NCBI GenBank assembly: GCA_944390735.1
Contig: CALXRL010000044.1
Span: 62,001 to 126,000, forward strand
DNA: 64,000 nucleotides
From: an uncultured Victivallales bacterium
GTDB taxonomy: Bacteria; Verrucomicrobiota; Lentisphaeria; Victivallales; UBA1829
Direction: 5' to 3'
Shown piece by piece: positions 1-64,000 of this stretch; within the stretch, counting starts at the first letter, position 1, and each line of letters opens with the position of its first letter. The position numbers and the translations under genes are program-made. The notes under the pieces are model-generated. The model saw nothing but the letters and a program-made list of their open reading frames with translations. It did not search any database and was not told where the DNA came from.

Positions 1-130
1 GTGTTCCGTGGAAAGCAGCGTGATCTTCATCGAACTGCTCTGGGAGCTGGAGCACATCGGCGACCATCTGGCGAACATTGCCGTCCGCACGCCCGAAATC
101 CAGAAACACTATGTGTCGCTGAACAAGTGA
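1..130 (+). CDS. C-terminal end of a PhoU-domain protein (partial)
   Basis: The frame read from base 2 runs open to a TGA at 128-130 and gives about 42 residues, cut by the window edge. The stretch EHIGDHLANIAVR matches the conserved helix of PhoU-like domains (typically E-R-IGDH-x2-NIA), which coordinates metal in PhoU bundles. Such domains occur in free-standing PhoU phosphate regulators and as the cytoplasmic tail of Na+/phosphate cotransporters of the NptA family. Which of the two cannot be told from this fragment; the short tail after the helix would suit either. A strong inverted repeat follows 12 bases after the stop. Confidence 0.7.
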   Translation, partial: CSVESSVIFIELLWELEHIGDHLANIAVRTPEIQKHYVSLNK

Positions 131-142
131 CAACGGCACTCC

Positions 143-174
143 GCCTCTCCTCTTTCGAAGGAAGGAGGAGAGGC
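143..174 (+). terminator. Hairpin after the PhoU-domain gene
   Basis: A perfect 10-bp stem GCCTCTCCTC / GAGGAGAGGC, extendable by two pairs including one G-T wobble, closes a short loop just after the stop codon. No run of T follows it, so it is terminator-like rather than a classical intrinsic terminator; it may also protect the 3' end of the message. Confidence 0.5.
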
Positions 175-390
175 ATATCCCACGATTCCCCCGTGCGCTC
201 CCGCCTTTTCCCCGGAGGAAAGATCTTCTCCTTTTCTAAAATCCAATTCTTCCAATCAGAGCAGAAATTATCAACTATTTTCTAACAAAAGAAACTATAC
301 ACAAAAATTCAAGTTCAAATTCCATCTAAATTTATTTTCATAATTCAGAAAAAAACTGCCGAACAGGAACACTTTATTTTTCAATCCGGC

Positions 391-419
391 TTGTATTTTT
401 TGAGAATTCATGCTATATT
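391..419 (+). promoter_or_regulatory. Candidate sigma-70 promoter of the exopolysaccharide locus
   Basis: TTGTAT, 17-bp spacer, TATATT, with TGC directly before the -10 box (extended -10). The same two hexamers with the same spacing occur before kdsB at 42374-42402. Transcription would begin near 426. Confidence 0.6.
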
Positions 420-509
420 CTATGCCGTTGATTTTTTAGAGGGAATCTCCTTCCAAAAAAATCAAATGCTGTTTGACAACCGTTTTATTTTCAGCGAAGG
501 TTCTGACCT

Positions 510-540
510 GCAGAGGGATCCGGGCTCAGAGGTCCTCTGC
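510..540 (+). other. Leader hairpin with a competing alternative fold
   Basis: GCAGAGG at 510-516 can pair with CCTCTGC at 534-540. The same right arm can instead pair with CAGAG at 527-531 in a tight hairpin. The two folds are mutually exclusive, which is a usual layout for a regulatory leader. No T-tract follows either stem. Confidence 0.35.
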
Positions 541-967
541 GTCAAGAGAGGATGGCCTTTTCGCTGACATCGCAGTTAAAGTGTCGGAATTTCAAGCAAA
601 ACGGCAGAGAGAGACGATTTTAGAAATTTTCCGGCGGATTATCTGAATGATAATTGGTACGACTTTTTGAGGCGCATTTCCATATTTGATTGTCTGTTGT
701 AATGAAGCTTCAATCCAGATGATTTCCCAGAATTTTCCTGATGAAAGACAAAAACGGTTTTCACTCCTCTTTCCCAGGCGTTTTTCTTGCCTGTCCTTTC
801 CCGCGACGATAAAACGGGCATTCCGGTTCGTCAGGAAAAAACGGTTTGGATCTTCCTGTCGATCCCCCTTTCACAGCATAAAAATTGAAAATGAAGACGA
901 GCATTGCTTGGATACGGTTTTCCACAGCAATGCCTGCGGCTGGAAAGATTTCAGGGGGAAGGCAACA

Positions 968-1531
968 ATGGCACTGGAGTTTACGAAAGAGGACGGCATG
1001 ATCTGGCAGCCGGTTTTCACACTCCCGAGAAACGAAAAAAAACTGTTTGCCTCCCTGAGTGCGGATGGAATCGCCGCCTATCTGCCGATGCGCCGGATCA
1101 CCAGTGTCCATCCCGTGGTCAGCAAGGGGAAAAGCTACTGTTACAAACGCGAATTCCATGTTCCCATGTTTCCAGGATATCTCTTTGCCAGAATCTCTCC
1201 CGGATTGCGCAGTGAACTCAAACGCAACCGTTCGGTCATCCGGATTCTTCCCGTGACGGACCTGGAAGAGGAGAAGCTGCTGGACGAACTGAACATGATC
1301 CGGGAACTCGAGAACGTTTCCGAACATCAGGAATTCGATATCACAAACGGACTGGTCAAGGGAATCCGGGTTCAGTTCACCGAAGGAGAGTTCAGCGGAT
1401 GGGAGGGATTCGTCCTCGATGCTCCGGGACAGGACGGATTCGCTTATATCAATGTGACATGTGTCAACGCCTCCGTCAAAATCCGGTACCCGGCCGCCTG
1501 GTGCAGAATTCTGGAGAAAATCGAACCGTAG
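968..1531 (+). CDS. NusG-paralogue transcription antiterminator (UpxY/RfaH/LoaP type)
   Basis: A 187-residue protein with a NusG N-terminal (NGN) domain at about residues 14-110 (WQPVFTLPRNEKKLFASL, then FPGYLFARI, the typical NusG 'FPGYvfv' strand) and a C-terminal KOW-like domain (VKGIRVQFTEGEFSGWEGFV). Family members travel with RNA polymerase and let it read through terminators in one long operon. Being the first gene of a polysaccharide locus is typical of UpxY (Bacteroides), RfaH and LoaP; housekeeping NusG instead sits beside secE/rplK. The ATG at 968 is preceded by AGGGGGAAGG; the frame stays open upstream to 686, but that extension is not NusG-like. It probably controls the whole run of genes from 1.6 to 28 kb. 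Confidence 0.85.
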   Translation: MALEFTKEDGMIWQPVFTLPRNEKKLFASLSADGIAAYLPMRRITSVHPVVSKGKSYCYKREFHVPMFPGYLFARISPGLRSELKRNRSVIRILPVTDLEEEKLLDELNMIRELENVSEHQEFDITNGLVKGIRVQFTEGEFSGWEGFVLDAPGQDGFAYINVTCVNASVKIRYPAAWCRILEKIEP

Positions 1532-1666
1532 GAAAAAGAGCGTCTCAGAGGATTTTCCGCGGGAGAGAGACGGAACCGATTCAAAACGCTCGTTGTCAAA
1601 AAACCGGAACAATACCGGGAATAAAAACATCAATTACGATTCAGGGACTTTTAGGAGGGATTGTTC

Positions 1667-3046
1667 ATGCAGAACATGGATTTCTGGTTTTTCTGGAATA
1701 TTTTCCGAAAAAAGTGGAGAGTGATTTTTCTGGCGGCATTTCTGGTCGCGATTCTGACCGGAGTATTCAGCAAACTGTTCCTTGCGCCGGTCTATCGCTC
1801 CTCGGTTTCCCTCTATTTCGGAAGAGTGACGGAAACCTCTCCGCTGGAGCGCGTGATGGCGGCAACCGGTGGAAGCGAACTGGGAGAAACCACCGCGCAG
1901 CTCGCACTCGGAAGCCAGCTGACCGGAGATTATCGCGAACTGATTAATTTCGATGTGATCCGCGAAGGCGTTCAGGATGAACTTGCCAAACTCGGAAAAT
2001 GGCAGAAAAAGGCCTATGAAGTTTCCGCAGAACAGGTGAAGGCGTCACGCATTCTGCAGATCAACATCGACAGCGACGATCCTCTGTTCTGTCAGGAAGT
2101 CGCCAACATCTACGCCCGGGTTTTCATCGCGAAAGTCCAGCAGCTGATCGGCATTCAGAACACTCAGATCATTGAAGAACCCGCTCTTCAGGTGAAACCC
2201 ATTTCGCCAAACATTCCCCGGAACATTCTGGGCGGATTCGTTGTGGGATTCGCCCTTTCCTTCCTCGCCTTCGTCGCGTTTCGGGTGCTCGACCGGACCA
2301 TACGGACCTCCGAGGAGGCCGAAAATGCCCTTCAGGTTCCGGTGGTCGGCACGGTCCACAAGGATCTGGACTACACGCTTGACAAGAACAATCCGCTGCT
2401 CTTCACAAGCGGACAGCAGACCGAGGAACAGCGGACAAAAATCGCCGAGGATTTCCGCGTCTTCCGCGTCAACCTCATCAACCGGAAACCGGAAGACAAG
2501 AAGGACGGGTCCGTCATCGCCGTCACCAGCGCGCAGGCAAAGGAGGGCAAAACCTTCTGCACCGCGAACCTCGGAGCGGCTCTCGCGGAAGCCGGCTACA
2601 AGGTTCTGCTCATCGACTGCGATACCGGAAAACGCGGACTTCAAAGCTATTTCGGCACCGCCGATGAAAAAGGGCTCATGAACATTCTTTCCGATGAAAC
2701 CGATTTCGACCATACGGTCAAGCGCAATCTGAACAATCTGAACATGGATGTGCTTTTCTGCGGCAATCAGAAAGTCAATTCGGCCAATCTGATGATCTCG
2801 CCGAAATTCAAGGACCTGATGGAAAAACTGAAAAAACAGTATGACTATGCGTTTCTGGATGTCTCCTGCCATCTGGGCTCCGCGGACATTGTTTCGGCCG
2901 GCAGCACGGCGGACTCGGTTCTGCTTCTGGTCCGCGCGGGAAAAACCGAAGGCGCCATGGCGAAACAGACGATCGAAGCACTCAAGCGAGCCAATCTGGA
3001 TGTCTCCGGAGTCATCCTCAACGGAGTCGATGAGGAAACACGATGA
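1667..3046 (+). CDS. Wzz-type chain-length regulator fused to a BY-kinase-like ATPase
   Basis: 459 residues. A Wzz-like periplasmic loop (about 41-186) is bounded by two membrane segments (about 19-40 and 187-206), followed by a cytoplasmic P-loop domain of the CpsD/CapB bacterial tyrosine kinase family. Walker A is SAQAKEGKT (288-296) and Walker A' is LLIDCD (314-319). The usual Walker B DxPP is FLDVSC (396-401), so the PP pair is replaced. The protein ends soon after the ATPase fold (GVILNGVDEETR) and lacks the C-terminal tyrosine cluster that BY-kinases autophosphorylate. It should set polymer length together with Wza and Wzy. AGGAGG sits 8 nt before the ATG at 1667; a TTG two codons upstream is less likely. 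The stop overlaps the next start (ATGA). Confidence 0.85.
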   Translation: MQNMDFWFFWNIFRKKWRVIFLAAFLVAILTGVFSKLFLAPVYRSSVSLYFGRVTETSPLERVMAATGGSELGETTAQLALGSQLTGDYRELINFDVIREGVQDELAKLGKWQKKAYEVSAEQVKASRILQINIDSDDPLFCQEVANIYARVFIAKVQQLIGIQNTQIIEEPALQVKPISPNIPRNILGGFVVGFALSFLAFVAFRVLDRTIRTSEEAENALQVPVVGTVHKDLDYTLDKNNPLLFTSGQQTEEQRTKIAEDFRVFRVNLINRKPEDKKDGSVIAVTSAQAKEGKTFCTANLGAALAEAGYKVLLIDCDTGKRGLQSYFGTADEKGLMNILSDETDFDHTVKRNLNNLNMDVLFCGNQKVNSANLMISPKFKDLMEKLKKQYDYAFLDVSCHLGSADIVSAGSTADSVLLLVRAGKTEGAMAKQTIEALKRANLDVSGVILNGVDEETR

Positions 3047-4074
3047 ACCGACAGAAATTATACCGCTTTCTGAACAGCACGGGATTCTCCCTGTTCTTCC
3101 TGACCGTACTGGTCGCCGCCCTTGCCGCGACCGCGTACTATGTGACGAAATCCCTGGAGAAGGAACCCGATTTCGGAGGAATGGTCACGATCCGTCAGGC
3201 GGAAATGGACATCTCCTCCTCCGAAGAGAACCGTCTGACCCGCGCCATGGTGCTGGATTACATCACCGACAAAAAGGTTCTCCTCCCGATCGCCCAGAAA
3301 TACGGCTGGAACGTTCCGTACCGGGAAATGCTGCAGGGCATTGACGTCAAGGAACGCCTCTCCGCGCAGAACAGCTACATCATCATCGCCAACACCCGGA
3401 ACATGGAACGCTCCACACGGATCGCCCGGGCCCTGACCTTGAGCTTCCTGGAGGACTATCGGAAGAAATGGACCATTCAGAGCAAAAAAATCCTTGAGGA
3501 CACCACCCGGAAAATCAAAGAGGATGAAAAGGAACTCCAGCGTCTCAAGGCCCTGAAGGAAAAATTCCAGGAGAAAAGCGAACTGCGTCCGCTGAACACG
3601 GAGATCGAAATGAAAGCCCTCAACGATCAGCTTGTGGAGGCGCAGAACCAGTTTCTGACCGCGTATGGAGCCTACATCAGCCGCATGGAGGAAAAACGCT
3701 CGGCCCTCCAGCTGGAACTGGATCTGGCCCGTCAGATCTACACGGATGACGATACGGAAATCAAAAACATGCGCAGGAAACTGGCGGAACTGGATCGGCA
3801 GTGCACCGTGATCCAGGAGCGTCTCGCCCAGCAGAAACCGGATCTCTACCGCATGAATATGGAACCTAAAAAACTCACCGGCCTTCCCAACGACATTCTG
3901 TACTACTATGAAAACATCCAGACTCTCCAGCAGCTCAAACTCGCATTGATGCTGGGGTCCATCATCGAGGACAAGGAAAAAATGCTGGAACGCGAAATCA
4001 AAAAGAAAAGAACGATCGAACGGCTGCTCGACAGCAACTCCTGCGATGTGTTCATCCGGGAGGTCGGCAGATGA
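3043..4074 (+). CDS. Inner-membrane coiled-coil protein of the exopolysaccharide locus
   Basis: 343 residues; no family recognised with certainty. One N-terminal membrane helix (about residues 14-34) is followed by a periplasmic-looking domain with the Wzz-like phrase SAQNSYIIIANTRNMERSTR, then a long heptad-rich coiled coil (about 145-270, dense in K, E, L and R). No second membrane helix is evident at the C-terminus. The shape recalls the coiled-coil part of GumC/Wzc-type copolymerases, so a structural partner of the Wzz-kinase just upstream is a reasonable inference. Both its start and its stop overlap neighbouring genes by ATGA, which points to coupled translation and balanced amounts with the kinase and Wza. 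Confidence 0.6.
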   Translation: MNRQKLYRFLNSTGFSLFFLTVLVAALAATAYYVTKSLEKEPDFGGMVTIRQAEMDISSSEENRLTRAMVLDYITDKKVLLPIAQKYGWNVPYREMLQGIDVKERLSAQNSYIIIANTRNMERSTRIARALTLSFLEDYRKKWTIQSKKILEDTTRKIKEDEKELQRLKALKEKFQEKSELRPLNTEIEMKALNDQLVEAQNQFLTAYGAYISRMEEKRSALQLELDLARQIYTDDDTEIKNMRRKLAELDRQCTVIQERLAQQKPDLYRMNMEPKKLTGLPNDILYYYENIQTLQQLKLALMLGSIIEDKEKMLEREIKKKRTIERLLDSNSCDVFIREVGR

Positions 4075-5123
4075 ACGCAGTCTCACGCTTTCTTTCTCTT
4101 GCCGGAGCCGCCGCGCTCTGTCTGCTGACCGCCTGCTCCACGATGCCGTTCATTCCGGTGGCGGTTCCGGAGAGCTATTCGCTGCGTCCGGAACCGGCGG
4201 TCAACCATGCGCTCCAGTTTGCCGAACTGGAAAAACTCCAGCGTGCCACCCCTCCGGAATATCTCATTGCCCCGGGTGACGCCTTTTCCGTTGTCGTGGA
4301 CGGACACCCGAACATGAGCCGGCCGCGCGTCATCATCATGCCCGACGGCACCATCAGCATCGCCCCGATCGGTTCCATCAAGCTGGCGGGACTCACCCTC
4401 CCCGCCGCCGGCGAACTTCTGAAATCAAAATACCGGAAATATCTGCGGGAGTGCAATGTGGTGCTGGAACCGCTGGAACTGAAGAACTACACCTTCACCA
4501 TCGGCGGGATGGTCACGGAACCGGGGATTTATCCGTTTGTCTTCGGCTCCTTCCGTCTGACCGACGCGGTCGCAATGGCAAAAGGACTGCTGTTCACCGG
4601 GGGCACCGCGGGAGAGAAACTCCTGCTCTCCGATCTGGCCAACGCCTATATCGTGCGAAACGGGAAAATTCTTCCGGTCGACTTTGTTCAGGCGCTGGAG
4701 AAGGGAGATCCGCTCTACAACATTCCGATTATGAACGGGGACTACATCTACATTCCGTCTTTGGAAAGCGGGAAAGTCACCATTCTTGGCGAGGTCGACG
4801 AACCGGACAGCGTCCCCTATCAGCCCAATCTGACGGTTCTGCAGGCCATCGGACTTGTCGGCGGACTCAAGGAGACCAATTCCCGGGAGATCAAGGTCAT
4901 CCGCGGTGGTCTGAAGTCGCCCGTGGTCTACACGCTCGACATCCGGGATATGCAGCGCGGCCGCACCATGGATTTCGCCCTGAAGCCGAAAGACATCGTC
5001 TTTGTTCCGCGTGACGGCGTCAGCGAATGGAACGTCATCATCCGTCAGATTCTGCCGACCATTCAGCTGCTCAACGGTCTTGCCGGTCCATTCGGCAGTC
5101 CCTCCTCCTTCCTCTATCAATAA
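4071..5123 (+). CDS. Wza-type outer-membrane polysaccharide export lipoprotein
   Basis: 350 residues. A lipoprotein signal ends in LLTAC, giving an acylated Cys at about residue 22. The polysaccharide export (Poly_export) domain begins at PPEYLIAPGDAFSVVV and continues through MPDGTISIAPIGSIKLAGLT. Two SLBB-like domains follow (ITIGG-type start at TFTIGGMVTEPGIYPF, and KVTILGEVDEPDSVPY). Wza octamers form the channel that carries polymer through periplasm and outer membrane, docking on the Wzz/Wzc copolymerase encoded upstream. Start ATG overlaps the previous stop. The length is close to that of E. coli Wza (about 380 residues). Confidence 0.9.
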   Translation: MNAVSRFLSLAGAAALCLLTACSTMPFIPVAVPESYSLRPEPAVNHALQFAELEKLQRATPPEYLIAPGDAFSVVVDGHPNMSRPRVIIMPDGTISIAPIGSIKLAGLTLPAAGELLKSKYRKYLRECNVVLEPLELKNYTFTIGGMVTEPGIYPFVFGSFRLTDAVAMAKGLLFTGGTAGEKLLLSDLANAYIVRNGKILPVDFVQALEKGDPLYNIPIMNGDYIYIPSLESGKVTILGEVDEPDSVPYQPNLTVLQAIGLVGGLKETNSREIKVIRGGLKSPVVYTLDIRDMQRGRTMDFALKPKDIVFVPRDGVSEWNVIIRQILPTIQLLNGLAGPFGSPSSFLYQ

Positions 5124-5146
5124 CCCCCTATTCAGGAGCTGATACT

Positions 5147-5623
5147 ATGAAAAAAACGATGTTTCTCGGATTTGCCGCGGCACTGCTGTTTCTCTGCGGA
5201 TGCCGGACGCAGATCGTAACACTCGATGTCATTCCCGCGGATGCCAGAGTCATTGCAAACGGCGTGGAATACAACAACAAATCGCCCATTTTCATCGAAG
5301 CGGAAACCGGACGCCAGCTGATGATCACCGCCTACAAAGACGGCTATCGCGACAAGATCTATGTCATCGACTACACCCTCAGCACCCTGGGAAAAATCGA
5401 AGCATGGACCTCCATCTTCCTCTTCCCCGCCTTCGGTCTGCTCTTTGACAACGCCTGGACCCTCAAGGAAAACAATGTCACGCTGATGCTGGAACCCCTG
5501 ACACCGGAAGCCAAGGCGGAAGCCGAAATCACCGCTCCCAGAGTCATCCATTCCAACCCCGCGCCGCTGAAGGTGGATCAGACCGCCGATCCCCAGGCAA
5601 AACAGATCTTCAACCAGATTTAA
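5147..5623 (+). CDS. PEGA-domain-like lipoprotein
   Basis: 158 residues. A lipobox LFLCGC puts the acylated Cys at about residue 19. The mature N-terminus (VTLDVIPADARVIANG) followed by YKDGYRDK resembles a PEGA domain, a small beta fold found in surface proteins ('P-x-A-x-V-x-ANG... K-x-GY'). A hydrophobic patch (TSIFLFPAFGLLFDN) sits near residue 92, and the tail is Ala/Glu/Pro-rich. Its function in polysaccharide export is unknown; it lies 23 nt after Wza with AGGAGC as ribosome site, so it is in the same operon. Assignment to PEGA is by eye. Confidence 0.65.
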   Translation: MKKTMFLGFAAALLFLCGCRTQIVTLDVIPADARVIANGVEYNNKSPIFIEAETGRQLMITAYKDGYRDKIYVIDYTLSTLGKIEAWTSIFLFPAFGLLFDNAWTLKENNVTLMLEPLTPEAKAEAEITAPRVIHSNPAPLKVDQTADPQAKQIFNQI

Positions 5624-5668
5624 GACCACGGATCCAGCGGACACTTTTCCCCCACACCGGAAGATATC

Positions 5669-6790
5669 ATGCCACTGACCAGTTTCTCCATTCTTCCCCT
5701 GATCTCCTTTCTGGCGACGCTGCTTCTGACGCCGGTTGCCTATCGTCTGCTGCGCCGTTTCGGCTTCTGGAACGCCATGGACGGGGAACATAAGGTACGG
5801 GTCGTCCGCGGCGGAGGAATCGCGCTTGCAGCCGCATTCTTCCTCAGCGGCTATCTGTGGTATTTTGTCACGGGGAGCCAAACGCCCTCCACTCTGAACG
5901 GTCTGATTCCGGCCCTGCTGATCATTCTTCTCACAGGAATCATCGACGACCGTTTCGGACTCCGGGCGTTTCCGAAATTTCTGCTTCAGCTGCTCTCGAT
6001 CCTTCTGCTCTGGATCTGCGGATACCGGATCCGGGTGCTTTTCGGAGTGGAACTGCCCTGGTTCTTCAGTCTGGTTCTGACCCTGTTCTGGGTGGTCTCG
6101 ATTCTGAACGCGTTCAATCTGATCGACGGACTCGACGGGCTCTGCACCGGCAACGCGCTGATTGCCGCGGCGGGCCTCTGGGCGATGGCGTACTTCTCGC
6201 ACTATCAGCCGTTGCCGATCGGTCCGCTTCTGCTGATCGGATGCTGTGCGGGATTCCTGATCTTCAATTTTCATCCGGCGAAGCTGTTTCTCGGAGATAC
6301 GGGCAGTCTGTTTCTCGGATTGATCTGCGCGGTTCAGTCGCTGAAAATCAGCCGCGGAGATTTCGATTTCCAGAACCTTCTCTTCTTCCTGATGATTTTC
6401 TGGATTCCGTTCTGCGACATGGGTCTTGCCGTGTGGCGACGCAAAGTCAAAAGCATGCTGAAAAACTCCGGATGCGAAATCACGGAACGGGATCTCTATC
6501 ACCTGCACTACCGCCTTCTGAACATGACGCACAATCACAGTCTGACGGTTCTTGTGATGTGGGGCGGAATGCTGCTGATCGACATCTTCGCACTCCTGGT
6601 TTTCAAAACACAGGATCTGCTGTTTTCGATTCTGATTTTCGGAATTCTCAGTCTTTTTTCCCTCTCGGTGTTCGCGCAGTACGAACTTCGGTATACGTAC
6701 TGTCTGGTCAAACACATCATCAAGCGTCTTTTTCTGAAGGAATACCGGAAAACCTACGGCATACTGCGGCAGAAAAGCGATAAAAGCTAA
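5669..6790 (+). CDS. WecA/TagO-family undecaprenyl-phosphate glycosyl-1-phosphate transferase
   Basis: 373 residues, about ten or eleven membrane segments. The polyprenol-phosphate HexNAc-1-P transferase family signatures are all present: IIDDRFGLRAFPK (Asp pair at 93-94), NAFNLIDGLDGL (147-158), FLGDTGSLFLG (207-217) and the His-bearing cytoplasmic loop YHLHYRL (about 275). The enzyme moves a sugar-1-phosphate, usually N-acetylglucosamine, from UDP-sugar to undecaprenyl phosphate and so starts each polysaccharide repeat unit at the inner membrane. It is therefore the likely initiating transferase for this locus; no PglC/WbaP-type enzyme is seen. The exact sugar cannot be read from sequence. 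Confidence 0.9.
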   Translation: MPLTSFSILPLISFLATLLLTPVAYRLLRRFGFWNAMDGEHKVRVVRGGGIALAAAFFLSGYLWYFVTGSQTPSTLNGLIPALLIILLTGIIDDRFGLRAFPKFLLQLLSILLLWICGYRIRVLFGVELPWFFSLVLTLFWVVSILNAFNLIDGLDGLCTGNALIAAAGLWAMAYFSHYQPLPIGPLLLIGCCAGFLIFNFHPAKLFLGDTGSLFLGLICAVQSLKISRGDFDFQNLLFFLMIFWIPFCDMGLAVWRRKVKSMLKNSGCEITERDLYHLHYRLLNMTHNHSLTVLVMWGGMLLIDIFALLVFKTQDLLFSILIFGILSLFSLSVFAQYELRYTYCLVKHIIKRLFLKEYRKTYGILRQKSDKS

Positions 6791-6861
6791 TAAAACCATA
6801 CAACCAGCACAAGTCTCCCCCATCAGACAGGGCAGACGGAGTGCAACAGGAGGAACAAACA

Positions 6862-7326
6862 ATGAAATATTCCAGAGGTCTGCTGCTGACGGCGGCAACC
6901 GCACTCTGCACCGGGATTCTGGCGACGGGCTGCTCCACGGATTTATCGCCGGAACCCTTCGATGCGAACCTCCGGCTGACCGCCGGTCAGGTGAAAATGA
7001 CCGTGAAACCGGGCAAAACCACGCAGGCGGAAGTGTTCCAGGCTCTGGGCGCACCCAATGTGGTGGCGCTTCAAAGCGGAAGCGGGGAGATCTGGACCTA
7101 CGATCAAATCAAGGTCCGCCGCACTTCGCAGGGATACTCGGCGGGAGCCTCCTTCGGGACGCTCTTCGGATTCGACAACTTCCGGCACGGGGTCGGGGAT
7201 GCCGGAGCGGAAATCGGCGGAAATGTCGGAACCAACACGACCTCCGTCCAGACGGCGACGCTGATCGTCCGGTTCGCACCCGATGAAAAAGTGACATCCT
7301 GGCAGATGCTTGTCACCTCCTTCTAA
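6862..7326 (+). CDS. SmpA/BamE-fold lipoprotein
   Basis: 154 residues. The signal peptide ends at LATGC (Cys about residue 24). The phrase VKPGKTTQAEVFQALGAP followed by GEIWTYDQ matches the start of the SmpA/OmlA (BamE) fold, in which 'G-x-T-x2-E-V-x-x-x-LG-x-P' is characteristic. A Gly-rich segment and a final beta-strand (TATLIVRFAPDEKVTSW) complete it. AGGAGG precedes the ATG at 6862 by 8 nt; an earlier in-frame GTG would overlap that site. A paralogue with the same layout lies at 10944-11411, so the two enclose the next lipoprotein and the large repeat protein. A role in assembling or anchoring surface material is inference. Confidence 0.7.
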   Translation: MKYSRGLLLTAATALCTGILATGCSTDLSPEPFDANLRLTAGQVKMTVKPGKTTQAEVFQALGAPNVVALQSGSGEIWTYDQIKVRRTSQGYSAGASFGTLFGFDNFRHGVGDAGAEIGGNVGTNTTSVQTATLIVRFAPDEKVTSWQMLVTSF

Positions 7327-7344
7327 TGAAATGGAGAATGTCGC

Positions 7345-7956
7345 ATGAAGAAACAATCAGGCATCCTGACACTCCTGTTTTTCTGCGCGCTGCTGCTGAC
7401 CGGCTGCATTTCCACGGAAATTCCCGCCGACACCAGCGCCGGAATGACCGGATTGCAGCAGCGGGCGCTCAACGTCCGCAACATCGGTGAGGAGCTCGGA
7501 GCCACCTACGATGATGTGTGGTACGGCGTCATCGCCACCCTTCAACTGAACGGCTTCATCCTCAAACAGGCCGACAAGGAAAGCGGATATCTCTACGGAG
7601 TCTGGCGGGATACATACGAACGGCATGTGGAAACCACCCGCGGCGGTTTTTCCCTTGTTCAGCTCGCGGTTCCGCCCGGCGTCTCCTTCGGGGAATTCTT
7701 CAGTTCGACGGAGCAGTTCCGCCAGATCGACGTCTCCGTCACGCTGACCCCTCTGGCAAAGACCCAGACTCTGGTCCGGATCATCGCCCGCTTCGACCGG
7801 GAAGGCGTCCCCATGGCGGAAGGGATTTTCGCCAACCGCTTCTTCGGTCTGCTCCGGAAGGAGATTTTCCTGCGGAAAAACAACGGTGGCATCTACCATG
7901 CGTTTCCGTCGGGGAAAAACACCGTTTCCAGACCGGCAAAAACAGGGAAAAAATAA
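7345..7956 (+). CDS. Lipoprotein of unknown function
   Basis: 203 residues with a lipobox LLTGC (Cys about residue 21). The body (ATYDDVWYGVIATLQLNGF, then KESGYLYGVW and later VSVTLTPLAKTQTLVRIIARF) has the alternating helix-strand pattern of small lipoproteins such as the DUF3568 or Lpp/YajI type folds, but I do not recognise the family. It lies 18 nt after the SmpA-like gene and 43 nt before the large repeat protein, on the same strand, so it is probably one of a group of lipoproteins serving the same surface polymer or protein. Confidence 0.6.
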   Translation: MKKQSGILTLLFFCALLLTGCISTEIPADTSAGMTGLQQRALNVRNIGEELGATYDDVWYGVIATLQLNGFILKQADKESGYLYGVWRDTYERHVETTRGGFSLVQLAVPPGVSFGEFFSSTEQFRQIDVSVTLTPLAKTQTLVRIIARFDREGVPMAEGIFANRFFGLLRKEIFLRKNNGGIYHAFPSGKNTVSRPAKTGKK

Positions 7957-7999
7957 ATTCTGAACCGAACATAAAAACAAAAAAGAAAAGAGGTCAATC

Positions 8000-10867
8000 A
8001 TGAGTTACGATTACGAAGGATTCCGCTTTACAACCAATGTCAACGTCGGTGCCGGAGATCATGTTTACGCAGGGTTTGCCTCCCATGTGGACGGCGAGGT
8101 CGGATCCGCGTTCATCACCATCGCCACAGCGGTCGGAGCAATGATGGGACTTTACAACATCACCGTTGCGGAAGGGGACACGGCATTCCTCGCCGTCGAC
8201 AAGACCACCACGCAGAACAACGGCTCCCTGAAACTTTCCGCGACAACCGCGCGTCCGAATGAGAAAACCGCGTCCAGCCTCAAAGAGGACGTCGGATTCG
8301 CAAACATCGTCACCTCCGTGGACGGAACGGAATACTATGTTCTGGAAAGCAGCGCCTACGTTGTTGTGAACTCCAGCAACTTCCACTATGAACTCAGCGC
8401 GACCCAGAGCGTCAAAACCAAGGAGCTGTTCGACAACGTCAATCAGCTTTTGAGCTCCAGCAACTGGCGCGAACTCTGGGACAAGGTGGCCCAGGAGACG
8501 CTCGGCAAGGAGGTCGATGTCATCAACGCGGCGTATGAACTGGTTCCGGAAACCCGCTCGATCATCGACGGATGCAAAAGCATCCTCGGCGAAGTTCCGG
8601 TTGTCACCTATGAACTGAGCGTCAAAAATGGAAAGGACACGGAAGCGCCGGATCTGACCAAGGCCTCCATGACCATCTACTCGATGGGCGACCGGATCAC
8701 CGCGGAATGCGCAGGAGCACAGGACAATGTCTTCGTCTACGGCTTTGAATACGAGATTCTGAACGGCGAAGGAATCTCCGTCGATACGGGGAAGGTGTAC
8801 AGCACGGAGGAAATCCGTCCGACCGTCTCGCTCGACGACGGGGAATACACCCTCAAACTGCGCGCCTTCGACTACTCCGGCAATTACAGTCAGGAATGGA
8901 TCAGCACGGCCTTCTCGGTCAACAGCAACCTCTACATTGATTCGGAAAGCATTTCGATGGAAGCTCCTGCGCTTCTCACCCAGGCTCAGACGGCGACCAA
9001 AGAGTATCCGATCGAGTACACCCTGACCCCGGAATACAGCGGAAGCTACAACCTGATCCTCCAGGATCTCGACAACAACGCGAAAATCACCATCAACGAA
9101 TACACCACCGTGGATGGGAAACCCAAACGTCTGCGTTCGAAGACGATCTCCGCGAAAAACTTTGCGAAGGGCGCGGGAGCGGTTCTTCTCGACGCCGAAA
9201 AATACTACACGGTTACCGTGGCCTCCACCTCCTCCAAAGTCAACAGCAGCTACAAGCTGGCGGTTACGGGAGAAGCGTTCGTGAACGCGAACCAGGTGGC
9301 GGAAGACAACTGGGAAGATCTGAAAACCGTACACGACATCTCCGGCGATATGAAGATCATGGTTCACTCCACGGATCAGCAGCTGATTGCGGACGAGTGG
9401 GTGGGATTCACCGATCCTCTGGATGTCCGGGAACTGAACATCACAACGGCTGGAAAACTCACGTTCGATCTGACCGCAACGGATCAGGCGAAAATGTCGA
9501 TCTACGTGGAAAACGCCTCGAACGGGAAGCTCAAAAAGCTCAAGAGCGTAAGTCTCGGGACCTCCAAAACCGGATCGGTCACGAAGTCGATCACGAATCT
9601 GCTTCTGGACACGGGAACGTACTATCTGGTGGTGGAATCCAGAAATGCATCGAAAGGCGGAAATGCCGACTACTCGGTCAAAGTGAACGCCGATGGCAGC
9701 ACCCTCTTTGAAAATGCGAACCAGGTCCCGCAGGACAACTGGGAGGATCTGAAAACCGTGCATGACATCTCCGACAATATGAAAATCGCGGTGCAGTCCA
9801 CGGATCAGCAGCTGGTTGCCAACGAATGGGTGGGCTTCTCGGATGCACGGGATGTCCGGGTGCTGGATGTTGCGACAGCCGGAATGTTCACGTTCGATAT
9901 GACCTCCACGGATCAGGCAAGAATGTCGATTTACGTGGAAAACACCTCGAACGGGAAACTCAAGAAGCTCAAGAGCGTCAGTCTCGGGACCTCCAAAACC
10001 GGATCGGTCACGAAGTCGATCGAAAACCTGCTTCTGGATACGGGAACGTACTATCTGGTTCTGGAATCCAGAAACGCGTCGAAAGGCGGAAGCGCCGACT
10101 ACTCGGTCAGTTTGAACGCAACGACGACGAAGTTCTTTGTTGATGCGAACCAGAATCCGCTGGACAATGCGACGGCGACCGCGCCTGTGATCGACTGCAG
10201 CACAACCGGCACCCTGATCTCGAAGGAGTGGGTCGGCTACGGCGACCAGTTCGACTACTTCCGCATTGCGGCGGGAGAAGGCGGAGCCTACGACTTTGCC
10301 ATCAGCGGAGCCGACAATCAGCTCCGTCTGAGAGTATATGAAGTTGTTCCGAAGGAAGACGGCGAAAAACTCAAAACCGTGAAGACGGTCACCACCAGTT
10401 CGAAGAACAGCTGGAATGGTTCGACGGGAACGCTTCTCCTTTCCCAGGGGAAGGAATACATCATTGCGGTGGAGAGTCCGAAAGCGTCGAAAGGGATTGG
10501 CAGTTACTACTCGCTGGAACTGGGTCAGGCGCAGAGCTACAACTGGCAGAACAACACGCGGGAGACTGCGGCCATGCTGACGACCGCCGGAACGACGGGA
10601 GTTCTTTCGAACGCAACGGGAAGCGATCCGATCGACTATGTGGATCTGGGACAGGTTTCCGGCAGTCTGTCGATTGATTCGACGGCAGGAAAGGTTCGCG
10701 TCAACGGCTACAATGCGGCTGGAGAGCTGCTGGAGACCTTCAAACTGAATGCCGCCAGCAAGAACAACAGCGGTGTGACATTTGATGTCGCGGAAAGCGG
10801 TCTTGCCTATCTGGAGATCAAGGCGGACAGCAAGAAATTCAATGAATACGCCATTGCGCTTGCCTGA
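8000..10867 (+). CDS. 955-residue repeat protein with PPC-like beta domains
   Basis: A large Ser/Thr/Asn-rich protein with very few Cys. No Sec signal peptide or lipobox is visible at its N-terminus (MSYDYEGFRFTTNVNVGAGD). Residues about 225-315 form an Ig/fibronectin-like region (DTEAPDLTKA... YTLKLRAFDYSGNYSQEW). After that come four or five modules resembling bacterial pre-peptidase C-terminal (PPC) domains, each with DTGTYYLVVES-type and DYSV-type strands; two units are nearly identical at DNA level (see 9281-10567). The C-terminus ends in another such module (SGLAYLEIKADSKKFNEYAI). It lies between lipoprotein genes inside the exopolysaccharide operon, so a matrix or surface protein is likely. 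Export without a visible signal would need type I or other secretion, which is inference. RBS AAAAGAGG precedes the ATG. Confidence 0.75.
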   Translation: MSYDYEGFRFTTNVNVGAGDHVYAGFASHVDGEVGSAFITIATAVGAMMGLYNITVAEGDTAFLAVDKTTTQNNGSLKLSATTARPNEKTASSLKEDVGFANIVTSVDGTEYYVLESSAYVVVNSSNFHYELSATQSVKTKELFDNVNQLLSSSNWRELWDKVAQETLGKEVDVINAAYELVPETRSIIDGCKSILGEVPVVTYELSVKNGKDTEAPDLTKASMTIYSMGDRITAECAGAQDNVFVYGFEYEILNGEGISVDTGKVYSTEEIRPTVSLDDGEYTLKLRAFDYSGNYSQEWISTAFSVNSNLYIDSESISMEAPALLTQAQTATKEYPIEYTLTPEYSGSYNLILQDLDNNAKITINEYTTVDGKPKRLRSKTISAKNFAKGAGAVLLDAEKYYTVTVASTSSKVNSSYKLAVTGEAFVNANQVAEDNWEDLKTVHDISGDMKIMVHSTDQQLIADEWVGFTDPLDVRELNITTAGKLTFDLTATDQAKMSIYVENASNGKLKKLKSVSLGTSKTGSVTKSITNLLLDTGTYYLVVESRNASKGGNADYSVKVNADGSTLFENANQVPQDNWEDLKTVHDISDNMKIAVQSTDQQLVANEWVGFSDARDVRVLDVATAGMFTFDMTSTDQARMSIYVENTSNGKLKKLKSVSLGTSKTGSVTKSIENLLLDTGTYYLVLESRNASKGGSADYSVSLNATTTKFFVDANQNPLDNATATAPVIDCSTTGTLISKEWVGYGDQFDYFRIAAGEGGAYDFAISGADNQLRLRVYEVVPKEDGEKLKTVKTVTTSSKNSWNGSTGTLLLSQGKEYIIAVESPKASKGIGSYYSLELGQAQSYNWQNNTRETAAMLTTAGTTGVLSNATGSDPIDYVDLGQVSGSLSIDSTAGKVRVNGYNAAGELLETFKLNAASKNNSGVTFDVAESGLAYLEIKADSKKFNEYAIALA
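9281..10567 (+). repeat. Three tandem 429-bp units inside the repeat protein
   Basis: Units begin at 9281, 9710 and 10139, each exactly 429 bp (143 codons) apart and starting with an (N/D)ANQ motif. The first two are nearly identical over most of their length, including long uninterrupted matches around 9541-9600 and 9970-10029. The third keeps the period and some motifs (EWVGY, ESxKASKG) but has diverged. The near-identity of two units indicates recent duplication or gene conversion. Confidence 0.9.
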
Positions 10868-10943
10868 TGGCGGAAGAGGATTCCGGCTGGAGGATCGACT
10901 CTCCGGCCGGGATTCGCAAACAAGCAGGAAAAGGAGCTGGGAA

Positions 10944-11411
10944 ATGAAGCTGTTTATCGTTGCACTCTGCATGGGAATTGGTTCCATGCTGCTGTTTTCC
11001 GGGTGCTCGAGTGTAAAGGAATTGAACTCGGCGCGGAATGAAGCGGTCTCGGTTGGAGAGATTTCGACATTCGGGCTGCAGATTATCAAAAACAAGACGA
11101 CCCGTTCGGAGATTTTCAAAGCGATTGGAGCGCCGGGTCTTGTGTTCAAAAATGAGATGGGAGGGGAATCGTGGGTTTATCCCCGTGTAGCGGTTCGGCA
11201 GAGTGATCTGGACTTTCAGGTGAGCGGGAATTTCACGGCGATTTTTCCGTACAGTCCCGGAAGGATAACGAAAGGGGGCGGAGTAGCAGGGGTGAATGTA
11301 TCCTCGCAACTGGGGAGCAGCAAATCGTCGTATAAGACGGCGGGGCTTCTGATCCGGTTCAACCGTCTTGGCTGTGTCAACACCTACGAGTTCACATCCA
11401 CCAGCTTCTGA
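10944..11411 (+). CDS. SmpA/BamE-fold lipoprotein, paralogue of the gene at 6862
   Basis: 155 residues. Signal peptide with lipobox LFSGC (Cys about residue 21). The phrase IIKNKTTRSEIFKAIGAPG followed by GGESWVYP is the same SmpA/OmlA-like start as in the protein at 6862-7326, and both end in a similar strand plus a Thr/Ser-Ser/Thr-Phe tail (TSTSF and LVTSF). AGGAG stands 7 nt before the ATG. It is the last GC-rich gene before the composition changes at about 11.4 kb, so it probably belongs to the conserved part of the locus rather than the variable cassette. Confidence 0.7.
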   Translation: MKLFIVALCMGIGSMLLFSGCSSVKELNSARNEAVSVGEISTFGLQIIKNKTTRSEIFKAIGAPGLVFKNEMGGESWVYPRVAVRQSDLDFQVSGNFTAIFPYSPGRITKGGGVAGVNVSSQLGSSKSSYKTAGLLIRFNRLGCVNTYEFTSTSF

Positions 11412-11645
11412 AAACAACTTGTGAGGTCCCCAAAAGCCTAAAGATATTCTTAAAAAAATTTTCTGTAATAGCAGACTTTCCTATTTATAGAAAAAGAATT
11501 CTTTTGGGGATTTTCCATATAAAAAGAACGAACTCAACAAAATAGAATTTTCAATTTTTTAAATAACACTGGAAATGACTCTGAACATCTGATTAAAAAA
11601 TCAGCATCCTAAGGGGGAAACCCCTTTCGTCATTTTAAATCTTTT
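11412..11645 (+). other. A+T-rich junction with palindrome and GAAA-tetraloop hairpin
   Basis: This gap separates the GC-rich export genes from the A+T-rich sugar cassette. It contains the perfect 14-bp palindrome AAAAGAATTCTTTT (11492-11505) and a tight hairpin AAGGGG-GAAA-CCCCTT at 11611-11626 with a GNRA-type loop, followed by a T-rich stretch, 19 nt before the flippase start. The hairpin could be a weak terminator or attenuator that the NusG-like protein overrides. No gene is seen here. Confidence 0.45.
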
Positions 11646-13217
11646 ATGTTTCTATCATCCACGAATCGTATCTTATTTAATACCATAGCAACTTACAGTT
11701 GTTCTTTACTTCGCCTAGTTGCAGGAATTTTTTCTTGCCGATGGGGTCTTATGGCGCTTGGGAATTCTGACTATGGGCTATTAGGATTAATTGTTGGTTT
11801 TACAAATTTCATTACTTTTTTCAATACCCTTTTCTCTGGAGCAATCGGAAGATTTTTTGCCTATTCAATTGGGAAAGCAAGGAAAGGAACAGATAAAGAA
11901 AATGAAGATGAGTGTTGCAAATGGTTCAATATTGCACTAATGATTCATTCAATCATACCATTCCTATTACTTAGTGTTGGTTATCCACTTGGAGTTTACG
12001 CAGTTAAACATTGGCTTACGATTCCCCCGGAACGGATTGGCGATTGTATTTGGGTTTTCCGTTTTGTCTGCATAATGGTGTTGTTCAATATGATAACGGT
12101 GCCTTATGTAGCAATGTATACGGCTAAACAATATATCGCAGAACTTACCGGGTACCATATCGCCAGTATTATTCTGAATCTAATCTTCCTATATATGATG
12201 ACAAATATCCCAAGGGATTGGTTTGTCTATTATTCATTGTGGACATGTTTACTGAGTATCTTGCCTCAAATAGCGATTTCCTTCCGTGCGATGAAAAAAT
12301 TTCCTGAATGCAAGATTCTTCCTAGATTTTTTTTTGATCTGGGAATGTTAAAAACATTATTAAATTTTACCGGATGGCAATTTTTTGGTCAACTTGGATA
12401 TCTCACCAGAACGCAAGGAGTTGCTATTTTAGTAAATAAGGCATTTGGACCGATCTTCAACTCCACAATGGCATTAAGCAATACAATTTCAGTACATTCA
12501 CAGCAGTTGGCCATTTCAATGAATACAGCAATCTATCCAGCTATTACAAGTTTGGCAGGAGAAGAACGCCATAATGATATGTTAAAGATGACTTATCGAG
12601 CCTGTAAATTTTCTCTAGCATTGACCTTGTTATTCTTAGTCCCAGTTTCGCTAGAATTGCCCCAGCTACTGAATCTCTGGCTAAAAAATCCGCCACCACT
12701 CCTGCTTGAAGCGTCTTATCTTACATTTTGCTTGACATTGCTTGATTCTTCAACTAATGCGATCGGTATAGCCATTACTGCCATCGGGAAAATCAAGTTA
12801 TATTACATTCTCCTGGGAGGACTGAACATTATCTCATTACCTATTTTATGTCTCATCTTTTTTATTCCACACAGGAATTTGTTGATGGTCTATTGTATAT
12901 TAATTATAATTACTTTACTTCGAACCATTATCGCTCTGCTTCTTGCAAAAAGAATAATCACATTCAGTCCTCGACACTGGTGTTTATGTACAGGAACTGT
13001 TCTTATTGCCACTCTAATACCTCTCTTTATGGGAATCCTTATCATTACCTATATCCCACCAAGCCTATTCCGCATTGTGTCGACAGCTATGATTTCCTGC
13101 ATTATTTTCATGATTTCTCTTTGGAGAATCGCTTTCTCACAACAGGAACGTATATTTATCCAAGGGAAAATTAATAACAGCATCAACAGATTTTTCAAGA
13201 CACGAAGAACCTATTAG
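11646..13217 (+). CDS. Wzx-type polysaccharide flippase (MOP superfamily)
   Basis: 523 residues with about 12-14 membrane helices. The N-terminus (RILFNTIATYSCSLLRLVAG, then GNSDYGLLGLIVGFTNFITF) is typical of oligosaccharide flippases of the MOP/MATE superfamily as found in O-antigen and capsule clusters. It should turn undecaprenyl-linked repeat units from the cytoplasmic to the periplasmic face of the inner membrane, handing them to the Wzy-like polymerase at 20123. No clear Shine-Dalgarno site is seen before the ATG at 11646, only the hairpin at 11611-11626. It is the first gene of the A+T-rich cassette. Confidence 0.85.
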   Translation: MFLSSTNRILFNTIATYSCSLLRLVAGIFSCRWGLMALGNSDYGLLGLIVGFTNFITFFNTLFSGAIGRFFAYSIGKARKGTDKENEDECCKWFNIALMIHSIIPFLLLSVGYPLGVYAVKHWLTIPPERIGDCIWVFRFVCIMVLFNMITVPYVAMYTAKQYIAELTGYHIASIILNLIFLYMMTNIPRDWFVYYSLWTCLLSILPQIAISFRAMKKFPECKILPRFFFDLGMLKTLLNFTGWQFFGQLGYLTRTQGVAILVNKAFGPIFNSTMALSNTISVHSQQLAISMNTAIYPAITSLAGEERHNDMLKMTYRACKFSLALTLLFLVPVSLELPQLLNLWLKNPPPLLLEASYLTFCLTLLDSSTNAIGIAITAIGKIKLYYILLGGLNIISLPILCLIFFIPHRNLLMVYCILIIITLLRTIIALLLAKRIITFSPRHWCLCTGTVLIATLIPLFMGILIITYIPPSLFRIVSTAMISCIIFMISLWRIAFSQQERIFIQGKINNSINRFFKTRRTY

Positions 13218-13219
13218 AT

Positions 13220-13972
13220 ATGTTTATTGTATTATTTATACTTACAATATTTTATCTGCAAGTCTGCACGCTCTCTGCGGACGAATATGTCCCCGTTTTC
13301 AAGGGGAATAAAATTAATTTTTATATAAAAAAGTCTGAAGTCTCCAATGAAGAATACTGCAGGTTTCTGAACGCGTGCGCTAGACTATCTGATCCCTATC
13401 AATTGTGGAATCCCTTGATGCAGGAACACTACTTCGGAGGGATCAACAGAGAAATCCGAGATGGTGAATTCCACTATAAAGTAAAACCAGGATATGAGAA
13501 ATTACCTGTATCATGTGTTTCATGGACTTCTGCAGCAAGATATTGTAATTATTTATCCTACGGGAAACCAGATACAGGGAAAAGCGAACTAGGAACAACA
13601 GAAGGCAACTCAATATATGGGACCTATAATACTCAGGATTTCAACAAGCATAAATTTATACGATCAAAAGAACTGTATAAGCGGAATACATCGACAGCCT
13701 ACTTTCTTCCTAGTATTGAGGAGTGGCGCCTGGCTGCATGGGGGACGGAATATCCGAAAGGGAAATCCTTTCAAGCGACAGATTCGAATGTTTATCTAAA
13801 TAACTGGAGGAGCTCATTCCCCCATCTCATGCCAGTAGATTCAAACAAAAATGCGCCCAGCTATTCCGGAGCATTGAACCAGGGAGGAAACGTTGCAGAA
13901 TGGGTTGAAAGTAAACAGGGGAATTTCTTTCTTGCTTTGGGGGATCCTGTATTCGCGGGAAATATTCATTAA
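13220..13972 (+). CDS. Sulfatase-modifying-factor-like protein, 5' part of a frame-broken tandem-domain gene
   Basis: A signal peptide (about residues 1-19, ending LSA) precedes an FGE-sulfatase/SUMF1-type domain with recognisable blocks SNEEYCRFLNA, LPVSCVSWTSAARYCNYL, TAYFLPSIEEWRLAAWG and GGNVAEWVE. The reading frame ends at a TAA (13970-13972), yet the end of the same domain (GGSCIRG... PSFGIRPARA) continues in the -1 frame from about 13942. A T_TTG_GGG heptamer lies exactly at the switch (13936-13942), in a run of five G. Either one G has been lost, or the ribosome shifts there. Such domains bind or modify proteins or sugars; many are not true formylglycine enzymes. It starts 2 nt after the flippase. 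Confidence 0.7.
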   Translation: MFIVLFILTIFYLQVCTLSADEYVPVFKGNKINFYIKKSEVSNEEYCRFLNACARLSDPYQLWNPLMQEHYFGGINREIRDGEFHYKVKPGYEKLPVSCVSWTSAARYCNYLSYGKPDTGKSELGTTEGNSIYGTYNTQDFNKHKFIRSKELYKRNTSTAYFLPSIEEWRLAAWGTEYPKGKSFQATDSNVYLNNWRSSFPHLMPVDSNKNAPSYSGALNQGGNVAEWVESKQGNFFLALGDPVFAGNIH

Positions 13973-15171
13973 AAGACAGTTTCACCGAAGGAGATGAGGC
14001 AGATAAACCGATTCCTTCTTTTGGAATCCGGCCAGCAAGAGCTGTAAACCCGGTTCGTCTTACTGCAAAGCCTATATCGGACACTCCGACCTCAAAATTA
14101 TTAGACACAAAAAATGACAAATTTGTAAAAATCGGGCATCCCGGGAATCCTTCAGATCCTCTTTACCATAAAGGAAGAGTTAATTATACTTTTGAACTAT
14201 CCAAATATCCTCTTACGAACAAGGAATATTGTGATTTTCTAAATCACGTGGCAACTCAAAGTGATCCGTATGGTTTATTTAACCAGAATATGACAGATGG
14301 TGTGTGTGGAGGAATAGAACGAATTAAAAAGAAAAATGGGAATTTTTTTTATCGCCCCAAATCAGGGTACAGCGATCGACCTGTTGTCTATATTGGATTT
14401 CACGATGCAATGCGTTATTGCAACTGGTTGCACTATGGGAAACCCAAACGGCCATGTGGTCCAATGTCTACAGAAGGCACTGCCAACGAAGGAGCGTATA
14501 ATACAGAAGACTGTCAAGAGATTCTAGAAGGGAGAAAAGAACCACCGAATAATTATGGCAAACGAAATCCCACAGCAAAATACTTCATCCCGACAGATGA
14601 TGAATGGTATAAGGCAGGGTACTATGATCCAGAACGACTTGGAGGACGACAATATCATGATTATCCCTTACGAACCAGTTCCCTCCCAGCGAATAAGCCG
14701 GATCAGCCTTTCTCATGTAACTATATAAAAGATAATCGACTTGGAGTCGGCGCCCCGTTTTATCTAGCAAAAGTTACTGAATATCCTGGCAGTGACACAT
14801 ATTTTGGATGCAGACAAATGGCTGGCAATATCTGGGAATATGTGGAACCCAATCAGATTTCAAAAGGAATTAATTTACGCGGTGGTTCTTTCGGATATAC
14901 CGAATTCGGTATGGGAGCATGGAACTGTGACTTAGCCGGAATTACAGATGAATTAAACTGTTTCGGAGTACGAATAGCTCGTCAAGCGAAACAAGCGGAA
15001 ACAATCCATCCGCCTAAAAAAGAACTGCTTCGAGAATGGATGAAAAAAGGATCTCTCTTTGAACTGTTTTTGTACATAGGATCAATGATTGCATTTATCT
15101 CTTTGGGTTGTATCCTCGGAACTATTTTCTTTATGAGGTACTATTCTAAAACATATAAAAAGGTGGAATAA
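13942..15171 (+). CDS. Sulfatase-modifying-factor-like protein, 3' part with second domain and membrane anchor
   Basis: Coding signal in this frame begins inside the first domain (GGSCIRGKYSLKD... FGIRPAR) although the first ATG is only at 14248, which would cut the second domain. The second FGE-sulfatase-like domain has NKEYCDFLNHV, DRPVVYIGFHDAMRYCNWL, AKYFIPTDDEWYKAGYYDPE, MAGNIWEYVE and LRGGSFGYTEFG. A membrane helix near the C-terminus (LFLYIGSMIAFISLGCILGT) and a basic tail follow. Joined to the 5' part by a -1 shift, the product would be about 650 residues: signal peptide, two like domains and one C-terminal anchor. This suggests a periplasmic enzyme acting on the polymer or its lipid carrier; the function is unknown. 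Confidence 0.7.
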   Translation, partial: GSCIRGKYSLKDSFTEGDEADKPIPSFGIRPARAVNPVRLTAKPISDTPTSKLLDTKNDKFVKIGHPGNPSDPLYHKGRVNYTFELSKYPLTNKEYCDFLNHVATQSDPYGLFNQNMTDGVCGGIERIKKKNGNFFYRPKSGYSDRPVVYIGFHDAMRYCNWLHYGKPKRPCGPMSTEGTANEGAYNTEDCQEILEGRKEPPNNYGKRNPTAKYFIPTDDEWYKAGYYDPERLGGRQYHDYPLRTSSLPANKPDQPFSCNYIKDNRLGVGAPFYLAKVTEYPGSDTYFGCRQMAGNIWEYVEPNQISKGINLRGGSFGYTEFGMGAWNCDLAGITDELNCFGVRIARQAKQAETIHPPKKELLREWMKKGSLFELFLYIGSMIAFISLGCILGTIFFMRYYSKTYKKVE

Positions 15172-15266
15172 TGTTACTCTACAAAGTGACAAGAACTTTC
15201 TGTTCCATATCAAAAACCACTTTTCCCCTTAAATCTAAAAGATTTTACAATATCCGCACTGTATGA
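15171..15266 (+). CDS. 31-codon basic ORF coupled to both neighbours
   Basis: ATG at 15171 shares its A with the upstream stop (TAATG), and its own TGA at 15264-15266 overlaps the next start (ATGA at 15263). AGGTGG lies 4 nt before the ATG. The peptide starts MLLYKVTRTFCS and ends FYNIRTV, with seven Lys/Arg and no acidic residue. It may be a small protein or simply a coupling ORF that carries ribosomes across the 91-nt gap to the pyruvyl transferase gene. No homologue is known to me; a chance frame with two neat overlaps is not excluded. Confidence 0.4.
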   Translation: MLLYKVTRTFCSISKTTFPLKSKRFYNIRTV

Positions 15267-16534
15267 AAAAAATATTATCCGTTTTATCTCAAATAAAACT
15301 ATATTTTCGCCTTCGAGCCAGTTGGCGAAAGGCCCGGTATTTCGCAAAGGACAGAGGTATTGGAAAAAGTGCTTTTCATAAAGTCCTAATTATTCCCTGC
15401 GATCCATGGAGCGTGATCGGTTCAAGAGGGGATCAAGCCATGATTATGGCAATTCAGCAACGAATTGCAAAAGATGATCCAAGAGCGATTATAGACATAT
15501 TATGTGAAAATGAAACAATAACGAATAAATTGGCTAAATATGGCTTTCACTCCATCTGCAAATGGAATTCCACATGGCTGAAAAATGATTTCCAGTATCT
15601 TGCAAATTATAGTGCAATCTATATTCTCGGAGCCGATGTCACTGACGGAGTTTACGGCTGGAGTACCAGTATGATGCTTTTAATGTATTATGATATTGCA
15701 TCTCGCTTGGGAATTCCAGTTTATTATATGGGTTTTTCATTTAGTACCAGAGCATCAAGAATTCTAAAATTCGTTTTCTCTAAACTGCAAAAAGGGCTTT
15801 TACTTTCTGCACGTGATCCCATTTCCTTAGAGAGATTAAAAAAATTTACATCACATCGCCCGATTCGATTGGTAGCAGATGTTGCCTTTTGCTTAGCACC
15901 CAGGCAAACGTCACGTACAATATCCATTACAAATTTCTGCGATACGATCAGAAAGGAAGGCAAATTTTTATTAGGTATCAACCTGCATTCCATGTTTAAT
16001 TCCGCAGAAACTCATAGCAATTCCTGGTATTCCAATGTTGCAAGTTTATTGACAGAACTTTTATCCCAAAACACCTCCCTTTATCTTTTATTTCTCCCTC
16101 ATGACGATCGTAACAGCAATTCTGATCTTTCTTTACTTAACAAAATATATAACCAGATAAATCCCGAAGCAAAAAGTCGGATTTTAATGTTAGATAAGGT
16201 CTTTGATGCCGATGAAATAAAAGAATTAACTCGACATTTGGATGCCTTGCTTGCAGGACGCATGCACTTGTGCATCGCAGCCATTAGTTCTGGAGTTCCT
16301 GTATTAGGATTGGTATATCAAGATAAATTTGAAGGGCTATGGCAACATTTCAACCTTCCTTTGAAAAAGACCCTCGCAAGACCAGAGCTTTTCTCCCAAA
16401 ACCCAATTGCACTAAAAAAACAAATTAATGATTTTATTAACGATCAGCAGTTTTACAAATCTGAAATTATAAAGAGATTACCTGCAATTCAAACTCTTGC
16501 AGTCAAAAATTTTGAAAGAGATAAAATCGTATGA
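15263..16534 (+). CDS. Polysaccharide pyruvyl transferase family protein
   Basis: 423 residues. The family pattern (CsaB/WcaK/AmsJ) is visible in the N-terminal SVIGSRGDQAMIMAIQ block, the central LGADVTDGVYGWSTSMMLLM region, and the C-terminal signature AGRMHLCIAAISSGVPVLGL, which in this family contacts the donor phosphoenolpyruvate or nucleotide sugar. These enzymes add ketal-linked pyruvate, a negative charge, to a sugar in the polymer; some relatives act as glycosyltransferases. Start ATG overlaps the preceding small ORF, and its stop overlaps the next start (ATGA at 16531). Confidence 0.85.
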   Translation: MKKILSVLSQIKLYFRLRASWRKARYFAKDRGIGKSAFHKVLIIPCDPWSVIGSRGDQAMIMAIQQRIAKDDPRAIIDILCENETITNKLAKYGFHSICKWNSTWLKNDFQYLANYSAIYILGADVTDGVYGWSTSMMLLMYYDIASRLGIPVYYMGFSFSTRASRILKFVFSKLQKGLLLSARDPISLERLKKFTSHRPIRLVADVAFCLAPRQTSRTISITNFCDTIRKEGKFLLGINLHSMFNSAETHSNSWYSNVASLLTELLSQNTSLYLLFLPHDDRNSNSDLSLLNKIYNQINPEAKSRILMLDKVFDADEIKELTRHLDALLAGRMHLCIAAISSGVPVLGLVYQDKFEGLWQHFNLPLKKTLARPELFSQNPIALKKQINDFINDQQFYKSEIIKRLPAIQTLAVKNFERDKIV

Positions 16535-17709
16535 ATTTTTTATTCATTGCTCCCAGCGACCCGCGCAATACAGATAACGGGGGAAATCAAAGAACTCATT
16601 TTTTATATCAGGCTTTAACCAATATAGGAACTGTATACACCGTAATTCCCGTTTTTGCAAAATCATTAGAACATATTGATGAAGAAAATAAAATAGCAAT
16701 GTTATGTATCGAAAAACGATACTCGACAGCCTGGTTTGTCAATCATTGTTTAAATCGTTTTATTCCTATTATCTTATGGCATCCGTATGGAGGATTGGGG
16801 TACTTTGATTCCATATGGAAGAACGTCAAATTTGATTTTACTGTCTGCCGCTATACAAAATGGGCTGCATATGCAAAAGCATGGAAAATAGCCCCTTTAC
16901 TTTTGGATATCGATGATTTACCGGAAGAGGCATATAAAACAATTTATCTGAAACGGAGAATAGGGGGAGCTCTTATTTGCAAGCTGGTCAGAAAATGGTC
17001 CAACTATATTTTTAATAAATCTGCGGGTCTTTGGATTGCAAATCCTTCACAAGTATTGAATCTGTCTCATAAGAACGCATCTTTTCTACCCAACATCTCG
17101 CTTCCGCAAACACAAACAGAGACCTCAGATTCAAGTGACAGGATCATATTTTCAGTGGGTTGTTTGGCCTATCCGCCAAATTATCTTGGAATTGATTTTT
17201 TTATCAATCACGTGTGGCAGCATCTGCATGAAAGGTTTCCTGACTTAACATATCATATTGCTGGGAAAGATCTTCCGGAACAGTATCAAAAATCTTGGAG
17301 CAGAATTCCAGGAATAAAACTTTTAGGTTTTGTTAGAGATCTTCATGACGAATACAAGCATTGTCTTTTTACTGTGGCTCCAATCTTTGCGGGAAGCGGA
17401 ACTTGTATTAAGGTTCTGGAATCTTTAGCATATCACCGCTGTTGTCTTTGCAGTACTTTTGCTGCAAGAGGCTTAGAATCTACAGGTCTTGATCATGCAG
17501 GGTTACTCCTTGCAGATACAGCAGAACAATTTTATCATCAAGCGGTGGAACTAATTGAAAATGAATCAAGACGGAAAGAACTGCAAACTCGTGGTGCTGA
17601 TTTAGTTGAGAAATTATTTCATTTCCAGAAATTCAAAGAACAAATTCACAAAGTCCTGGAAAAGGCGCAATTTTCTCTTCGGCAAGAGAATAATGACGAA
17701 GACGTTTGA
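16531..17709 (+). CDS. GT4-like glycosyltransferase (GT-B fold)
   Basis: 392 residues. The N-terminal Rossmann half opens with NFLFIAPSDPRNTDNGGNQR, the usual acceptor-side loop, and the C-terminal donor half contains FSVGCLAYPPNYLGIDFF, KLLGFVRDLHDEYKHC and the donor-binding stretch APIFAGSGTCIKVLESLAY, where GT4 enzymes place the E-x7-E-like motif. It transfers a sugar, probably from a nucleotide donor, onto the lipid-linked repeat unit at the cytoplasmic face. Donor and acceptor cannot be read. Coupled by ATGA to the pyruvyl transferase before it. Confidence 0.85.
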   Translation: MNFLFIAPSDPRNTDNGGNQRTHFLYQALTNIGTVYTVIPVFAKSLEHIDEENKIAMLCIEKRYSTAWFVNHCLNRFIPIILWHPYGGLGYFDSIWKNVKFDFTVCRYTKWAAYAKAWKIAPLLLDIDDLPEEAYKTIYLKRRIGGALICKLVRKWSNYIFNKSAGLWIANPSQVLNLSHKNASFLPNISLPQTQTETSDSSDRIIFSVGCLAYPPNYLGIDFFINHVWQHLHERFPDLTYHIAGKDLPEQYQKSWSRIPGIKLLGFVRDLHDEYKHCLFTVAPIFAGSGTCIKVLESLAYHRCCLCSTFAARGLESTGLDHAGLLLADTAEQFYHQAVELIENESRRKELQTRGADLVEKLFHFQKFKEQIHKVLEKAQFSLRQENNDEDV

Positions 17710-17732
17710 TTTTATTCAACCATGTCTCTGAA

Positions 17733-18899
17733 ATGAAAAAAATTCTTTTTTTTGTCTATGGAGATTTATTCCCTGTTGATGCAGGAAATAAACGACTTAT
17801 CGTTGAAATTCTCTCTTATTTAATGAGGAGTCAATGCTTTCATATAACTCTGGTTGTTGTTTGCTCTGAACCTCAAAATAAGATGGAGCTGGAAAAGCTC
17901 TGTCATCGTCTGGTTCTGCTTAAAGAACCCCACAAGTCATTGCTCTTGCATGCAATAAGCTATCCATTCATAAAAAGCAAAATTACTACGTTACAGTTAT
18001 TGATATTTGGCCTTAAACTTCGCCGAATGTTAAAACAAGAATTTTCTCGCCATACATATATTATTATTAATTATATCTCCTGGTACCATTTAATTCCTCC
18101 AAATTTCTTAAATCGCTCAATCGTTATCACTCATGATCTACAGTTTTTCAGGGAAAAGAGTTTTGCTGGAGCAGCACCATCACTCTTTCAGAAATTCCAC
18201 ATCCACTTGAACCGGATTTTAGAATTAAGAGCGCTGAAAAAGTTTCGGAAAGTAATTATTTTGGCCGATTATGAATACAAAATACTTTCAGATTTAAACT
18301 TTCCAATGGATAAAGTCATAAAAATAGGAATGCCTTTATCCTCCACGAATCCCCCATTCTCATCTAATTGTCCCTACGATTTTCTAATGGTCGGAGGAAA
18401 CAGCACACAAAATGAGTCTGGATTTCGTTTTTTCTTTGAAAAAATACTACCATTAGTCCTTCCCAGATATACTAATATTACAATCGCTATTGCAGGAGGA
18501 CTATCGAACTCTTCTTTCTGCCGAAGTATTTCTCAAACGTACTGCGGACTGAAGTTACTTGGTTACTGTGATAATCTTGATCAGATTTACGCCAAAACTA
18601 AAATAGTCATATCGACCCCTATATACGGAAGCGGAATAAAAGTAAAAACAGTGGAAGCAATGTTATACGGTAAATGTGTATTATCAAATAACAAAGGATT
18701 AGAAGGTATTCCATGGACAATGGAAAGTGTTATTAATATGGATCATTACTCGGAGGAGAAATTAGCGGTTCTATTAGACAATTTATTAAATGATCAAAAT
18801 CTGCGAGAAAAGTATGGAAAACAGGCAAAAGCTCTTATTTCTCAAGAATTCGCACCAGAAAAAACGTTAAAATACTTACTTCAAGATCTGACTGCATAA
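17733..18899 (+). CDS. GT4-like glycosyltransferase
   Basis: 388 residues from the ATG at 17733 (MKKILFFVYGDLFPVDAG). A TTG at 17706 would extend it by nine residues and overlap the previous stop, but the ATG start gives the normal beginning of the GT-B fold. The C-terminal half shows DFLMVGGNSTQNESGFRFFF, LKLLGYCDNLDQIYAKT and STPIYGSGIKVKTVEAMLYG, the usual order in family 4 enzymes. It is related in layout to the preceding gene, with which it may have arisen by duplication. Specificity unknown. Confidence 0.8.
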   Translation: MKKILFFVYGDLFPVDAGNKRLIVEILSYLMRSQCFHITLVVVCSEPQNKMELEKLCHRLVLLKEPHKSLLLHAISYPFIKSKITTLQLLIFGLKLRRMLKQEFSRHTYIIINYISWYHLIPPNFLNRSIVITHDLQFFREKSFAGAAPSLFQKFHIHLNRILELRALKKFRKVIILADYEYKILSDLNFPMDKVIKIGMPLSSTNPPFSSNCPYDFLMVGGNSTQNESGFRFFFEKILPLVLPRYTNITIAIAGGLSNSSFCRSISQTYCGLKLLGYCDNLDQIYAKTKIVISTPIYGSGIKVKTVEAMLYGKCVLSNNKGLEGIPWTMESVINMDHYSEEKLAVLLDNLLNDQNLREKYGKQAKALISQEFAPEKTLKYLLQDLTA

Positions 18900-18974
18900 C
18901 AAATAGAACAGAATCCATAAAAATAACCTTCCACTCCGCATTTTTACAACCCTAAAAACAAGTGCTTCTCTTTC

Positions 18975-20126
18975 ATGAAAATTCTTTATCTTATTACCAA
19001 TAATACGCTTGGGGATGGAATCGCTAGGCATATATTGGAAATCACCGGATATTTTGCCACCCACCCGTTCTATCAAATAACTCCCATAGTTTGTACAGTT
19101 CTGCCGGAAGCGGATTTTGCCTGTGCATTAAAACAGAAGGGTGTAAAAGTTGTTTCGTTGAATGTGAAAAATGGACATGATATCAGAATTATTCCTCGCT
19201 TTTATCATCTTCTGCAAGAAATCAAACCTGATCTGATACACAGTCATGTAATGGCATTATTTGAACGAATTCTACTTGCATGCATTAAACAGAATATCCC
19301 AATAATCACAACCTGTCATGGTATTGCCTCTAGCGATTTAACTAAAGAGCATGAAAAATCCCTTCGAAAATTGACCGAAGATTTCTTTCTGGATCATTTT
19401 CCGATCTATGTAAAAAGAAAAATTTATATTTCCCAAGGAGTGCGGGATTTTTATCAAGGAGATCAGGATTCGGTCTGCATTTACAATCCGATTTCTATTC
19501 ACCCTAAAGCAAAAAAAAGATATCATCTACATAAACTCCTAGGGATTTCAGAATCCACGCCAGTAATTGGAACTGTCGGTCGAATTGCTACAGTAAAAAA
19601 TCCAAAAGCATTTGTTAATATTATGTGCAATGTATTAAAATATGTTCCAACTGCGCATGCAGTAGTTTGCGGAAGCGGCCCGGAATCACTGCTAAGTGAA
19701 TTAAATGCAATCGTTGCAGCAACTCCTGTTGCAAATCGCTTCCACTGGCTGGGATATCGAGCTGATGCCCCAGAGTTGACAAGGGATCTGAATTGCTTCA
19801 TTATGACCTCCATCACCGAGGGACTTCCGACAGCCCTGCTGGAAGCAATGGCAGCTCGCGTTCCAGTCGCTTTTATGGAAACCAATGGAGGGATGATTGA
19901 TCTGGCAAGATTACAAAGAACAGAAGGTCCATGGGGGATTATGGTTTCCCGCGATGATGAACGCGGAATGATAAAAGCAATTATCGAGTTACTCAAGGAC
20001 CAGAATCTACAAAACAAATTAACTGAACAGGCCGTTCTCATTATTCAAAAACATTTTTCAATTGAACAAATCGCATCTCAATTGAAACATGTTTATCAAG
20101 AGGCCTTGACAGAGGGAAAAGAATGA
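18975..20126 (+). CDS. GT4 family glycosyltransferase
   Basis: 383 residues. The start MKILYLITNNTLGDGIARH is the typical GT4 glycine-rich acceptor loop; HSHVMALFERI and TTCHGIASSD follow in the N-terminal half. The donor half has IGTVGRIATVKNPKAFVNIM, VVCGSGPESLLSEL, FHWLGYRADAPEL and the EGLPTALLEAMAARVPVAF motif, in which the two Glu bind the donor. These features are close to the WcaL/EpsF/PimB group. A gap of 75 nt without ATG separates it from the gene before; its stop overlaps the next start (ATGA). Confidence 0.9.
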   Translation: MKILYLITNNTLGDGIARHILEITGYFATHPFYQITPIVCTVLPEADFACALKQKGVKVVSLNVKNGHDIRIIPRFYHLLQEIKPDLIHSHVMALFERILLACIKQNIPIITTCHGIASSDLTKEHEKSLRKLTEDFFLDHFPIYVKRKIYISQGVRDFYQGDQDSVCIYNPISIHPKAKKRYHLHKLLGISESTPVIGTVGRIATVKNPKAFVNIMCNVLKYVPTAHAVVCGSGPESLLSELNAIVAATPVANRFHWLGYRADAPELTRDLNCFIMTSITEGLPTALLEAMAARVPVAFMETNGGMIDLARLQRTEGPWGIMVSRDDERGMIKAIIELLKDQNLQNKLTEQAVLIIQKHFSIEQIASQLKHVYQEALTEGKE

Positions 20127-21319
20127 AACTGATTGCTTTTCTGGCCTCTTTCGCTGTAGTTAATAACATTATCTATTTCACGCCTCATCTGGGGATTGAA
20201 TATTATGCGTTAATGCTGCTTCTCTTATGTTTTCTGATATGCAAAGGCAAATTTTTCTTATCAGCCAGTGGTTTTTTATTGATTGGATCTTGTGCAATAA
20301 GTATTCTGATGAATGACATACCTTCGTATTATCATCCTTGGTTACGATTCTTCTCTTTTCTCTGTGTTGCCTTTTTAGTTGGCCCATTCCTTTACGGAAA
20401 ATTCATGAATGAATCTCGAATCAATATGCTGAAAATAATCTTATGGTTGGAAGTTGCAACAATTCTCCTCTCGGCATTCGGAGTTCTTATAGGATTCTCC
20501 CGCTCTCATGGGATAAATTTGTATGACAGTTATTTCTGTGGAATCACATCACACTCCATGCTTATGGCAATTATTTCTGGAAATACAATTATCTTTCTTC
20601 TCTATCTATTCCTGATCAATAAGGGGAAGAGTCCTTTGAGACATAAAATACTCTTGTTTACTACGATAATTCTTGCATTGGGCCAAATGTTATGGGCAGG
20701 TTCCCGAAGTGCATTTCTTGCAACGACAGCAGGAACTTTCATCCTTTTTTTCTGGATGGTAACTGACAGAAAAAATAAAAATATTTTACTGATATCTTTA
20801 ACTTTTGCATTTCTTCTCGGCATTTGCAGTCCTCTCTGGCTCCCCAAAGCCAAATATCTGCTTAACAAGAATCATGGAGAAGTTTATATACTTGATATCT
20901 CCTCTCGTCAAGAAAATTGGAAAGAACATTGGAAAAGCTTTACAACAAGCCCGATATTCGGAATTGGTTTTGCGTCCTCTTCTGAAGACGCAAACGTTGA
21001 TACCCAGACAGGTCATGTAGAAAGTGGAAGCAGCTATCTCACGATTCTGGAAACAACCGGAATTCTGGGAGGAATCAGTTTCCTTTTTATCCTTCTGACA
21101 GCATTTCAATCATTACTAACCATGAAAAGAAAGTCAATTAAGGAAAGTGGGCTTCTGGCAGCACTTCTGATCTTTTTTTTAATTCATATGTGTGCAGAAG
21201 GATATGTCTTTGCCGCGGGAGGCTTTGCATTTTTCATTTTCTGGTTGTTGCTGGGAACTACTCAAGCCTATGAATCGAAAACCCTCGAACCGGTAACCCT
21301 ATCCCATGATAAACAATGA
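20123..21319 (+). CDS. Wzy/O-antigen ligase-like polymerase
   Basis: 398 residues with about ten membrane helices and a large periplasmic loop before the last ones. The loop contains SRQENWKEHWKSFTTSPIFG followed by IGFASSSEDANVD and ends at ESGSSYLTILETTGILGGI, matching the Wzy_C (O-antigen ligase) pattern 'R-x5-W-x8-P-x-x-G-x-G ... H-(S/N)-x-(Y/F)-L-x-x-L-x-x-x-G', here with SGSSYL for the H-N-x-YL part. It should polymerise flipped repeat units in the periplasm. No second Wzy or WaaL candidate is present in the cassette. ATGA overlap with the upstream glycosyltransferase; the next gene starts 14 nt before its stop. Confidence 0.85.
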   Translation: MKLIAFLASFAVVNNIIYFTPHLGIEYYALMLLLLCFLICKGKFFLSASGFLLIGSCAISILMNDIPSYYHPWLRFFSFLCVAFLVGPFLYGKFMNESRINMLKIILWLEVATILLSAFGVLIGFSRSHGINLYDSYFCGITSHSMLMAIISGNTIIFLLYLFLINKGKSPLRHKILLFTTIILALGQMLWAGSRSAFLATTAGTFILFFWMVTDRKNKNILLISLTFAFLLGICSPLWLPKAKYLLNKNHGEVYILDISSRQENWKEHWKSFTTSPIFGIGFASSSEDANVDTQTGHVESGSSYLTILETTGILGGISFLFILLTAFQSLLTMKRKSIKESGLLAALLIFFLIHMCAEGYVFAAGGFAFFIFWLLLGTTQAYESKTLEPVTLSHDKQ

Positions 21320-22382
21320 TTTGTCCTTATTAACACGCAATGAATCTGCGGCATTCAAAGGAATCTTAATGTTCCTGATTGTCTTGGGACATAATATGTT
21401 TTTTTCGTATTCAACAGAACAATTTCAGGGAATGGGACTCCTTTATACTTTTCACATACAATCTTTTTTTCTGTTACCATTTCTTTACCCATTGAAAAGC
21501 CTAACAAAAGAACGCCTTCTCAACCACTTCTGCCGCTATTATGTTCCTTTCTTTGAAATGCTGATCGTTCTGACCCTGTTAAAAATTGCTTATTCAGGAA
21601 AAACTTCCGGTACAATTTTTGAATGGTTATCCTGTGCGTTGTTCTCCGGGCCGTATCTGCAAAATTTTACCGGGAATCAATTCCTATGGTTTCTTCCTGC
21701 GATGTTTTTAACGATCTGCTTGAAAGAACTCTTTGTCCGTTGTCATAAAACAGGAAAAATCCTCCTGACCATCACAGGGGTTGTCATCTGCGCCCTTTCT
21801 CTATTTCGGATTCCAGATCACACACCAGACTTCATTCAGAAAATATGGAATAACGCAGACTATCTGAAATATGCATTCCTTTATCTAATTTTCGGATTTT
21901 TCCTGCGAAAACTGTTCCTTAAATATTTTACAAGACAAAAGAGCAGCCGATGCATAATACGACTTCTATATTTGTTTTTTTTCCTTGGAGTTCTTTGTTA
22001 TTTCCTGAATTATTTTTATTTGGTTCTACCTCGTTACCATTATCATGCAGAAAACTTCTTTGAAAATGTTTTACGCCTTATCATGCCTCTACTGTTTCTA
22101 AGCATCCTGTACATACATCGGGAAAGAATCGGAACACTGTCAATTCTGCAAAAGATCGGAAATGCTTCGCTGGTTCTGTATTTAATTCATCCATTCATTG
22201 GTTATAGCTGCTGGTGGTTTTATCAGTGGTGGAACTTTCCGGGAGGGATTTTCTGGTATATAATACCCGTACAGCTTCTCATGTTATATATTCCCTGGAT
22301 CATTTATCGTGGTCTGGAACAGTTTCCCATGTTGAAAAAACATCTGTTACCACGTACATTTTCCGACTTGAAATGGACATGA
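21306..22382 (+). CDS. Acyltransferase 3 family membrane protein
   Basis: 358 residues, about ten membrane helices. FKGILMFLIVLGHNMFF near the N-terminus carries the family His (usually R-x10-H), and NQFLWFLPAMFLTICLKELF is the usual 'WfL.alf' helix pair of acyltransferase 3 (OafA/WcfC-like) proteins. The C-terminal block NASLVLYLIHPFIGYSCWWF is also typical. Such proteins O-acetylate (or succinylate) sugars of surface polymers, moving acyl groups across the inner membrane. It overlaps the polymerase gene by 14 nt and its stop overlaps the next start. Confidence 0.85.
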   Translation: MINNDLSLLTRNESAAFKGILMFLIVLGHNMFFSYSTEQFQGMGLLYTFHIQSFFLLPFLYPLKSLTKERLLNHFCRYYVPFFEMLIVLTLLKIAYSGKTSGTIFEWLSCALFSGPYLQNFTGNQFLWFLPAMFLTICLKELFVRCHKTGKILLTITGVVICALSLFRIPDHTPDFIQKIWNNADYLKYAFLYLIFGFFLRKLFLKYFTRQKSSRCIIRLLYLFFFLGVLCYFLNYFYLVLPRYHYHAENFFENVLRLIMPLLFLSILYIHRERIGTLSILQKIGNASLVLYLIHPFIGYSCWWFYQWWNFPGGIFWYIIPVQLLMLYIPWIIYRGLEQFPMLKKHLLPRTFSDLKWT

Positions 22383-22891
22383 TTACTATGAAAACGAAAC
22401 GTCTCATCCTGATCCGAAAAATCATGAATTTTCTTCCGGAAACCAGATTTTTTCACATAAAAAACAAGTTACTCCGCTGGGCTGGCGTAAAAATCGGTAA
22501 AAATGTCCGGATTTGTTCCTCTGTTCAATTTCTGGGAAGTGGCGAAATTGAAATCGGAGATGATGTCTGGATTGGGCACGAAGTCATGATTGTTTCCACA
22601 GCGCGCATAAAAATTGGAAGTCATGTTGACATCGCACCGCGTGTTTTCATTGGCACCGGAACCCATGAGATTGATTCCAATGGCTCCCATTCTGCGGGGA
22701 AAGGCAAAAATATACCTGTGTTTATTGGTGATGGAGTCTGGCTTTGTGTCAACAGTACAATATTGCCGGGAAGTGATATTGGGAATAAAACGGTCATCGC
22801 GGCCGGAGCCGTTGTAAAAGGAGTTCTTCCTGAACGAATCGTTGCTGGAGGGAATCCGGCAAGGCCCCTCAAATCTCTTGAAAGGGGATAG
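22379..22891 (+). CDS. Left-handed beta-helix (hexapeptide) acetyltransferase, WbbJ-like
   Basis: 170 residues from the ATG at 22379, which overlaps the upstream stop (ATGA); a second ATG at 22388 is possible. Repeated hexapeptides run through the protein: VKIGKNVRI, IEIGDDVWIGHEVMI, IKIGSHVDIAPRVFIG, then IPVFIGDGVWLCVNSTILPG and NKTVIAAGAVVKG. The catalytic-type His lies in GTGTHEID. The end (IVAGGNPARPLKSL) is the standard terminus of maltose/galactoside-type acetyltransferases found in O-antigen loci. It acetylates a sugar of the repeat unit using acetyl-CoA. Confidence 0.85.
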   Translation: MITMKTKRLILIRKIMNFLPETRFFHIKNKLLRWAGVKIGKNVRICSSVQFLGSGEIEIGDDVWIGHEVMIVSTARIKIGSHVDIAPRVFIGTGTHEIDSNGSHSAGKGKNIPVFIGDGVWLCVNSTILPGSDIGNKTVIAAGAVVKGVLPERIVAGGNPARPLKSLERG

Positions 22892-22896
22892 GAAAA

Positions 22897-24102
22897 ATGA
22901 AATTTGTTTTACTAACCTGCATGATCTCGCCTCATCAACTGCCTTTGACGAAATCCCTGTTAAAATATTGGCATGGAAAAGTTCAATATCAATATACGGA
23001 AAATCTATCTCCGGAACGTTCTTCTATGGGATGGAATGAGAGCTCGGCAAAAAACATCATACCGACTCCGTTTGACCCAGAAGATGCTCTCAATGCCGAT
23101 GCATTGCTCTGTGGATTACGAATGCTTGAATTGTACAAGAAACGAGTTCAAACGGGAAAATGGACCGGTTATATGTTTGAACGGTGGTTGAAACCTCCAT
23201 GGGGGATTCTCCGTCTATTCTGGCCTCCTTATTTTCATATGGCAAAAGAAATAATTCGATTGGGGAAAAGTCCATTCTTTCATTTTTTCCCGATTGGGAT
23301 TCATGCAGCCAGGGATCTGGTACGCCTTGAACAGCTGCTGAAAGGAAATCTTAAATCTCTTTTTTTTACGCCAATTTTAGCTTTTGAATCCAAGCCTGGG
23401 GGGAGCGTTATGACACTGCAAAAAGCAATGAAGGCTAAAATTCTTTCCCAAGACGAGATTATATTTGCGAAAAAAAATGGGTTTGTTCAAATTCCCCAAA
23501 AGAATTGGGGGAAAGTTGAGGCTTCCGGTTTTTTTTCTAAATTGTGTCTCTGGGGATATTTTGTCTCTCCGGGACAAAAGGCAGTAAGAGAAAAAATTCC
23601 ACCTCGTCCTGAAAAACTTTTATGGGTAGGAAGAATGGTTTCAGTAAAAAAAATTGATACAATTATCCAAGCAGTAAATTCTTGCAGAAGCCTTTCCTTA
23701 AATCTGTATGGGCATGGACCAATCGAATCTAAACTCAAAGTGTTAGCAGCACAGAAGCAGCATTCCATATTCCATGATTTTGTGCCGATTTCTCAAGTTC
23801 GAAACCTCATGAGAATTCATGATACCTACATTTTTGCCAGCAATGCTTATGAGGGCTGGGGAGCTGTCGTCAGTGAAGCGTTGGAAGAAGGAATGCGTGT
23901 ATTTGCCTCCATGGAATCCGGAGCTGGAAGTACTATACTGCCCAAAGAAAGACTATTCCGATCAGGAGATGTCTCTGCGCTGAAAGCTCTGCTTCAAAAA
24001 TCTGGTTCCGGGGGAGAAATCGGCCCCTGGACAGCAGATGAAGCAGCTAGAACACTTGTATCACGAATCAAAGAACAATCTACGGGAGAACAAAACGCAT
24101 GA
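22897..24102 (+). CDS. GT4-like glycosyltransferase
   Basis: 401 residues. The N-terminal half (FVLLTCMISPHQLPLTKSL, later GIHAARDLVRLEQLLKG) is less typical, but the donor half has KLLWVGRMVSVKKIDTIIQA, LNLYGHGPIESKLKVLAA, IFHDFVPISQVRNLMRIHD and FASNAYEGWGAVVSEALEEG, which fit family 4 with its Glu pair around the G-W-G segment. EGWGxVxxEAL is seen in transferases of O-antigen and slime clusters. It begins 5 nt after the acetyltransferase and its stop overlaps the next start (ATGA), so translation is coupled along the cassette. Confidence 0.85.
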   Translation: MKFVLLTCMISPHQLPLTKSLLKYWHGKVQYQYTENLSPERSSMGWNESSAKNIIPTPFDPEDALNADALLCGLRMLELYKKRVQTGKWTGYMFERWLKPPWGILRLFWPPYFHMAKEIIRLGKSPFFHFFPIGIHAARDLVRLEQLLKGNLKSLFFTPILAFESKPGGSVMTLQKAMKAKILSQDEIIFAKKNGFVQIPQKNWGKVEASGFFSKLCLWGYFVSPGQKAVREKIPPRPEKLLWVGRMVSVKKIDTIIQAVNSCRSLSLNLYGHGPIESKLKVLAAQKQHSIFHDFVPISQVRNLMRIHDTYIFASNAYEGWGAVVSEALEEGMRVFASMESGAGSTILPKERLFRSGDVSALKALLQKSGSGGEIGPWTADEAARTLVSRIKEQSTGEQNA

Positions 24103-25262
24103 GGATTCTCCACACCATTACAGGATTATCTCGGAAAAGCGGAGGTACAAGCAGCTGTACCTATCACCTGGTCCGGGCTTTGAATGAAAAGGGGTGTGCA
24201 ACTGATCTCTTAACATCCGCCGGAACTCTGGAGAATCCTTTGGTGGGATCTGGTGAGTTTATCAAAGAAATTCCAGCTCATTTTCACACACCGTTTGCTT
24301 ATTCCAGAGAAATGCGCCATGCGCTGGATCTTTCTTCCGGATACGATCTCATTCACACGAATGGATTATGGCTGGATCTTAACTACTACTCCTGCATAGT
24401 GGCCAGGCGGCGGGGACTTCCTTATATTATTTCACCACACGGGATGTTGTACCCGCAGGCATTGGCAGTCAAACCATGGCGAAAGCGGATAATGCGACTG
24501 CTTTGCTTTAATCGTCTGCTTCGAGAAGCAGCCTGTATTCACGTAACATGTGAAGAAGAACGACTTCATTATCGTTCTTTGGGATTCAAAAATCCTGTAG
24601 CAGTAATTCCGAATCTTCTCCCGGAAATTCCGGGTCTGAAGGAAATTCCTCAAGAACGGAACAAGAAAAGGATTGGTTTTCTGGGGAGATTCCATCCAAT
24701 CAAAAACTTGCCTTCTCTATTGAAAGCATGGAAACTTCTCGGAGAAAAAACCAGAAATGCAGAACTGCTTCTTATCGGAGGAGGTGCTGAATCCTATGAA
24801 AAAGAATTACATCAAATGGCGGCTCTCTGCCCGAACCGGAATATTCGTTTCTGCGGTTTTGTTGACGGGAAAGAAAAATATCATCTACTAGCTTCTCTGA
24901 CGGCCCTATGCGTTCCGAGCTTGCAGGAAAACTTCGGAATGACTGTTTTGGAATCCTTGGCAATGGAAACTCCCGTAATCGCATCCAAGACGACCCCCTG
25001 GGAAGAACTGGAATCCGAAGATTGCGGCTGGTGGGTGAACAATGATCCCCAAAGTCTTGCAGAGACAATCCTGAATGTGCTGAATCTTTCTGAGGAGGAT
25101 CGAAGCAGAATGGGTAAAAACGGAAAAAAACTGTTATTCCGGAAGTACCACGCCGATGTCGTAACCCGGAAAATGATCGATCTATACCATTGGGTAACTG
25201 CCGGAGAATCTCTCCCGGAATTTGTAGAAATCGAAAAATGTAAGGTTGTTCCAAAAAGCTAA
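24099..25262 (+). CDS. GT4 family glycosyltransferase
   Basis: 387 residues with all the usual family 4 blocks: RILHTITGLSRKSGGTSSCT at the start, DLIHTNGLWLDLNYYSC, YIISPHGMLYPQALAVKPWR (the SPHGM motif of WcaC/Gumh-like mannosyl-type enzymes), IGFLGRFHPIKNLPSLLKAW, LLIGGGAESYEKEL, RFCGFVDGKEKYHLLASL and VPSLQENFGMTVLESLAMET. The last block holds the donor-binding Glu pair. It is followed by a 203-nt very A+T-rich gap with no recognisable gene, where a small internal promoter or an old insertion boundary might lie. Confidence 0.9.
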   Translation: MRILHTITGLSRKSGGTSSCTYHLVRALNEKGCATDLLTSAGTLENPLVGSGEFIKEIPAHFHTPFAYSREMRHALDLSSGYDLIHTNGLWLDLNYYSCIVARRRGLPYIISPHGMLYPQALAVKPWRKRIMRLLCFNRLLREAACIHVTCEEERLHYRSLGFKNPVAVIPNLLPEIPGLKEIPQERNKKRIGFLGRFHPIKNLPSLLKAWKLLGEKTRNAELLLIGGGAESYEKELHQMAALCPNRNIRFCGFVDGKEKYHLLASLTALCVPSLQENFGMTVLESLAMETPVIASKTTPWEELESEDCGWWVNNDPQSLAETILNVLNLSEEDRSRMGKNGKKLLFRKYHADVVTRKMIDLYHWVTAGESLPEFVEIEKCKVVPKS

Positions 25263-25465
25263 CTTGATGTAAAATGGTTTTAATTAAATCAAAAAGACAT
25301 AATCATTGAATATGGCAAGATAATACTCGTAGTTCCCTTCAAGAAAAACATTTATAATATTAATATATTATGACAGAAAAACAAATTAAATAAGGGAAAA
25401 AATATCGAATCCTTAAAGCAGGAATGCTTCTAAATAATATTAATATTAAATTTAAAGGAGAGCTT

Positions 25466-26017
25466 ATGCAATATATAGATTTATCTAAATATAAAGATGT
25501 TATTTCATATAAAATAAAATTAGTTAGATTAATTTGGTTTTATATATGGATATTATTTATCTATCCCTTGCCTAGGAGCTTTGGGAGTGGTTGGAAACGA
25601 TTCTTACTCCGACTATTTGGTGCAAGAATTTCAAAAACGGCTGTGATCTATTCTTCAACAAAAATTTATATGCCATGGAACTTAGAGATGGGAGATTACT
25701 CCTGTTTAGCTGATGGAGTAGAGTGTTACAATGTAACCTTAATTAGAATAGGGAATAATTCAACAATATCTCAGAGAACTTTTCTCTGCAGTGCATCTCA
25801 TGATATTACAAAGTCAGATATGCCTTTGATTGTCAAACCTATCACGATAGAGGACGGAGTCTGGGTTGCTGCAGAAGCATTTATCGCTCCAGGAGTGACG
25901 GTTCATAAGGGGGCCGTTGTCGGAGCAAGAGCTTGTGTATTCAAAGATGTCGAACCTTGGACAGTTGTCGGTGGGAATCCCGCCAGATTCCTCAAAAGGA
26001 GAGAGTTGAAACCATGA
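25466..26017 (+). CDS. Hexapeptide acetyltransferase, WcaF-like
   Basis: 183 residues from the ATG at 25466, which AAAGGAG precedes by 5 nt; an in-frame ATG at 25424 lacks such a site. The start YIDLSKYKD and the phrase YPLPRSFGSGWKRFLLRLFG resemble the colanic-acid acetyltransferase WcaF. The beta-helix runs through MEMGDY-type repeats, LIRIGNNSTISQRTFLCSAS followed by the catalytic-type HD, then ITIEDGVWVAAEAFIAPGVT and VVGARACVFKDVEPWTVVGG. It should acetylate a sugar hydroxyl of the repeat unit. Its first 40 codons are even richer in A and T than the rest of the cassette. ATGA overlap with the next gene. Confidence 0.85.
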   Translation: MQYIDLSKYKDVISYKIKLVRLIWFYIWILFIYPLPRSFGSGWKRFLLRLFGARISKTAVIYSSTKIYMPWNLEMGDYSCLADGVECYNVTLIRIGNNSTISQRTFLCSASHDITKSDMPLIVKPITIEDGVWVAAEAFIAPGVTVHKGAVVGARACVFKDVEPWTVVGGNPARFLKRRELKP

Positions 26018-26850
26018 TATCCGCAACCATTTTGACTCTTAACGAAGAGCGCAATATTGTTGACTGTATTCAAACCTTGCGTTCCTGGTGCAATGATATT
26101 GTCGTCTATGACTCATTCAGTACGGATCGAACGGTTGAACTTGCTAAACAGGAAGGCGCTCGGGTTTTTCAGAGAAAATTTGATAATTATGCTGCTCAAC
26201 GGAATGCCGCATTGAGAGAAGTTTCTTATCCCGGAGAATGGGTTTTAATGGTGGATGCCGATGAGAGATGGGACGGAAAAATAGGAAAATTTCTGAAGGA
26301 GGCAATCTCCGACCCGCAATATCAATCTACTGATATTTTCCACTTCCAGCGAAAAGACATCTTTCTGGGACGCTGGCTGAAACACAACATTGGCTCGAAC
26401 ACATGGTCCGGCAGATTGCTGCGTCGTAAAAATGTCTCTATTGCGCGAGATATCAATGAAGAATATCACTGTTCCGGTAAAAAAAGTTATCTTTCCGGCT
26501 GCCGTTTTATTCATTATCCCTTCAGCAACGGGATCAGCTGGTGGTTTGCGCGCCACAATCGTTACTCCGATATGGAAGCAATTCGCTTGATGGCGGAACG
26601 CTCTGAAAAAGTTCCCTGGAAAGGTCTTGTTGGCAAAGATCCTATTCTGCGACGCAAGGCTCTCAAACAATTCTTTTACCGAATGCCAGGAAGACCATTC
26701 ATCATGTTCTGCATTCTTTATTTTCTGAAGCTGGGTTTTCTTGATGGTCGAGCAGGATTTCATTATTCTTTACTGCGGGCAATCTATGAATATATGATTG
26801 AATTGAAAATTATGGAAGCAAAAAGACTCATGAAACACTTGAAGGTTTAA
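26014..26850 (+). CDS. GT2 family glycosyltransferase (WaaE/KdtX-like)
   Basis: 278 residues. The N-terminus ISATILTLNEERNIVDCIQT is the GT2 nucleotide-binding strand; DIVVYDSFSTDRTVELAKQE carries the first Asp cluster, and VLMVDADERWD is the metal-binding D-x-D type motif followed by E-R. The pattern 'NEE.ni..cl.s...w.deivvvDs.StD.T' and the later FARHNRYSDMEA match glycosyltransferases of the WaaE/KdtX type known from LPS core and exopolysaccharide loci. A C-terminal hydrophobic stretch (MFCILYFLKLGFLDGRAGFH) probably touches the membrane. It is the only GT-A fold transferase of the cassette. Confidence 0.85.
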   Translation: MISATILTLNEERNIVDCIQTLRSWCNDIVVYDSFSTDRTVELAKQEGARVFQRKFDNYAAQRNAALREVSYPGEWVLMVDADERWDGKIGKFLKEAISDPQYQSTDIFHFQRKDIFLGRWLKHNIGSNTWSGRLLRRKNVSIARDINEEYHCSGKKSYLSGCRFIHYPFSNGISWWFARHNRYSDMEAIRLMAERSEKVPWKGLVGKDPILRRKALKQFFYRMPGRPFIMFCILYFLKLGFLDGRAGFHYSLLRAIYEYMIELKIMEAKRLMKHLKV

Positions 26851-26863
26851 TTGCAGGAATCCT

Positions 26864-28060
26864 ATGAAATCCATTTTGCTGATTTATCATTTTTTCTACC
26901 CGGATCCCGTTGTTAGTGCAAGACTGTTTTCCGATCTAGCGGAATTTCTTGTGGAAAATGGTTTTAAGGTTACGGTTTTCACGGGGGATCATCTCATCCG
27001 TTCAACAAAAATACTGGCATCGAATGAGGTTTGGAATGGAATAAAAATACAACGCTTTCATCGTCCGAACTTCTCACAGGGGAGCAACTTTGGCCGATTG
27101 TTCAATTCTGCTGTTTTGCAATTGAAATGGCTTGCGGCTATCCGAAAACATCGATTTGATTTTGATGCAATCATTCTCGGAACAGATCCCCAGTTTGCCT
27201 ACATGATGTTTCCAATACTCCGCTTCCTGAACAGGAAAATCAGACTGATTCATTGGGTTTTTGATCTGTACCCAGAAGCAATTCTTGTCAATTCTCCGAA
27301 ATGGATGAAAACTCTTGCATGGTTCACAAAACCGTTTGCAAAAATTGCTTATAAGCAGGTAGACGACATGATTGATATCGGAACGCATATGAGAAAACGT
27401 TTATGTTCCTATCATCATGCTGGCAGGATTCAAACCATGACGCCATGGGCAATCATGGAACCGGACACAGTTCCTGAATCCGATCCGGAAATTCGAAAGG
27501 AGCTCTTTGGGAATGCAAAGTTGGGACTTCTTTACTCAGGAACCGTTGGACATGCACATAACTTAGCACCCTTTATCGAACTGGCAAGAGAATGCAGACG
27601 AAGTCAGATCAATGCAGCCTTCTGTTTTGCAGGCTACGGCAACTGCTTTAATGCTCAAATTTCCTGTTTAACACCAGAAGATACGAATATCCGAATTGCC
27701 GCTTTCACAGATGAAAAGGAATTGCAAAAACGCCTTTCTGCCGCCGATATTCATTTGATATCTCTCCGACCAGAATGGGAGGGAATTGTTGTACCTTCCA
27801 AATTCTTCGGAGCACTTGCCATTGGACGCCCCATCTTATTTTCAGGTCCTGAAAAAAGTGAAATAGCCGAGTGGTGCACTTCCCTGAAACTAGGCTGGAT
27901 TCTCTCTGAAAAAACTGTTCAAGAAATAAAATTGCAACTTCTCCATCCGGATCAGATCAAGGATATGCGGCAACATGTTTTTCAGTGTTATCACAGCCAA
28001 TTCTCCAAACGCTGTGTCTTACAGCATTGGAAAGATCTGCTCTGCGAAACTCCAAGATGA
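26864..28060 (+). CDS. GT4 family glycosyltransferase, WbuB-like
   Basis: 398 residues. The opening LIYHFFYPDPVVSARLFSDL is the characteristic start of WbuB-like transferases, whose 'PP' loop binds the acceptor. LIHWVFDLYPEAIL follows, then MIDIGTHMRKRL, LLYSGTVGHAHNLAPFIELA, FCFAGYGNCFNAQI and SLRPEWEGIVVPSKFFGALA, the donor-binding block in this group (usually 'vPSK.y..la.GrP'). It is the last gene of the cassette: a strong terminator lies 165 nt downstream. Donor unknown; related enzymes transfer fucosamine or glucose. Confidence 0.9.
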   Translation: MKSILLIYHFFYPDPVVSARLFSDLAEFLVENGFKVTVFTGDHLIRSTKILASNEVWNGIKIQRFHRPNFSQGSNFGRLFNSAVLQLKWLAAIRKHRFDFDAIILGTDPQFAYMMFPILRFLNRKIRLIHWVFDLYPEAILVNSPKWMKTLAWFTKPFAKIAYKQVDDMIDIGTHMRKRLCSYHHAGRIQTMTPWAIMEPDTVPESDPEIRKELFGNAKLGLLYSGTVGHAHNLAPFIELARECRRSQINAAFCFAGYGNCFNAQISCLTPEDTNIRIAAFTDEKELQKRLSAADIHLISLRPEWEGIVVPSKFFGALAIGRPILFSGPEKSEIAEWCTSLKLGWILSEKTVQEIKLQLLHPDQIKDMRQHVFQCYHSQFSKRCVLQHWKDLLCETPR

Positions 28061-28224
28061 CATTCCCTTTAAGAAATAAATTTCCGATCATCAAAAAGGA
28101 TGGATCGGATCGACATTAACAGAATCGGGAAGATTGAATTCAAAAATGTCCGGAGACCCTCTCCTCGGATCGGAAATGCCGGACAATTTCTTGGGAAATA
28201 AATAAGAATCCCTGCAGAAAACAA

Positions 28225-28275
28225 AATGCCGTCCGACGGTCTGAATTCTCGGACGGCATTTCTTCTTTTTCTCTG
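28225..28275. terminator. Bidirectional intrinsic terminator closing the polysaccharide locus
   Basis: A perfect 12-bp stem AATGCCGTCCGA / TCGGACGGCATT (28225-28236 and 28249-28260) is followed by TCTTCTTTTT on the + strand and, read from the other side, by TTTTGTTTTC on the - strand. It therefore serves both the glycosyltransferase gene and the convergent ThuA-like gene. A second, weaker 7-bp inverted repeat (TGTCCGG / CCGGACA, 28147-28185) lies just upstream. Confidence 0.9.
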
Positions 28276-28313
28276 AATCTCTCGGCTTTTCTCTGAGACT
28301 CTCAGCAGAAAAG

Positions 28314-29081
28314 TCAATTCAAAATGATCCCCGCTTTCGGGAAATCCACTCCCTTGTCGGAAATCGGCTCATAAGAGCCTTCCCGATGAGTCTTCGGATA
28401 CGGAGCACGCAGCGTCGGAGCAGCCCACCGGATCCCGTTGGAAATCACACGCAGCACCATCTCATTGTAAAAAGTCCGATAGGCCTCATGACCCGGACGG
28501 AAATAGAAAACTCTCCCATTCCCGCGCTGGAACGTAACTCCACTGCGGAAAACTTCGCCGCCTTCAAACCAGGAAATAAACACCGGCTGAGCATCCCAGG
28601 CAATGCAGAACGGTTCCCCGTACATCTCCTCATGCTCCAGAACAAATGTCTCCGGAATCCCGGCGGCAATCGGATGTGCTGGATTCACACACCAGATCCG
28701 CTCCCGTTCCCCGACCTCCCGCCAATGCAGCTTCCCGCTCGTCCCGTTCAGAAGACGGAAAATCTTCGACATGTGCGAAGAATGAAGACAAATCAGTCCC
28801 ATTCCATCCCACACATGCTGCTGCACTTTCGCCACAATCTCATCCTTCACTTCCGCATGAGCGGCATGTCCCCACCAGATCAGAACATCCGTGGAATCCA
28901 GCACCTCGTCGGTCAATCCGTGTTCCGGCTCGTCAAGCGTGGCATAGCCGATCTCAAAATCCTCGCAGGCAATTCCCGCTCCGATCGCCTTGTGAAGACC
29001 CTCCGGATAAATTTTCCGAACCCCTTCGTTGTTGCGTTCATGACGGAACTCATTCCAGATGGTAACTCTGATCTTTGCCAT
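28314..29081 (-). CDS. ThuA-like domain protein
   Basis: 255 residues. The ThuA fold, a glutamine-amidotransferase-like alpha/beta domain, shows in [53 protein letters not shown], then [20 protein letters not shown] and the final [20 protein letters not shown]. ThuA proteins belong to sugar-catabolic gene sets (first described with trehalose use in rhizobia), yet their chemistry is still uncertain. Start ATG at 29081 follows GGAGGAG by 7 nt; an in-frame GTG three codons earlier sits on that site and is unlikely. It is a single-gene unit with its own promoter at 29149-29157 and a shared terminator. Confidence 0.85.
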
Positions 29082-29148
29082 TCGAAGCACTCCTCCAAAC
29101 TCTTTTTTGATGATTCAATTCCTGCGGAAGTATTCCCCTGTTTCCGTT

Positions 29149-29157
29149 ATTATAGCA
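29149..29157 (-). promoter_or_regulatory. Extended -10 promoter for the ThuA-like gene
   Basis: Reading the - strand, TGC stands directly before TATAAT, an extended -10 element about 70 nt upstream of the ThuA-like start. The hexamer 17 bp further upstream (TATAAA) is a poor -35, which extended -10 promoters can tolerate. Confidence 0.5.
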
Positions 29158-29277
29158 TAAACTCTCCTCTTTTTATATGCAGAAAACAATCACGATTTTA
29201 TAGAAAACGAACTTGAAACGACTTGCTCCATTTTCATTCCACCGCTCCTACCCCCGGTAAAAAATGCACAACTTTGC

Positions 29278-29305
29278 TTGAATTTTCCCCGCGGACGCAT
29301 ATTAT
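29278..29305 (+). promoter_or_regulatory. Sigma-70 promoter for polA
   Basis: TTGAAT, 16-bp spacer, TATTAT, placed 25 nt before the polA start codon, so transcription would begin about 17 nt before the ATG. The ribosome site GGGAGA lies between. Confidence 0.6.
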
Positions 29306-29329
29306 AGAATAGAAAACAGGGAGAATTTC

Positions 29330-31492
29330 ATGGATACCGACAACTGGAAACTGCCTCCGATCGAAAAGATCCCGGAGGCCTACAGCGCCATCGCGGACAA
29401 CCGCGTCTCCTTGGACGCAAACTCCGCAAAAGTGCGCTCCTCGGACAACTCAAAAACCTATACCGTCCGCTGGCAGGATGACGCCTACACCTCCGATGAC
29501 AACGGCTCAAAATGGCAGAACTATTCCGGTTATCCGATCCTCGCCGTTCTCCTCCTTCAGGGAAAACTTCCCCTCAACCGCCGGATCGCCGATCTTTTCC
29601 GCGCAATCCCCTGGAAGGAACTCAACAAGGCGCATAAAAACAAATACCCGGAAGCTCTCGCCGAAATCCTGGCTGGAATGTCCGAATCCGAACGGAACAG
29701 CATCGAACAGGATATGCGCATCGTCTATGACGCTCTTGCCAAACTCCAACTGAAACGTCTCCGTCATACTGCCGCTTCCAAAAAAACAGTTCCGGAAGTG
29801 AAACTTTCCCCGTTTCCCGCACCCGCCGTCCTGGAGACAAAAACAAGGGAGCAGCTCGCCGAACTCCTGACGCTCTGCCGGAAAACGGATCCGGTCGTTT
29901 TCATCGCCGATTCCACTCTCGAAAATCTCTGGATCAGAACCGGTCAGGGCATCCATCTTGCGGCCGAAGCGACATTCGGAAAAGAGCACTTTCAACACTT
30001 CCTCTCCGCATTTTTCAGTGAGGATCTCCGCAAGGTCTCGCACGATGTGAAACCCGTCATGCGCCGTCTGCTCGACCGCGGGCTCCCCGCCGAAGGCTTT
30101 GTCTTCGACACCGCTCTCGCAGCCTATCTTCTGAACGCGCTGGAAGGCAACCGCCCCCTGGGGAAAATCGTTCCCGAATATCTCTCTCTGGAAGCTCCGG
30201 CCGGAGAGGCCGCCTCCACGGAAGCCATCGCCCTTCTTCAGCCGAAACTCACCGCCGAACTGAAACGCTGCGGGATGCAATCTCTTTACTCGGAAATCGA
30301 ATTTCCCCTCTGCCGCGTCCTCGCGGAAATGGAACATACCGGAGTCAGAGTCGATCCGGAAATGCTCAAATCGTTCGGGAAACTGCTCGCGCAAAAGATG
30401 GAAACCGTTCAGAAACAGGCATTCGAACATGCGGGCGAGGTCTTCAATCTCAATTCGCCGAAACAGCTCGGAGAACTCCTGTTCGAAAAACTGAAACTTC
30501 CCTCCGGGAAAAAGACGAAAAACGGCTATTCCACGGACATTGAAGTTCTGGAGTCTCTGAAAAACCGCCATCCGGTCGTTGCCGATGTCATGGAGTTCCG
30601 CCAGCTTTCCAAACTGAAATCCACCTACGCCGACGGACTCCTCGCGGAAATCGCCGGGGATGGACGAATCCATACCACCTTCCAGATGATGACCACCGCC
30701 ACCGGACGTCTGAGCTCAACGGAACCGAATCTCCAGAACATCCCCGTGCGCAGCGAACTGGGCTCCGAACTGCGGAAAATGTTCGTCGCCGCGCCCGGCC
30801 ATCTGCTGATCGACGCCGACTACTCCCAGATCGAACTTCGCATTCTCGCCTGCATCTCCGGCGACAACGCCATGCAGGAGGCCTTCCGTTCCGGCGAAGA
30901 CATCCATACCGCGACGGCATCTCAGGTGTTTCATGTTCCTCCCGATCAGGTCACGCCCGATATGCGGAGAAAAGCCAAAGCGGTCAACTTCGGCATTGTC
31001 TACGGTATCTCCCGGTTTGCGCTGGCGGAGGACATCGGCGTTTCCCGCAAGGAGGCGGATGAATACATGAACCGATATTTTCAGCGCTATTCCGGAGTCC
31101 GGCACTATATGGATTCAATCGTCGAACAGGCAAAACACAATGGATTCGTCTCCACCTTTCTGGGGCGCCGACGCTATCTTCCCGAACTCAAATCCCCCGT
31201 TTACGCCATCCGCTCCTTCGGAGAACGGGTTGCGCTGAACGCTCCGATTCAGGGAGCCTCGGCCGATCTCATCAAACTGGCCATGATCCATGTCTTCCAG
31301 CGCCTGAAACGCGAAAAACTCCGCTCCAGACTGATCCTCCAGATTCATGACGAACTCCTGATCGAATCCCCTCTGGAGGAGGCGGCCGTCGTTGAACGGC
31401 TTCTGAAGGAAGAGATGGAACACGTACAACCCCTCGCCGTCCCGCTTACCGCGGACGTCGGCGCAGGCCCCGACTGGGCCTCGGCAAAATGA
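29330..31492 (+). CDS. polA: DNA polymerase I, atypical: no 5' nuclease, degenerate proofreading, unfamiliar N-terminal domain
   Basis: 720 residues against about 930 in E. coli. The polymerase domain is intact: motif A DADYSQIELR (near 495), motif B RRKAKAVNFGIVYG (near 545) and motif C QIHDELLIE (near 671). The 3'-5' exonuclease fold is still there but its catalytic residues are not: the usual D-x-E of Exo I reads FIADSTLENLW (near 190), and the Exo III Y-x3-D is absent. In place of the 5' flap nuclease there is a domain of about 150 residues (IPEAYSAIADNRV, KTYTVRWQDDAY, YSGYPILAVLLLQGKLPLN) without the nuclease Asp clusters. It would still fill gaps but should need a separate nuclease for primer removal. 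It is followed by ligA after 18 nt. Confidence 0.9.
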   Translation: MDTDNWKLPPIEKIPEAYSAIADNRVSLDANSAKVRSSDNSKTYTVRWQDDAYTSDDNGSKWQNYSGYPILAVLLLQGKLPLNRRIADLFRAIPWKELNKAHKNKYPEALAEILAGMSESERNSIEQDMRIVYDALAKLQLKRLRHTAASKKTVPEVKLSPFPAPAVLETKTREQLAELLTLCRKTDPVVFIADSTLENLWIRTGQGIHLAAEATFGKEHFQHFLSAFFSEDLRKVSHDVKPVMRRLLDRGLPAEGFVFDTALAAYLLNALEGNRPLGKIVPEYLSLEAPAGEAASTEAIALLQPKLTAELKRCGMQSLYSEIEFPLCRVLAEMEHTGVRVDPEMLKSFGKLLAQKMETVQKQAFEHAGEVFNLNSPKQLGELLFEKLKLPSGKKTKNGYSTDIEVLESLKNRHPVVADVMEFRQLSKLKSTYADGLLAEIAGDGRIHTTFQMMTTATGRLSSTEPNLQNIPVRSELGSELRKMFVAAPGHLLIDADYSQIELRILACISGDNAMQEAFRSGEDIHTATASQVFHVPPDQVTPDMRRKAKAVNFGIVYGISRFALAEDIGVSRKEADEYMNRYFQRYSGVRHYMDSIVEQAKHNGFVSTFLGRRRYLPELKSPVYAIRSFGERVALNAPIQGASADLIKLAMIHVFQRLKREKLRSRLILQIHDELLIESPLEEAAVVERLLKEEMEHVQPLAVPLTADVGAGPDWASAK

Positions 31493-33505
<2,013 letters not shown>

Positions 33506-33543
33506 ACAACCAGATCCGCCGGGAGGCAGAGGAAATCGCAGAC

Positions 33544-34800
33544 ATGCAGAAAAACAGGACCGACTGGAGAAGCATCATCTTCCGCGGCGTCGAATCCGAT
33601 GAACTGGATTACAAAGCCGCACAGAACTGGCACGAACTTTCGCGCGCGGGACGGGCAAAATTCGTCCGGCACTGCATTGCCATGGCCAATACCAAAGGAG
33701 GATATGTCGTTGTCGGCGTCGGCGAGGACGCCAACGGCCAGCCCGCCCGCTACACCGGACTCACCGAGGAGCAGAGCAGCTCCTTCGATCCCACGGACGT
33801 CGGCAATTTCATCAACCGCTTCGCCGATCCGGCCGTCGATTTCACCATCGAGCGCCCGGTCGTGGACGGCAGACGATATGCGGTTTTCGTGATCCGCCGT
33901 TTCCGCAACATCCCCCATGTCTGCACCTCCAGCTGCGAAAACGAGCTCCAGCTCGGCACCTTCTACATCCGCACGCCGGACGCCTCCAGCAGACCGGCCT
34001 ACCGTTCCAGCGAGATTCACGCCCTCCTCCAGCGGGCTCTGCGAAATCAGCGGGAGATGCTCGGACGAATGATCCGCGGCATCCTTTACGAAGATCATTC
34101 CATCCAGGAGAATCTTCCCCATTCCCACTTTTCCGAAGAGATCTCCCACGCATGGAATTTCTTCAGCAAGCACAGCGAAAGTTCCGCGCGGAAAACCTTC
34201 TGCTTTTCGCTCTCTGTCGCGCCTTCGGAATATGTGGCGGAGAAATTCAGTCTTTCCGAACTCCGGGATGCGGCCGCGGAAGCGTTTCTCCTTCTTCCCG
34301 ATCCGGTTTTCATGGCCGACGGAGACTTGAAAAACGCCTACTTTACCAACGTCTCCCTCCGCTTTCTCGCCTCGAACAAGGACCGCTGCTGGCAGCTCTA
34401 TCAGTCGGGGCTGTTCTGGTTTGCCGCCTTTCTTCCGCTGAAAGAGGGCGGGGTCTCCTACCGTCTTCTTCTGAAACTCTTCGCCGAAGCAGTCAAATTT
34501 CTCGCCCAGCTCTACGCGATTCTGGGATACAGCGAGGATCTTCTGAGCATTCAGGTCTCGCTCCGGGATGTGGAAAACATCCCCCTGACGGAAGCGCCGC
34601 TCTCCACGGACGACTTCGAATTCGTCTGCCGGATTCCGGAAATTTCCTTCAAAGTGGAACGCAGCGCGGCTGATCTCTCCGCCTCCCCCTCCGCCCACGC
34701 GGTCTACCTCATCAAGAAGTGCTGCGAGCGATTCAATCTCCCCGAGGGGCGCCATCGGGACCTGCAGAAGGATGTCTCCCGCTGCCAGACCCGCGAGTGA
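33544..34800 (+). CDS. AlbA_2 (Schlafen-like, divergent AAA-4) domain protein
   Basis: 418 residues. The N-terminal AlbA_2 domain (about 13-150) is recognised by the opening ESDELDYKAAQNWHELS, followed by FVRHCIAMANTKGGYVVVGV and later YAVFVIRRFRNIPHVC and GTFYIRTPDAS. This domain is related to the Schlafen core and is found in putative DNA-binding or nuclease-like regulators. The C-terminal 260 residues are not recognised; they are rich in Leu and Arg and look largely helical. It lies 38 nt after ligA on the same strand, with AGAGGAA before the ATG, so it may share that transcript. Function unknown. Confidence 0.7.
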   Translation: MQKNRTDWRSIIFRGVESDELDYKAAQNWHELSRAGRAKFVRHCIAMANTKGGYVVVGVGEDANGQPARYTGLTEEQSSSFDPTDVGNFINRFADPAVDFTIERPVVDGRRYAVFVIRRFRNIPHVCTSSCENELQLGTFYIRTPDASSRPAYRSSEIHALLQRALRNQREMLGRMIRGILYEDHSIQENLPHSHFSEEISHAWNFFSKHSESSARKTFCFSLSVAPSEYVAEKFSLSELRDAAAEAFLLLPDPVFMADGDLKNAYFTNVSLRFLASNKDRCWQLYQSGLFWFAAFLPLKEGGVSYRLLLKLFAEAVKFLAQLYAILGYSEDLLSIQVSLRDVENIPLTEAPLSTDDFEFVCRIPEISFKVERSAADLSASPSAHAVYLIKKCCERFNLPEGRHRDLQKDVSRCQTRE

Positions 34801-34808
34801 ACCGGCAA

Positions 34809-34825
34809 TCCGCCGCACCGGCGGA
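34809..34825. terminator. Short hairpin between convergent genes
   Basis: TCCGCCG-CAC-CGGCGGA is a perfect 7-bp stem between the AlbA_2 gene and the mlaD gene that meets it head on. No T-tract adjoins it on the + side; it is placed as a terminator would be but is unproven. Confidence 0.4.
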
Positions 34826-34830
34826 AAACC

Positions 34831-35877
34831 TTACAGCGCCCCGAACGCAATGCTCCCGAAAGTGGCGACCGGCGCCATCTCGCGGAAATCCTCAATGGCC
34901 GCCCGCAGCTGACGAACCGTATCCCGGAGTTCATTGTAGAACTCGTCGCTGGCCAGAATCTTGCCGGCGGATCCCTTCCCGGATTCCACGGCGCCGAGAA
35001 TGCTGTTGGCACGGTCAATGGCGGTCCGCAGCTCCGTGTAAATCTCGCCGGAATCCATGGCCATTTTGCCGAGCGAGCTTTTGCCGGAGGCGATCTGCCG
35101 CGTAACATCACGAAGCTCCTTCAGCGTTGTGTCAAGCGAATGGTAAACATCCTCGTTCTGCACGAGTTTCCCGAGCGTTCCCTTCCCCTTCTCCAGATTC
35201 TCCAGAAGAAGCGCAAGACGCGCAAACGAGGACTGCGCCGTATCATAGAACAGCGGATCGTTGAAAAGCTTGCCGATCGTCCCCTTCCCGGAACGGATGT
35301 CCTTGCAGATGTCATTCAGAAAGACGGTGTTGAGCTGAATGCTCTTGACAGCCTCCTTGACCTGCCCCATAAACTCGTCATTGAGGAAATTCTCCCGGAA
35401 CTTGACTTCGTCGGCCTTCAGAGCGGCGATCAGCTGCGAGGCCTCCGCAATGATGTCCACCGGAGGATACCCTTTGAACACCGTCTCCGAAGTCGCCAGT
35501 TTTTTCGAGGATCCCGGCTTGATGTTGATGTAGGCGCCGCCGAACACCGAGGAGTTCTGTATCGTGAATTCCGTGTCCACCGGCAGCTTCACATCGGATT
35601 TCAGGCTGATGCGCACCTGGACGGAACTGCTGTCGGGCGCCAGACCGAGATGAGAAACATATCCGGTCTCCACCCCCAGGATTTTCACCTTGTCGTTGAT
35701 CGCCAGCGCCCCCGCATTCGGGAACTCCGCCCGGTAGACATACTCCCGATGCTTGAAAAGAATGTCCCTCCCGCTCACGAGAGCCGTGAAATACAGGATA
35801 ATCAACAATGCGCCGATGCAGAGCAGCCCGGTCGCATATTCCATGGAAAATACTCTGTTTCTGAATCTGCCTTTCAT
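34831..35877 (-). CDS. mlaD: MlaD-type MCE-domain lipid transport protein
   Basis: 348 residues. One N-terminal membrane helix (YATGLLCIGALLIILYFTAL) anchors an MCE domain (about 43-125: VYRAEFPNAGALAINDKVKI, GYVSHLGLAPDSSSVQVRI, SVFGGAYINIKPGS). MCE rings pass phospholipids between inner and outer membrane. The C-terminal half contains four related segments around GKGTIGKLF, GKGTLGKLV, GKSSLGKMA and GKGSAGKIL, each followed by an acidic-aromatic run and a helix; this is longer than E. coli MlaD (183 residues). Start follows the mlaF stop by 3 nt; last gene of the mla operon. Confidence 0.9.
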   Translation of the reverse strand: MKGRFRNRVFSMEYATGLLCIGALLIILYFTALVSGRDILFKHREYVYRAEFPNAGALAINDKVKILGVETGYVSHLGLAPDSSSVQVRISLKSDVKLPVDTEFTIQNSSVFGGAYINIKPGSSKKLATSETVFKGYPPVDIIAEASQLIAALKADEVKFRENFLNDEFMGQVKEAVKSIQLNTVFLNDICKDIRSGKGTIGKLFNDPLFYDTAQSSFARLALLLENLEKGKGTLGKLVQNEDVYHSLDTTLKELRDVTRQIASGKSSLGKMAMDSGEIYTELRTAIDRANSILGAVESGKGSAGKILASDEFYNELRDTVRQLRAAIEDFREMAPVATFGSIAFGAL

Positions 35878-35880
35878 TTG

Positions 35881-36633
35881 TCACCCGCCTGTCTGAATAT
35901 GAATGGAGAACTGGGCATGGATAAATTCACGCACCAGTTCGTTTTTACTGTTTTTAAACTGTTCTGGCGTACCGAACTCCACCACCTGTCCGCCGGAAAG
36001 CATCGCAATCCTGTCCGCGATGCCGAACGCGCTGCAGAGATCGTGTGTCACGACCACGGACGTCATGCCGAAACGTTTCTGAAGCGAAACGATCAGCGCG
36101 TCGATTTTCCGCGACATGACCGGATCCAGTCCGGATGTCGGTTCGTCGTACAGCATGATCTCCGGATCGCAGACGACGGCCCTCGCCAGTCCCGCCCGTT
36201 TCTGCATTCCCCCCGAGATCTCATTCGGGAACTTCTCCGCGGAATCGGTCATATTCAGGAATGCAAGAATCTCCCCGACCTTCTCGCGGATCTTTCCTTC
36301 CGGCATCCGGAAACGCTCCCGCAGCGGCAGGGCGATATTGTCATACACCGTCATCCATCCGAGCAGCGCACCCGACTGGAAAAGCATCCCCACCTTCGAA
36401 CGGTATTCCCGCAACTCCCGGGCGGAAAGCTCCGGCACCTCCCGCCCCATGACACGGATGCTTCCGCGATCCGGTGCCATCAGCCCGATGATGTGATTCA
36501 GCGTCACCGATTTGCCCGTTCCGGACGGACCGACAATCACCAGCGTCTCCCCCCGGTCGATCGACACCGAGAGCCCGTTCAGAATGTTCCTTCCCCCCAG
36601 TCGCTTGTACACATTGACCAGTTCCACCATCAT
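35881..36633 (-). CDS. mlaF: MlaF-type ABC transporter ATPase
   Basis: 250 residues. ABC ATPase motifs in order: Walker A GPSGTGKSVT (near 35-44), Q-loop MLFQSGALLGWMTVYDN, signature EISGGMQKRAGLARA (near 140-154), Walker B MLYDEPTSGLDP and switch VVTHDL. The 'FQSGALFdslTV.eNv' form of the Q-loop and the signature SGGMQKR are hallmarks of MlaF/MkL ATPases that drive lipid transport with MlaE. AAAGGAGA lies 8 nt before the first of two ATGs (36633). It is the middle gene of mlaE-mlaF-mlaD. Confidence 0.95.
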   Translation of the reverse strand: MMVELVNVYKRLGGRNILNGLSVSIDRGETLVIVGPSGTGKSVTLNHIIGLMAPDRGSIRVMGREVPELSARELREYRSKVGMLFQSGALLGWMTVYDNIALPLRERFRMPEGKIREKVGEILAFLNMTDSAEKFPNEISGGMQKRAGLARAVVCDPEIMLYDEPTSGLDPVMSRKIDALIVSLQKRFGMTSVVVTHDLCSAFGIADRIAMLSGGQVVEFGTPEQFKNSKNELVREFIHAQFSIHIQTGG

Positions 36634-36658
36634 ACGTTTCGTCTCCTTTCCCCCTCCG

Positions 36659-37468
36659 TCAGTAAAAGATTCTCGTGATGATGTAGCCGGTAATCAGCAC
36701 CGTAAGGAAACAGATGACCACCGAACGCCGTGTCGCAATGCCCACCCCCACCGCGCCGTCCGACGCCGAAAGCCCCTGAAAACAGCTGATTCCCGTAATC
36801 AGAACGGAAAAAACCCACGCCTTGAAAAATCCCACCCAGATCTCGCGCCCCGTCAGAAGAAACTTGACATTGTCATAATAGGCGGTCCAGCTCACATCCA
36901 GCTGCGTATTCGCCACCAGCGCTCCGCCGAGAATGCCGATAAAATCCGTATACACCGTCAGCACAGGCGTCATCAGCATCATGGCAATCAGCCGCGGAGT
37001 GACCAGAAAATGAATCGGATTGATGGACAGGACCTCCAGAGCCGCAATCTCCTGCGACACCTTCATCGTCCCCATCTGGGCCGCCATTGCGGCCCCCACG
37101 CTGGCGGCAAGGATCAAAGCCGTCATGAACGGACCCATCTCGCGGAACATGGTCTGCGAGACCAGATACCCGACCCGCATCTCCTGCCCGTACGCCCGGA
37201 GGATCAGTCCGGCCTGAAGAGCCAGAATCATCCCCGTGAAAAGCGCGACGGTCGAAGTCACGCCGAAACTCCGGATTCCGCACTGTCCCAGCGCCCGTCC
37301 GATGTCCCCCCGGGAGGCCGCCAGCGCCCGGGGAATCCCCGCAAACGCCTGAAGCACAAGCAGCGTCCCCCGTCCGACATCCCGCAGAAACATTCCGCAT
37401 CGCCGTCCCAGTCTGGAAACGGGATCGCCCGCGGGCGGAAAACTGTCCGGTTCATAGGAAATAATCAT
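36659..37468 (-). CDS. mlaE: MlaE-type ABC transporter permease
   Basis: 269 residues, five or six membrane helices. The MlaE/YrbE family signatures are clear: FGVTSTVALFTGMILALQAG near the start of the core, REMGPFMTALILAASVGAAM (the family's 'R-E-hGPvltalhvAGRvGsa' motif), EIAALEVLSINPIHFLVTPR ('amevmgid P...l..PR'), and a C-terminal GISCFQGLSASDGAVGVG ('c..G......GA.gVG.A.t.av'). It forms the inner-membrane channel for phospholipids with MlaF and MlaD encoded downstream. It starts 44 nt after the stop of the LWPF-repeat gene, in the same direction. Confidence 0.93.
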   Translation of the reverse strand: MIISYEPDSFPPAGDPVSRLGRRCGMFLRDVGRGTLLVLQAFAGIPRALAASRGDIGRALGQCGIRSFGVTSTVALFTGMILALQAGLILRAYGQEMRVGYLVSQTMFREMGPFMTALILAASVGAAMAAQMGTMKVSQEIAALEVLSINPIHFLVTPRLIAMMLMTPVLTVYTDFIGILGGALVANTQLDVSWTAYYDNVKFLLTGREIWVGFFKAWVFSVLITGISCFQGLSASDGAVGVGIATRRSVVICFLTVLITGYIITRIFY

Positions 37469-37512
37469 CGTTCATCCTCGGTTCTAATTCCGGTAAATTA
37501 CCACCGGAACGG

Positions 37513-38898
37513 TCAGAATTCAAGAAAATAAAACAAACGCGTCATCGTTCCCCGGGGTCCGCGCTTCCATTTCAAAAGATGAAACAGAACCGACTGCTCC
37601 ACCTCCCCGCCACTCCTCCGGTACGAATAAAACGGCGCAACGGAAACAATGCGCGTATCCCCATAGCGGCAGAGCTGGAAAAGTCCCCAGAAAAGATCAC
37701 TGCGGTAATTGTCGTCCTTCGACTCGTAGGTGTAGAATTTCCAGAGAGGCGACAGATTCCGGTCAATGGCACTGAACCCTTTCGGAGCCAGATTCAGAAT
37801 CTGAAACTCAAACCGCGTTTTGTCCGCTTTCAGAGAAAAGAACGGCCAGAGATCGCGCGACTCCTCCCATTTCTCCCGGTAGTCTTTCGAATACACCGCC
37901 TTGCTCCAGTAGAAAGGAAAGATCCAGGTATGAACCGTCCGCTTGTCGCTGCTTTCATTCTCCAGATTCCAGAGAAACGGCCAGAGAACAAAGGAATATT
38001 TGATGTGCGGACTGACTTTCTGTCCATAGAGAGGCCAGAGAAAAAAGAGATCATCCTCCTCCCCCCTCTGATTCTCTCCCCACCGGAAAAGCGGATAGGG
38101 AGCGTTGATCCGGAACGAATCCTTCCGTTCGCGATCCCTCGCATACGAAAACAGCGGCCAGAGCGTCGACCACGCTTCCGAAGAGGCAATTCTGCTGTAC
38201 CCGTAAAACGGCCAGAACAAAAATCCGTATCCCGGCGTTTCCGGCGAAAGATAACGCTGAAACGAAAACAACGGCCAGAGCACCGAATAATTTCTCCTCC
38301 TGCCCTGATACTCCGCAAACGCATAAAACGGAAAAATCCGCCAGCGGTTCAAATGCGGACCGGAATCATAATTTATCAGCGGCCAGAGCACCCCATCCCC
38401 GGAAACCGTTCCCTTGTCGGCATGCCAGTACAGAGGAAACAGAACAAACCGCACTCTGTCATAGGTCAGAAAATTATTCATATCCCCGTAGAACGGAAAC
38501 AAAGCCCAGGAAAAACGGCCGTCCACCCCGGTCTGGGAAAACCAGAAAGGCAGGACATAATCCATTCTTCCCCCGTTCACCGAAGAAGAGGCATAGTAAA
38601 AAAGAAAAAACCGCGTTGACCCGAACCAGGAACTCCGCAGAAAACAGAAGGGCCAGAAGAAATCCGTCGACGAGGAACGCCCCAGCCCGTTTTTCTTCTC
38701 CACATAACTCCAGAACGGATGCAGCGAATAAAGCGACTGCTCCGGCGTTTCCTGCACCTCCCCCAGCGGCCCCAGAAACCGGATCAGTTCCGTTCCGGAA
38801 GAGAAACGCTCCCGGGAATAAAACGGAGGAAGACTCCAATCCCAGCAGGATGCCTGAAATCCGCAGACGATCATCAGCAGCGCAAGAAACCATTTCAT
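37513..38898 (-). CDS. Secreted LWPF-repeat protein upstream of the mla genes
   Basis: 461 residues; no characterised family recognised. It starts with a signal peptide (MKWFLALLMIVCGFQA, possibly a lipobox at SC). The rest consists of some 18-20 short units with an aromatic-Pro core, such as FFWPF, VLPFW, ALFPFY, VLFPLY, VLWPL, RIFPFY, TLWPLF, FLWPLY, VLWPFL, WIFPFY and DLWPFF, spaced 20-35 residues with polar or charged linkers. The alternating hydrophobic and aromatic pattern suggests many beta-strands, as in a barrel or a propeller-like fold at the outer membrane. Being first in line before mlaE-F-D, it may be an outer-membrane partner of the lipid system; that is inference. An ATG-like frame upstream to 39147 overlaps the AraC gene and is rejected. 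Confidence 0.7.
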   Translation of the reverse strand: MKWFLALLMIVCGFQASCWDWSLPPFYSRERFSSGTELIRFLGPLGEVQETPEQSLYSLHPFWSYVEKKNGLGRSSSTDFFWPFCFLRSSWFGSTRFFLFYYASSSVNGGRMDYVLPFWFSQTGVDGRFSWALFPFYGDMNNFLTYDRVRFVLFPLYWHADKGTVSGDGVLWPLINYDSGPHLNRWRIFPFYAFAEYQGRRRNYSVLWPLFSFQRYLSPETPGYGFLFWPFYGYSRIASSEAWSTLWPLFSYARDRERKDSFRINAPYPLFRWGENQRGEEDDLFFLWPLYGQKVSPHIKYSFVLWPFLWNLENESSDKRTVHTWIFPFYWSKAVYSKDYREKWEESRDLWPFFSLKADKTRFEFQILNLAPKGFSAIDRNLSPLWKFYTYESKDDNYRSDLFWGLFQLCRYGDTRIVSVAPFYSYRRSGGEVEQSVLFHLLKWKRGPRGTMTRLFYFLEF

Positions 38899-38983
38899 TC
38901 CAGATCCCGGTATCCTTTCTTCCCTTTTCCGTAATATAAAACAGAAACGACCGCCGCGCAAGTCCAAACCGGCTCGGACACCA

Positions 38984-39877
38984 TCATTCTCCGGGAGTTT
39001 TTCCCGGGAAAAGATGCGCGGCCAGAGACGCTCCGCCCCCCGCCAGACGCTTCCGGAATTCCGCCGGAGAATCCCCATAGCGTTTCCGGAACACCCGAAT
39101 AAAATAATTCGTATAGTTGAACCCGCAATGAGAGGCAACGGCATCAATGCTCAGATTCTCCTGTCTCAGAAGGTCCAGCGCATGTTCCAGACGCAGATCG
39201 GTCATGTATTCCCGCAGCGTCCGGTTCTTCCGTTCCCGAAGCAGACGCGAAAGACGCGCCGGATGCAGTTTTGCCATTCCGGCAATGTCCTCACGCACAA
39301 TGTCACTGCGGAAGTTCGCCTGAAGCACCTCCAGGAGACGCCCCCACTCCATCTCCCTGCGGGAAAGATACGAACTCTGATTTTCCAGCGTCTCAAGCAC
39401 AAGAGTCAGCAGCGCCTGAAAATTAAACCGGACCGCCCGGTGATCACGATTCGCGGCAAGAAGCGCCCCCAGCGTCTGACGCCCCTCGGCACTGAGCGGA
39501 TATTTCGTATGAAAAAAAATATCGGGACCATTCGGCGCAGGCGGCAATCCGTTATGAGCAATATAAATCACACGAATGTAATCCTCAAAAAAAACGATGG
39601 AGATCATCCGGTGCCCGCGATCCCAGAGTTCCTCGGTCCAGCCGGAGGGATGCGTGACAAGGACCTCCCCGGGCGTGAAAATTCTATCATAGCGCCGACC
39701 GTTCCCGGCGAAACGGATTCGCTTCTCCCCGGACAGCGGCATCAGAATCCGCGGCATCTTGTGAATTCGAATCGGAGATTCGGGCAGAGGCTCCGGCTCG
39801 CCGAAAAAAAGTCCGCTGATTCCAAGATCCGCCGCCTCCCGCAGAAACGCGATCATGTTTTCCCGGCTGACAATCAT
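38984..39877 (-). CDS. AraC family transcriptional regulator
   Basis: 297 residues from the ATG at 39877 (RBS AAGGTGG; an in-frame start further upstream at 39931 is less likely). The N-terminal part looks like a cupin-type sensor (FAGNGRRYDRIFTPGEVLVT). The C-terminal about 100 residues hold two helix-turn-helix motifs: IVREDIAGMAKLHPARLSRL and, after LRLEHALDLLRQENLSIDAV, the signature ASHCGFNYTNYFIRVFRKRY with GDSPAEFRK. It faces away from the sialidase-like gene, sharing a 153-bp intergenic region, so it most likely controls sialic acid use. The ligand is not known. Confidence 0.9.
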   Translation of the reverse strand: MIVSRENMIAFLREAADLGISGLFFGEPEPLPESPIRIHKMPRILMPLSGEKRIRFAGNGRRYDRIFTPGEVLVTHPSGWTEELWDRGHRMISIVFFEDYIRVIYIAHNGLPPAPNGPDIFFHTKYPLSAEGRQTLGALLAANRDHRAVRFNFQALLTLVLETLENQSSYLSRREMEWGRLLEVLQANFRSDIVREDIAGMAKLHPARLSRLLRERKNRTLREYMTDLRLEHALDLLRQENLSIDAVASHCGFNYTNYFIRVFRKRYGDSPAEFRKRLAGGGASLAAHLFPGKTPGE

Positions 39878-39969
39878 TGTTTTCCACCTTTCCTCCGGGA
39901 AGATAATCCACATCGGAAAGAAATCAATCAAATTGTTAAAAAAGTATCATAAATCTTATTTTTTTATCA

Positions 39970-39998
39970 TTGTCAATGGGGAAATTTCATCGTATAAT
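39970..39998 (+). promoter_or_regulatory. Strong sigma-70 promoter of the sialidase-nanA unit
   Basis: TTGTCA, 17-bp spacer, TATAAT: one mismatch from consensus in total. It lies 33 nt before the sialidase-like start in the region divergent to the AraC regulator, whose binding sites are probably in the A+T-rich stretch just upstream (about 39920-39965). Confidence 0.8.
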
Positions 39999-40030
39999 GA
40001 AAGAGGAACCCAGGAGAAAGGACAAGGAAG

Positions 40031-41077
40031 ATGACAATCCGGAAATACACCATCAGCAACGATCCGTCCATATACGAGGCGTGGCCGGATGCGGTGCTGA
40101 ACAATTCAGGCGAAATTCTGTGCGTTTTCAGCGAATGCACGCATCACCGGGACCGATCCTACACACGGATCATGCTGACCGAATCCGGGGATCGGGGACG
40201 GACCTGGAGTCCGAAGCATCCGCTGACCGAGGGGACCGCCGACAAGCCTTATTACTACAACTGCGCCCGGATCAACAGACTTTCCGACGGAGAGCTTGTC
40301 ATCACGGTTGACCGGATCAAAAGAGACCATGCGGAGTGTGACGCGACGGCGTCGGACGTTCTTCTGTATCGATCCCCGGATGACGGCCGGAGCTGGATCG
40401 GACCGATTTCGACTCCGCTGAACGGAATCGTTCCCGACAAACTGACAGAACTGCCGAATGGACGTCTTCTTCTCTCCGCCCATTACAAAGAAGAGGGGAA
40501 ACTGACGCAATTTCTGCATTATTCCGACGACAACGGAAAAAATTGGAGTGATCGGATCACGGTTGCGAAGTCGCCCTCCTATCATCTTTGTGAAGTTTCG
40601 CTTCTTCCGCTGGGCAGCGGGACGGTTGCGGCGTTTCTGCGGGAAAATTCAGGAATGGGATATGACTGCAAAAAAGTTCTTTCCCATGACAATGGAGAGA
40701 CGTGGGGAGCCATTCATGATTTTCCGCTTCCGGGGTGTCATCGTCCGACCTCGGGATTTCTGAATGACGGGAGGATTCTCCTCACCTACCGTTTTCTTCA
40801 GGGAGGTTCGGGGGCATGGGGAAGTTCCACGCAGAATCTGTTTGCGGCGCTGACGGATCGGGAGTCGGTGCTGGCGGAAACGCGGTCCGGATCGAATGTG
40901 CGGATTCTTCCGATCGACTTCGATCGTTCGCCGATGGCTGATCTTGGTTATTCCGGCTGGGTGCAGTTTCCCGATGGAGAGATCTACATTGTCAACTATC
41001 TTGTGGACGACGCCTGGGACAAAGGACAAATCCGCGGATATTCTCTCACGCCCGACGACTTCCTCCTGACCCAATAA
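40031..41077 (+). CDS. Sialidase-like (BNR/Asp-box) protein without signal peptide
   Basis: 348 residues. Four Asp boxes (S-x-D-x-G-x-x-W type) mark the six-bladed propeller of exo-sialidases: SGDRGRTW (52-59), SPDDGRSW (115-122), SDDNGKNW (165-172) and SHDNGETW (218-225). Arg at SYTRIML and in FLRENSG may belong to the Arg triad that grips the carboxylate, but I cannot align it with certainty. No signal peptide is visible, so the protein should act in the cytoplasm on imported sialosides, or it is a related propeller hydrolase. The nearby nanA-like gene and AraC regulator support a role in sialic acid use. Strong promoter at 39970. Confidence 0.75.
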   Translation: MTIRKYTISNDPSIYEAWPDAVLNNSGEILCVFSECTHHRDRSYTRIMLTESGDRGRTWSPKHPLTEGTADKPYYYNCARINRLSDGELVITVDRIKRDHAECDATASDVLLYRSPDDGRSWIGPISTPLNGIVPDKLTELPNGRLLLSAHYKEEGKLTQFLHYSDDNGKNWSDRITVAKSPSYHLCEVSLLPLGSGTVAAFLRENSGMGYDCKKVLSHDNGETWGAIHDFPLPGCHRPTSGFLNDGRILLTYRFLQGGSGAWGSSTQNLFAALTDRESVLAETRSGSNVRILPIDFDRSPMADLGYSGWVQFPDGEIYIVNYLVDDAWDKGQIRGYSLTPDDFLLTQ

Positions 41078-41088
41078 ACCCAAAACGC

Positions 41089-41221
41089 GCAGCAAAAGAA
41101 AATCGCGACAGCGACGCACAGCAAAAGAAAAACCGCGACAGCGACGTGCAGCAAAAGAAAAATCGCGACAGCGACGTGCAGCAAAAGAAAAATCGCGACA
41201 GCGACGCGCAGCGAAAGAAAG
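41089..41221 (+). repeat. 30-bp tandem repeat, about 4.4 copies
   Basis: The unit GCAGCAAAAGAAAAATCGCG plus ACAGCGACGT repeats with CAGC landmarks at 41090, 41119, 41149, 41179 and 41209 (period 29, then 30, 30, 30). Each unit contains TCGC-GACA-GCGA (or the ACCGC variant), a 4-bp mini-hairpin. The copies follow without spacers, so this is not a CRISPR array. It stands between the sialidase-like gene and nanA and runs straight into a row of larger hairpins. Confidence 0.9.
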
Positions 41222-41223
41222 CC

Positions 41224-41306
41224 GCCCGCAGGGCAGGAGCCGAAGGCTCGGTGCAGGTCCGTGACCTGCTTCGGTCCAGCTGAACAAGCTGGTCGCCCGG
41301 AGGGCG
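41224..41306 (+). repeat. Row of five consecutive perfect small hairpins
   Basis: Within 83 bp: GCCC-GCA-GGGC (41224-41234), GAGCC-GAA-GGCTC (41237-41249), GCAGGTC-CGT-GACCTGC (41253-41269), CCAGCT-GAACA-AGCTGG (41276-41292) and CGCCC-GGA-GGGCG (41294-41306). Stems are perfect and loops are 3 or 5 nt. The sequences differ from one another, so they are not copies of one unit. The remaining 120 nt to nanA are purine-rich and show nothing else. The row may be RNA structure that tunes nanA expression or a fragment of a dispersed palindromic element. Confidence 0.8.
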
Positions 41307-41426
41307 AAATACGCGTCCGAGACCGGAAACGGAAACAAACTCAACCAGAAGTCCCGGAAATCATAACCGATCCAAACGAAAACACCCAAAACGAATCGAA
41401 CATAAAAAAAGAGCAAAGAGAAAAAA

Positions 41427-42326
41427 ATGAACTATCCCAAACTTACCGGTCTTCTTGCGGCGCCTTTCACAGCATTTGACGCGCAGGGGGAGGTCAATTA
41501 CGACATGATTGAGAAGCAGGCGGAAAGCCTTGTTACAGACGGAGTGAAAGGAGCGTACATCTGCGGGACGACCGGAGAAGGGATTTCCTGCACGGTGGAA
41601 GAGCGGATCCGGATCATGAAGAAATGGCGGGAAGCGTCCCGGGGACGCCTGAAACTGATTGCCCATACGGGAGCGCTGTCATTGAAAGACGTTGCGACTC
41701 TGAACCGCAAAGCAGTGGAACTTGGTTTTGACGCGGTCTCGGTGATTCCGCCGACGTTTTTCAAACCGGCAGACGAGGAAACGCTTGCGGAATACTGTGC
41801 CGCGGCGGCCTCGAGCGCACCGGAATTGCCGTTTTACTACTACCACACGCTGAATTCGGGCGTCAATCTGTCGATGTCCCGTTTTCTGGAAACAGCCGAC
41901 CATCGGATTCCGAATCTGGCGGGGATCAAGTTCAACCACCACAATCTCTACGAATACCAGAAATGCCTTCGCGTCTGCGGCGGCAAATACGACATCATTT
42001 TCGGAGTGGACGAATTTTTTGCAGGAGCACTTGCCCTGGGCGCCCGCGGCTTCATCGGGAGCACCTACAATTACTCCGCAGGAGTGTACCATCGGATCCA
42101 GGAGGCGTTTGAACGCGGGGACTGGGCGACGGTATCGCGAAACATGGACAAAGTCTGCCGAGGAGTCGATCTTCTGATCGCCAATGGCGGCATTCCCGCA
42201 GGGAAGGCCATGATGCTTCTGAAAGGGATCGACTGCGGGAACGCCCGTCTTCCGCTGCGGCAGCTCAGTCCTGCCCAGCGGCGCGCCATCGCCTCCGCCT
42301 TGGAACGGATCCTGAACGAGCCGTAA
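41427..42326 (+). CDS. nanA: N-acetylneuraminate lyase (DHDPS/NAL family)
   Basis: 299 residues, normal for the family. The substrate-carboxylate loop GTTGE is at 47-51, the catalytic-type Tyr in YYYHT at 137-141 and the Schiff-base Lys in LAGIKFNHHN at 168. The YYYHT form, rather than the YN-x-P seen in dihydrodipicolinate synthases, points to sialic acid lyase. It would split N-acetylneuraminate into N-acetylmannosamine and pyruvate. Upstream lies the sialidase-like gene in the same direction, separated by 349 nt of repeats and hairpins. No nanE or nanK is in this window. Confidence 0.88.
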   Translation: MNYPKLTGLLAAPFTAFDAQGEVNYDMIEKQAESLVTDGVKGAYICGTTGEGISCTVEERIRIMKKWREASRGRLKLIAHTGALSLKDVATLNRKAVELGFDAVSVIPPTFFKPADEETLAEYCAAAASSAPELPFYYYHTLNSGVNLSMSRFLETADHRIPNLAGIKFNHHNLYEYQKCLRVCGGKYDIIFGVDEFFAGALALGARGFIGSTYNYSAGVYHRIQEAFERGDWATVSRNMDKVCRGVDLLIANGGIPAGKAMMLLKGIDCGNARLPLRQLSPAQRRAIASALERILNEP

Positions 42327-42373
42327 CCGCCGATTCAGCATCCCGCGGCCCGAGCTTTTCCGGAAAAAAGCGG

Positions 42374-42402
42374 TTGTATTCCGGCGCATGAACGGATATA
42401 TT
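42374..42402 (+). promoter_or_regulatory. Sigma-70 promoter for kdsB
   Basis: TTGTAT, 17-bp spacer, TATATT, 36 nt before the kdsB start. Hexamers and spacing are the same as in the promoter at 391-419. Confidence 0.65.
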
Positions 42403-42437
42403 ATACCCGGAAACCAAACAACAGAGAGGTTCGGGCC

Positions 42438-43187
42438 ATGTCAAAACAGCTCAGGACGGCCGCCGTGATTCCGGCACGGCTGGCGAGCACCAGATTTCCG
42501 GAAAAAGTCCTTGCGCAGCTCGGCGGGAAACCCATCATCCAATGGGTATGGGAACGCACGATCGGGTCGAAAGCGGACCGGGTTCTCATCGCGACCGACA
42601 ATGAAAAGGTACTGAACACCGCCCGGACATTCGGAGCCGAAGCCGTCATGACCTCCCCCCGTCACCCCTCCGGCTCGGACCGGGTGTGGGAGGCCGTACA
42701 GGGAATCGACTGCGACATCATCATCAACGTGCAGGGAGACGAACCGCTCATGCAGCCGGAGGTCATCAATTCCCTCATCGACGTGATGAACGGAGAGGAC
42801 GAACCGGATATGGCCACCGTGGTGGTCCCCTCCAGCCGGGAAGAGATCGGCAAGAACCCGAATCTTCCGAAAGTCATCGTTTCCGCGGACGACACGGCGC
42901 TGTATTTCAGCCGCTCGGAGATTCCGTTTCTTCGGAATCCCGGCGGAGTGGATATGCCGCTCTACCGGCACTGGGGCATCTACGCCTACCGGAGAGAGGC
43001 CCTGAAACGCTTTGTCTCCCTTCCGGAAAGTCCGCTGGAAAAGTGCGAGAAACTCGAACAGCTCCGCGCACTGGAAAACGGCATGAAAATCAAGGTGGTC
43101 CGGACCACGTTCCAGAGCATCGGGATCGACACGCCGGAGGATCTGGTCCACGCGGAGGAATACATCCGGGAACATAACATCCGGTAA
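42438..43187 (+). CDS. kdsB: CMP-KDO synthetase (3-deoxy-manno-octulosonate cytidylyltransferase)
   Basis: 249 residues, full length. The nucleotidyltransferase signature AAVIPARLASTRFPEKVLAQ holds the CTP-binding Arg and Lys, GDEPLMQPEVI is the metal and sugar site, and RHWGIYAYRREAL and IDTPEDL are typical of KdsB. It activates KDO as CMP-KDO for attachment to lipid A, which shows that the organism makes KDO-containing lipopolysaccharide. It is followed 5 nt later by an LpxL-like acyltransferase and then recN; the first two fit LPS assembly. Confidence 0.95.
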   Translation: MSKQLRTAAVIPARLASTRFPEKVLAQLGGKPIIQWVWERTIGSKADRVLIATDNEKVLNTARTFGAEAVMTSPRHPSGSDRVWEAVQGIDCDIIINVQGDEPLMQPEVINSLIDVMNGEDEPDMATVVVPSSREEIGKNPNLPKVIVSADDTALYFSRSEIPFLRNPGGVDMPLYRHWGIYAYRREALKRFVSLPESPLEKCEKLEQLRALENGMKIKVVRTTFQSIGIDTPEDLVHAEEYIREHNIR

Positions 43188-43192
43188 CATTC

Positions 43193-44194
43193 ATGAAACG
43201 CTTTTTTCAATATCTGGTCTATCTGGCGGCGAAGGGGGTCATGGTTCTGATGGAGCACACCCCGCGGCGCTGTTTCTATGTTCTGGCCCGGGCTGCGGGA
43301 AGGATCGCGGCGCCGATTCCGGCCTTCGGAGGACTCGTCCGGGAGAATCTGCGGTGCGCCTTTCCGGAGAAAAGCGAATCGGAGATCCGGCAGCTTGCCC
43401 GGAAATCCCTGGAGAGTCTCTGTCTGACCGTCTGCGAATTTTTCTGGCTCCACAACAAGCCGGAAAAGGCCCATGAATTGATCGACGTCCAGCCGGATCT
43501 GCAGGGGATCATGGATGAACTGAAAACCAGTCCGGAGAAACGGCCGGTCATCTTCATTTCGCCGCATTTCGGGAACTGGGAACTGTCGGGGATGGTGCTT
43601 GCGCTGGTCTTCGGGCACAAGATGTCGACGGTGGTCCGGTCCTCGCGGAACCCCTATCTGGACCGTCTGATCAGCGGGGGCCGCTCGGTGCGCAATGTTC
43701 AGATCATCTACTCCAAGGGGGGAATGCTGAAACTCGTTCACGCCATGGAAAACGGCAGAACCGCCGGAATGCTGATTGACCAGAACACCAAAATCCGGAA
43801 CGGAGGAGTCTTTGTGAATTTTTTCGGTCTTCCCTGTCCGGTGAGCCGCTTTCCCGCCACGATGGCGATGAAAAAGAACGCCTATATCGGAGTCGGCAGC
43901 TGCATCCGAAAACCGGACGGACGCTTCCATGCGACCATGCGCAAACTGCCGAAAAAACTCTCCGAATACACCTCCGAAGAGGAGATCACCCAGGATATCA
44001 TGACCATCTCCGAGGATCTGATCCGCATGGCCCCGGAACAGTATCTGTGGCTGTATAAACGCTTTCAGTACATTCCGCCCGACGCCCCGGCAGAGGTCCG
44101 CTCCAGATTTCCGCGCTACGCATGCGTTCCCACGGAACGGTTTTTCGACCACGCCGCCCGGGCCCGCGCAAAACGCCGGGAACAGGAGAAATAA
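43193..44194 (+). CDS. Lipid A acyltransferase, LpxL/HtrB family
   Basis: 333 residues. One N-terminal membrane segment, then the H-x4-E acyltransferase motif in HFGNWE (His125, Glu130), VVRSSRNPYLDRLI for acceptor binding, and GMLIDQNTKIRNGGVFVNFF followed by FPATMAMKKNA, all as in late acyltransferases of lipid A. It should add a secondary acyl chain to KDO-lipid A at the inner membrane, consistent with kdsB just upstream. Which chain it adds, and whether lauroyl or other, cannot be told. The C-terminus is rich in Arg (RARAKRREQEK). Confidence 0.88.
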   Translation: MKRFFQYLVYLAAKGVMVLMEHTPRRCFYVLARAAGRIAAPIPAFGGLVRENLRCAFPEKSESEIRQLARKSLESLCLTVCEFFWLHNKPEKAHELIDVQPDLQGIMDELKTSPEKRPVIFISPHFGNWELSGMVLALVFGHKMSTVVRSSRNPYLDRLISGGRSVRNVQIIYSKGGMLKLVHAMENGRTAGMLIDQNTKIRNGGVFVNFFGLPCPVSRFPATMAMKKNAYIGVGSCIRKPDGRFHATMRKLPKKLSEYTSEEEITQDIMTISEDLIRMAPEQYLWLYKRFQYIPPDAPAEVRSRFPRYACVPTERFFDHAARARAKRREQEK

Positions 44195-44197
44195 TTC

Positions 44198-45847
44198 ATG
44201 CTGAAGTGGCTCCACATCAAAAATCTGGCTCTGGTGCACGAGGCGGATCTGGAATTCGGGCCCGGCTTCAACGCCATCACCGGAGAAACAGGAGCGGGGA
44301 AATCGGTTCTGATGGGAGGAGTCGCCCTGCTGCTCGGCGGAAGGTTCGACAAGTCCGCCATCCGCCAGGGGACCGACCGCTGCGAAATCTCCGGAGAATT
44401 TCTGCTGGAGGAGGCCACCGCCGGCGAAATCGCCCGTCTTCTGGAAGAGAACGGCATTGAGCCCTGCGAAGGCAATCAGCTGCTGATCCGGCGCGTGTTC
44501 ACGCATTCGGGCGGACGGATCTTTCTCAACTCCTCTCCCGCCACCGCACAGATTCTGCGGACAATCGGCGAACAGCTTGTCGACATCCATTCGGCCGATG
44601 AGGCCCACGGACTCATGCGCACCGCCGCGCAGCTGAAAGCCCTCGACCGCTTCGCCCGGCTGGATTCCCTGCTCGAACGCTGTTCGGCGGCATGGACGGA
44701 GATCCGCCGAACCACCGCGGAAAAACAGGCGTTCCTCGACACCATGCCCTCCGCAGAGGAGGCCGCTCTCCTGCGAAAGGAAATCGAAGAGATCGAACAC
44801 CAGAACCCGCAGGAAGGCGAGGATGTCAAACTGGAGGCAATCCACTCCGCGGCCTCGAATTCCAAAATCATTCTGGAAATTGCCTCGGCGGCGAGCGCGG
44901 CGCTGAACGAATCGGACGACTCGCTGATCGACCGGCTCTCCGCAGTGCGCCGCCTGCTCCGTCCGCTGGAAAACGTCGACACCATCTACGCGGAACAGTT
45001 TCTGGCGAAGTGCGACGAAATCTCCGACGCCCTCTCCGAACTGACCAACGCCATCCAGTCGCGCGCCGCCTCCGTGGAACTGGATGAAAATGAATTCGCC
45101 GCCCTCGAAGAACGAATGCGGATCCTCCAGAGTCTCAAACGCAAATACGGACCGGAACTCTCCGACGTGCAGGCCCATCTCGAAGAGGCCAAACGACGGG
45201 TGGACTGCTTCGATCACTCCGCCCGCGAACGGGAACGGCTGGAACAGGCGGAAGCCGCCGCAATCGCCGCTCATCGCGCCGTCTGCCGGGAACTCTCCGA
45301 GGCGCGGAAAGAGGCGGGAGCAAAACTCGCAGCCTCTCTGAAAAAAGAGATCATCAAACTCGGATTCCGAAAAGCGGATTTCAACGTGGAATTTTCCGAA
45401 GCCCAGCCAGGACCGAATGGAAGCGACCGGATTGAATTTCTCTTTTCCGCCAATCCCGGAGTTCCCGTCAAACCCCTTCGGGACGTTGCCAGCAGCGGAG
45501 AACTCTCCCGCGTCATGCTGGCCATCAAAACCGTCCTGGCGGAAGTCGACCACATCGCCACCATCGTTTTCGACGAAATCGATGCCAATATCGGAGGAGA
45601 AACCGCCGTGGTCGTCGCCGGCGAGCTGAACCAGCTGGGAAAACGCAAACAGATTCTCTGCATCTCGCATCTTGCCCAGGTTGCGGCACGCGCCGACCGT
45701 CATTTCGTCGTGGAGAAAAAAACCACCAGCGAAACCGCCGTCAGCACCATTCACGTTCTGGACCGGAAAGGACGCATCGCGGAAATCGCCCGCATGCTCG
45801 GCGGCGGACCGGCCGCGGAAAAACACGCCGAAGCCCTCCTCGCCTGA
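44198..45847 (+). CDS. recN: DNA repair protein RecN
   Basis: 549 residues, standard for RecN. The SMC-like ATPase starts with MLKWLHIKNLALVHEADLEF and Walker A GETGAGKS (29-36). Long heptad arms (about 155-350) follow, and the C-terminal half has SSGELSRVMLAIKTVL (ABC signature) and IVFDEIDANIGGETA (Walker B). The end QILCISHLAQVAA is typical. RecN holds DNA ends together in recombinational repair of double-strand breaks. It lies only 3 nt after the acyltransferase, so it is probably on the kdsB transcript. Confidence 0.96.
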   Translation: MLKWLHIKNLALVHEADLEFGPGFNAITGETGAGKSVLMGGVALLLGGRFDKSAIRQGTDRCEISGEFLLEEATAGEIARLLEENGIEPCEGNQLLIRRVFTHSGGRIFLNSSPATAQILRTIGEQLVDIHSADEAHGLMRTAAQLKALDRFARLDSLLERCSAAWTEIRRTTAEKQAFLDTMPSAEEAALLRKEIEEIEHQNPQEGEDVKLEAIHSAASNSKIILEIASAASAALNESDDSLIDRLSAVRRLLRPLENVDTIYAEQFLAKCDEISDALSELTNAIQSRAASVELDENEFAALEERMRILQSLKRKYGPELSDVQAHLEEAKRRVDCFDHSARERERLEQAEAAAIAAHRAVCRELSEARKEAGAKLAASLKKEIIKLGFRKADFNVEFSEAQPGPNGSDRIEFLFSANPGVPVKPLRDVASSGELSRVMLAIKTVLAEVDHIATIVFDEIDANIGGETAVVVAGELNQLGKRKQILCISHLAQVAARADRHFVVEKKTTSETAVSTIHVLDRKGRIAEIARMLGGGPAAEKHAEALLA

Positions 45848-45916
45848 TCCCCGGACCGGACAGAAAAGGAAACACCCCAAGCCCCCTCCGGAAAGCACGG
45901 AACACCCCGTTCTCTC

Positions 45917-46921
45917 TCATCGCCCTTTCTTCTCCTGCTCTTTCAGATACCGCAGCACCGCGGGAACTCCCCCCTGTTCCGCGATTCCGAGAAAGAGGCG
46001 GTAGCCGGAACCGTAAGTGGAATCCTTCCGCTCCAGTTTCGCCTTGTTCAAGGACTCCTGACGGAAGGAGACGTTCACCAGGGAGGAGACATATTCCGCA
46101 AATCCTTCGGGAATCTTCCGCGGCTCCGTCTTCAGATACGGAAACTTATGATACTGCCAGTGATGCGCCAGTTCATGCGCGGCAATTTCACGGAAGCGCC
46201 AGCGGGGAAGGGAATCAAGCAGATACACCTCGCAGCGGTACCCGATGATTTCGGAGATCGTTTTTCCTTTCCGTTCGAGCATATTGCTGCGGCAGTAACC
46301 GAGTTCGATGGTATTTTTGTCGGGCGGAAGATTCGTGACCGCGCGCAGCGTCGGTTCGTCGACAAGGCGGAGACGGAGCGGACAGCGGATCTCTTCGCCC
46401 AGGAGCTTCTCCGTTCTCTCCCGCACCTCCTGAAAGAGCCGTTCCGCCTCTTCCGGATCGCGGATGGACTCCTTCGCGCAGGAAGCGCAGGTCCGGCGTC
46501 CGTCGGGAAGGCGGGCCCCCTTTCCCGGCAGTTCGCAGGCAAAACACCGGGGAAGCCGGGAACAGTGATGACAGAGCACTCTTTTTTCTCCCATCGGAGT
46601 CGGATAGACGCCATATTTCCCGGCGATCGGCTGATGGCAGCTGTCGCACTTCGGCAGCACCGGTTTCATGCAGTCGATGGAGCAGTACTGCCTGTTTTTG
46701 TATTGAAAACGGTTGTCCCGGAGAATTTTTCCGCAGGTGGCGCATCTGGGGAGAGTCCGGTCGAAACAGCGCTGCGAACAGTAGGCCTTGCCGTCCGAGA
46801 CCAGATACCGGCCGCTGATCTTTTTTCCGCACAGAGTGCAGCGGATACTCTGCGCCGGAAGAAGCAGCGGAGCAAAGAGAAACAGAACAAACAGAATGGA
46901 GACCCATCGCAAAGCGTTCAT
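45917..46921 (-). CDS. Secreted DA1-like zinc peptidase with LIM-like Cys modules
   Basis: 334 residues from the ATG at 46921. A signal peptide (about 1-25, ending PAQS) is followed by four Cys-rich modules of LIM or treble-clef type: CTLCGKKI to YCSQRC, CATCGKIL to YCSIDC, CDSCHQPI to CHHC, and CFACELPG to CASC (residues 28-148). The C-terminal domain has the zincin motif AHELAHHWQYH (His249 and His253 with Glu250) and, 17 residues later, IPEGFAEYVSSL, which supplies a third metal ligand as in DA1-type peptidases. In plants DA1 is a ubiquitin-linked peptidase in the cytosol; here the protein is exported and the role is unknown. It converges on recN. Confidence 0.75.
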   Translation of the reverse strand: MNALRWVSILFVLFLFAPLLLPAQSIRCTLCGKKISGRYLVSDGKAYCSQRCFDRTLPRCATCGKILRDNRFQYKNRQYCSIDCMKPVLPKCDSCHQPIAGKYGVYPTPMGEKRVLCHHCSRLPRCFACELPGKGARLPDGRRTCASCAKESIRDPEEAERLFQEVRERTEKLLGEEIRCPLRLRLVDEPTLRAVTNLPPDKNTIELGYCRSNMLERKGKTISEIIGYRCEVYLLDSLPRWRFREIAAHELAHHWQYHKFPYLKTEPRKIPEGFAEYVSSLVNVSFRQESLNKAKLERKDSTYGSGYRLFLGIAEQGGVPAVLRYLKEQEKKGR

Positions 46922-47109
46922 GTCGGCAGTCCTTTCTCTGACGGAAGGAAACATAACACGGCTTCTTTGAAAATCAAAGAGGTTTGACCGCCTTCTCCGG
47001 AAAAAGTTCCCCTTCCCCTCCGCGCGCCATTCCCTCCGGAAGCGGGAAGCGCCGATTGCTTCCGCATTCTTCCATATCTGCTTTTTTTGTCATGTTGTTT
47101 TCCAATAAA

Positions 47110-47161
47110 TTACATTTTTGTAACAAAGAAAAAACAGAAAATTTCCGAAGATTCTGTTTTT
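47110..47161 (+). promoter_or_regulatory. Two inverted repeats upstream of the glnK promoter
   Basis: TTACA-TTTT-TGTAA lies at 47110-47123 and a 10-bp pair A-AAAACAGAA / TTCTGTTTT-T at 47130-47139 and 47152-47161. They sit 40-95 bp before the sigma-54 site at 47203, the range in which enhancer-binding activators such as NtrC attach. The second pair also has the shape of an intrinsic terminator with a short T run, but no gene on the + strand lies upstream to be ended. Sequences do not match the classical NtrC site closely. Confidence 0.45.
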
Positions 47162-47202
47162 ATACACAAAAATGAGTTTCAAACGGTCTTGATTTTGATT
47201 TT

Positions 47203-47216
47203 GGCATGGAGTCTGC
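47203..47216 (+). promoter_or_regulatory. Sigma-54 (RpoN) promoter for glnK-amtB
   Basis: TTGGCATGGAGTCTGCTAA contains the invariant GG (47203-47204) and GC (47215-47216) ten bases apart, the hallmark of -24/-12 promoters (TGGCAC-N5-TTGCW). It lies 44 nt before the glnK start codon. glnK-amtB operons are classical RpoN/NtrC targets, so position and gene agree. Confidence 0.8.
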
Positions 47217-47259
47217 TAACAGAAGGGGCAATGCGTGGATCAACCAAAAGGAGGTTCCA

Positions 47260-47601
47260 ATGAAACTGATCACAGCGTACATCAAACCGGAACGGTTGAA
47301 TGCAGTCAAGCAGGAACTGTTCAAGAGGGAAATTTACAAGATGTCAGTCACAAACGCACTTGGCTGCGGCCAGCAGAAGGGATATATGGAAGCCTACCGC
47401 GGCGTTGTCCAGGAAGTTCATCTTCTGAAAAAGGTCAGAATTGAAATCGCGGTCAACGACGAATTTGTGAAACCGACGCTTGAAGCCATCATTGCGGGCG
47501 CCCGCACCGGCACCATCGGCGATGGGAAAATCTTTGTAACAACACTCGACGACTGCATCAGAATCCGGACCGGCGAAACCGGAACGGCAGCAATCGGATA
47601 A
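47260..47601 (+). CDS. glnK: PII signal protein (GlnK/GlnB)
   Basis: 113 residues. PII signatures: [20 protein letters not shown], the T-loop [17 protein letters not shown] (37-53), [18 protein letters not shown] (B-loop and C-terminal strand) and IRTGETG. Aligned without gaps to E. coli GlnB, the uridylylated Tyr51 is Gln here, so regulation by GlnD uridylylation at that position cannot occur; Tyr46 is kept. It would bind ATP, ADP and 2-oxoglutarate and plug the ammonium channel encoded next. AAGGAGG precedes the ATG at 47260. Confidence 0.95.
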
Positions 47602-47619
47602 CGGAAAGGAGTTCTTATC

Positions 47620-48960
47620 ATGATGAAATTGTTTTCGACCATTCTGATTGCGGCTGCGGCCACGGCCCTGTTCGCCGACGGCACCACCGCCGCGGTCGCC
47701 GTGAAGGAGGCTGCAAAGGGACCGACCCCGGCGGAAGTGCTCTTTACGGTCAACAACCTCTGGATGCTCATTGGAACATTTCTGGTGTTTGTCATGCACC
47801 TGGGCTTCGCTCTTGTGGAAACAGGACTTACTCGAGCGAAAAACTGCGTGAACATCCTGTGCAAAAACTTTGTCACGCCCGCAATCGGCATTCTGACCTT
47901 TCTTCTGGTCGGCTTCGGACTGATGTATCCGGGCGGAGACTGGCTGATGGGAAAAGTGCTTGGATTCGCCGGCTTCGGACTGAACTGCCCTCCGGGTGAC
48001 GCGGGACTGATCGGCTACAACGGCGGGAAGTACACCTACTGGACGGACTTCATCTTCCAGGCCATGTTCGCGGCGACCTGTGTGACCATTGTCTCCGGAG
48101 CGGTGGCGGGACGAATCAAGCTGAGCGCCTATCTGATCTTCGCAGTGGTGTATGCGGCGGTGGTCTACCCGATCGTCGGTTCGTGGGGATGGGGCGGCGG
48201 CTGGCTCACGGATCTCAACTTCCATGACCTTGCCGGATCGACCTTTGTCCACTCGGTCGGCGGCTGGGCGGCGCTTGCAGGCGTGATCGTCCTCGGTCCG
48301 CGGTACGGGAAATATGTGGGCGGCATCTCCAAACCGATTCTTGCGCACAGCATGCCGCTGGCAACCATTGGAGTGTTCCTCCTCTGGCTCGGATGGTTCG
48401 GATTCAACGGAGCTTCCGCGTTCAGTGCGGATCCGTACCTGGTCTCGTACATCTTTGTGACAACGACTCTTGCATCCTGCGCCGGCATTGTCACCTCGAT
48501 GATGACCTCCTGGACGATCCAGAAGAAGCCCGACCTCTCCATGATGCTCAACGGAGCGCTTGCGGGACTGGTTGCGATCACGGCGGGTGCGGACTGCGTC
48601 AGCATCACCTCTTCGCTGGTGATCGGCGGAATCGCGGGTGTGATCGTGGTGCTTGCGGTTATGATGTTCGACCGTCTGTACCTGGATGACCCGGTCGGAG
48701 CTCTCTCGGTCCATCTGGTGAACGGAGTCTTCGGAACGCTTGCCGTTGGAATTTTCAGTCCGGACTTCAAGCTTCTCCCGCAGCTCATCGGAGTGGTTGC
48801 GGTGGGTGCGGCATCGTTCCTCTGCGCGTTGGTCATCTTCCTGCTCCTCAAGAAGTTCTGGGGTCTGAGGGCAACCGATGAAGAACAGATCCGCGGTCTG
48901 GACCTCAGTGAACATGGAATGGAAGCCTACGGCGGATTCCAGATCTTCCAGAACGAATAA
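47620..48960 (+). CDS. amtB: Ammonium transporter AmtB
   Basis: 446 residues: a signal sequence (to about ADGTTAA) and eleven membrane helices. The periplasmic recruitment region has NNLWMLIGTFLVFVMHLGFA, and ETGLTRAKNC is the family start. The pore His pair lies in FHDLAGSTFVHSVGG and VHLVNGVFGTLAVG. WLGWFGFNGASAF is another Amt hallmark. It conducts ammonia or ammonium into the cell under nitrogen limitation, gated by GlnK from the gene 18 nt upstream. AAAGGAG lies 8 nt before the first of two ATGs. A strong terminator follows. Confidence 0.96.
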   Translation: MMKLFSTILIAAAATALFADGTTAAVAVKEAAKGPTPAEVLFTVNNLWMLIGTFLVFVMHLGFALVETGLTRAKNCVNILCKNFVTPAIGILTFLLVGFGLMYPGGDWLMGKVLGFAGFGLNCPPGDAGLIGYNGGKYTYWTDFIFQAMFAATCVTIVSGAVAGRIKLSAYLIFAVVYAAVVYPIVGSWGWGGGWLTDLNFHDLAGSTFVHSVGGWAALAGVIVLGPRYGKYVGGISKPILAHSMPLATIGVFLLWLGWFGFNGASAFSADPYLVSYIFVTTTLASCAGIVTSMMTSWTIQKKPDLSMMLNGALAGLVAITAGADCVSITSSLVIGGIAGVIVVLAVMMFDRLYLDDPVGALSVHLVNGVFGTLAVGIFSPDFKLLPQLIGVVAVGAASFLCALVIFLLLKKFWGLRATDEEQIRGLDLSEHGMEAYGGFQIFQNE

Positions 48961-48990
48961 GCCGTATTGAAACAGAAACCTCTCCAGACC

Positions 48991-49032
48991 TCCCCCCGGA
49001 ACCATGCGACATCGGTTCCGGGGGGATTTTCT
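48991..49032. terminator. Bidirectional intrinsic terminator after amtB
   Basis: A perfect 13-bp stem TCCCCCCGGAACC / GGTTCCGGGGGGA (48991-49003 and 49014-49026) with a 10-nt loop is followed by TTTTCTT. It stands between amtB and the convergent GH4 gene. Confidence 0.9.
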
Positions 49033-50423
49033 TATCTCTGCATCCGGAACCATTCCGGGGGAAGATGATCCTTTTCCGCTTCCAGAAGTTCCTGCATGAT
49101 CCGCTTTGCATCGTTCAGATTGTTGACGAGCGGATCACCGGCAAGGGCTCGGTAGAGAATGTTGCGATCGCAGGAGACGGCGGCCTCCGCGGTCAGCTCG
49201 TGCGTGTCAAGAATCTGCTGGGTCAGACCGAGCAGACCGCGCGGCATCGGCACACAGGGACGCGGTTTCGGGCCGTTCATATCGAGATCGCAGCGCAGTT
49301 CGAGGAATGCGTCGTCAGGCAGATTCGGAACCGCTCCCCGGTTCGGACCGTTGATATAAAACGTCTTGCCCAGATTCCCCCACATGGATTCGATGATGTC
49401 GGTTGCGTGATCGCCGCGCCCCTGTCGGAAGAACTCGTCCATCGGGATTTCCCCGTTCGCGAATTTTTCAGTGACGCTCCAGGCTGCGGCCATCTCGTCG
49501 GCCCGGTGGTAACCGTCGAAACAGAGAATCGGTTCCGGAGTCACGGGAGAGACTCCGCAGCCCTGAAAGAACGGAACATACTCCTTGGTATGGCTGACCG
49601 CGGTCGGATAGGCCCCGTAAAGATCCATGAACTGGAGCGCATAATTCATATTCAGACGCGGTTTTGCCTTGTCACTCGGACGCGTATCATACTCCCGGGC
49701 CGCCGCCTCCGCGACAAACCGGTAAAGATCCGGCATCCGGTCTTTCCCATCGTAGGCGCACTTGAGAACCCAGGTGCAGTGATTGACCCCGGCGATCTGA
49801 AGATCAAACTTCGCATCCGTTTCCGGATCAATCGGAAGAATCTCCTTTTCCGTGATCCCCGCCTGGCGGAGAAACATTGCTCGGACATAGGGAGAGTGGT
49901 TGCCGTCGCACAGGGCAAAACTCTTCACATCGGGGGCATAGCGCATCAGTCCGATTCCAAGCGTGGCGGTCGGATTGACAAAGTTAATCAGCCAGGCGTC
50001 CGGACAGAGACGGCGGACATCATCGGCAATCCGCAGCACCTCCGGCAGCTCCCGGAGCGCACGGAAAATGCCGCCCGGTCCGATGGTATCGCTCGAACAC
50101 ATCGTCACTCCGTATTTTTTTGAGATTCTCGTATCCAGTTCGCGATAGTACGCGTTGCGGAAGGAGAAGGAAAGCACGACAAAGTCGGCATCCCTCATCA
50201 CCTCTTTCCGATCGGTCGATCCGATGATGTTCAACTCCGCGCCCGCATGCTTCCGCGCACGGTCCGCAAGTTTCATCATGGTGTCAAGCACCTCCGGCTT
50301 CGTATCCACCAGAGCAAGAGTTCCTGTCCGCAGAACAGGACTGGTTACCATGTTGTAGATGACCGGCCTGCCGAAAAAGTAACTTCCGGCTCCTATGACT
50401 GCGACTTTCGGACCTTTTTTCAT
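49032..50423 (-). CDS. Glycoside hydrolase family 4 (NAD+/Mn2+-dependent)
   Basis: 463 residues from the ATG at 50423; an in-frame ATG three codons upstream abuts the AAAGGA site and is unlikely. The NAD-binding start KVAVIGAGSYFFGRPVIYNM, the segment LSFSFRNAYYRELDTRISKK followed by YGV, WLINFVNPTATLGIGLMRY, CDGNHSPYVR (the metal-binding Cys region) and IAGVNHCTWVL (metal-binding His) are as in family 4. These enzymes open glycosidic bonds by oxidation at C3 and elimination, and include alpha-glucosidases, galactosidases and glucuronidases. The exact sugar is open. No signal peptide, so it acts on imported oligosaccharides. The divergent AraC gene probably regulates it. Confidence 0.88.
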   Translation of the reverse strand: MKKGPKVAVIGAGSYFFGRPVIYNMVTSPVLRTGTLALVDTKPEVLDTMMKLADRARKHAGAELNIIGSTDRKEVMRDADFVVLSFSFRNAYYRELDTRISKKYGVTMCSSDTIGPGGIFRALRELPEVLRIADDVRRLCPDAWLINFVNPTATLGIGLMRYAPDVKSFALCDGNHSPYVRAMFLRQAGITEKEILPIDPETDAKFDLQIAGVNHCTWVLKCAYDGKDRMPDLYRFVAEAAAREYDTRPSDKAKPRLNMNYALQFMDLYGAYPTAVSHTKEYVPFFQGCGVSPVTPEPILCFDGYHRADEMAAAWSVTEKFANGEIPMDEFFRQGRGDHATDIIESMWGNLGKTFYINGPNRGAVPNLPDDAFLELRCDLDMNGPKPRPCVPMPRGLLGLTQQILDTHELTAEAAVSCDRNILYRALAGDPLVNNLNDAKRIMQELLEAEKDHLPPEWFRMQR

Positions 50424-50465
50424 TTTCCGCATTCCTTTCTGTTGATTGGGAAGATTCCGGAAAAC

Positions 50466-50511
50466 ATTTTAGCATATTCCATTTGAAATCACAAGAGGAA
50501 TCCTGTATTCT
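50466..50511. promoter_or_regulatory. Overlapping divergent sigma-70 promoters
   Basis: On the + strand TTGAAA-N17-TATTCT (50483-50511) drives the AraC gene. On the - strand TTGTGA-N17-TAAAAT (50494 down to 50466) drives the GH4 gene. The -35 boxes overlap within 12 bp, so RNA polymerase cannot use both at once, and one bound regulator could affect both. Confidence 0.6.
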
Positions 50512-50559
50512 AACTGGTAATTTTGTTGCACGGCTTATCAAACAAGGAGATTCCGGAAA

Positions 50560-51351
50560 ATGCAGGATTCCATCTATCGTCCTTCCCGAAAAGGTTCGAT
50601 TTCCGCCCCGCTTCACGCACGCTCGGCCGGACACTATATGGTAGCCTCCGGCTGGACGGAGGAACCCAGAAAAAAAAACTTTCTGGAACTCTTCTGGTGC
50701 GTTGCCGGAACCGGGGAATTCCGTTGCGGAAACGAGACATGGATTCTGAATCCCGGCGAAGTCTGCTTCCTTTTTCCGGGGGACTGTCACGACCTCCGTT
50801 CCAACGCTCCGGTCTGGGAGTACTACTGGCTCACAATCGACGGACCGGATCCGTGGCTGCTGATCCGTCAGTTCCGTCTGAAGCGTTCCCCGCGGCACGC
50901 GGGGAACTGTCCCGTGGAGGTTTTCGCCCGTCTATCCGCGGAACTTCGGAATCCCGCCGTCCGCGGGGAGTTCCGCGCCGGAGCCGCCGCCTACGAGATT
51001 CTCTCGCTGGCAATGGGCGGAGCCGAACCGGAGGAGAACGGCAGATTCCGCCGTTTCCGAACCCTGCTGGAAGATTCCTTCCACGATCCGGAACTGCAAA
51101 TCGAAACCCTCGCGGATTCCCTCGGGATCCACCGCTCGACGCTGACCCGGCTGGTCAAACGCTGCTGCGGCATGACGCCGATGGAATATCTCCTCTCCCT
51201 CCGGCTTCAGGAGGCGCTCCGGTTGCTGAACGACACGGAATACAGCATCAAGGAAATTGCGGAATGCACGGGGTTCCGCGATCCGAACTATTTTACAAAA
51301 GTCATCTCGCGACGGCTCGGAAAACCGCCCTCATCCCTCCGGAGTTTCTGA
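50560..51351 (+). CDS. AraC family transcriptional regulator
   Basis: 263 residues. The N-terminal cupin-like sensor has FLELFWCVAGTGEFRCGNET followed by PGEVCFLFPGDCHDL, a typical beta-barrel arm for sugar ligands. The C-terminal DNA-binding part shows the two helix-turn-helix motifs IETLADSLGIHRSTLTRLVK and IKEIAECTGFRDPNYFTKVI, ending with GKPPSSLR, the usual 'G.sP..yR' variant. It is divergent from the GH4 gene with overlapping promoters, so activation of GH4 is likely. No terminator is evident before the LacI promoter at 51405. Confidence 0.9.
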   Translation: MQDSIYRPSRKGSISAPLHARSAGHYMVASGWTEEPRKKNFLELFWCVAGTGEFRCGNETWILNPGEVCFLFPGDCHDLRSNAPVWEYYWLTIDGPDPWLLIRQFRLKRSPRHAGNCPVEVFARLSAELRNPAVRGEFRAGAAAYEILSLAMGGAEPEENGRFRRFRTLLEDSFHDPELQIETLADSLGIHRSTLTRLVKRCCGMTPMEYLLSLRLQEALRLLNDTEYSIKEIAECTGFRDPNYFTKVISRRLGKPPSSLRSF

Positions 51352-51404
51352 TTCTCCGCAGGGGAATACCGCGGAAAAACATGGAATTTCTCCGGGTACC
51401 CCCC

Positions 51405-51433
51405 TTGACAAAATCGAAGAAACAGCGTATAAT
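51405..51433 (+). promoter_or_regulatory. Perfect-consensus sigma-70 promoter of the lacI-family operon
   Basis: TTGACA, 17-bp spacer, TATAAT: both hexamers and the spacing equal the consensus. Transcription should start near 51440, inside the operator described next. A promoter this strong normally needs a repressor. Confidence 0.92.
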
Positions 51434-51437
51434 TATT

Positions 51438-51471
51438 TTACCGCAAATAATTGCGGTGATAATTGCGGTAA
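51438..51471 (+). promoter_or_regulatory. Palindromic operator overlapping the transcription start
   Basis: ACCGCAA-ATAA-TTGCGGT (51440-51457) is a perfect 18-bp palindrome, and another TTGCGGT follows at 51463-51469, two helix-face-compatible half-sites 12 bp apart. The outer arms TTACCGCAA (51438-51446) and TTGCGGTAA (51463-51471) also match. Placed from about -2 to +32, it would block the consensus promoter; the LacI-family product of this operon is the natural ligand. Confidence 0.75.
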
Positions 51472-51504
51472 TTTTTTGCAGAACAGAAAAGGGAAGTTCG
51501 AACA

Positions 51505-52536
51505 ATGTCGGTTGATGTCATGGCCAGCATGAAGGATATTGCGGAGACGGCGGGATGTTCCGTTTCCACGGTCTCCCGTGTTCTGAAAAACAAGGGGGAA
51601 ATCGCCCCGGCGACCCGGAAGAAAATTCTGGCCATTGCGGAAAAGTTCGGCTATCACGACAACCGCCTGATTTACGGCATACGGACCGGCCACACGCAGA
51701 CCATCGGTCTGGTCTGTGACTTCAGCAACCTTTTTTTCCAGCGAATTGCCAGCGCCATTGAGCAGGAAATGCGGAAAAGAGATTATCTTGTCATTTTCTG
51801 CTCCCAGCCGGAGGAGGACGATCAGAAAACGCTGAAGCGCCTGGTGGAACAGCGGGTGGACGGCGTAATCCTCGTTCCCAGAAACGATTTCGCCGATACG
51901 GAATATTTCCGGGATGTAATCTCGCGCGGACTTCCGATCATCACAATCGACCGGAAAACGCCGGCGAACGTCGATTACATCGGCAGCGACGATCTCCTCT
52001 GCGGACGGCTCATGGCGGAACATTTCCACTTGCTCGGGCATCGCAGAATCGCTTATTACGCGGGTCCCCCGTATGCCAGTCCGGCGCAGCTGCGACTTCA
52101 GGGGTTTGCCGACTTCTGCCGGGAACACCCGGAAATTTCCCTGACAATCCTCCGAGGTTCTGAAGTCAATGGCTGCGATCCGGAAGAGGAAATGCTGACC
52201 CGATTCCTGAAAAAGCACAGGGAAATCACCGCCATCGGCACGTTTTACGACTACTTTGCCTACGACGTCTGCCGTGCGGCTCTGAAACTGGGACGGAGAA
52301 TTCCGGAGGATCTCGCCGTTGCCGGAGTCGGAGACATGGTACCGGAACGGGCTCGCATGTTTGAACTGACCTCCATTGATCAGCAGCCGGAAAAAATCGC
52401 AGAGGCCGCCGCCCGGCGCATGCTTGCCCGCCTCGCCCTGAACCGGGATGAGACCCTCACTCCGGTGGAAATCCGAATTGAACCCAGACTTGTCATACGA
52501 AATTCAACAATAAAAGAAAGGGCTGTCCGAACATGA
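51505..52536 (+). CDS. LacI family transcriptional repressor
   Basis: 343 residues. The helix-turn-helix and hinge are at about 9-60 ([20 protein letters not shown], then [20 protein letters not shown]). The periplasmic-binding-protein-like core follows with [50 protein letters not shown] and [20 protein letters not shown], ending in the dimerisation strand. It probably represses its own operon through the palindrome at 51438-51471, with a sugar as inducer. Start ATG 51505 is used here; a second at 51520 is possible. Its stop overlaps the start of the pseudopilin gene (ATGA). Confidence 0.93.
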
Positions 52537-53288
52537 AAGAGAGGGATAATTTTACATTGGTTGAACTGCTTGTTGTCATTGCAATCATCGCGATTCTTGC
52601 CTCAATGCTGCTTCCCGCCTTGAATTCGGCCCGGGAGAAGGCCAATGCGGCGCGCTGTCTGTCCAGACTGAAACAGGTCGGGATGTTCGCCACGCAGTAC
52701 ATCAACGATCAGGACGGTTATTTTGTGGCGCCGGACAGTCGCTATATCGTGGGGAAAAGCGGCGAGGAAGTTCCCTGGATCAACATCATCGGGCCCTACT
52801 TCAAGATTCCCACCGCGTATGAATACCGGGACCGGAAAGCGGCATTTCCCCTGCGCTGTCCGGATCCGCGTTCCATGACGGAATCAGGCAATGGGACCAC
52901 CTGGTCATACGGTCTGCGCTCCTGCAGCATCACCCCGAGCGCGGCGTTCAAGTTCGGCAATCCGATCCGGACAATTGGTTTCCATCCCGATGATGCCGCA
53001 AAAGAATGGAAATCTCCCTCGACCATGAAATTCATCGGAGATTCCGTTGTCTCCCCGAAGGGAAGAACCGCACAATGCAACACAATGGATGACAACCATA
53101 CCAACTCCAACGCAAAGGGCATTTTCATCGAACGCCATGCGGGAACCGGCAATATGCTGTTCGGAGATATGCATGCCGCGGGAATCCGGGGGTCCCAGCT
53201 GGAGGACGAAGCAAGATCCCTCTCCGGGTGGACCTGGCGGGATCAGTTTGGCATCGCGGTCGGAGCCTATGCGTCATCCCTGAACTGA
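52533..53288 (+). CDS. Pseudopilin-like secreted protein (type II signal helix, H-x9-DG-like tail)
   Basis: 251 residues. A short basic leader (MKERDN) is followed by [17 protein letters not shown], the prepilin-type methylation and membrane helix. The residue before the Phe is Asn rather than the usual Gly. The C-terminal half ends with [14 protein letters not shown], close to the H-x9-DG motif of DUF1559-type proteins, which planctomycetes and Lentisphaerota encode in large numbers. It is translated together with the LacI gene and upstream of a large secreted glycosidase, which suggests a surface pseudopilin used with that enzyme or its polysaccharide. Its actual role is unknown. Confidence 0.85.
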
Positions 53289-53308
53289 ACGACAAAGGAG
53301 AAAGAAGA

Positions 53309-56300
53309 ATGATCCTCACAGGAAAATGGTTGATTCTGCTTCTGACGGCAGGAGTGCTCGGCGCCGCGGCTTTCGCGGCGGGTCGGACGGAAACGGAAAC
53401 AGTCTGCAACCTGCCGGCGGGACCGGCGGCTTTGAAGGGATGGGAAAGCACAAATCCTTCCGCAGTCTCGATCGGATATCTTCCGCAGGGCGGACAGGGA
53501 GGAAAGGGCGCGCTGGTCTTCCGCATTTTGAAGCCCGGGGGAATCGTTGAAGTGAACGGGCCGGAATTTCAGCTGCCGAAGCGTCCGGTCTTTGTATCGA
53601 CACGTCGACTGGAACTCACGGTTCAGGCGCGGCAGGAGGAGTGCGAGAACGGAGCCGTCCAGTTCCGCATCCGCCAGAACAACGGCCGCTGGGCGGGGGC
53701 GGTCAGACCGCGCCGCGACTGGGATACCGTCCTCGACATGGTCGAAGCCTGGGAATGGAAAAAATGGGGGCTCTGGACCGAATACGGCAATATCGGAAAC
53801 GGAACCACTTCCGCAAGAGTGGTCCTGCGGATCGACACCCGCGGAGGAAAGGGAACCCTCCTGATTGAAAAACTGGAAATCAAAGAGATCACCATCATCA
53901 ATCACAGCATCACGACCGGGGCGGAATGGAACACCTTCTTCGGCGATTCCGGGAAATTCTGTGTACGCTGGTTCCGTCCGGAGCAGATCAAAGAGGCAAA
54001 ACTGAATGTCATCGACGAGGAGAAAAAGACCGTCAAAGCCCTCGTCGTCGGCCCGGGCGTGCAGCAGACGGAAGTGCGCCTTCCGGAACGCGGCTACTAT
54101 GAAATCACCGCTTCCGCACTCTATCGGGACGGAAAAAAACTGGACTCCACCTGCACCGTCGGCGTGATCGGAAAACCGATTCCGGAAGAGATCCGCAGAC
54201 ACTCCCGCTACGGAATCATGCGCGTTCATGCCAGCGGAGACTGGGCAAAACGGATCGGCTCCAATTACGACTGGGGATTCTGGACCCTCGACAACGTTGC
54301 CCCGGGACCGGATGGAAAAATCGTCAGTCACTTTCCGAAACCGCCGCAGAACGCGAAAAAACGCGATTTTCTCTACCACGCCGGAATGCACGGCGTTCTT
54401 CCGAAATGGCTCCAGCAGCCGAAAGCGAAAAACCAGTATCTTTTTGCTCCGAACGACTGGAAACGATACGCGGAGGCCGTGGAAGTCTGGGCACGTGACA
54501 ATCCGGATCTGCCGGATGTTGTCAGCATCTACAATGAACCCAATGCCCACTGGCGCGGAACGGAAGAGGAGTTCATCAAATTCCACAACGTCACAACGGA
54601 CGCCATCAAGAAGGGACGTCCCGGCACGAAGGTCGGCGGTCCCGTCCTCTACCGGATCCTGATGAAAGACTTCAAGCGCTACGTGGAAAAAGGGATTCTG
54701 AACAACATGGATTACGTGGTCATGCACGCCTATGTGCATTCGACTCCGCCGGAACGGGAATTCATCGAAAACATCATTGCCATGCAGGAGTTCCTGAAGA
54801 CCACGAAATATGCCAGGCTGCCGATCGCCCTGACCGAATTCGGATGGACCGGCTATCCCGGAGACTGGCAGAAACCTGTCACGGAACTGGAAAAAGCCCG
54901 CTACTGCGTCCGCTCCCTTCTGCTCTGCACAGCGCGGAACATCGACACGCTGATCTACTTCAATGCACGCTACGCGCAGGCTGCCGATGAATACAACTAC
55001 TCCATTGTAAAACCGGACTACACACCGCTGCCGGCCTTCGTCTCCTTCTCGACTTTCCTGCGGGAAATGTCAACCGTGAAGGGCGGAGGACAATATTTCA
55101 AACTTGCGCCCGACGTCTTCTGGACCGGTTTCAAACGCGATGGAAAAACGCTTGCCGCACTCTGGACCATGAACCGGAAAATCCGACTGACACTTCCCGC
55201 CATGCCGCTTTCCCTACGTTCCATGATGGGGAAAAGCCTTGCGCCGGTCCGCGTCCCGGAACTCTCCCCGAGTCCCGTTTACGCGGAATTTGCAGACCCC
55301 GCCATTGCGGAAATGAAGGTGGGAAAAATCCGCGATCTTCTGCCGGGAAGCGCCATTTCGCTCGACGCGGAGGAAATCCTCGTTCCGCCGTTCCTGACGC
55401 TGGAAAAACCGAATACGATCCGGTTCCCCGTCACGGCTCCGCTGGGAGAATACACGATTCTTTTCCGGAAAAACGGGCTTTTCCATGCGCAGCCGGTCCA
55501 TCTGATTCGGCCGTTCACGCTGGAATTCCGCGACTGGAAGTGGAACGGAACCGATGCGAAGGGAATCCTCGTCTTCCGGGCCGTCTCCCATCTGCCGGGG
55601 AAAACGGAAGTCGGACTGGAACTGAAACTCGCCGGAAAAACGGTTGCATCCCGGAGCATTGCTCTGGAAAGCGGAAAAGAGACGGAACTCTCTTTCTCCC
55701 TCCCCTTCTCCAGCGGGAAACGCATGACCGGGGAGCTGCTTCTCCAATGCGGCAGTCCGATCCGCTGGACCGCGGCCCAGCCGTTTGACACGACCCCGAT
55801 GGCAATTCCCCTCTTTGAAAGGACCTCTCCGGATATCTGGAAGAGCCTTCCGGAACTGGACATCACCCGCTGGGGACGGGCGGAAGAGTACAAACCGGGT
55901 GAACTTTCCTCCGTTTCCGCCGGTCTGAAACTCTTTGCCGCACCGGATGGAATTCATCTTCTCCTCAGGGTGCACGACAAGGATCATGTTCAGAACGATC
56001 TCTGGCAGGACATGTGGAAGGAGGATTCGATTCAGATCGGATTCGACCTTGACGCCGACAAGGAGTGGCAGCCCAACAACGTCGGACACGGACTCAACGG
56101 ACATCGCGTGGTCGAATACGGACTGGCGGCCCGCTCGAAGGGACGTCCCCAGGGCTGGTGCTTCCTCGGGTATGCCGACGGGGTGAAAAGCGGTCCCGCT
56201 TTTGAACTGATGGATACCATCAAAGTCCGTCACGACAAAGCCTCCGGAGTGACCATTTACGAAGCACTCTTCCCCTGGAAACTTCTGGGCCCTACCGGTA

Positions 56301-56452
56301 CGCCTGACCCGGACTCCCGCATCGGAATGGCTCTGTTGATCAACGATGCGGGAACCGGACATGGCAGAAAGATCCTCCGCTTCTTTGACGGGGTCTCCTC
56401 CAAAAATCCGGAAAAGTACGGCAGAATTCAACTCTATCGGAAAACCAAATAA
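53309..56452 (+). CDS. Large secreted glycosidase, GH39-like TIM barrel with C-terminal CBM9-like domain
   Basis: 1047 residues. The signal peptide ends near AAAFAA (about 23). An N-terminal beta-sandwich is followed by a clan-A TIM barrel (about 310-620) with the acid/base Glu410 in VSIYNEPNAHWRG and the likely nucleophile Glu510 in IALTEFGWTG; spacing and the NEP motif recall family 39 and related enzymes. The C-terminal region (about 880-1040) holds LFAAPDGIHLLLRVHDKDHV and WKEDSIQIGFDLDAD, the pattern of CBM9-like sugar-binding modules. It should cut a plant or host polysaccharide outside the cytoplasm. The ATG at 53309 follows AAAGGAG by 8 nt. The exact family needs a profile search. Confidence 0.75.
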   Translation: MILTGKWLILLLTAGVLGAAAFAAGRTETETVCNLPAGPAALKGWESTNPSAVSIGYLPQGGQGGKGALVFRILKPGGIVEVNGPEFQLPKRPVFVSTRRLELTVQARQEECENGAVQFRIRQNNGRWAGAVRPRRDWDTVLDMVEAWEWKKWGLWTEYGNIGNGTTSARVVLRIDTRGGKGTLLIEKLEIKEITIINHSITTGAEWNTFFGDSGKFCVRWFRPEQIKEAKLNVIDEEKKTVKALVVGPGVQQTEVRLPERGYYEITASALYRDGKKLDSTCTVGVIGKPIPEEIRRHSRYGIMRVHASGDWAKRIGSNYDWGFWTLDNVAPGPDGKIVSHFPKPPQNAKKRDFLYHAGMHGVLPKWLQQPKAKNQYLFAPNDWKRYAEAVEVWARDNPDLPDVVSIYNEPNAHWRGTEEEFIKFHNVTTDAIKKGRPGTKVGGPVLYRILMKDFKRYVEKGILNNMDYVVMHAYVHSTPPEREFIENIIAMQEFLKTTKYARLPIALTEFGWTGYPGDWQKPVTELEKARYCVRSLLLCTARNIDTLIYFNARYAQAADEYNYSIVKPDYTPLPAFVSFSTFLREMSTVKGGGQYFKLAPDVFWTGFKRDGKTLAALWTMNRKIRLTLPAMPLSLRSMMGKSLAPVRVPELSPSPVYAEFADPAIAEMKVGKIRDLLPGSAISLDAEEILVPPFLTLEKPNTIRFPVTAPLGEYTILFRKNGLFHAQPVHLIRPFTLEFRDWKWNGTDAKGILVFRAVSHLPGKTEVGLELKLAGKTVASRSIALESGKETELSFSLPFSSGKRMTGELLLQCGSPIRWTAAQPFDTTPMAIPLFERTSPDIWKSLPELDITRWGRAEEYKPGELSSVSAGLKLFAAPDGIHLLLRVHDKDHVQNDLWQDMWKEDSIQIGFDLDADKEWQPNNVGHGLNGHRVVEYGLAARSKGRPQGWCFLGYADGVKSGPAFELMDTIKVRHDKASGVTIYEALFPWKLLGPTGTPDPDSRIGMALLINDAGTGHGRKILRFFDGVSSKNPEKYGRIQLYRKTK

Positions 56453-56465
56453 AGGAGAATACAAG

Positions 56466-57164
56466 ATGAAGCAGCTTGTTCTTGCCGGAGTGATGCTGGC
56501 TTCCGCGCTTTCCGCTTTCGCTGCGGAATGGTCGCTGAAGCCGGTGGAAGGCAACGTCGCGCACAAATGGAAACAGGGAATCCCGAACTGGACCTGGGAT
56601 CAGAAAAACCCCTGCGCCGACAGGGGGGCGGTCTGGACCCTTTTCCATCAGGAGAAACTGGATTCGGAAAAGAGCGGTCCTTTTCTTCCCATGAAGCCGG
56701 GTGTCGCCTACAACTACACCTGGGTCTGGGTCGGACAGACCGACGGGAAAAATCCGACAGCGTTCTACACCTCCGGGAAAAAACTGGTCGCTCCGCCTCG
56801 AACCAGCCAGGAGAAAAACGGCTTCGGGAAAGCGGTTGGAATTCTCTTCAAACCCGATGCCGTCGGAAAATATGAAATTGACATCTCCGGCAAAGTCAAA
56901 GTCAGCGCGCCGAGCGCGGGCCATGCCCGAGTGCAGATTTACACCCTCGACACCTCGGATCAGACGATCTCCCTGCTGAAAGAGGTCAATCTGAACAGTC
57001 CGAAGGGGTTCCGCAATTATCCATCGGACCTGAAATGGAAGGGAGAAGTCGTCTTCGGGAAAAACACGGTCTTCGTCCTGCGCATCCAGAGTGTGAATCC
57101 GGGATATGCAAGCTGCGGAAGCAGCTCTCTTGAATTCGAACGCTTCCTGGTGAAAAGCAAATAA
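56466..57164 (+). CDS. Small secreted protein of the lacI operon
   Basis: 232 residues with a clear signal peptide (MKQLVLAGVMLASALSAFAA, cut near residue 20). The mature part is beta-rich (AVWTLFHQEKLDSEKSGPF, then KPGVAYNYTWVWVGQTDG, KYEIDISGKVKVSA, TVFVLRIQSVNPGYASCGSS and LEFERFLVKSK), which suggests a jelly-roll carbohydrate-binding fold. I do not recognise the family. It starts 13 nt after the glycosidase with AAGGAG as ribosome site, and a terminator follows, so it is the last gene of the operon and probably binds the same substrate. Confidence 0.65.
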   Translation: MKQLVLAGVMLASALSAFAAEWSLKPVEGNVAHKWKQGIPNWTWDQKNPCADRGAVWTLFHQEKLDSEKSGPFLPMKPGVAYNYTWVWVGQTDGKNPTAFYTSGKKLVAPPRTSQEKNGFGKAVGILFKPDAVGKYEIDISGKVKVSAPSAGHARVQIYTLDTSDQTISLLKEVNLNSPKGFRNYPSDLKWKGEVVFGKNTVFVLRIQSVNPGYASCGSSSLEFERFLVKSK

Positions 57165-57192
57165 CTCACAAAAAGAAAATACGGAAATAAAA

Positions 57193-57222
57193 AAGAGAGC
57201 CCGGAGTTTTCCGGGCTCTTTT
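57193..57222. terminator. Bidirectional intrinsic terminator
   Basis: A perfect GAGCCCGGA / TCCGGGCTC stem with loop GTTT, flanked by AAAAGA and TTTTCC, so both strands have a T-rich tail. It ends the lacI operon and the convergent DedA gene. Confidence 0.9.
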
Positions 57223-57249
57223 CCTGTTGTCTGATTCCGGAGAACGAGA

Positions 57250-57921
57250 TCAGGCGGTTTTGCGCTTCATGATCCGCTTGTGAATCCAGAGATAAGCCAC
57301 CGTGAACAGAACCAGACCAAGCAGAATCCAGATGTAGTTGTCGGCAATAAGCGTTTTGCCTTTGTGCACCATCTGCACATAGGTCATGTCGCCGGCCAGA
57401 TGGCCGAAATACACCCCGATCAGCGTCAGGATAATCACCCAGATTCCGGCTCCGAGCCCCGTGAACAGCGTGAAACGCCCCAGATTCATTTTGGCAAGTC
57501 CCGCGGGAATCGAGATCAGCTGGCGGATCGCCGGAAGAAGCCGGCAGACAAACGTGGCAAGATCCCCATATTCCCGGAACACCTCCTCGGCACGGTCAAG
57601 CGTCTCCTCCTTCAGGAAAAAGTATTTGCCGTATTTATGCAGCGCCGCGCGCCCCAGATACAGCGAAAGATAGTAGTTCACAAACGCTCCGGCAAGCGAT
57701 CCGGCAATTCCGACCAGTATCGCAATCGGACAGTCAATCCAGACATTTCCAAACGTCAGCTCCCCCCGGTACGCCAGAAATCCCGCCGGAATCATCACCA
57801 CCTCGCTCGGAAACGGAATGAAGGAGCTTTCCACGGTCATAAAGAAGAAAATCAGAAAGAACCCCCAGAGATGGGCATACTGGGCGGCATTGGCGATGTG
57901 TTCAGCGATCTGTTCAGTCAT
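57250..57921 (-). CDS. DedA family membrane protein
   Basis: 223 residues from the ATG at 57921 (GGAG 5 nt before it); the frame stays open upstream to 58125 without DedA-like sequence. Family features: FFLIFFFMTVESSFIPFPSE near the N-terminus (the acidic E-x-x-x-P-x-P-x-E loop), LAYRGELTFGNVW, GSLAGAFVNYYLSLYLGR, and FVCRLLPAIRQLISIPAGLA (the R-x3-P-x-x-R motif). DedA proteins are lipid scramblase-like transporters that help recycle undecaprenyl phosphate or other lipids. In this genome it could support the polysaccharide and LPS pathways. Five or six membrane helices. Confidence 0.9.
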   Translation of the reverse strand: MTEQIAEHIANAAQYAHLWGFFLIFFFMTVESSFIPFPSEVVMIPAGFLAYRGELTFGNVWIDCPIAILVGIAGSLAGAFVNYYLSLYLGRAALHKYGKYFFLKEETLDRAEEVFREYGDLATFVCRLLPAIRQLISIPAGLAKMNLGRFTLFTGLGAGIWVIILTLIGVYFGHLAGDMTYVQMVHKGKTLIADNYIWILLGLVLFTVAYLWIHKRIMKRKTA

Positions 57922-58130
57922 AAACTCTCCATGTTGTTGCGTTGCGTAAATCAGCGGTCCGGAACCGGGAAAACAGCGGACCGGCCGTCCGATCCCCGGC
58001 CTCCTCCATGGAAAAAAAGGCTCCTTTTGCCTCTTTCTCCTTGCGCGGAGGGAAACTTTGATGTAATGTACAGCATAATTTTGTTTTTTCCATATGACGC
58101 AACGAAAAAAAACGATGAAAGTCATCCAAG

Positions 58131-58961
58131 ATGCATGAAATTGCCTTAACGATCGGAAGTCTGAAAATACACTGGTACGGAATCATGGTCGCGCTCGGAT
58201 TCGTTCTGGCCATTCTGGTTCTGCTGAAGGAACGCACGCGTGCCGGCATCACGGCGGACAATGTGTTCGATCTCGGACTGATCGCGGTTTTCGGTGGAGT
58301 GTTCGGAGCCCGTCTCTTCTATGTGATTCAGTTTCATCACCAGTTCGCGGGCAAACCGCTGGAAGTCTTCCGCATCGACAAGGGCGGACTGGTCTTTTAT
58401 GGAGGATTCCTTCTTGCGTTTCTGGTCGTCTGGGGATACTGCCGGTGGAAAAAAATCTCCTTCCTGCGCGTGATGGACATTTTCGCGCCGGCGGTTGCCA
58501 TGGGACATGCGTCGGGACGCATCGGCTGTTTTCTTCAGGGGTGCTGTTTCGGCAGACCGACATCCTCCTGGCCCTCGGCGGTGTTTCCGGCGGGTTCGGC
58601 GCCAGCCCTGCGGTATCCGGCGGAACCGGCGGATCTTTATGCGGGAGTCCGGACAGCTTGCGATTCCCTGCCGCTGATTCCCGTTCAGCTCTACGAAGCA
58701 GCCTGCAATTTCCTGATTGCACTGCTGCTGATCTGGCTTCTGAAAAAAATCAGACGGCCCGGCGGAGTGGCGGCGATCTATCTGGCGGCATATGCCGTCA
58801 TGCGCTTCTGCATGGAGCTGATGCGGGGGGATCATACGGATCACATCGGAATGTTCACGCCGTCGCAGGCCATCGCCCTGTTTGTGATGCTTCCGGTGGC
58901 GGCGGTTGTCTTTTATTTTGCGGGAAGAAAGGCGAAGCAGGAACTCGAACATGGAAACTAA
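58131..58961 (+). CDS. lgt: Prolipoprotein diacylglyceryl transferase
   Basis: 276 residues, seven membrane helices. The Lgt family signature lies in HASGRIGCFLQGCCFGRPTS (around 127-146), preceded by GGLVFYGGFLLAF and followed by IPVQLYEAACNFLIALLL and RPGGVAAIYLAAYAVMRFCM followed by EL. It moves a diacylglyceryl group from phosphatidylglycerol to the Cys of lipoproteins at the inner membrane, so it processes all the lipoproteins of the polysaccharide locus. Its end overlaps the rluD start by 11 nt, which indicates coupled translation. Confidence 0.95.
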   Translation: MHEIALTIGSLKIHWYGIMVALGFVLAILVLLKERTRAGITADNVFDLGLIAVFGGVFGARLFYVIQFHHQFAGKPLEVFRIDKGGLVFYGGFLLAFLVVWGYCRWKKISFLRVMDIFAPAVAMGHASGRIGCFLQGCCFGRPTSSWPSAVFPAGSAPALRYPAEPADLYAGVRTACDSLPLIPVQLYEAACNFLIALLLIWLLKKIRRPGGVAAIYLAAYAVMRFCMELMRGDHTDHIGMFTPSQAIALFVMLPVAAVVFYFAGRKAKQELEHGN

Positions 58962-59892
58962 GATTTGTTACACGGTTCCGCCGGAACTGGACGGGGAGCG
59001 GCTGGATGTCGCCCTCTCCCGGCTTGCCAAGGAGTTCTCCCGCGTGCAGATTCAGAAGGTCATCGCCGACGGCGGCGTTCTATGGAACGGAAAAACGCAG
59101 ACGGCAAAGCGGCAGACGGTCTCGCAGGGGGACCGGATCGAATTGAGACCTCCGCAGGATCTTCCCATGGACAATGTCGCAGCCGAACAGATTCCGCTGG
59201 ATGTTCTTTTTGAAGACGAGTCGCTTCTTGTCATCAGCAAACCAGCGGGCATGGTCGTGCATCCGGCGGCGGGGAACTACACGGGAACCGTGGTCAACGC
59301 CCTGCTCGGACGCGACCGGGAGATTCTGGAGGAGTTCGACGAAACCGATGCCATGCGTCCCGGAATCGTTCATCGGCTGGACAAGGACACCTCCGGCTGT
59401 CTGGTCATTGCGAAGAACGGAAACGCAATGCACCGTCTGGCGAAATCGTTTGCCGACCGCAAGGTCTCCAAGATCTACATGGCGATCGTGGCGCCCGCCC
59501 CCAGAGTGATGGCGGCGGAGATCAAGACGCAGATCGGCCGGAATCCGGGAAACCGCAGGAAAATGGCGGTGGTCCGGAGCGACGGACGAGACGCCGTCAC
59601 CATTTTCAACGTGGTCCGGCGCGGAAAAATCGGACCGAACTCCGCCGCGCTTCTGAAAGTGCGGATTCTGACGGGACGGACCCATCAGATCCGGGTGCAC
59701 ATGTCGCACTACGGCTCCCCGGTCATCGGCGACGCCCTCTACGGAGGCAACAGCCGCATTCCCGCGCCGCGGCAGATGCTTCACGCCTGGAAGCTCTCGT
59801 TTCCCCATCCGCTTACGGGAGAGCTTCTCTCGTTCGAGTCCCCCTTCCCGGCGGATTTTCAGAACTATATGGATCAGATCACGGAACCATGA
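58951..59892 (+). CDS. rluD: 23S rRNA pseudouridine synthase, RluD family
   Basis: 313 residues from the ATG at 58951 within the end of lgt. An S4 RNA-binding domain (about 14-65) precedes the catalytic domain with the motif IVHRLDKDTSGCLV; Asp144 is the nucleophile. Other family blocks are ISKPAGMVVHPAAGNYTGTV, RTHQIRVHMSHYGSPVIGD and APRQMLHAWKLSFPHPLTGE. RluD makes pseudouridines in helix 69 of 23S rRNA; RluC-type relatives differ slightly, so the exact positions are not certain. Ten bases separate it from the next gene. Confidence 0.9.
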   Translation: METKICYTVPPELDGERLDVALSRLAKEFSRVQIQKVIADGGVLWNGKTQTAKRQTVSQGDRIELRPPQDLPMDNVAAEQIPLDVLFEDESLLVISKPAGMVVHPAAGNYTGTVVNALLGRDREILEEFDETDAMRPGIVHRLDKDTSGCLVIAKNGNAMHRLAKSFADRKVSKIYMAIVAPAPRVMAAEIKTQIGRNPGNRRKMAVVRSDGRDAVTIFNVVRRGKIGPNSAALLKVRILTGRTHQIRVHMSHYGSPVIGDALYGGNSRIPAPRQMLHAWKLSFPHPLTGELLSFESPFPADFQNYMDQITEP

Positions 59893-59902
59893 GGAGGGAC
59901 CC

Positions 59903-60967
59903 ATGTCTGTCAATGTCATAGCAATCGACGGCCCGGCGGCATCCGGGAAAAGCACCGCGGCCAGAGAGCTTGCCGCCGCGATTCCCGGCGCAGTCTGCAT
60001 CAATACCGGCTCCATGTATCGCGCGGTGGCGTGGAAAGCCATGCGCGACGGCATGGATCCCGCGCATCCGGACCGGGACCGTCTGAACCGTCTGCTGGAA
60101 ACCATCCGCATGCGCTTTGTTTCCACGCCGGAAGGATGCGAGCTCGAGGTGGACGGCGAACGGCCCGGAAATGCGCTCCGAACGCCGGAGGTCTCCGCGG
60201 GAGCCTCCGCAATCGCCACCATCCCGGAGGTGCGCCGGAAGCTGGTGGAACTCCAGAGGGCCATGGCGGCGGAACAGATGATCGTCATGGAGGGACGCGA
60301 CATCGGAACGGTCGTCTTTCCCGACGCGAAATACAAATTTTTCCTGACCGCCTCTCCCGAAGTGCGCGCCCGCCGCAGACTGCTGCAGGATGGCGGCAAT
60401 CCCGATCCGGCTGAAGTCGCACGGGTCGCCGCCGAAATCGCCGCACGCGACAAAACCGATTCCACCCGCGCCGATTCTCCGCTCCGCAGGGCCGAAGACG
60501 CCGTTCTCATCGACAACAGCACCTTCTCCCGGGAGGAAACCATACAGCGAATGCTGGAAAGGATTCAACGAAAAATGACTGTCATGCCCTACCGCGTCCC
60601 CTACGCCGACACCGACCAGATGGGTGTCGTCTACTATGCAAACTATCTGGTTTACTTCGAACGCTTCCGCAACGAACTTCTCCGCGACGCCGGATACACC
60701 TACCGTCGTCTCGAGGAGGATGGCATCGCCATGCCGGTCATCGAAGCGGTCTGCAGCTACAAGGCGTCCGCAAAATACGATGATCTGCTGGAGATCACCG
60801 GCCGCTTCGCGGAAGCAAAAGGAGTCAAAGTCAAAATTGAATGCGAGGTCCGCCGCGAGGGGAAAATCCTGGTGGAAGGCTACACCGTGCACGCCTGCAT
60901 GGACCTGAAAAGCGGCCGTCCGACCCGTCCGCCGGAGTTCATCCGGGAACTCCTCCTGAAACCGTAA
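59903..60967 (+). CDS. cmk: Cytidylate kinase fused to a YbgC-type acyl-CoA thioesterase
   Basis: 354 residues in one open frame. Residues 1-220 are a complete CMP kinase: VIAIDGPAASGKSTAARELA with the P-loop, INTGSMYRAVAWKA, MEGRDIGTVVFPDAKYKFFL, and the DSTRADSPLRRAEDAVLIDN end. From about 229 a full hotdog-fold thioesterase follows (PYRVPYADTDQMGVVYYANY, YFERFRNELLRDAGY), with the catalytic-type Asp238 of the YbgC family. The first makes CDP from CMP; the second hydrolyses acyl-CoA. An internal ATG at 60575 (residue 225) with AAAGGA 11 nt before it could also give the thioesterase alone. The fusion joins nucleotide and lipid functions and is uncommon. Confidence 0.93.
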   Translation: MSVNVIAIDGPAASGKSTAARELAAAIPGAVCINTGSMYRAVAWKAMRDGMDPAHPDRDRLNRLLETIRMRFVSTPEGCELEVDGERPGNALRTPEVSAGASAIATIPEVRRKLVELQRAMAAEQMIVMEGRDIGTVVFPDAKYKFFLTASPEVRARRRLLQDGGNPDPAEVARVAAEIAARDKTDSTRADSPLRRAEDAVLIDNSTFSREETIQRMLERIQRKMTVMPYRVPYADTDQMGVVYYANYLVYFERFRNELLRDAGYTYRRLEEDGIAMPVIEAVCSYKASAKYDDLLEITGRFAEAKGVKVKIECEVRREGKILVEGYTVHACMDLKSGRPTRPPEFIRELLLKP

Positions 60968-61018
60968 TCGCAGATTTTTCAGATTTCCATCAAAATCCAA
61001 CACCAAAAGGAGAAAGCA

Positions 61019-62374
61019 ATGAACCGATTTCTGACTCTGGGAACCCTCATCGCGGTTTCCGCAATGTGCGCCGTCGACGCCGCGGCGCAGGCAAAACCGG
61101 CGGATCCCGCCAAAGCCGTCATCCGCGCGAACAAGGAGCTCACCGTCCGCGGCGGACTGCCGAACTTCTACAGGAAACTCGCCGAAGGAAAACAGGTGAA
61201 AATTGCCTATTTCGGCGGCAGCATCACGGCGCAGAACGGATGGAGACCGCAGAGTCTGGACTACTTCCGAAAACTCTATCCCAAAGCCAAAGTCGATCAG
61301 ATTCATGCGGCCATCGGCGGCACGGGCTCCGCGCTCGGCGCGTTCCGGATCGAACATGACGTGATCCGTCACAAACCCGATCTCGTCTTTGTCGAATTCG
61401 CGGTCAACGACGCGGGAACGGGACCGATCGGAATCCGCAGAGCCATGGAAGGAATCGTCCGCCATATCTGGCGCGAGCTGCCGGAAACGGATATCTGCTT
61501 TGTCTACACATTCACGGCAAACGATCTCCCGAACCTGCTGAAGGGACAGATGAAACGCTCCACCAGCGTCATGGAGGACGTCGCCGACTATTACAACATC
61601 CCCTCCATCCACATGGGCCTCGGCGCGGTTGAACTCGCCCGGAAAGGCAAACTGATTATGAAGGCCGATTCCAGGGGCATGATGAAGGTCTCCGGAAAAG
61701 ATCTGAACATCAGCGCCGACGTGCCGGTCACCAAGGATGGAAAGATTCCCTTCTCCAGAGACGGCGTCCATCCCTATGAAAACACCGGACACGTTCTCTA
61801 CACCAACGCGCTGCGCAAGGCGCTGCCGGAAATCGCCAAGGCGGGAAAACCCGGTTCCCATCTGCCGCTGCCCGCGCCGGTCATGAAGGACAACTATGAG
61901 TTTTCGAAGGTCGTCTCTCTCGACGCCCCCGGCATCAAACTGAGCGGCCCCATCACGAAACAGACCTCCAAGGATCTTCCCGGCCGCTCCTTCCTGAACC
62001 GCATGCCCGGCATCTGGAAACTGGCGCCCGGCGCTGTCATTGAATTCAAGTTCAAAGGCACCATGGCCTCTTTGTACAACCTGATCGGCCCCGGATGCGG
62101 ACTGGCGGAAGTGACCGTCGACGGAGGCAAACCGCGCACCATCCGCTTCTTCGATCCCTACTGCACCTACTACCGGATCGCGAACATGGGACTCCTCGGA
62201 CTGACCGCGGACAAGGTTCACACCGTCAAAATCCGCATTCTTGACCAGGGCTTCGACAAACGCAAAATCCTGTTCAAGCACAATCAGCCCGACTTCGACA
62301 AGAATCCGCAGAAATACGCCGGAAAAGACGCCTACATCGGCGCCATCTTCATTCTCGGCGATATCGTGAAATAA
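61019..62374 (+). CDS. Secreted SGNH/GDSL-type hydrolase
   Basis: 451 residues. The signal peptide ends near VDAAAQA (residue 25). The SGNH blocks are IAYFGGSITAQNGW (Ser nucleophile at about 69), IGGTGSALG (oxyanion Gly), FVEFAVNDAG (Asn) and DGVHPYENTGH (Asp and His). A C-terminal beta-domain of about 140 residues (IEFKFKGTMASLYNLIGPGC, AEVTVDGGKP) resembles a sugar-binding sandwich. Members of this family remove acetyl or other ester groups from polysaccharides, so an exported carbohydrate esterase is the most likely role. It lies alone, 51 nt after the kinase fusion, with AAAGGAG before the ATG. Confidence 0.83.
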   Translation: MNRFLTLGTLIAVSAMCAVDAAAQAKPADPAKAVIRANKELTVRGGLPNFYRKLAEGKQVKIAYFGGSITAQNGWRPQSLDYFRKLYPKAKVDQIHAAIGGTGSALGAFRIEHDVIRHKPDLVFVEFAVNDAGTGPIGIRRAMEGIVRHIWRELPETDICFVYTFTANDLPNLLKGQMKRSTSVMEDVADYYNIPSIHMGLGAVELARKGKLIMKADSRGMMKVSGKDLNISADVPVTKDGKIPFSRDGVHPYENTGHVLYTNALRKALPEIAKAGKPGSHLPLPAPVMKDNYEFSKVVSLDAPGIKLSGPITKQTSKDLPGRSFLNRMPGIWKLAPGAVIEFKFKGTMASLYNLIGPGCGLAEVTVDGGKPRTIRFFDPYCTYYRIANMGLLGLTADKVHTVKIRILDQGFDKRKILFKHNQPDFDKNPQKYAGKDAYIGAIFILGDIVK

Positions 62375-62394
62375 ACACGGATGCGAAATTCCCC

Positions 62395-63084
62395 ATGTAT
62401 CTTGCCGCACTGCTGCCCGATTCCTGGAGAGCGGAACTGGATTCCGCTCTCCGCACGGAATCCTTCCGGAAACTTCAGGATTTTCTGGAAGAGGAGTACT
62501 CCTCGCGCCGGATCTTTCCCCCTCGGGAGGATCTCTTCAGCGCGTTCCGTCTCACCGCGCCGGACAAGGTCCGGGTCCTGATCCTCGGTCAGGACCCCTA
62601 TCATGACGACGGACAGGCGCATGGACTGGCATTTTCCGTGCGTCCCGGCGTCCGGTTTCCCCCCTCTCTGCGGAACATCTTTCAGGAACGGCTGGACGAC
62701 CTCGGCATTCCCGTTCCCTCCCACGGGTCCCTCGAATCCTGGGCGAAACAGGGGGTTCTGCTTCTGAACACGGTGCTCACCGTGCGCGCACACGAACCCG
62801 CGTCCCACAAAAAACACGGCTGGGAGGAGTTCACCGACGCGGTCATCCGCACGGTCGGCAGCCGAACCTCTCCAGTCGTCTTTGTCCTCTGGGGCGCTCC
62901 GGCCCAGAAAAAAAAGCGCCTGATCGATACGACCAGGCACATCGTTCTGGAATCGGCACACCCCTCTCCGCTTTCCGCATACCGGGGATTTTTCGGGAGC
63001 CGTCCCTTCTCCCGGATCAACGAGGCGCTCCGCGCCCACGGATTCGCCGAAATCGACTGGAGAACGGAAATTTCTCTTCTCTGA
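62395..63084 (+). CDS. ung: Uracil-DNA glycosylase, family 1
   Basis: 229 residues, full length. VLILGQDPYHDDGQAHGLAF carries the water-activating Asp67 and the pyrimidine-pocket Tyr. FPPSLRNIFQE, LLLNTVLTVRAHEPASH and the leucine-loop HPSPLSAYRGFFGSRPFS (with the catalytic His) follow in the usual order. It removes uracil from DNA as the first step of base excision repair. It starts 20 nt after the SGNH hydrolase and converges on the methyltransferase gene 36 nt downstream. Confidence 0.97.
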   Translation: MYLAALLPDSWRAELDSALRTESFRKLQDFLEEEYSSRRIFPPREDLFSAFRLTAPDKVRVLILGQDPYHDDGQAHGLAFSVRPGVRFPPSLRNIFQERLDDLGIPVPSHGSLESWAKQGVLLLNTVLTVRAHEPASHKKHGWEEFTDAVIRTVGSRTSPVVFVLWGAPAQKKKRLIDTTRHIVLESAHPSPLSAYRGFFGSRPFSRINEALRAHGFAEIDWRTEISLL

Positions 63085-63120
63085 TCCGTCTTCCGGATCC
63101 CCCCGTTCCGCGGAAACGGA

Positions 63121-63930
63121 TCACGCGCAGGAAGGCTTCCATTTGCGCTGACGCGCCGCCTCATAAAGCAGAATCGTGGCGGCGGTGGCGACGTTCAGGG
63201 AGTCCATGCGTCCGAGCATCGGGATCTGCACGTTGATATCGGCCCCTTTCATCCAGTAGTCGGTCAGTCCGTACTGTTCGGCGCCGACCACCAGCGCGAT
63301 TCCCTGCGTCATATCCAGATCGGTATAGACCTGAGTGGAATGGGGACTTGCCGCGACCGTCCGGATGTTGTGCGAGCGGAACCACTCCACCGCCTCCTCG
63401 CTGCTGGTTTCGGCAAGCGGAACGGAGAAGATGGCGCCGGTGCTTGCGCGGATCACATTGGGATTGAATACATCCGTCCGGCGGTTGCAGATGATGACGC
63501 CGGTTGCCCCGACCGCATCGGCGCTGCGGAGCATCGACCCGAGATTTCCCGGTTTCTCAATGGTCTCCGCGACCAGGTACAGCCCATTGGAAAGCGCCGG
63601 CATTTCATCGAGTCCCTTGTGGCGCATCCGGGCGAGCGCGATCAGCCCCTCGGGACGATCCCGGTACGCCATTTTCACGAGAGCATCGGCGGTTGTCTCA
63701 TAGATTTCCGCTCCCTGCGCGGCCGCGCGGGCGATCAGTTCCCCCTCGTGCTCCCCGAGATAGAGTTCCGGACAGTGATAGCACTCCGTCAGCTGGATTC
63801 CGGCATCCATGGAACGGGAAAGTTCGCGGTATCCCTCCAGGACCGTCAATCCTTCCCGGTCACGTTCGCGGCGCTCCCGCAGAGCGCATACGCGCTTGAT
63901 CTTCGGATTCTTCACACTCGTTATCAGCAT
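63121..63930 (-). CDS. TrmH family RNA 2'-O-methyltransferase
   Basis: 269 residues from the ATG at 63930 (AGGGG 5 nt before it). The N-terminal substrate-binding domain (SVKNPKIKRVCALRERRERD) is followed by the knotted SPOUT domain with its three motifs: EKPGNLGSMLRSADAVGATG, IALVVGAEQYGLTDYWM and VQIPMLGRMDSLNVATAATI. It transfers a methyl group from S-adenosylmethionine to a ribose 2'-OH of rRNA or tRNA; the target nucleotide cannot be told. The frame remains open to near the window edge, but the upstream residues are not family-like. Confidence 0.9.
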   Translation of the reverse strand: MLITSVKNPKIKRVCALRERRERDREGLTVLEGYRELSRSMDAGIQLTECYHCPELYLGEHEGELIARAAAQGAEIYETTADALVKMAYRDRPEGLIALARMRHKGLDEMPALSNGLYLVAETIEKPGNLGSMLRSADAVGATGVIICNRRTDVFNPNVIRASTGAIFSVPLAETSSEEAVEWFRSHNIRTVAASPHSTQVYTDLDMTQGIALVVGAEQYGLTDYWMKGADINVQIPMLGRMDSLNVATAATILLYEAARQRKWKPSCA

Positions 63931-64000
63931 ATTGACCCCTACTTCTGTTCTGTTTTTCCCAAAGTTCCGCGTCCGGCGGGTCCGACACCCCACTCCTCCA

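What the first reader, a model, noticed from the sequence alone, without database searches (positions are those of the whole stretch)
29330..31492. DNA polymerase I with its 5' nuclease replaced by an unfamiliar domain and with dead proofreading
Polymerase motifs A, B and C are intact, but Exo I (D-x-E) and Exo III (Y-x3-D) residues are missing. The first 150 residues show no flap-nuclease Asp motifs and instead carry a compact domain with IPEAYSAIADNRV, KTYTVRWQDDAY and GYPILAVLLLQGKLPLN. Known: some bacteria have PolA without proofreading and a few lack the 5' nuclease, but a new N-terminal domain at this place is unusual. It is unknown what removes Okazaki primers.
Basis: partly seen in the sequence, partly recalled or inferred. 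Interest (0 to 1): 0.6.

Follow-up and report, generated by a model that had tools for sequence, protein, structure and literature searches.

The report
DNA polymerase I with swapped N-terminal domain
In one genus of gut bacteria, whose relatives have mostly lost DNA polymerase I, a borrowed copy carries a small non-nuclease domain where its primer-removing nuclease should be, while that nuclease is supplied by a separate gene elsewhere in the genome.

Summary
The 720-aa ORF at 29330-31492 is the genome's only family-A polymerase. Its polymerase motifs are intact, its proofreading site is dead, and residues 1-145 are not a 5' nuclease. The puzzle of primer removal is solved: a free-standing 5'-3' exonuclease lies on another contig, and two RNase HII-family genes are present. 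Almost every genome of the order (Victivallales) has this free nuclease, usually ending in a beta-clamp-like peptide (here QMDLF), and nearly all lack a cellular PolA. Loss of Pol I with a solo nuclease in Verrucomicrobia is already published. In a tree, the window's PolA groups with gut Clostridia, not with native PolAs of its class, and it shares their dead exonuclease. It was probably regained by horizontal transfer. The N-terminal domain ("X") otherwise occurs as ~145-aa single-domain proteins in gut Bacteroidales, Bacilli and a deltaproteobacterium. It is fused to PolA only in this genus (4 genomes) and is under purifying selection. X matches no Pfam, NCBIfam or PDB entry. Profile and fold comparisons suggest, without proving, a SWIM domain that lost its zinc ligands. 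X most likely is a non-catalytic docking or DNA-binding module. Verdict: a new domain architecture of a known enzyme.

The parts
29330..31492 (+). polA variant: X domain + vestigial 3'-5' exonuclease domain + family A polymerase domain, 720 aa
29319..29323 (+). probable ribosome-binding site GGGAG
   Evidence: sequence
29330..29764 (+). X domain, residues 1-145, in place of the 5' nuclease; otherwise found as a single-domain protein
   Evidence: purifying selection
29414..29569 (+). possible zinc-less SWIM core, residues 29-80; Y53, S55, G67, P69 stand where SWIM domains have C, C, C, H
   Evidence: suggestive, not proven
29780..30310 (+). linker and vestigial 3'-5' exonuclease domain without the DEDDy residues
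   Evidence: PF22619 weak match to residues 204-283; alignment
30320..31489 (+). polymerase (Klenow) domain, residues 331-720
30812..30841 (+). motif A DADYSQIELR (D497, E502)
30965..31003 (+). motif B (R546, K550, F554, Y558)
31346..31354 (+). motif C HDE (673-675)
31511..33505 (+). ligA, NAD-dependent DNA ligase, 18 bp downstream; the polA-ligA pair is also seen in G001 and G002 of the genus

Best explanation
The order to which this genome belongs keeps the 5'-3' exonuclease as a separate gene and mostly lacks the polymerase part of Pol I. This genus regained a PolA from a gut Clostridia-like donor by horizontal transfer, already without proofreading. Its 5' nuclease, redundant next to the resident free nuclease, was then replaced by domain X, a small protein also shared among gut bacteria. 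In the cell (inferred), the free nuclease, probably tethered to the beta clamp by its C-terminal QMDLF, removes primers, helped by RNase HII. The X-PolA fills the gap and LigA, encoded next to it, seals. X is probably a non-catalytic nucleic-acid or protein-binding module, perhaps a SWIM domain without zinc, that positions the polymerase. Shown by sequence: architecture, free nuclease, distribution, tree, selection. Inferred: direction of transfer, order of replacement, clamp binding, the role of X.
For: One PF00476 match and one free PF02739 match in the genome. Of 61 genomes of the order, 57 have PF02739 matches, nearly all in separate frames of 300-400 aa, but only the four of this genus have a PolA at E below 1e-140. 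G134 has both a full-length fused PolA and a free nuclease, so a PolA beside the free nuclease is seen directly. The Klenow tree puts genus g1, g37 and g44 inside the Clostridia cluster (97/96) and the class's native PolAs elsewhere. Native PolAs keep DEDDy; the window's and the Clostridial ones do not. Free nucleases of the order form one clade (100/100) apart from Firmicute PolA nucleases. Conserved C-terminal clamp-like motif in 28 of 30. X as a single-domain protein elsewhere. B. subtilis precedent: a discrete FEN removes primers and the Klenow part alone rescues a polA deletion (PMC10191290).
Against: Genomes are draft MAGs, so absence is statistical. The donor sample is small and several 'Clostridia' rows are unverified faecal contigs filed as phage. 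Within the Clostridia cluster some forks are weak (81/54, 90/94). No function of X is shown; gene neighbourhoods of free X are not conserved. The full-length structure prediction failed (pLDDT 53), so placement of X on the polymerase is unknown. Clamp binding rests on a motif only.
Confidence: 0.65

Rival explanations
1. Vertical fission: the native PolA of the order split into a free nuclease and a free polymerase; this genus kept the polymerase and capped it with X, other lineages lost it. No horizontal transfer.
For: The free nucleases form one clade, nearer to proteobacterial PolA nucleases and those of class members f13 than to Firmicute ones.
Against: The polymerase groups with Clostridia, not with native class PolAs; it lacks the proofreading residues the natives keep; g37 has a fused Firmicute-type PolA besides the free nuclease. 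Fission may still explain the nuclease half.
Confidence: 0.12
2. X is an unrecognised nuclease that replaced the 5' nuclease function.
For: It sits exactly where the nuclease was.
Against: Across 20 members the only invariant acidic residues are E16 and D57, with D23 in 19: no cluster for a two-metal site. No nuclease match by sequence or fold. A complete nuclease is encoded elsewhere.
Confidence: 0.05
3. X is a neutral passenger: an in-frame fusion or start-codon capture without function in the polymerase.
For: The fusion is restricted to one genus, and free X has no conserved neighbourhood.
Against: Purifying selection on X (dN/dS 0.09-0.28), comparable to the exonuclease part and not much weaker than the polymerase; kept across species with 58-81% identity.
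Confidence: 0.12
4. Assembly or binning artefact joining an X gene to a truncated polA.
For: All genomes are draft assemblies, those named being MAGs.
Against: Four separately assembled genomes show the same in-frame fusion with diverged codons, and ligA downstream where looked at.
Confidence: 0.01

Closest known systems
DNA polymerase I (PolA1; Firmicutes/Clostridia type, Bst/Bsu Pol I)
   Same: Polymerase domain with motifs A, B, C; degenerate 3'-5' exonuclease domain; tree position.
   Different: No N-terminal 5' nuclease; X domain in its place.
PolA2 / APEX of Actinobacteria (PMC12926913)
   Same: Family A polymerase without 5' nuclease and with dead exonuclease.
   Different: PolA2 is confined to Actinobacteria and carries a clamp motif QxxLF in the exonuclease remnant; the window protein has no such motif and has an X domain.
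Stand-alone bacterial FEN (B. subtilis YpcP/FenA), and Pol I loss in Tenericutes and Verrucomicrobia (PMC10191290, PMC12926913)
   Same: Free nuclease supplying the 5' nuclease function where PolA lacks it or is absent.
   Different: Here a polymerase is present without its own nuclease; the order's nucleases carry a conserved C-terminal clamp-like motif, which I did not find described.
SWIM zinc-finger domain (PF04434)
   Same: Strand pattern, S-x-K-x-Y-x-V strand, hairpin and following A-V helix align with a masked SWIM profile over 50 columns; SWIM-type entries among weak BFVD fold hits.
   Different: All four zinc ligands absent; no significant Pfam score; extra C-terminal helices.

Membership tests
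DNA polymerase I (PolA1) | Family A polymerase domain with motifs A, B, C | tested here: met
DNA polymerase I (PolA1) | TIGR00593 (pola) above its cut-off | tested here: met
   641 bits against 600, matching from residue 119 on; the longer PRK05755 model stays below its cut-off (663 of 720)
DNA polymerase I (PolA1) | N-terminal FEN-like 5'-3' exonuclease, which distinguishes PolA1 from other groups | tested here: not met
   PMC12926913
DNA polymerase I (PolA1) | Groups with Pol I orthologs in a tree | tested here: met
Active 3'-5' proofreading exonuclease | DEDDy residues | tested here: not met
FEN / 5'-3' exonuclease (X domain) | PF02739/PF01367 and metal-binding Asp/Glu | tested here: not met
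FEN / 5'-3' exonuclease (gene on contig C61) | PF02739 and PF01367 | tested here: met
   E 1.3e-46 and 2e-24
SWIM domain (X) | CxCxnCxH zinc ligands | tested here: not met
   none of the 20 members has them
SWIM domain (X) | Remote sequence or fold similarity | tested here: inconclusive
   masked profile score 20.96 above 300 shuffles, but one region of reversed PolA columns reaches 21.06; X members rank 2-4 among 1122 non-SWIM ORFs at E about 1; Foldseek hits not significant
PolA2 / APEX | Actinobacterial clade and clamp motif in the exonuclease remnant | tested here: not met
   no QxxLF-like motif in the protein; Firmicute tree position, though no PolA2 reference was in the tree
Beta-clamp binding of the free nuclease | Physical clamp interaction | not testable with these tools
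   motif only

The most novel reading that the evidence does not exclude
X is a new accessory module of DNA polymerase I, derived from a SWIM domain that lost its zinc. It replaces the tethering role of the 5' nuclease by binding DNA or a replisome partner, and its single-domain relatives in other gut bacteria act on DNA polymerase or repair in trans. In this lineage Okazaki maturation would resemble the eukaryotic arrangement: a clamp-tethered FEN, a separate gap-filling polymerase and a ligase.
Probability: 0.22. Interest if true: 0.65.

Novelty: new variant of a known kind. Interest (0 to 1): 0.47.

Why it matters
Pol I is one of the most conserved bacterial enzymes, and its nuclease domain defines its main group. 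A lineage that lost Pol I, regained only the polymerase and replaced the nuclease with a foreign domain is a natural test of what the N-terminal part does beyond cutting. The order-wide free nuclease with a clamp-like tail suggests a eukaryote-like division of labour in Okazaki maturation that can be tested directly.

Tried and rejected
X against Pfam, NCBIfam, PDB sequences, phage and plasmid records: nothing significant. FliG_C (E 0.02-0.03) rejected as chance. X in viral contigs: none. Gene neighbourhood of free X as a clue: not conserved. SWIM homology by plain profile comparison: not significant; only with zinc-ligand columns masked, and a control with real families gave one region of equal score, so it stays a hypothesis. 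Full-length fold: too poor to use. Weak PF00476 hits elsewhere in the order as lost PolAs: those read look phage-type, with other architectures and mostly their own exonuclease motifs. A clamp motif within the window PolA: none.

Full report
1. Observation. The ORF at 29330-31492 (+) codes for 720 aa. The polymerase domain matches PF00476 with E 2.6e-159. Aligned with E. coli Pol I, motifs A (D497, E502), B (R546, K550, F554, Y558) and C (H673, D674, E675) are complete, and the DEDDy residues of the 3'-5' exonuclease are gone. The first 145 residues are not a 5' nuclease, and nothing in Pfam, NCBIfam or PDB sequences matches them significantly. No other PF00476 match exists in the held genome (4.29 Mb, 92% complete).

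2. Primer removal. The genome has a free-standing 5'-3' exonuclease: contig C61, 327 aa, directly after a phosphoglycerate mutase-like gene, with PF02739 and PF01367 over cut-off. Its acidic motifs (VDS, FD, EADD, GDKD, GDASDN) can be read in the sequence. Two RNase HII-family genes are present. The B. subtilis precedent shows that a discrete FEN can be the main primer-removal nuclease and that the Klenow part alone rescues a polA deletion (PMC10191290).

3. Distribution. A genus member is titled 'uncultured Victivallales bacterium' (L049). Among 61 genomes of the order, 57 have a PF02739 match, nearly all in separate frames of 300-400 aa. Only the four genomes of this genus have a PF00476 match better than 1e-140. 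Over 198 genomes of the class, further true PolAs are in g37 (fused, 860 aa), g44 (523-586 aa, no nuclease) and in other orders (full length, 920-1090 aa). Five of the weaker PF00476 proteins were read and look phage-type. Loss of Pol I with a standalone nuclease in 'a significant fraction' of Verrucomicrobia is already published (PMC12926913), so this background is known.

4. Origin of the polymerase. In a tree of 36 polymerase domains, g1, g37 and g44 lie in a cluster with Subdoligranulum, Acetoanaerobium and gut contigs of Clostridia type (97/96), while native PolAs of the class lie elsewhere. Klenow identity to the window is 54-61% for these against 43-48% for the class. The class natives keep the proofreading residues; the Clostridia-type enzymes and the window's do not. 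G134 (g37) carries a full-length Firmicute-type PolA and, separately, a free nuclease. The simplest reading is loss of the polymerase in the order and regain by transfer. Some forks inside the cluster are weak, so whether there was one transfer or several is open; polA sits in different gene neighbourhoods in g1, g37 and g44.

5. Domain X. X occurs as a single-domain protein of about 145 aa in Bacteroidales, Bacilli (Erysipelotrichales and relatives) and the deltaproteobacterium Smac51, 40-57% identical to the window. It is in 7 of 395 sampled Bacilli genomes. In the class it is found only in genus g1, always fused to PolA. Over residues 6-145 dN/dS is 0.09-0.28. The predicted fold is confident (pLDDT 91): helix, four-strand sheet, helix, then a helical tail. 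It has no PDB neighbour (best E 0.86). BFVD gives only sub-significant hits, among them three SWIM-type proteins.

6. Is X a SWIM domain? By eye, the segment S-S-x-x-x-K-x-Y-x-V, the hairpin and the GYPxxAV helix start follow the SWIM pattern, with Y53, S55, G67, P69 at the places of C, C, C, H. With zinc columns masked, a profile of 14 SWIM sequences scores 20.96 over 50 columns in exactly this register, above all 300 column shuffles (maximum 16.98); the reversed profile scores 10. Against this, one region of reversed PolA columns scores 21.06 (over 22 columns), so the score alone is not proof. In a ranking of 1902 ORFs with a masked SWIM HMM, X members are at ranks 2, 3 and 4 of the non-SWIM sequences, but at E about 1. 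I hold a zinc-less SWIM origin at about 0.6-0.7. As the defining zinc ligands are absent, X is not filed as a member.

7. A clamp-like tail. 28 of 30 free nucleases of the order end in a motif such as QMDLF, QGELF, TPDLF, QPDLF or QLEFDF; the strict pattern is in 20 of 30 tails against 0.2% of internal windows. The patterns were written after seeing the tails, so the contrast is descriptive. The motif resembles bacterial beta-clamp ligands (general knowledge; QxxLF also in PMC12926913). I found no earlier description, but searched only an open-access library.

8. Mechanism. The best-supported model is a split Okazaki maturation machine: the clamp-tethered free nuclease (with RNase HII) removes primers, X-PolA fills, LigA seals. 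polA and ligA lie 18 bp apart here and are adjacent in G001 and G002. X has no candidate two-metal site and is most likely a binding module. What it binds is unknown.

9. Verdict. The architecture is real and, as far as I could search, undescribed. The enzyme kind, loss of proofreading, and the complementing free nuclease are known. New variant of a known kind.

Noticed in passing
L002:1486-2469 (G000 contig C61) and 29 relatives: Free-standing 5' nucleases of the order end in a conserved beta-clamp-like peptide (QMDLF, QGELF, TPDLF, QLEFDF), 28 of 30.
   Followed up: partly
G150, G149, G147, G146, G148 (L089, L090, L099-L101): Genus g44 has shortened Clostridia-type PolAs (523-586 aa, start sites not settled) that lack the nuclease and much of the exonuclease domain, near rlmN- and RicT-like genes and in most cases a Nif3-like gene.
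   Followed up: partly
G057 contig C39 (L115): A second free nuclease, 73% identical to that of this genus and nested with it in the tree, without the clamp-like tail: a likely transfer between families.
   Followed up: no
L155 (G000 contig C37:6330-6425): Own genome codes for a small zinc-bearing SWIM protein (CSCPDAAQRAKENTRGYCKHI) with close relatives across the order.
   Followed up: no
L013 (G028): Phage-type family A polymerase (793 aa) with an N-terminal region resembling uracil-DNA glycosylase, in a genome where no free 5' nuclease was found (89% complete).
   Followed up: no
window 24099-28060: Cluster of glycosyltransferase- and acetyltransferase-like genes (polysaccharide synthesis) upstream of polA.
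   Followed up: no
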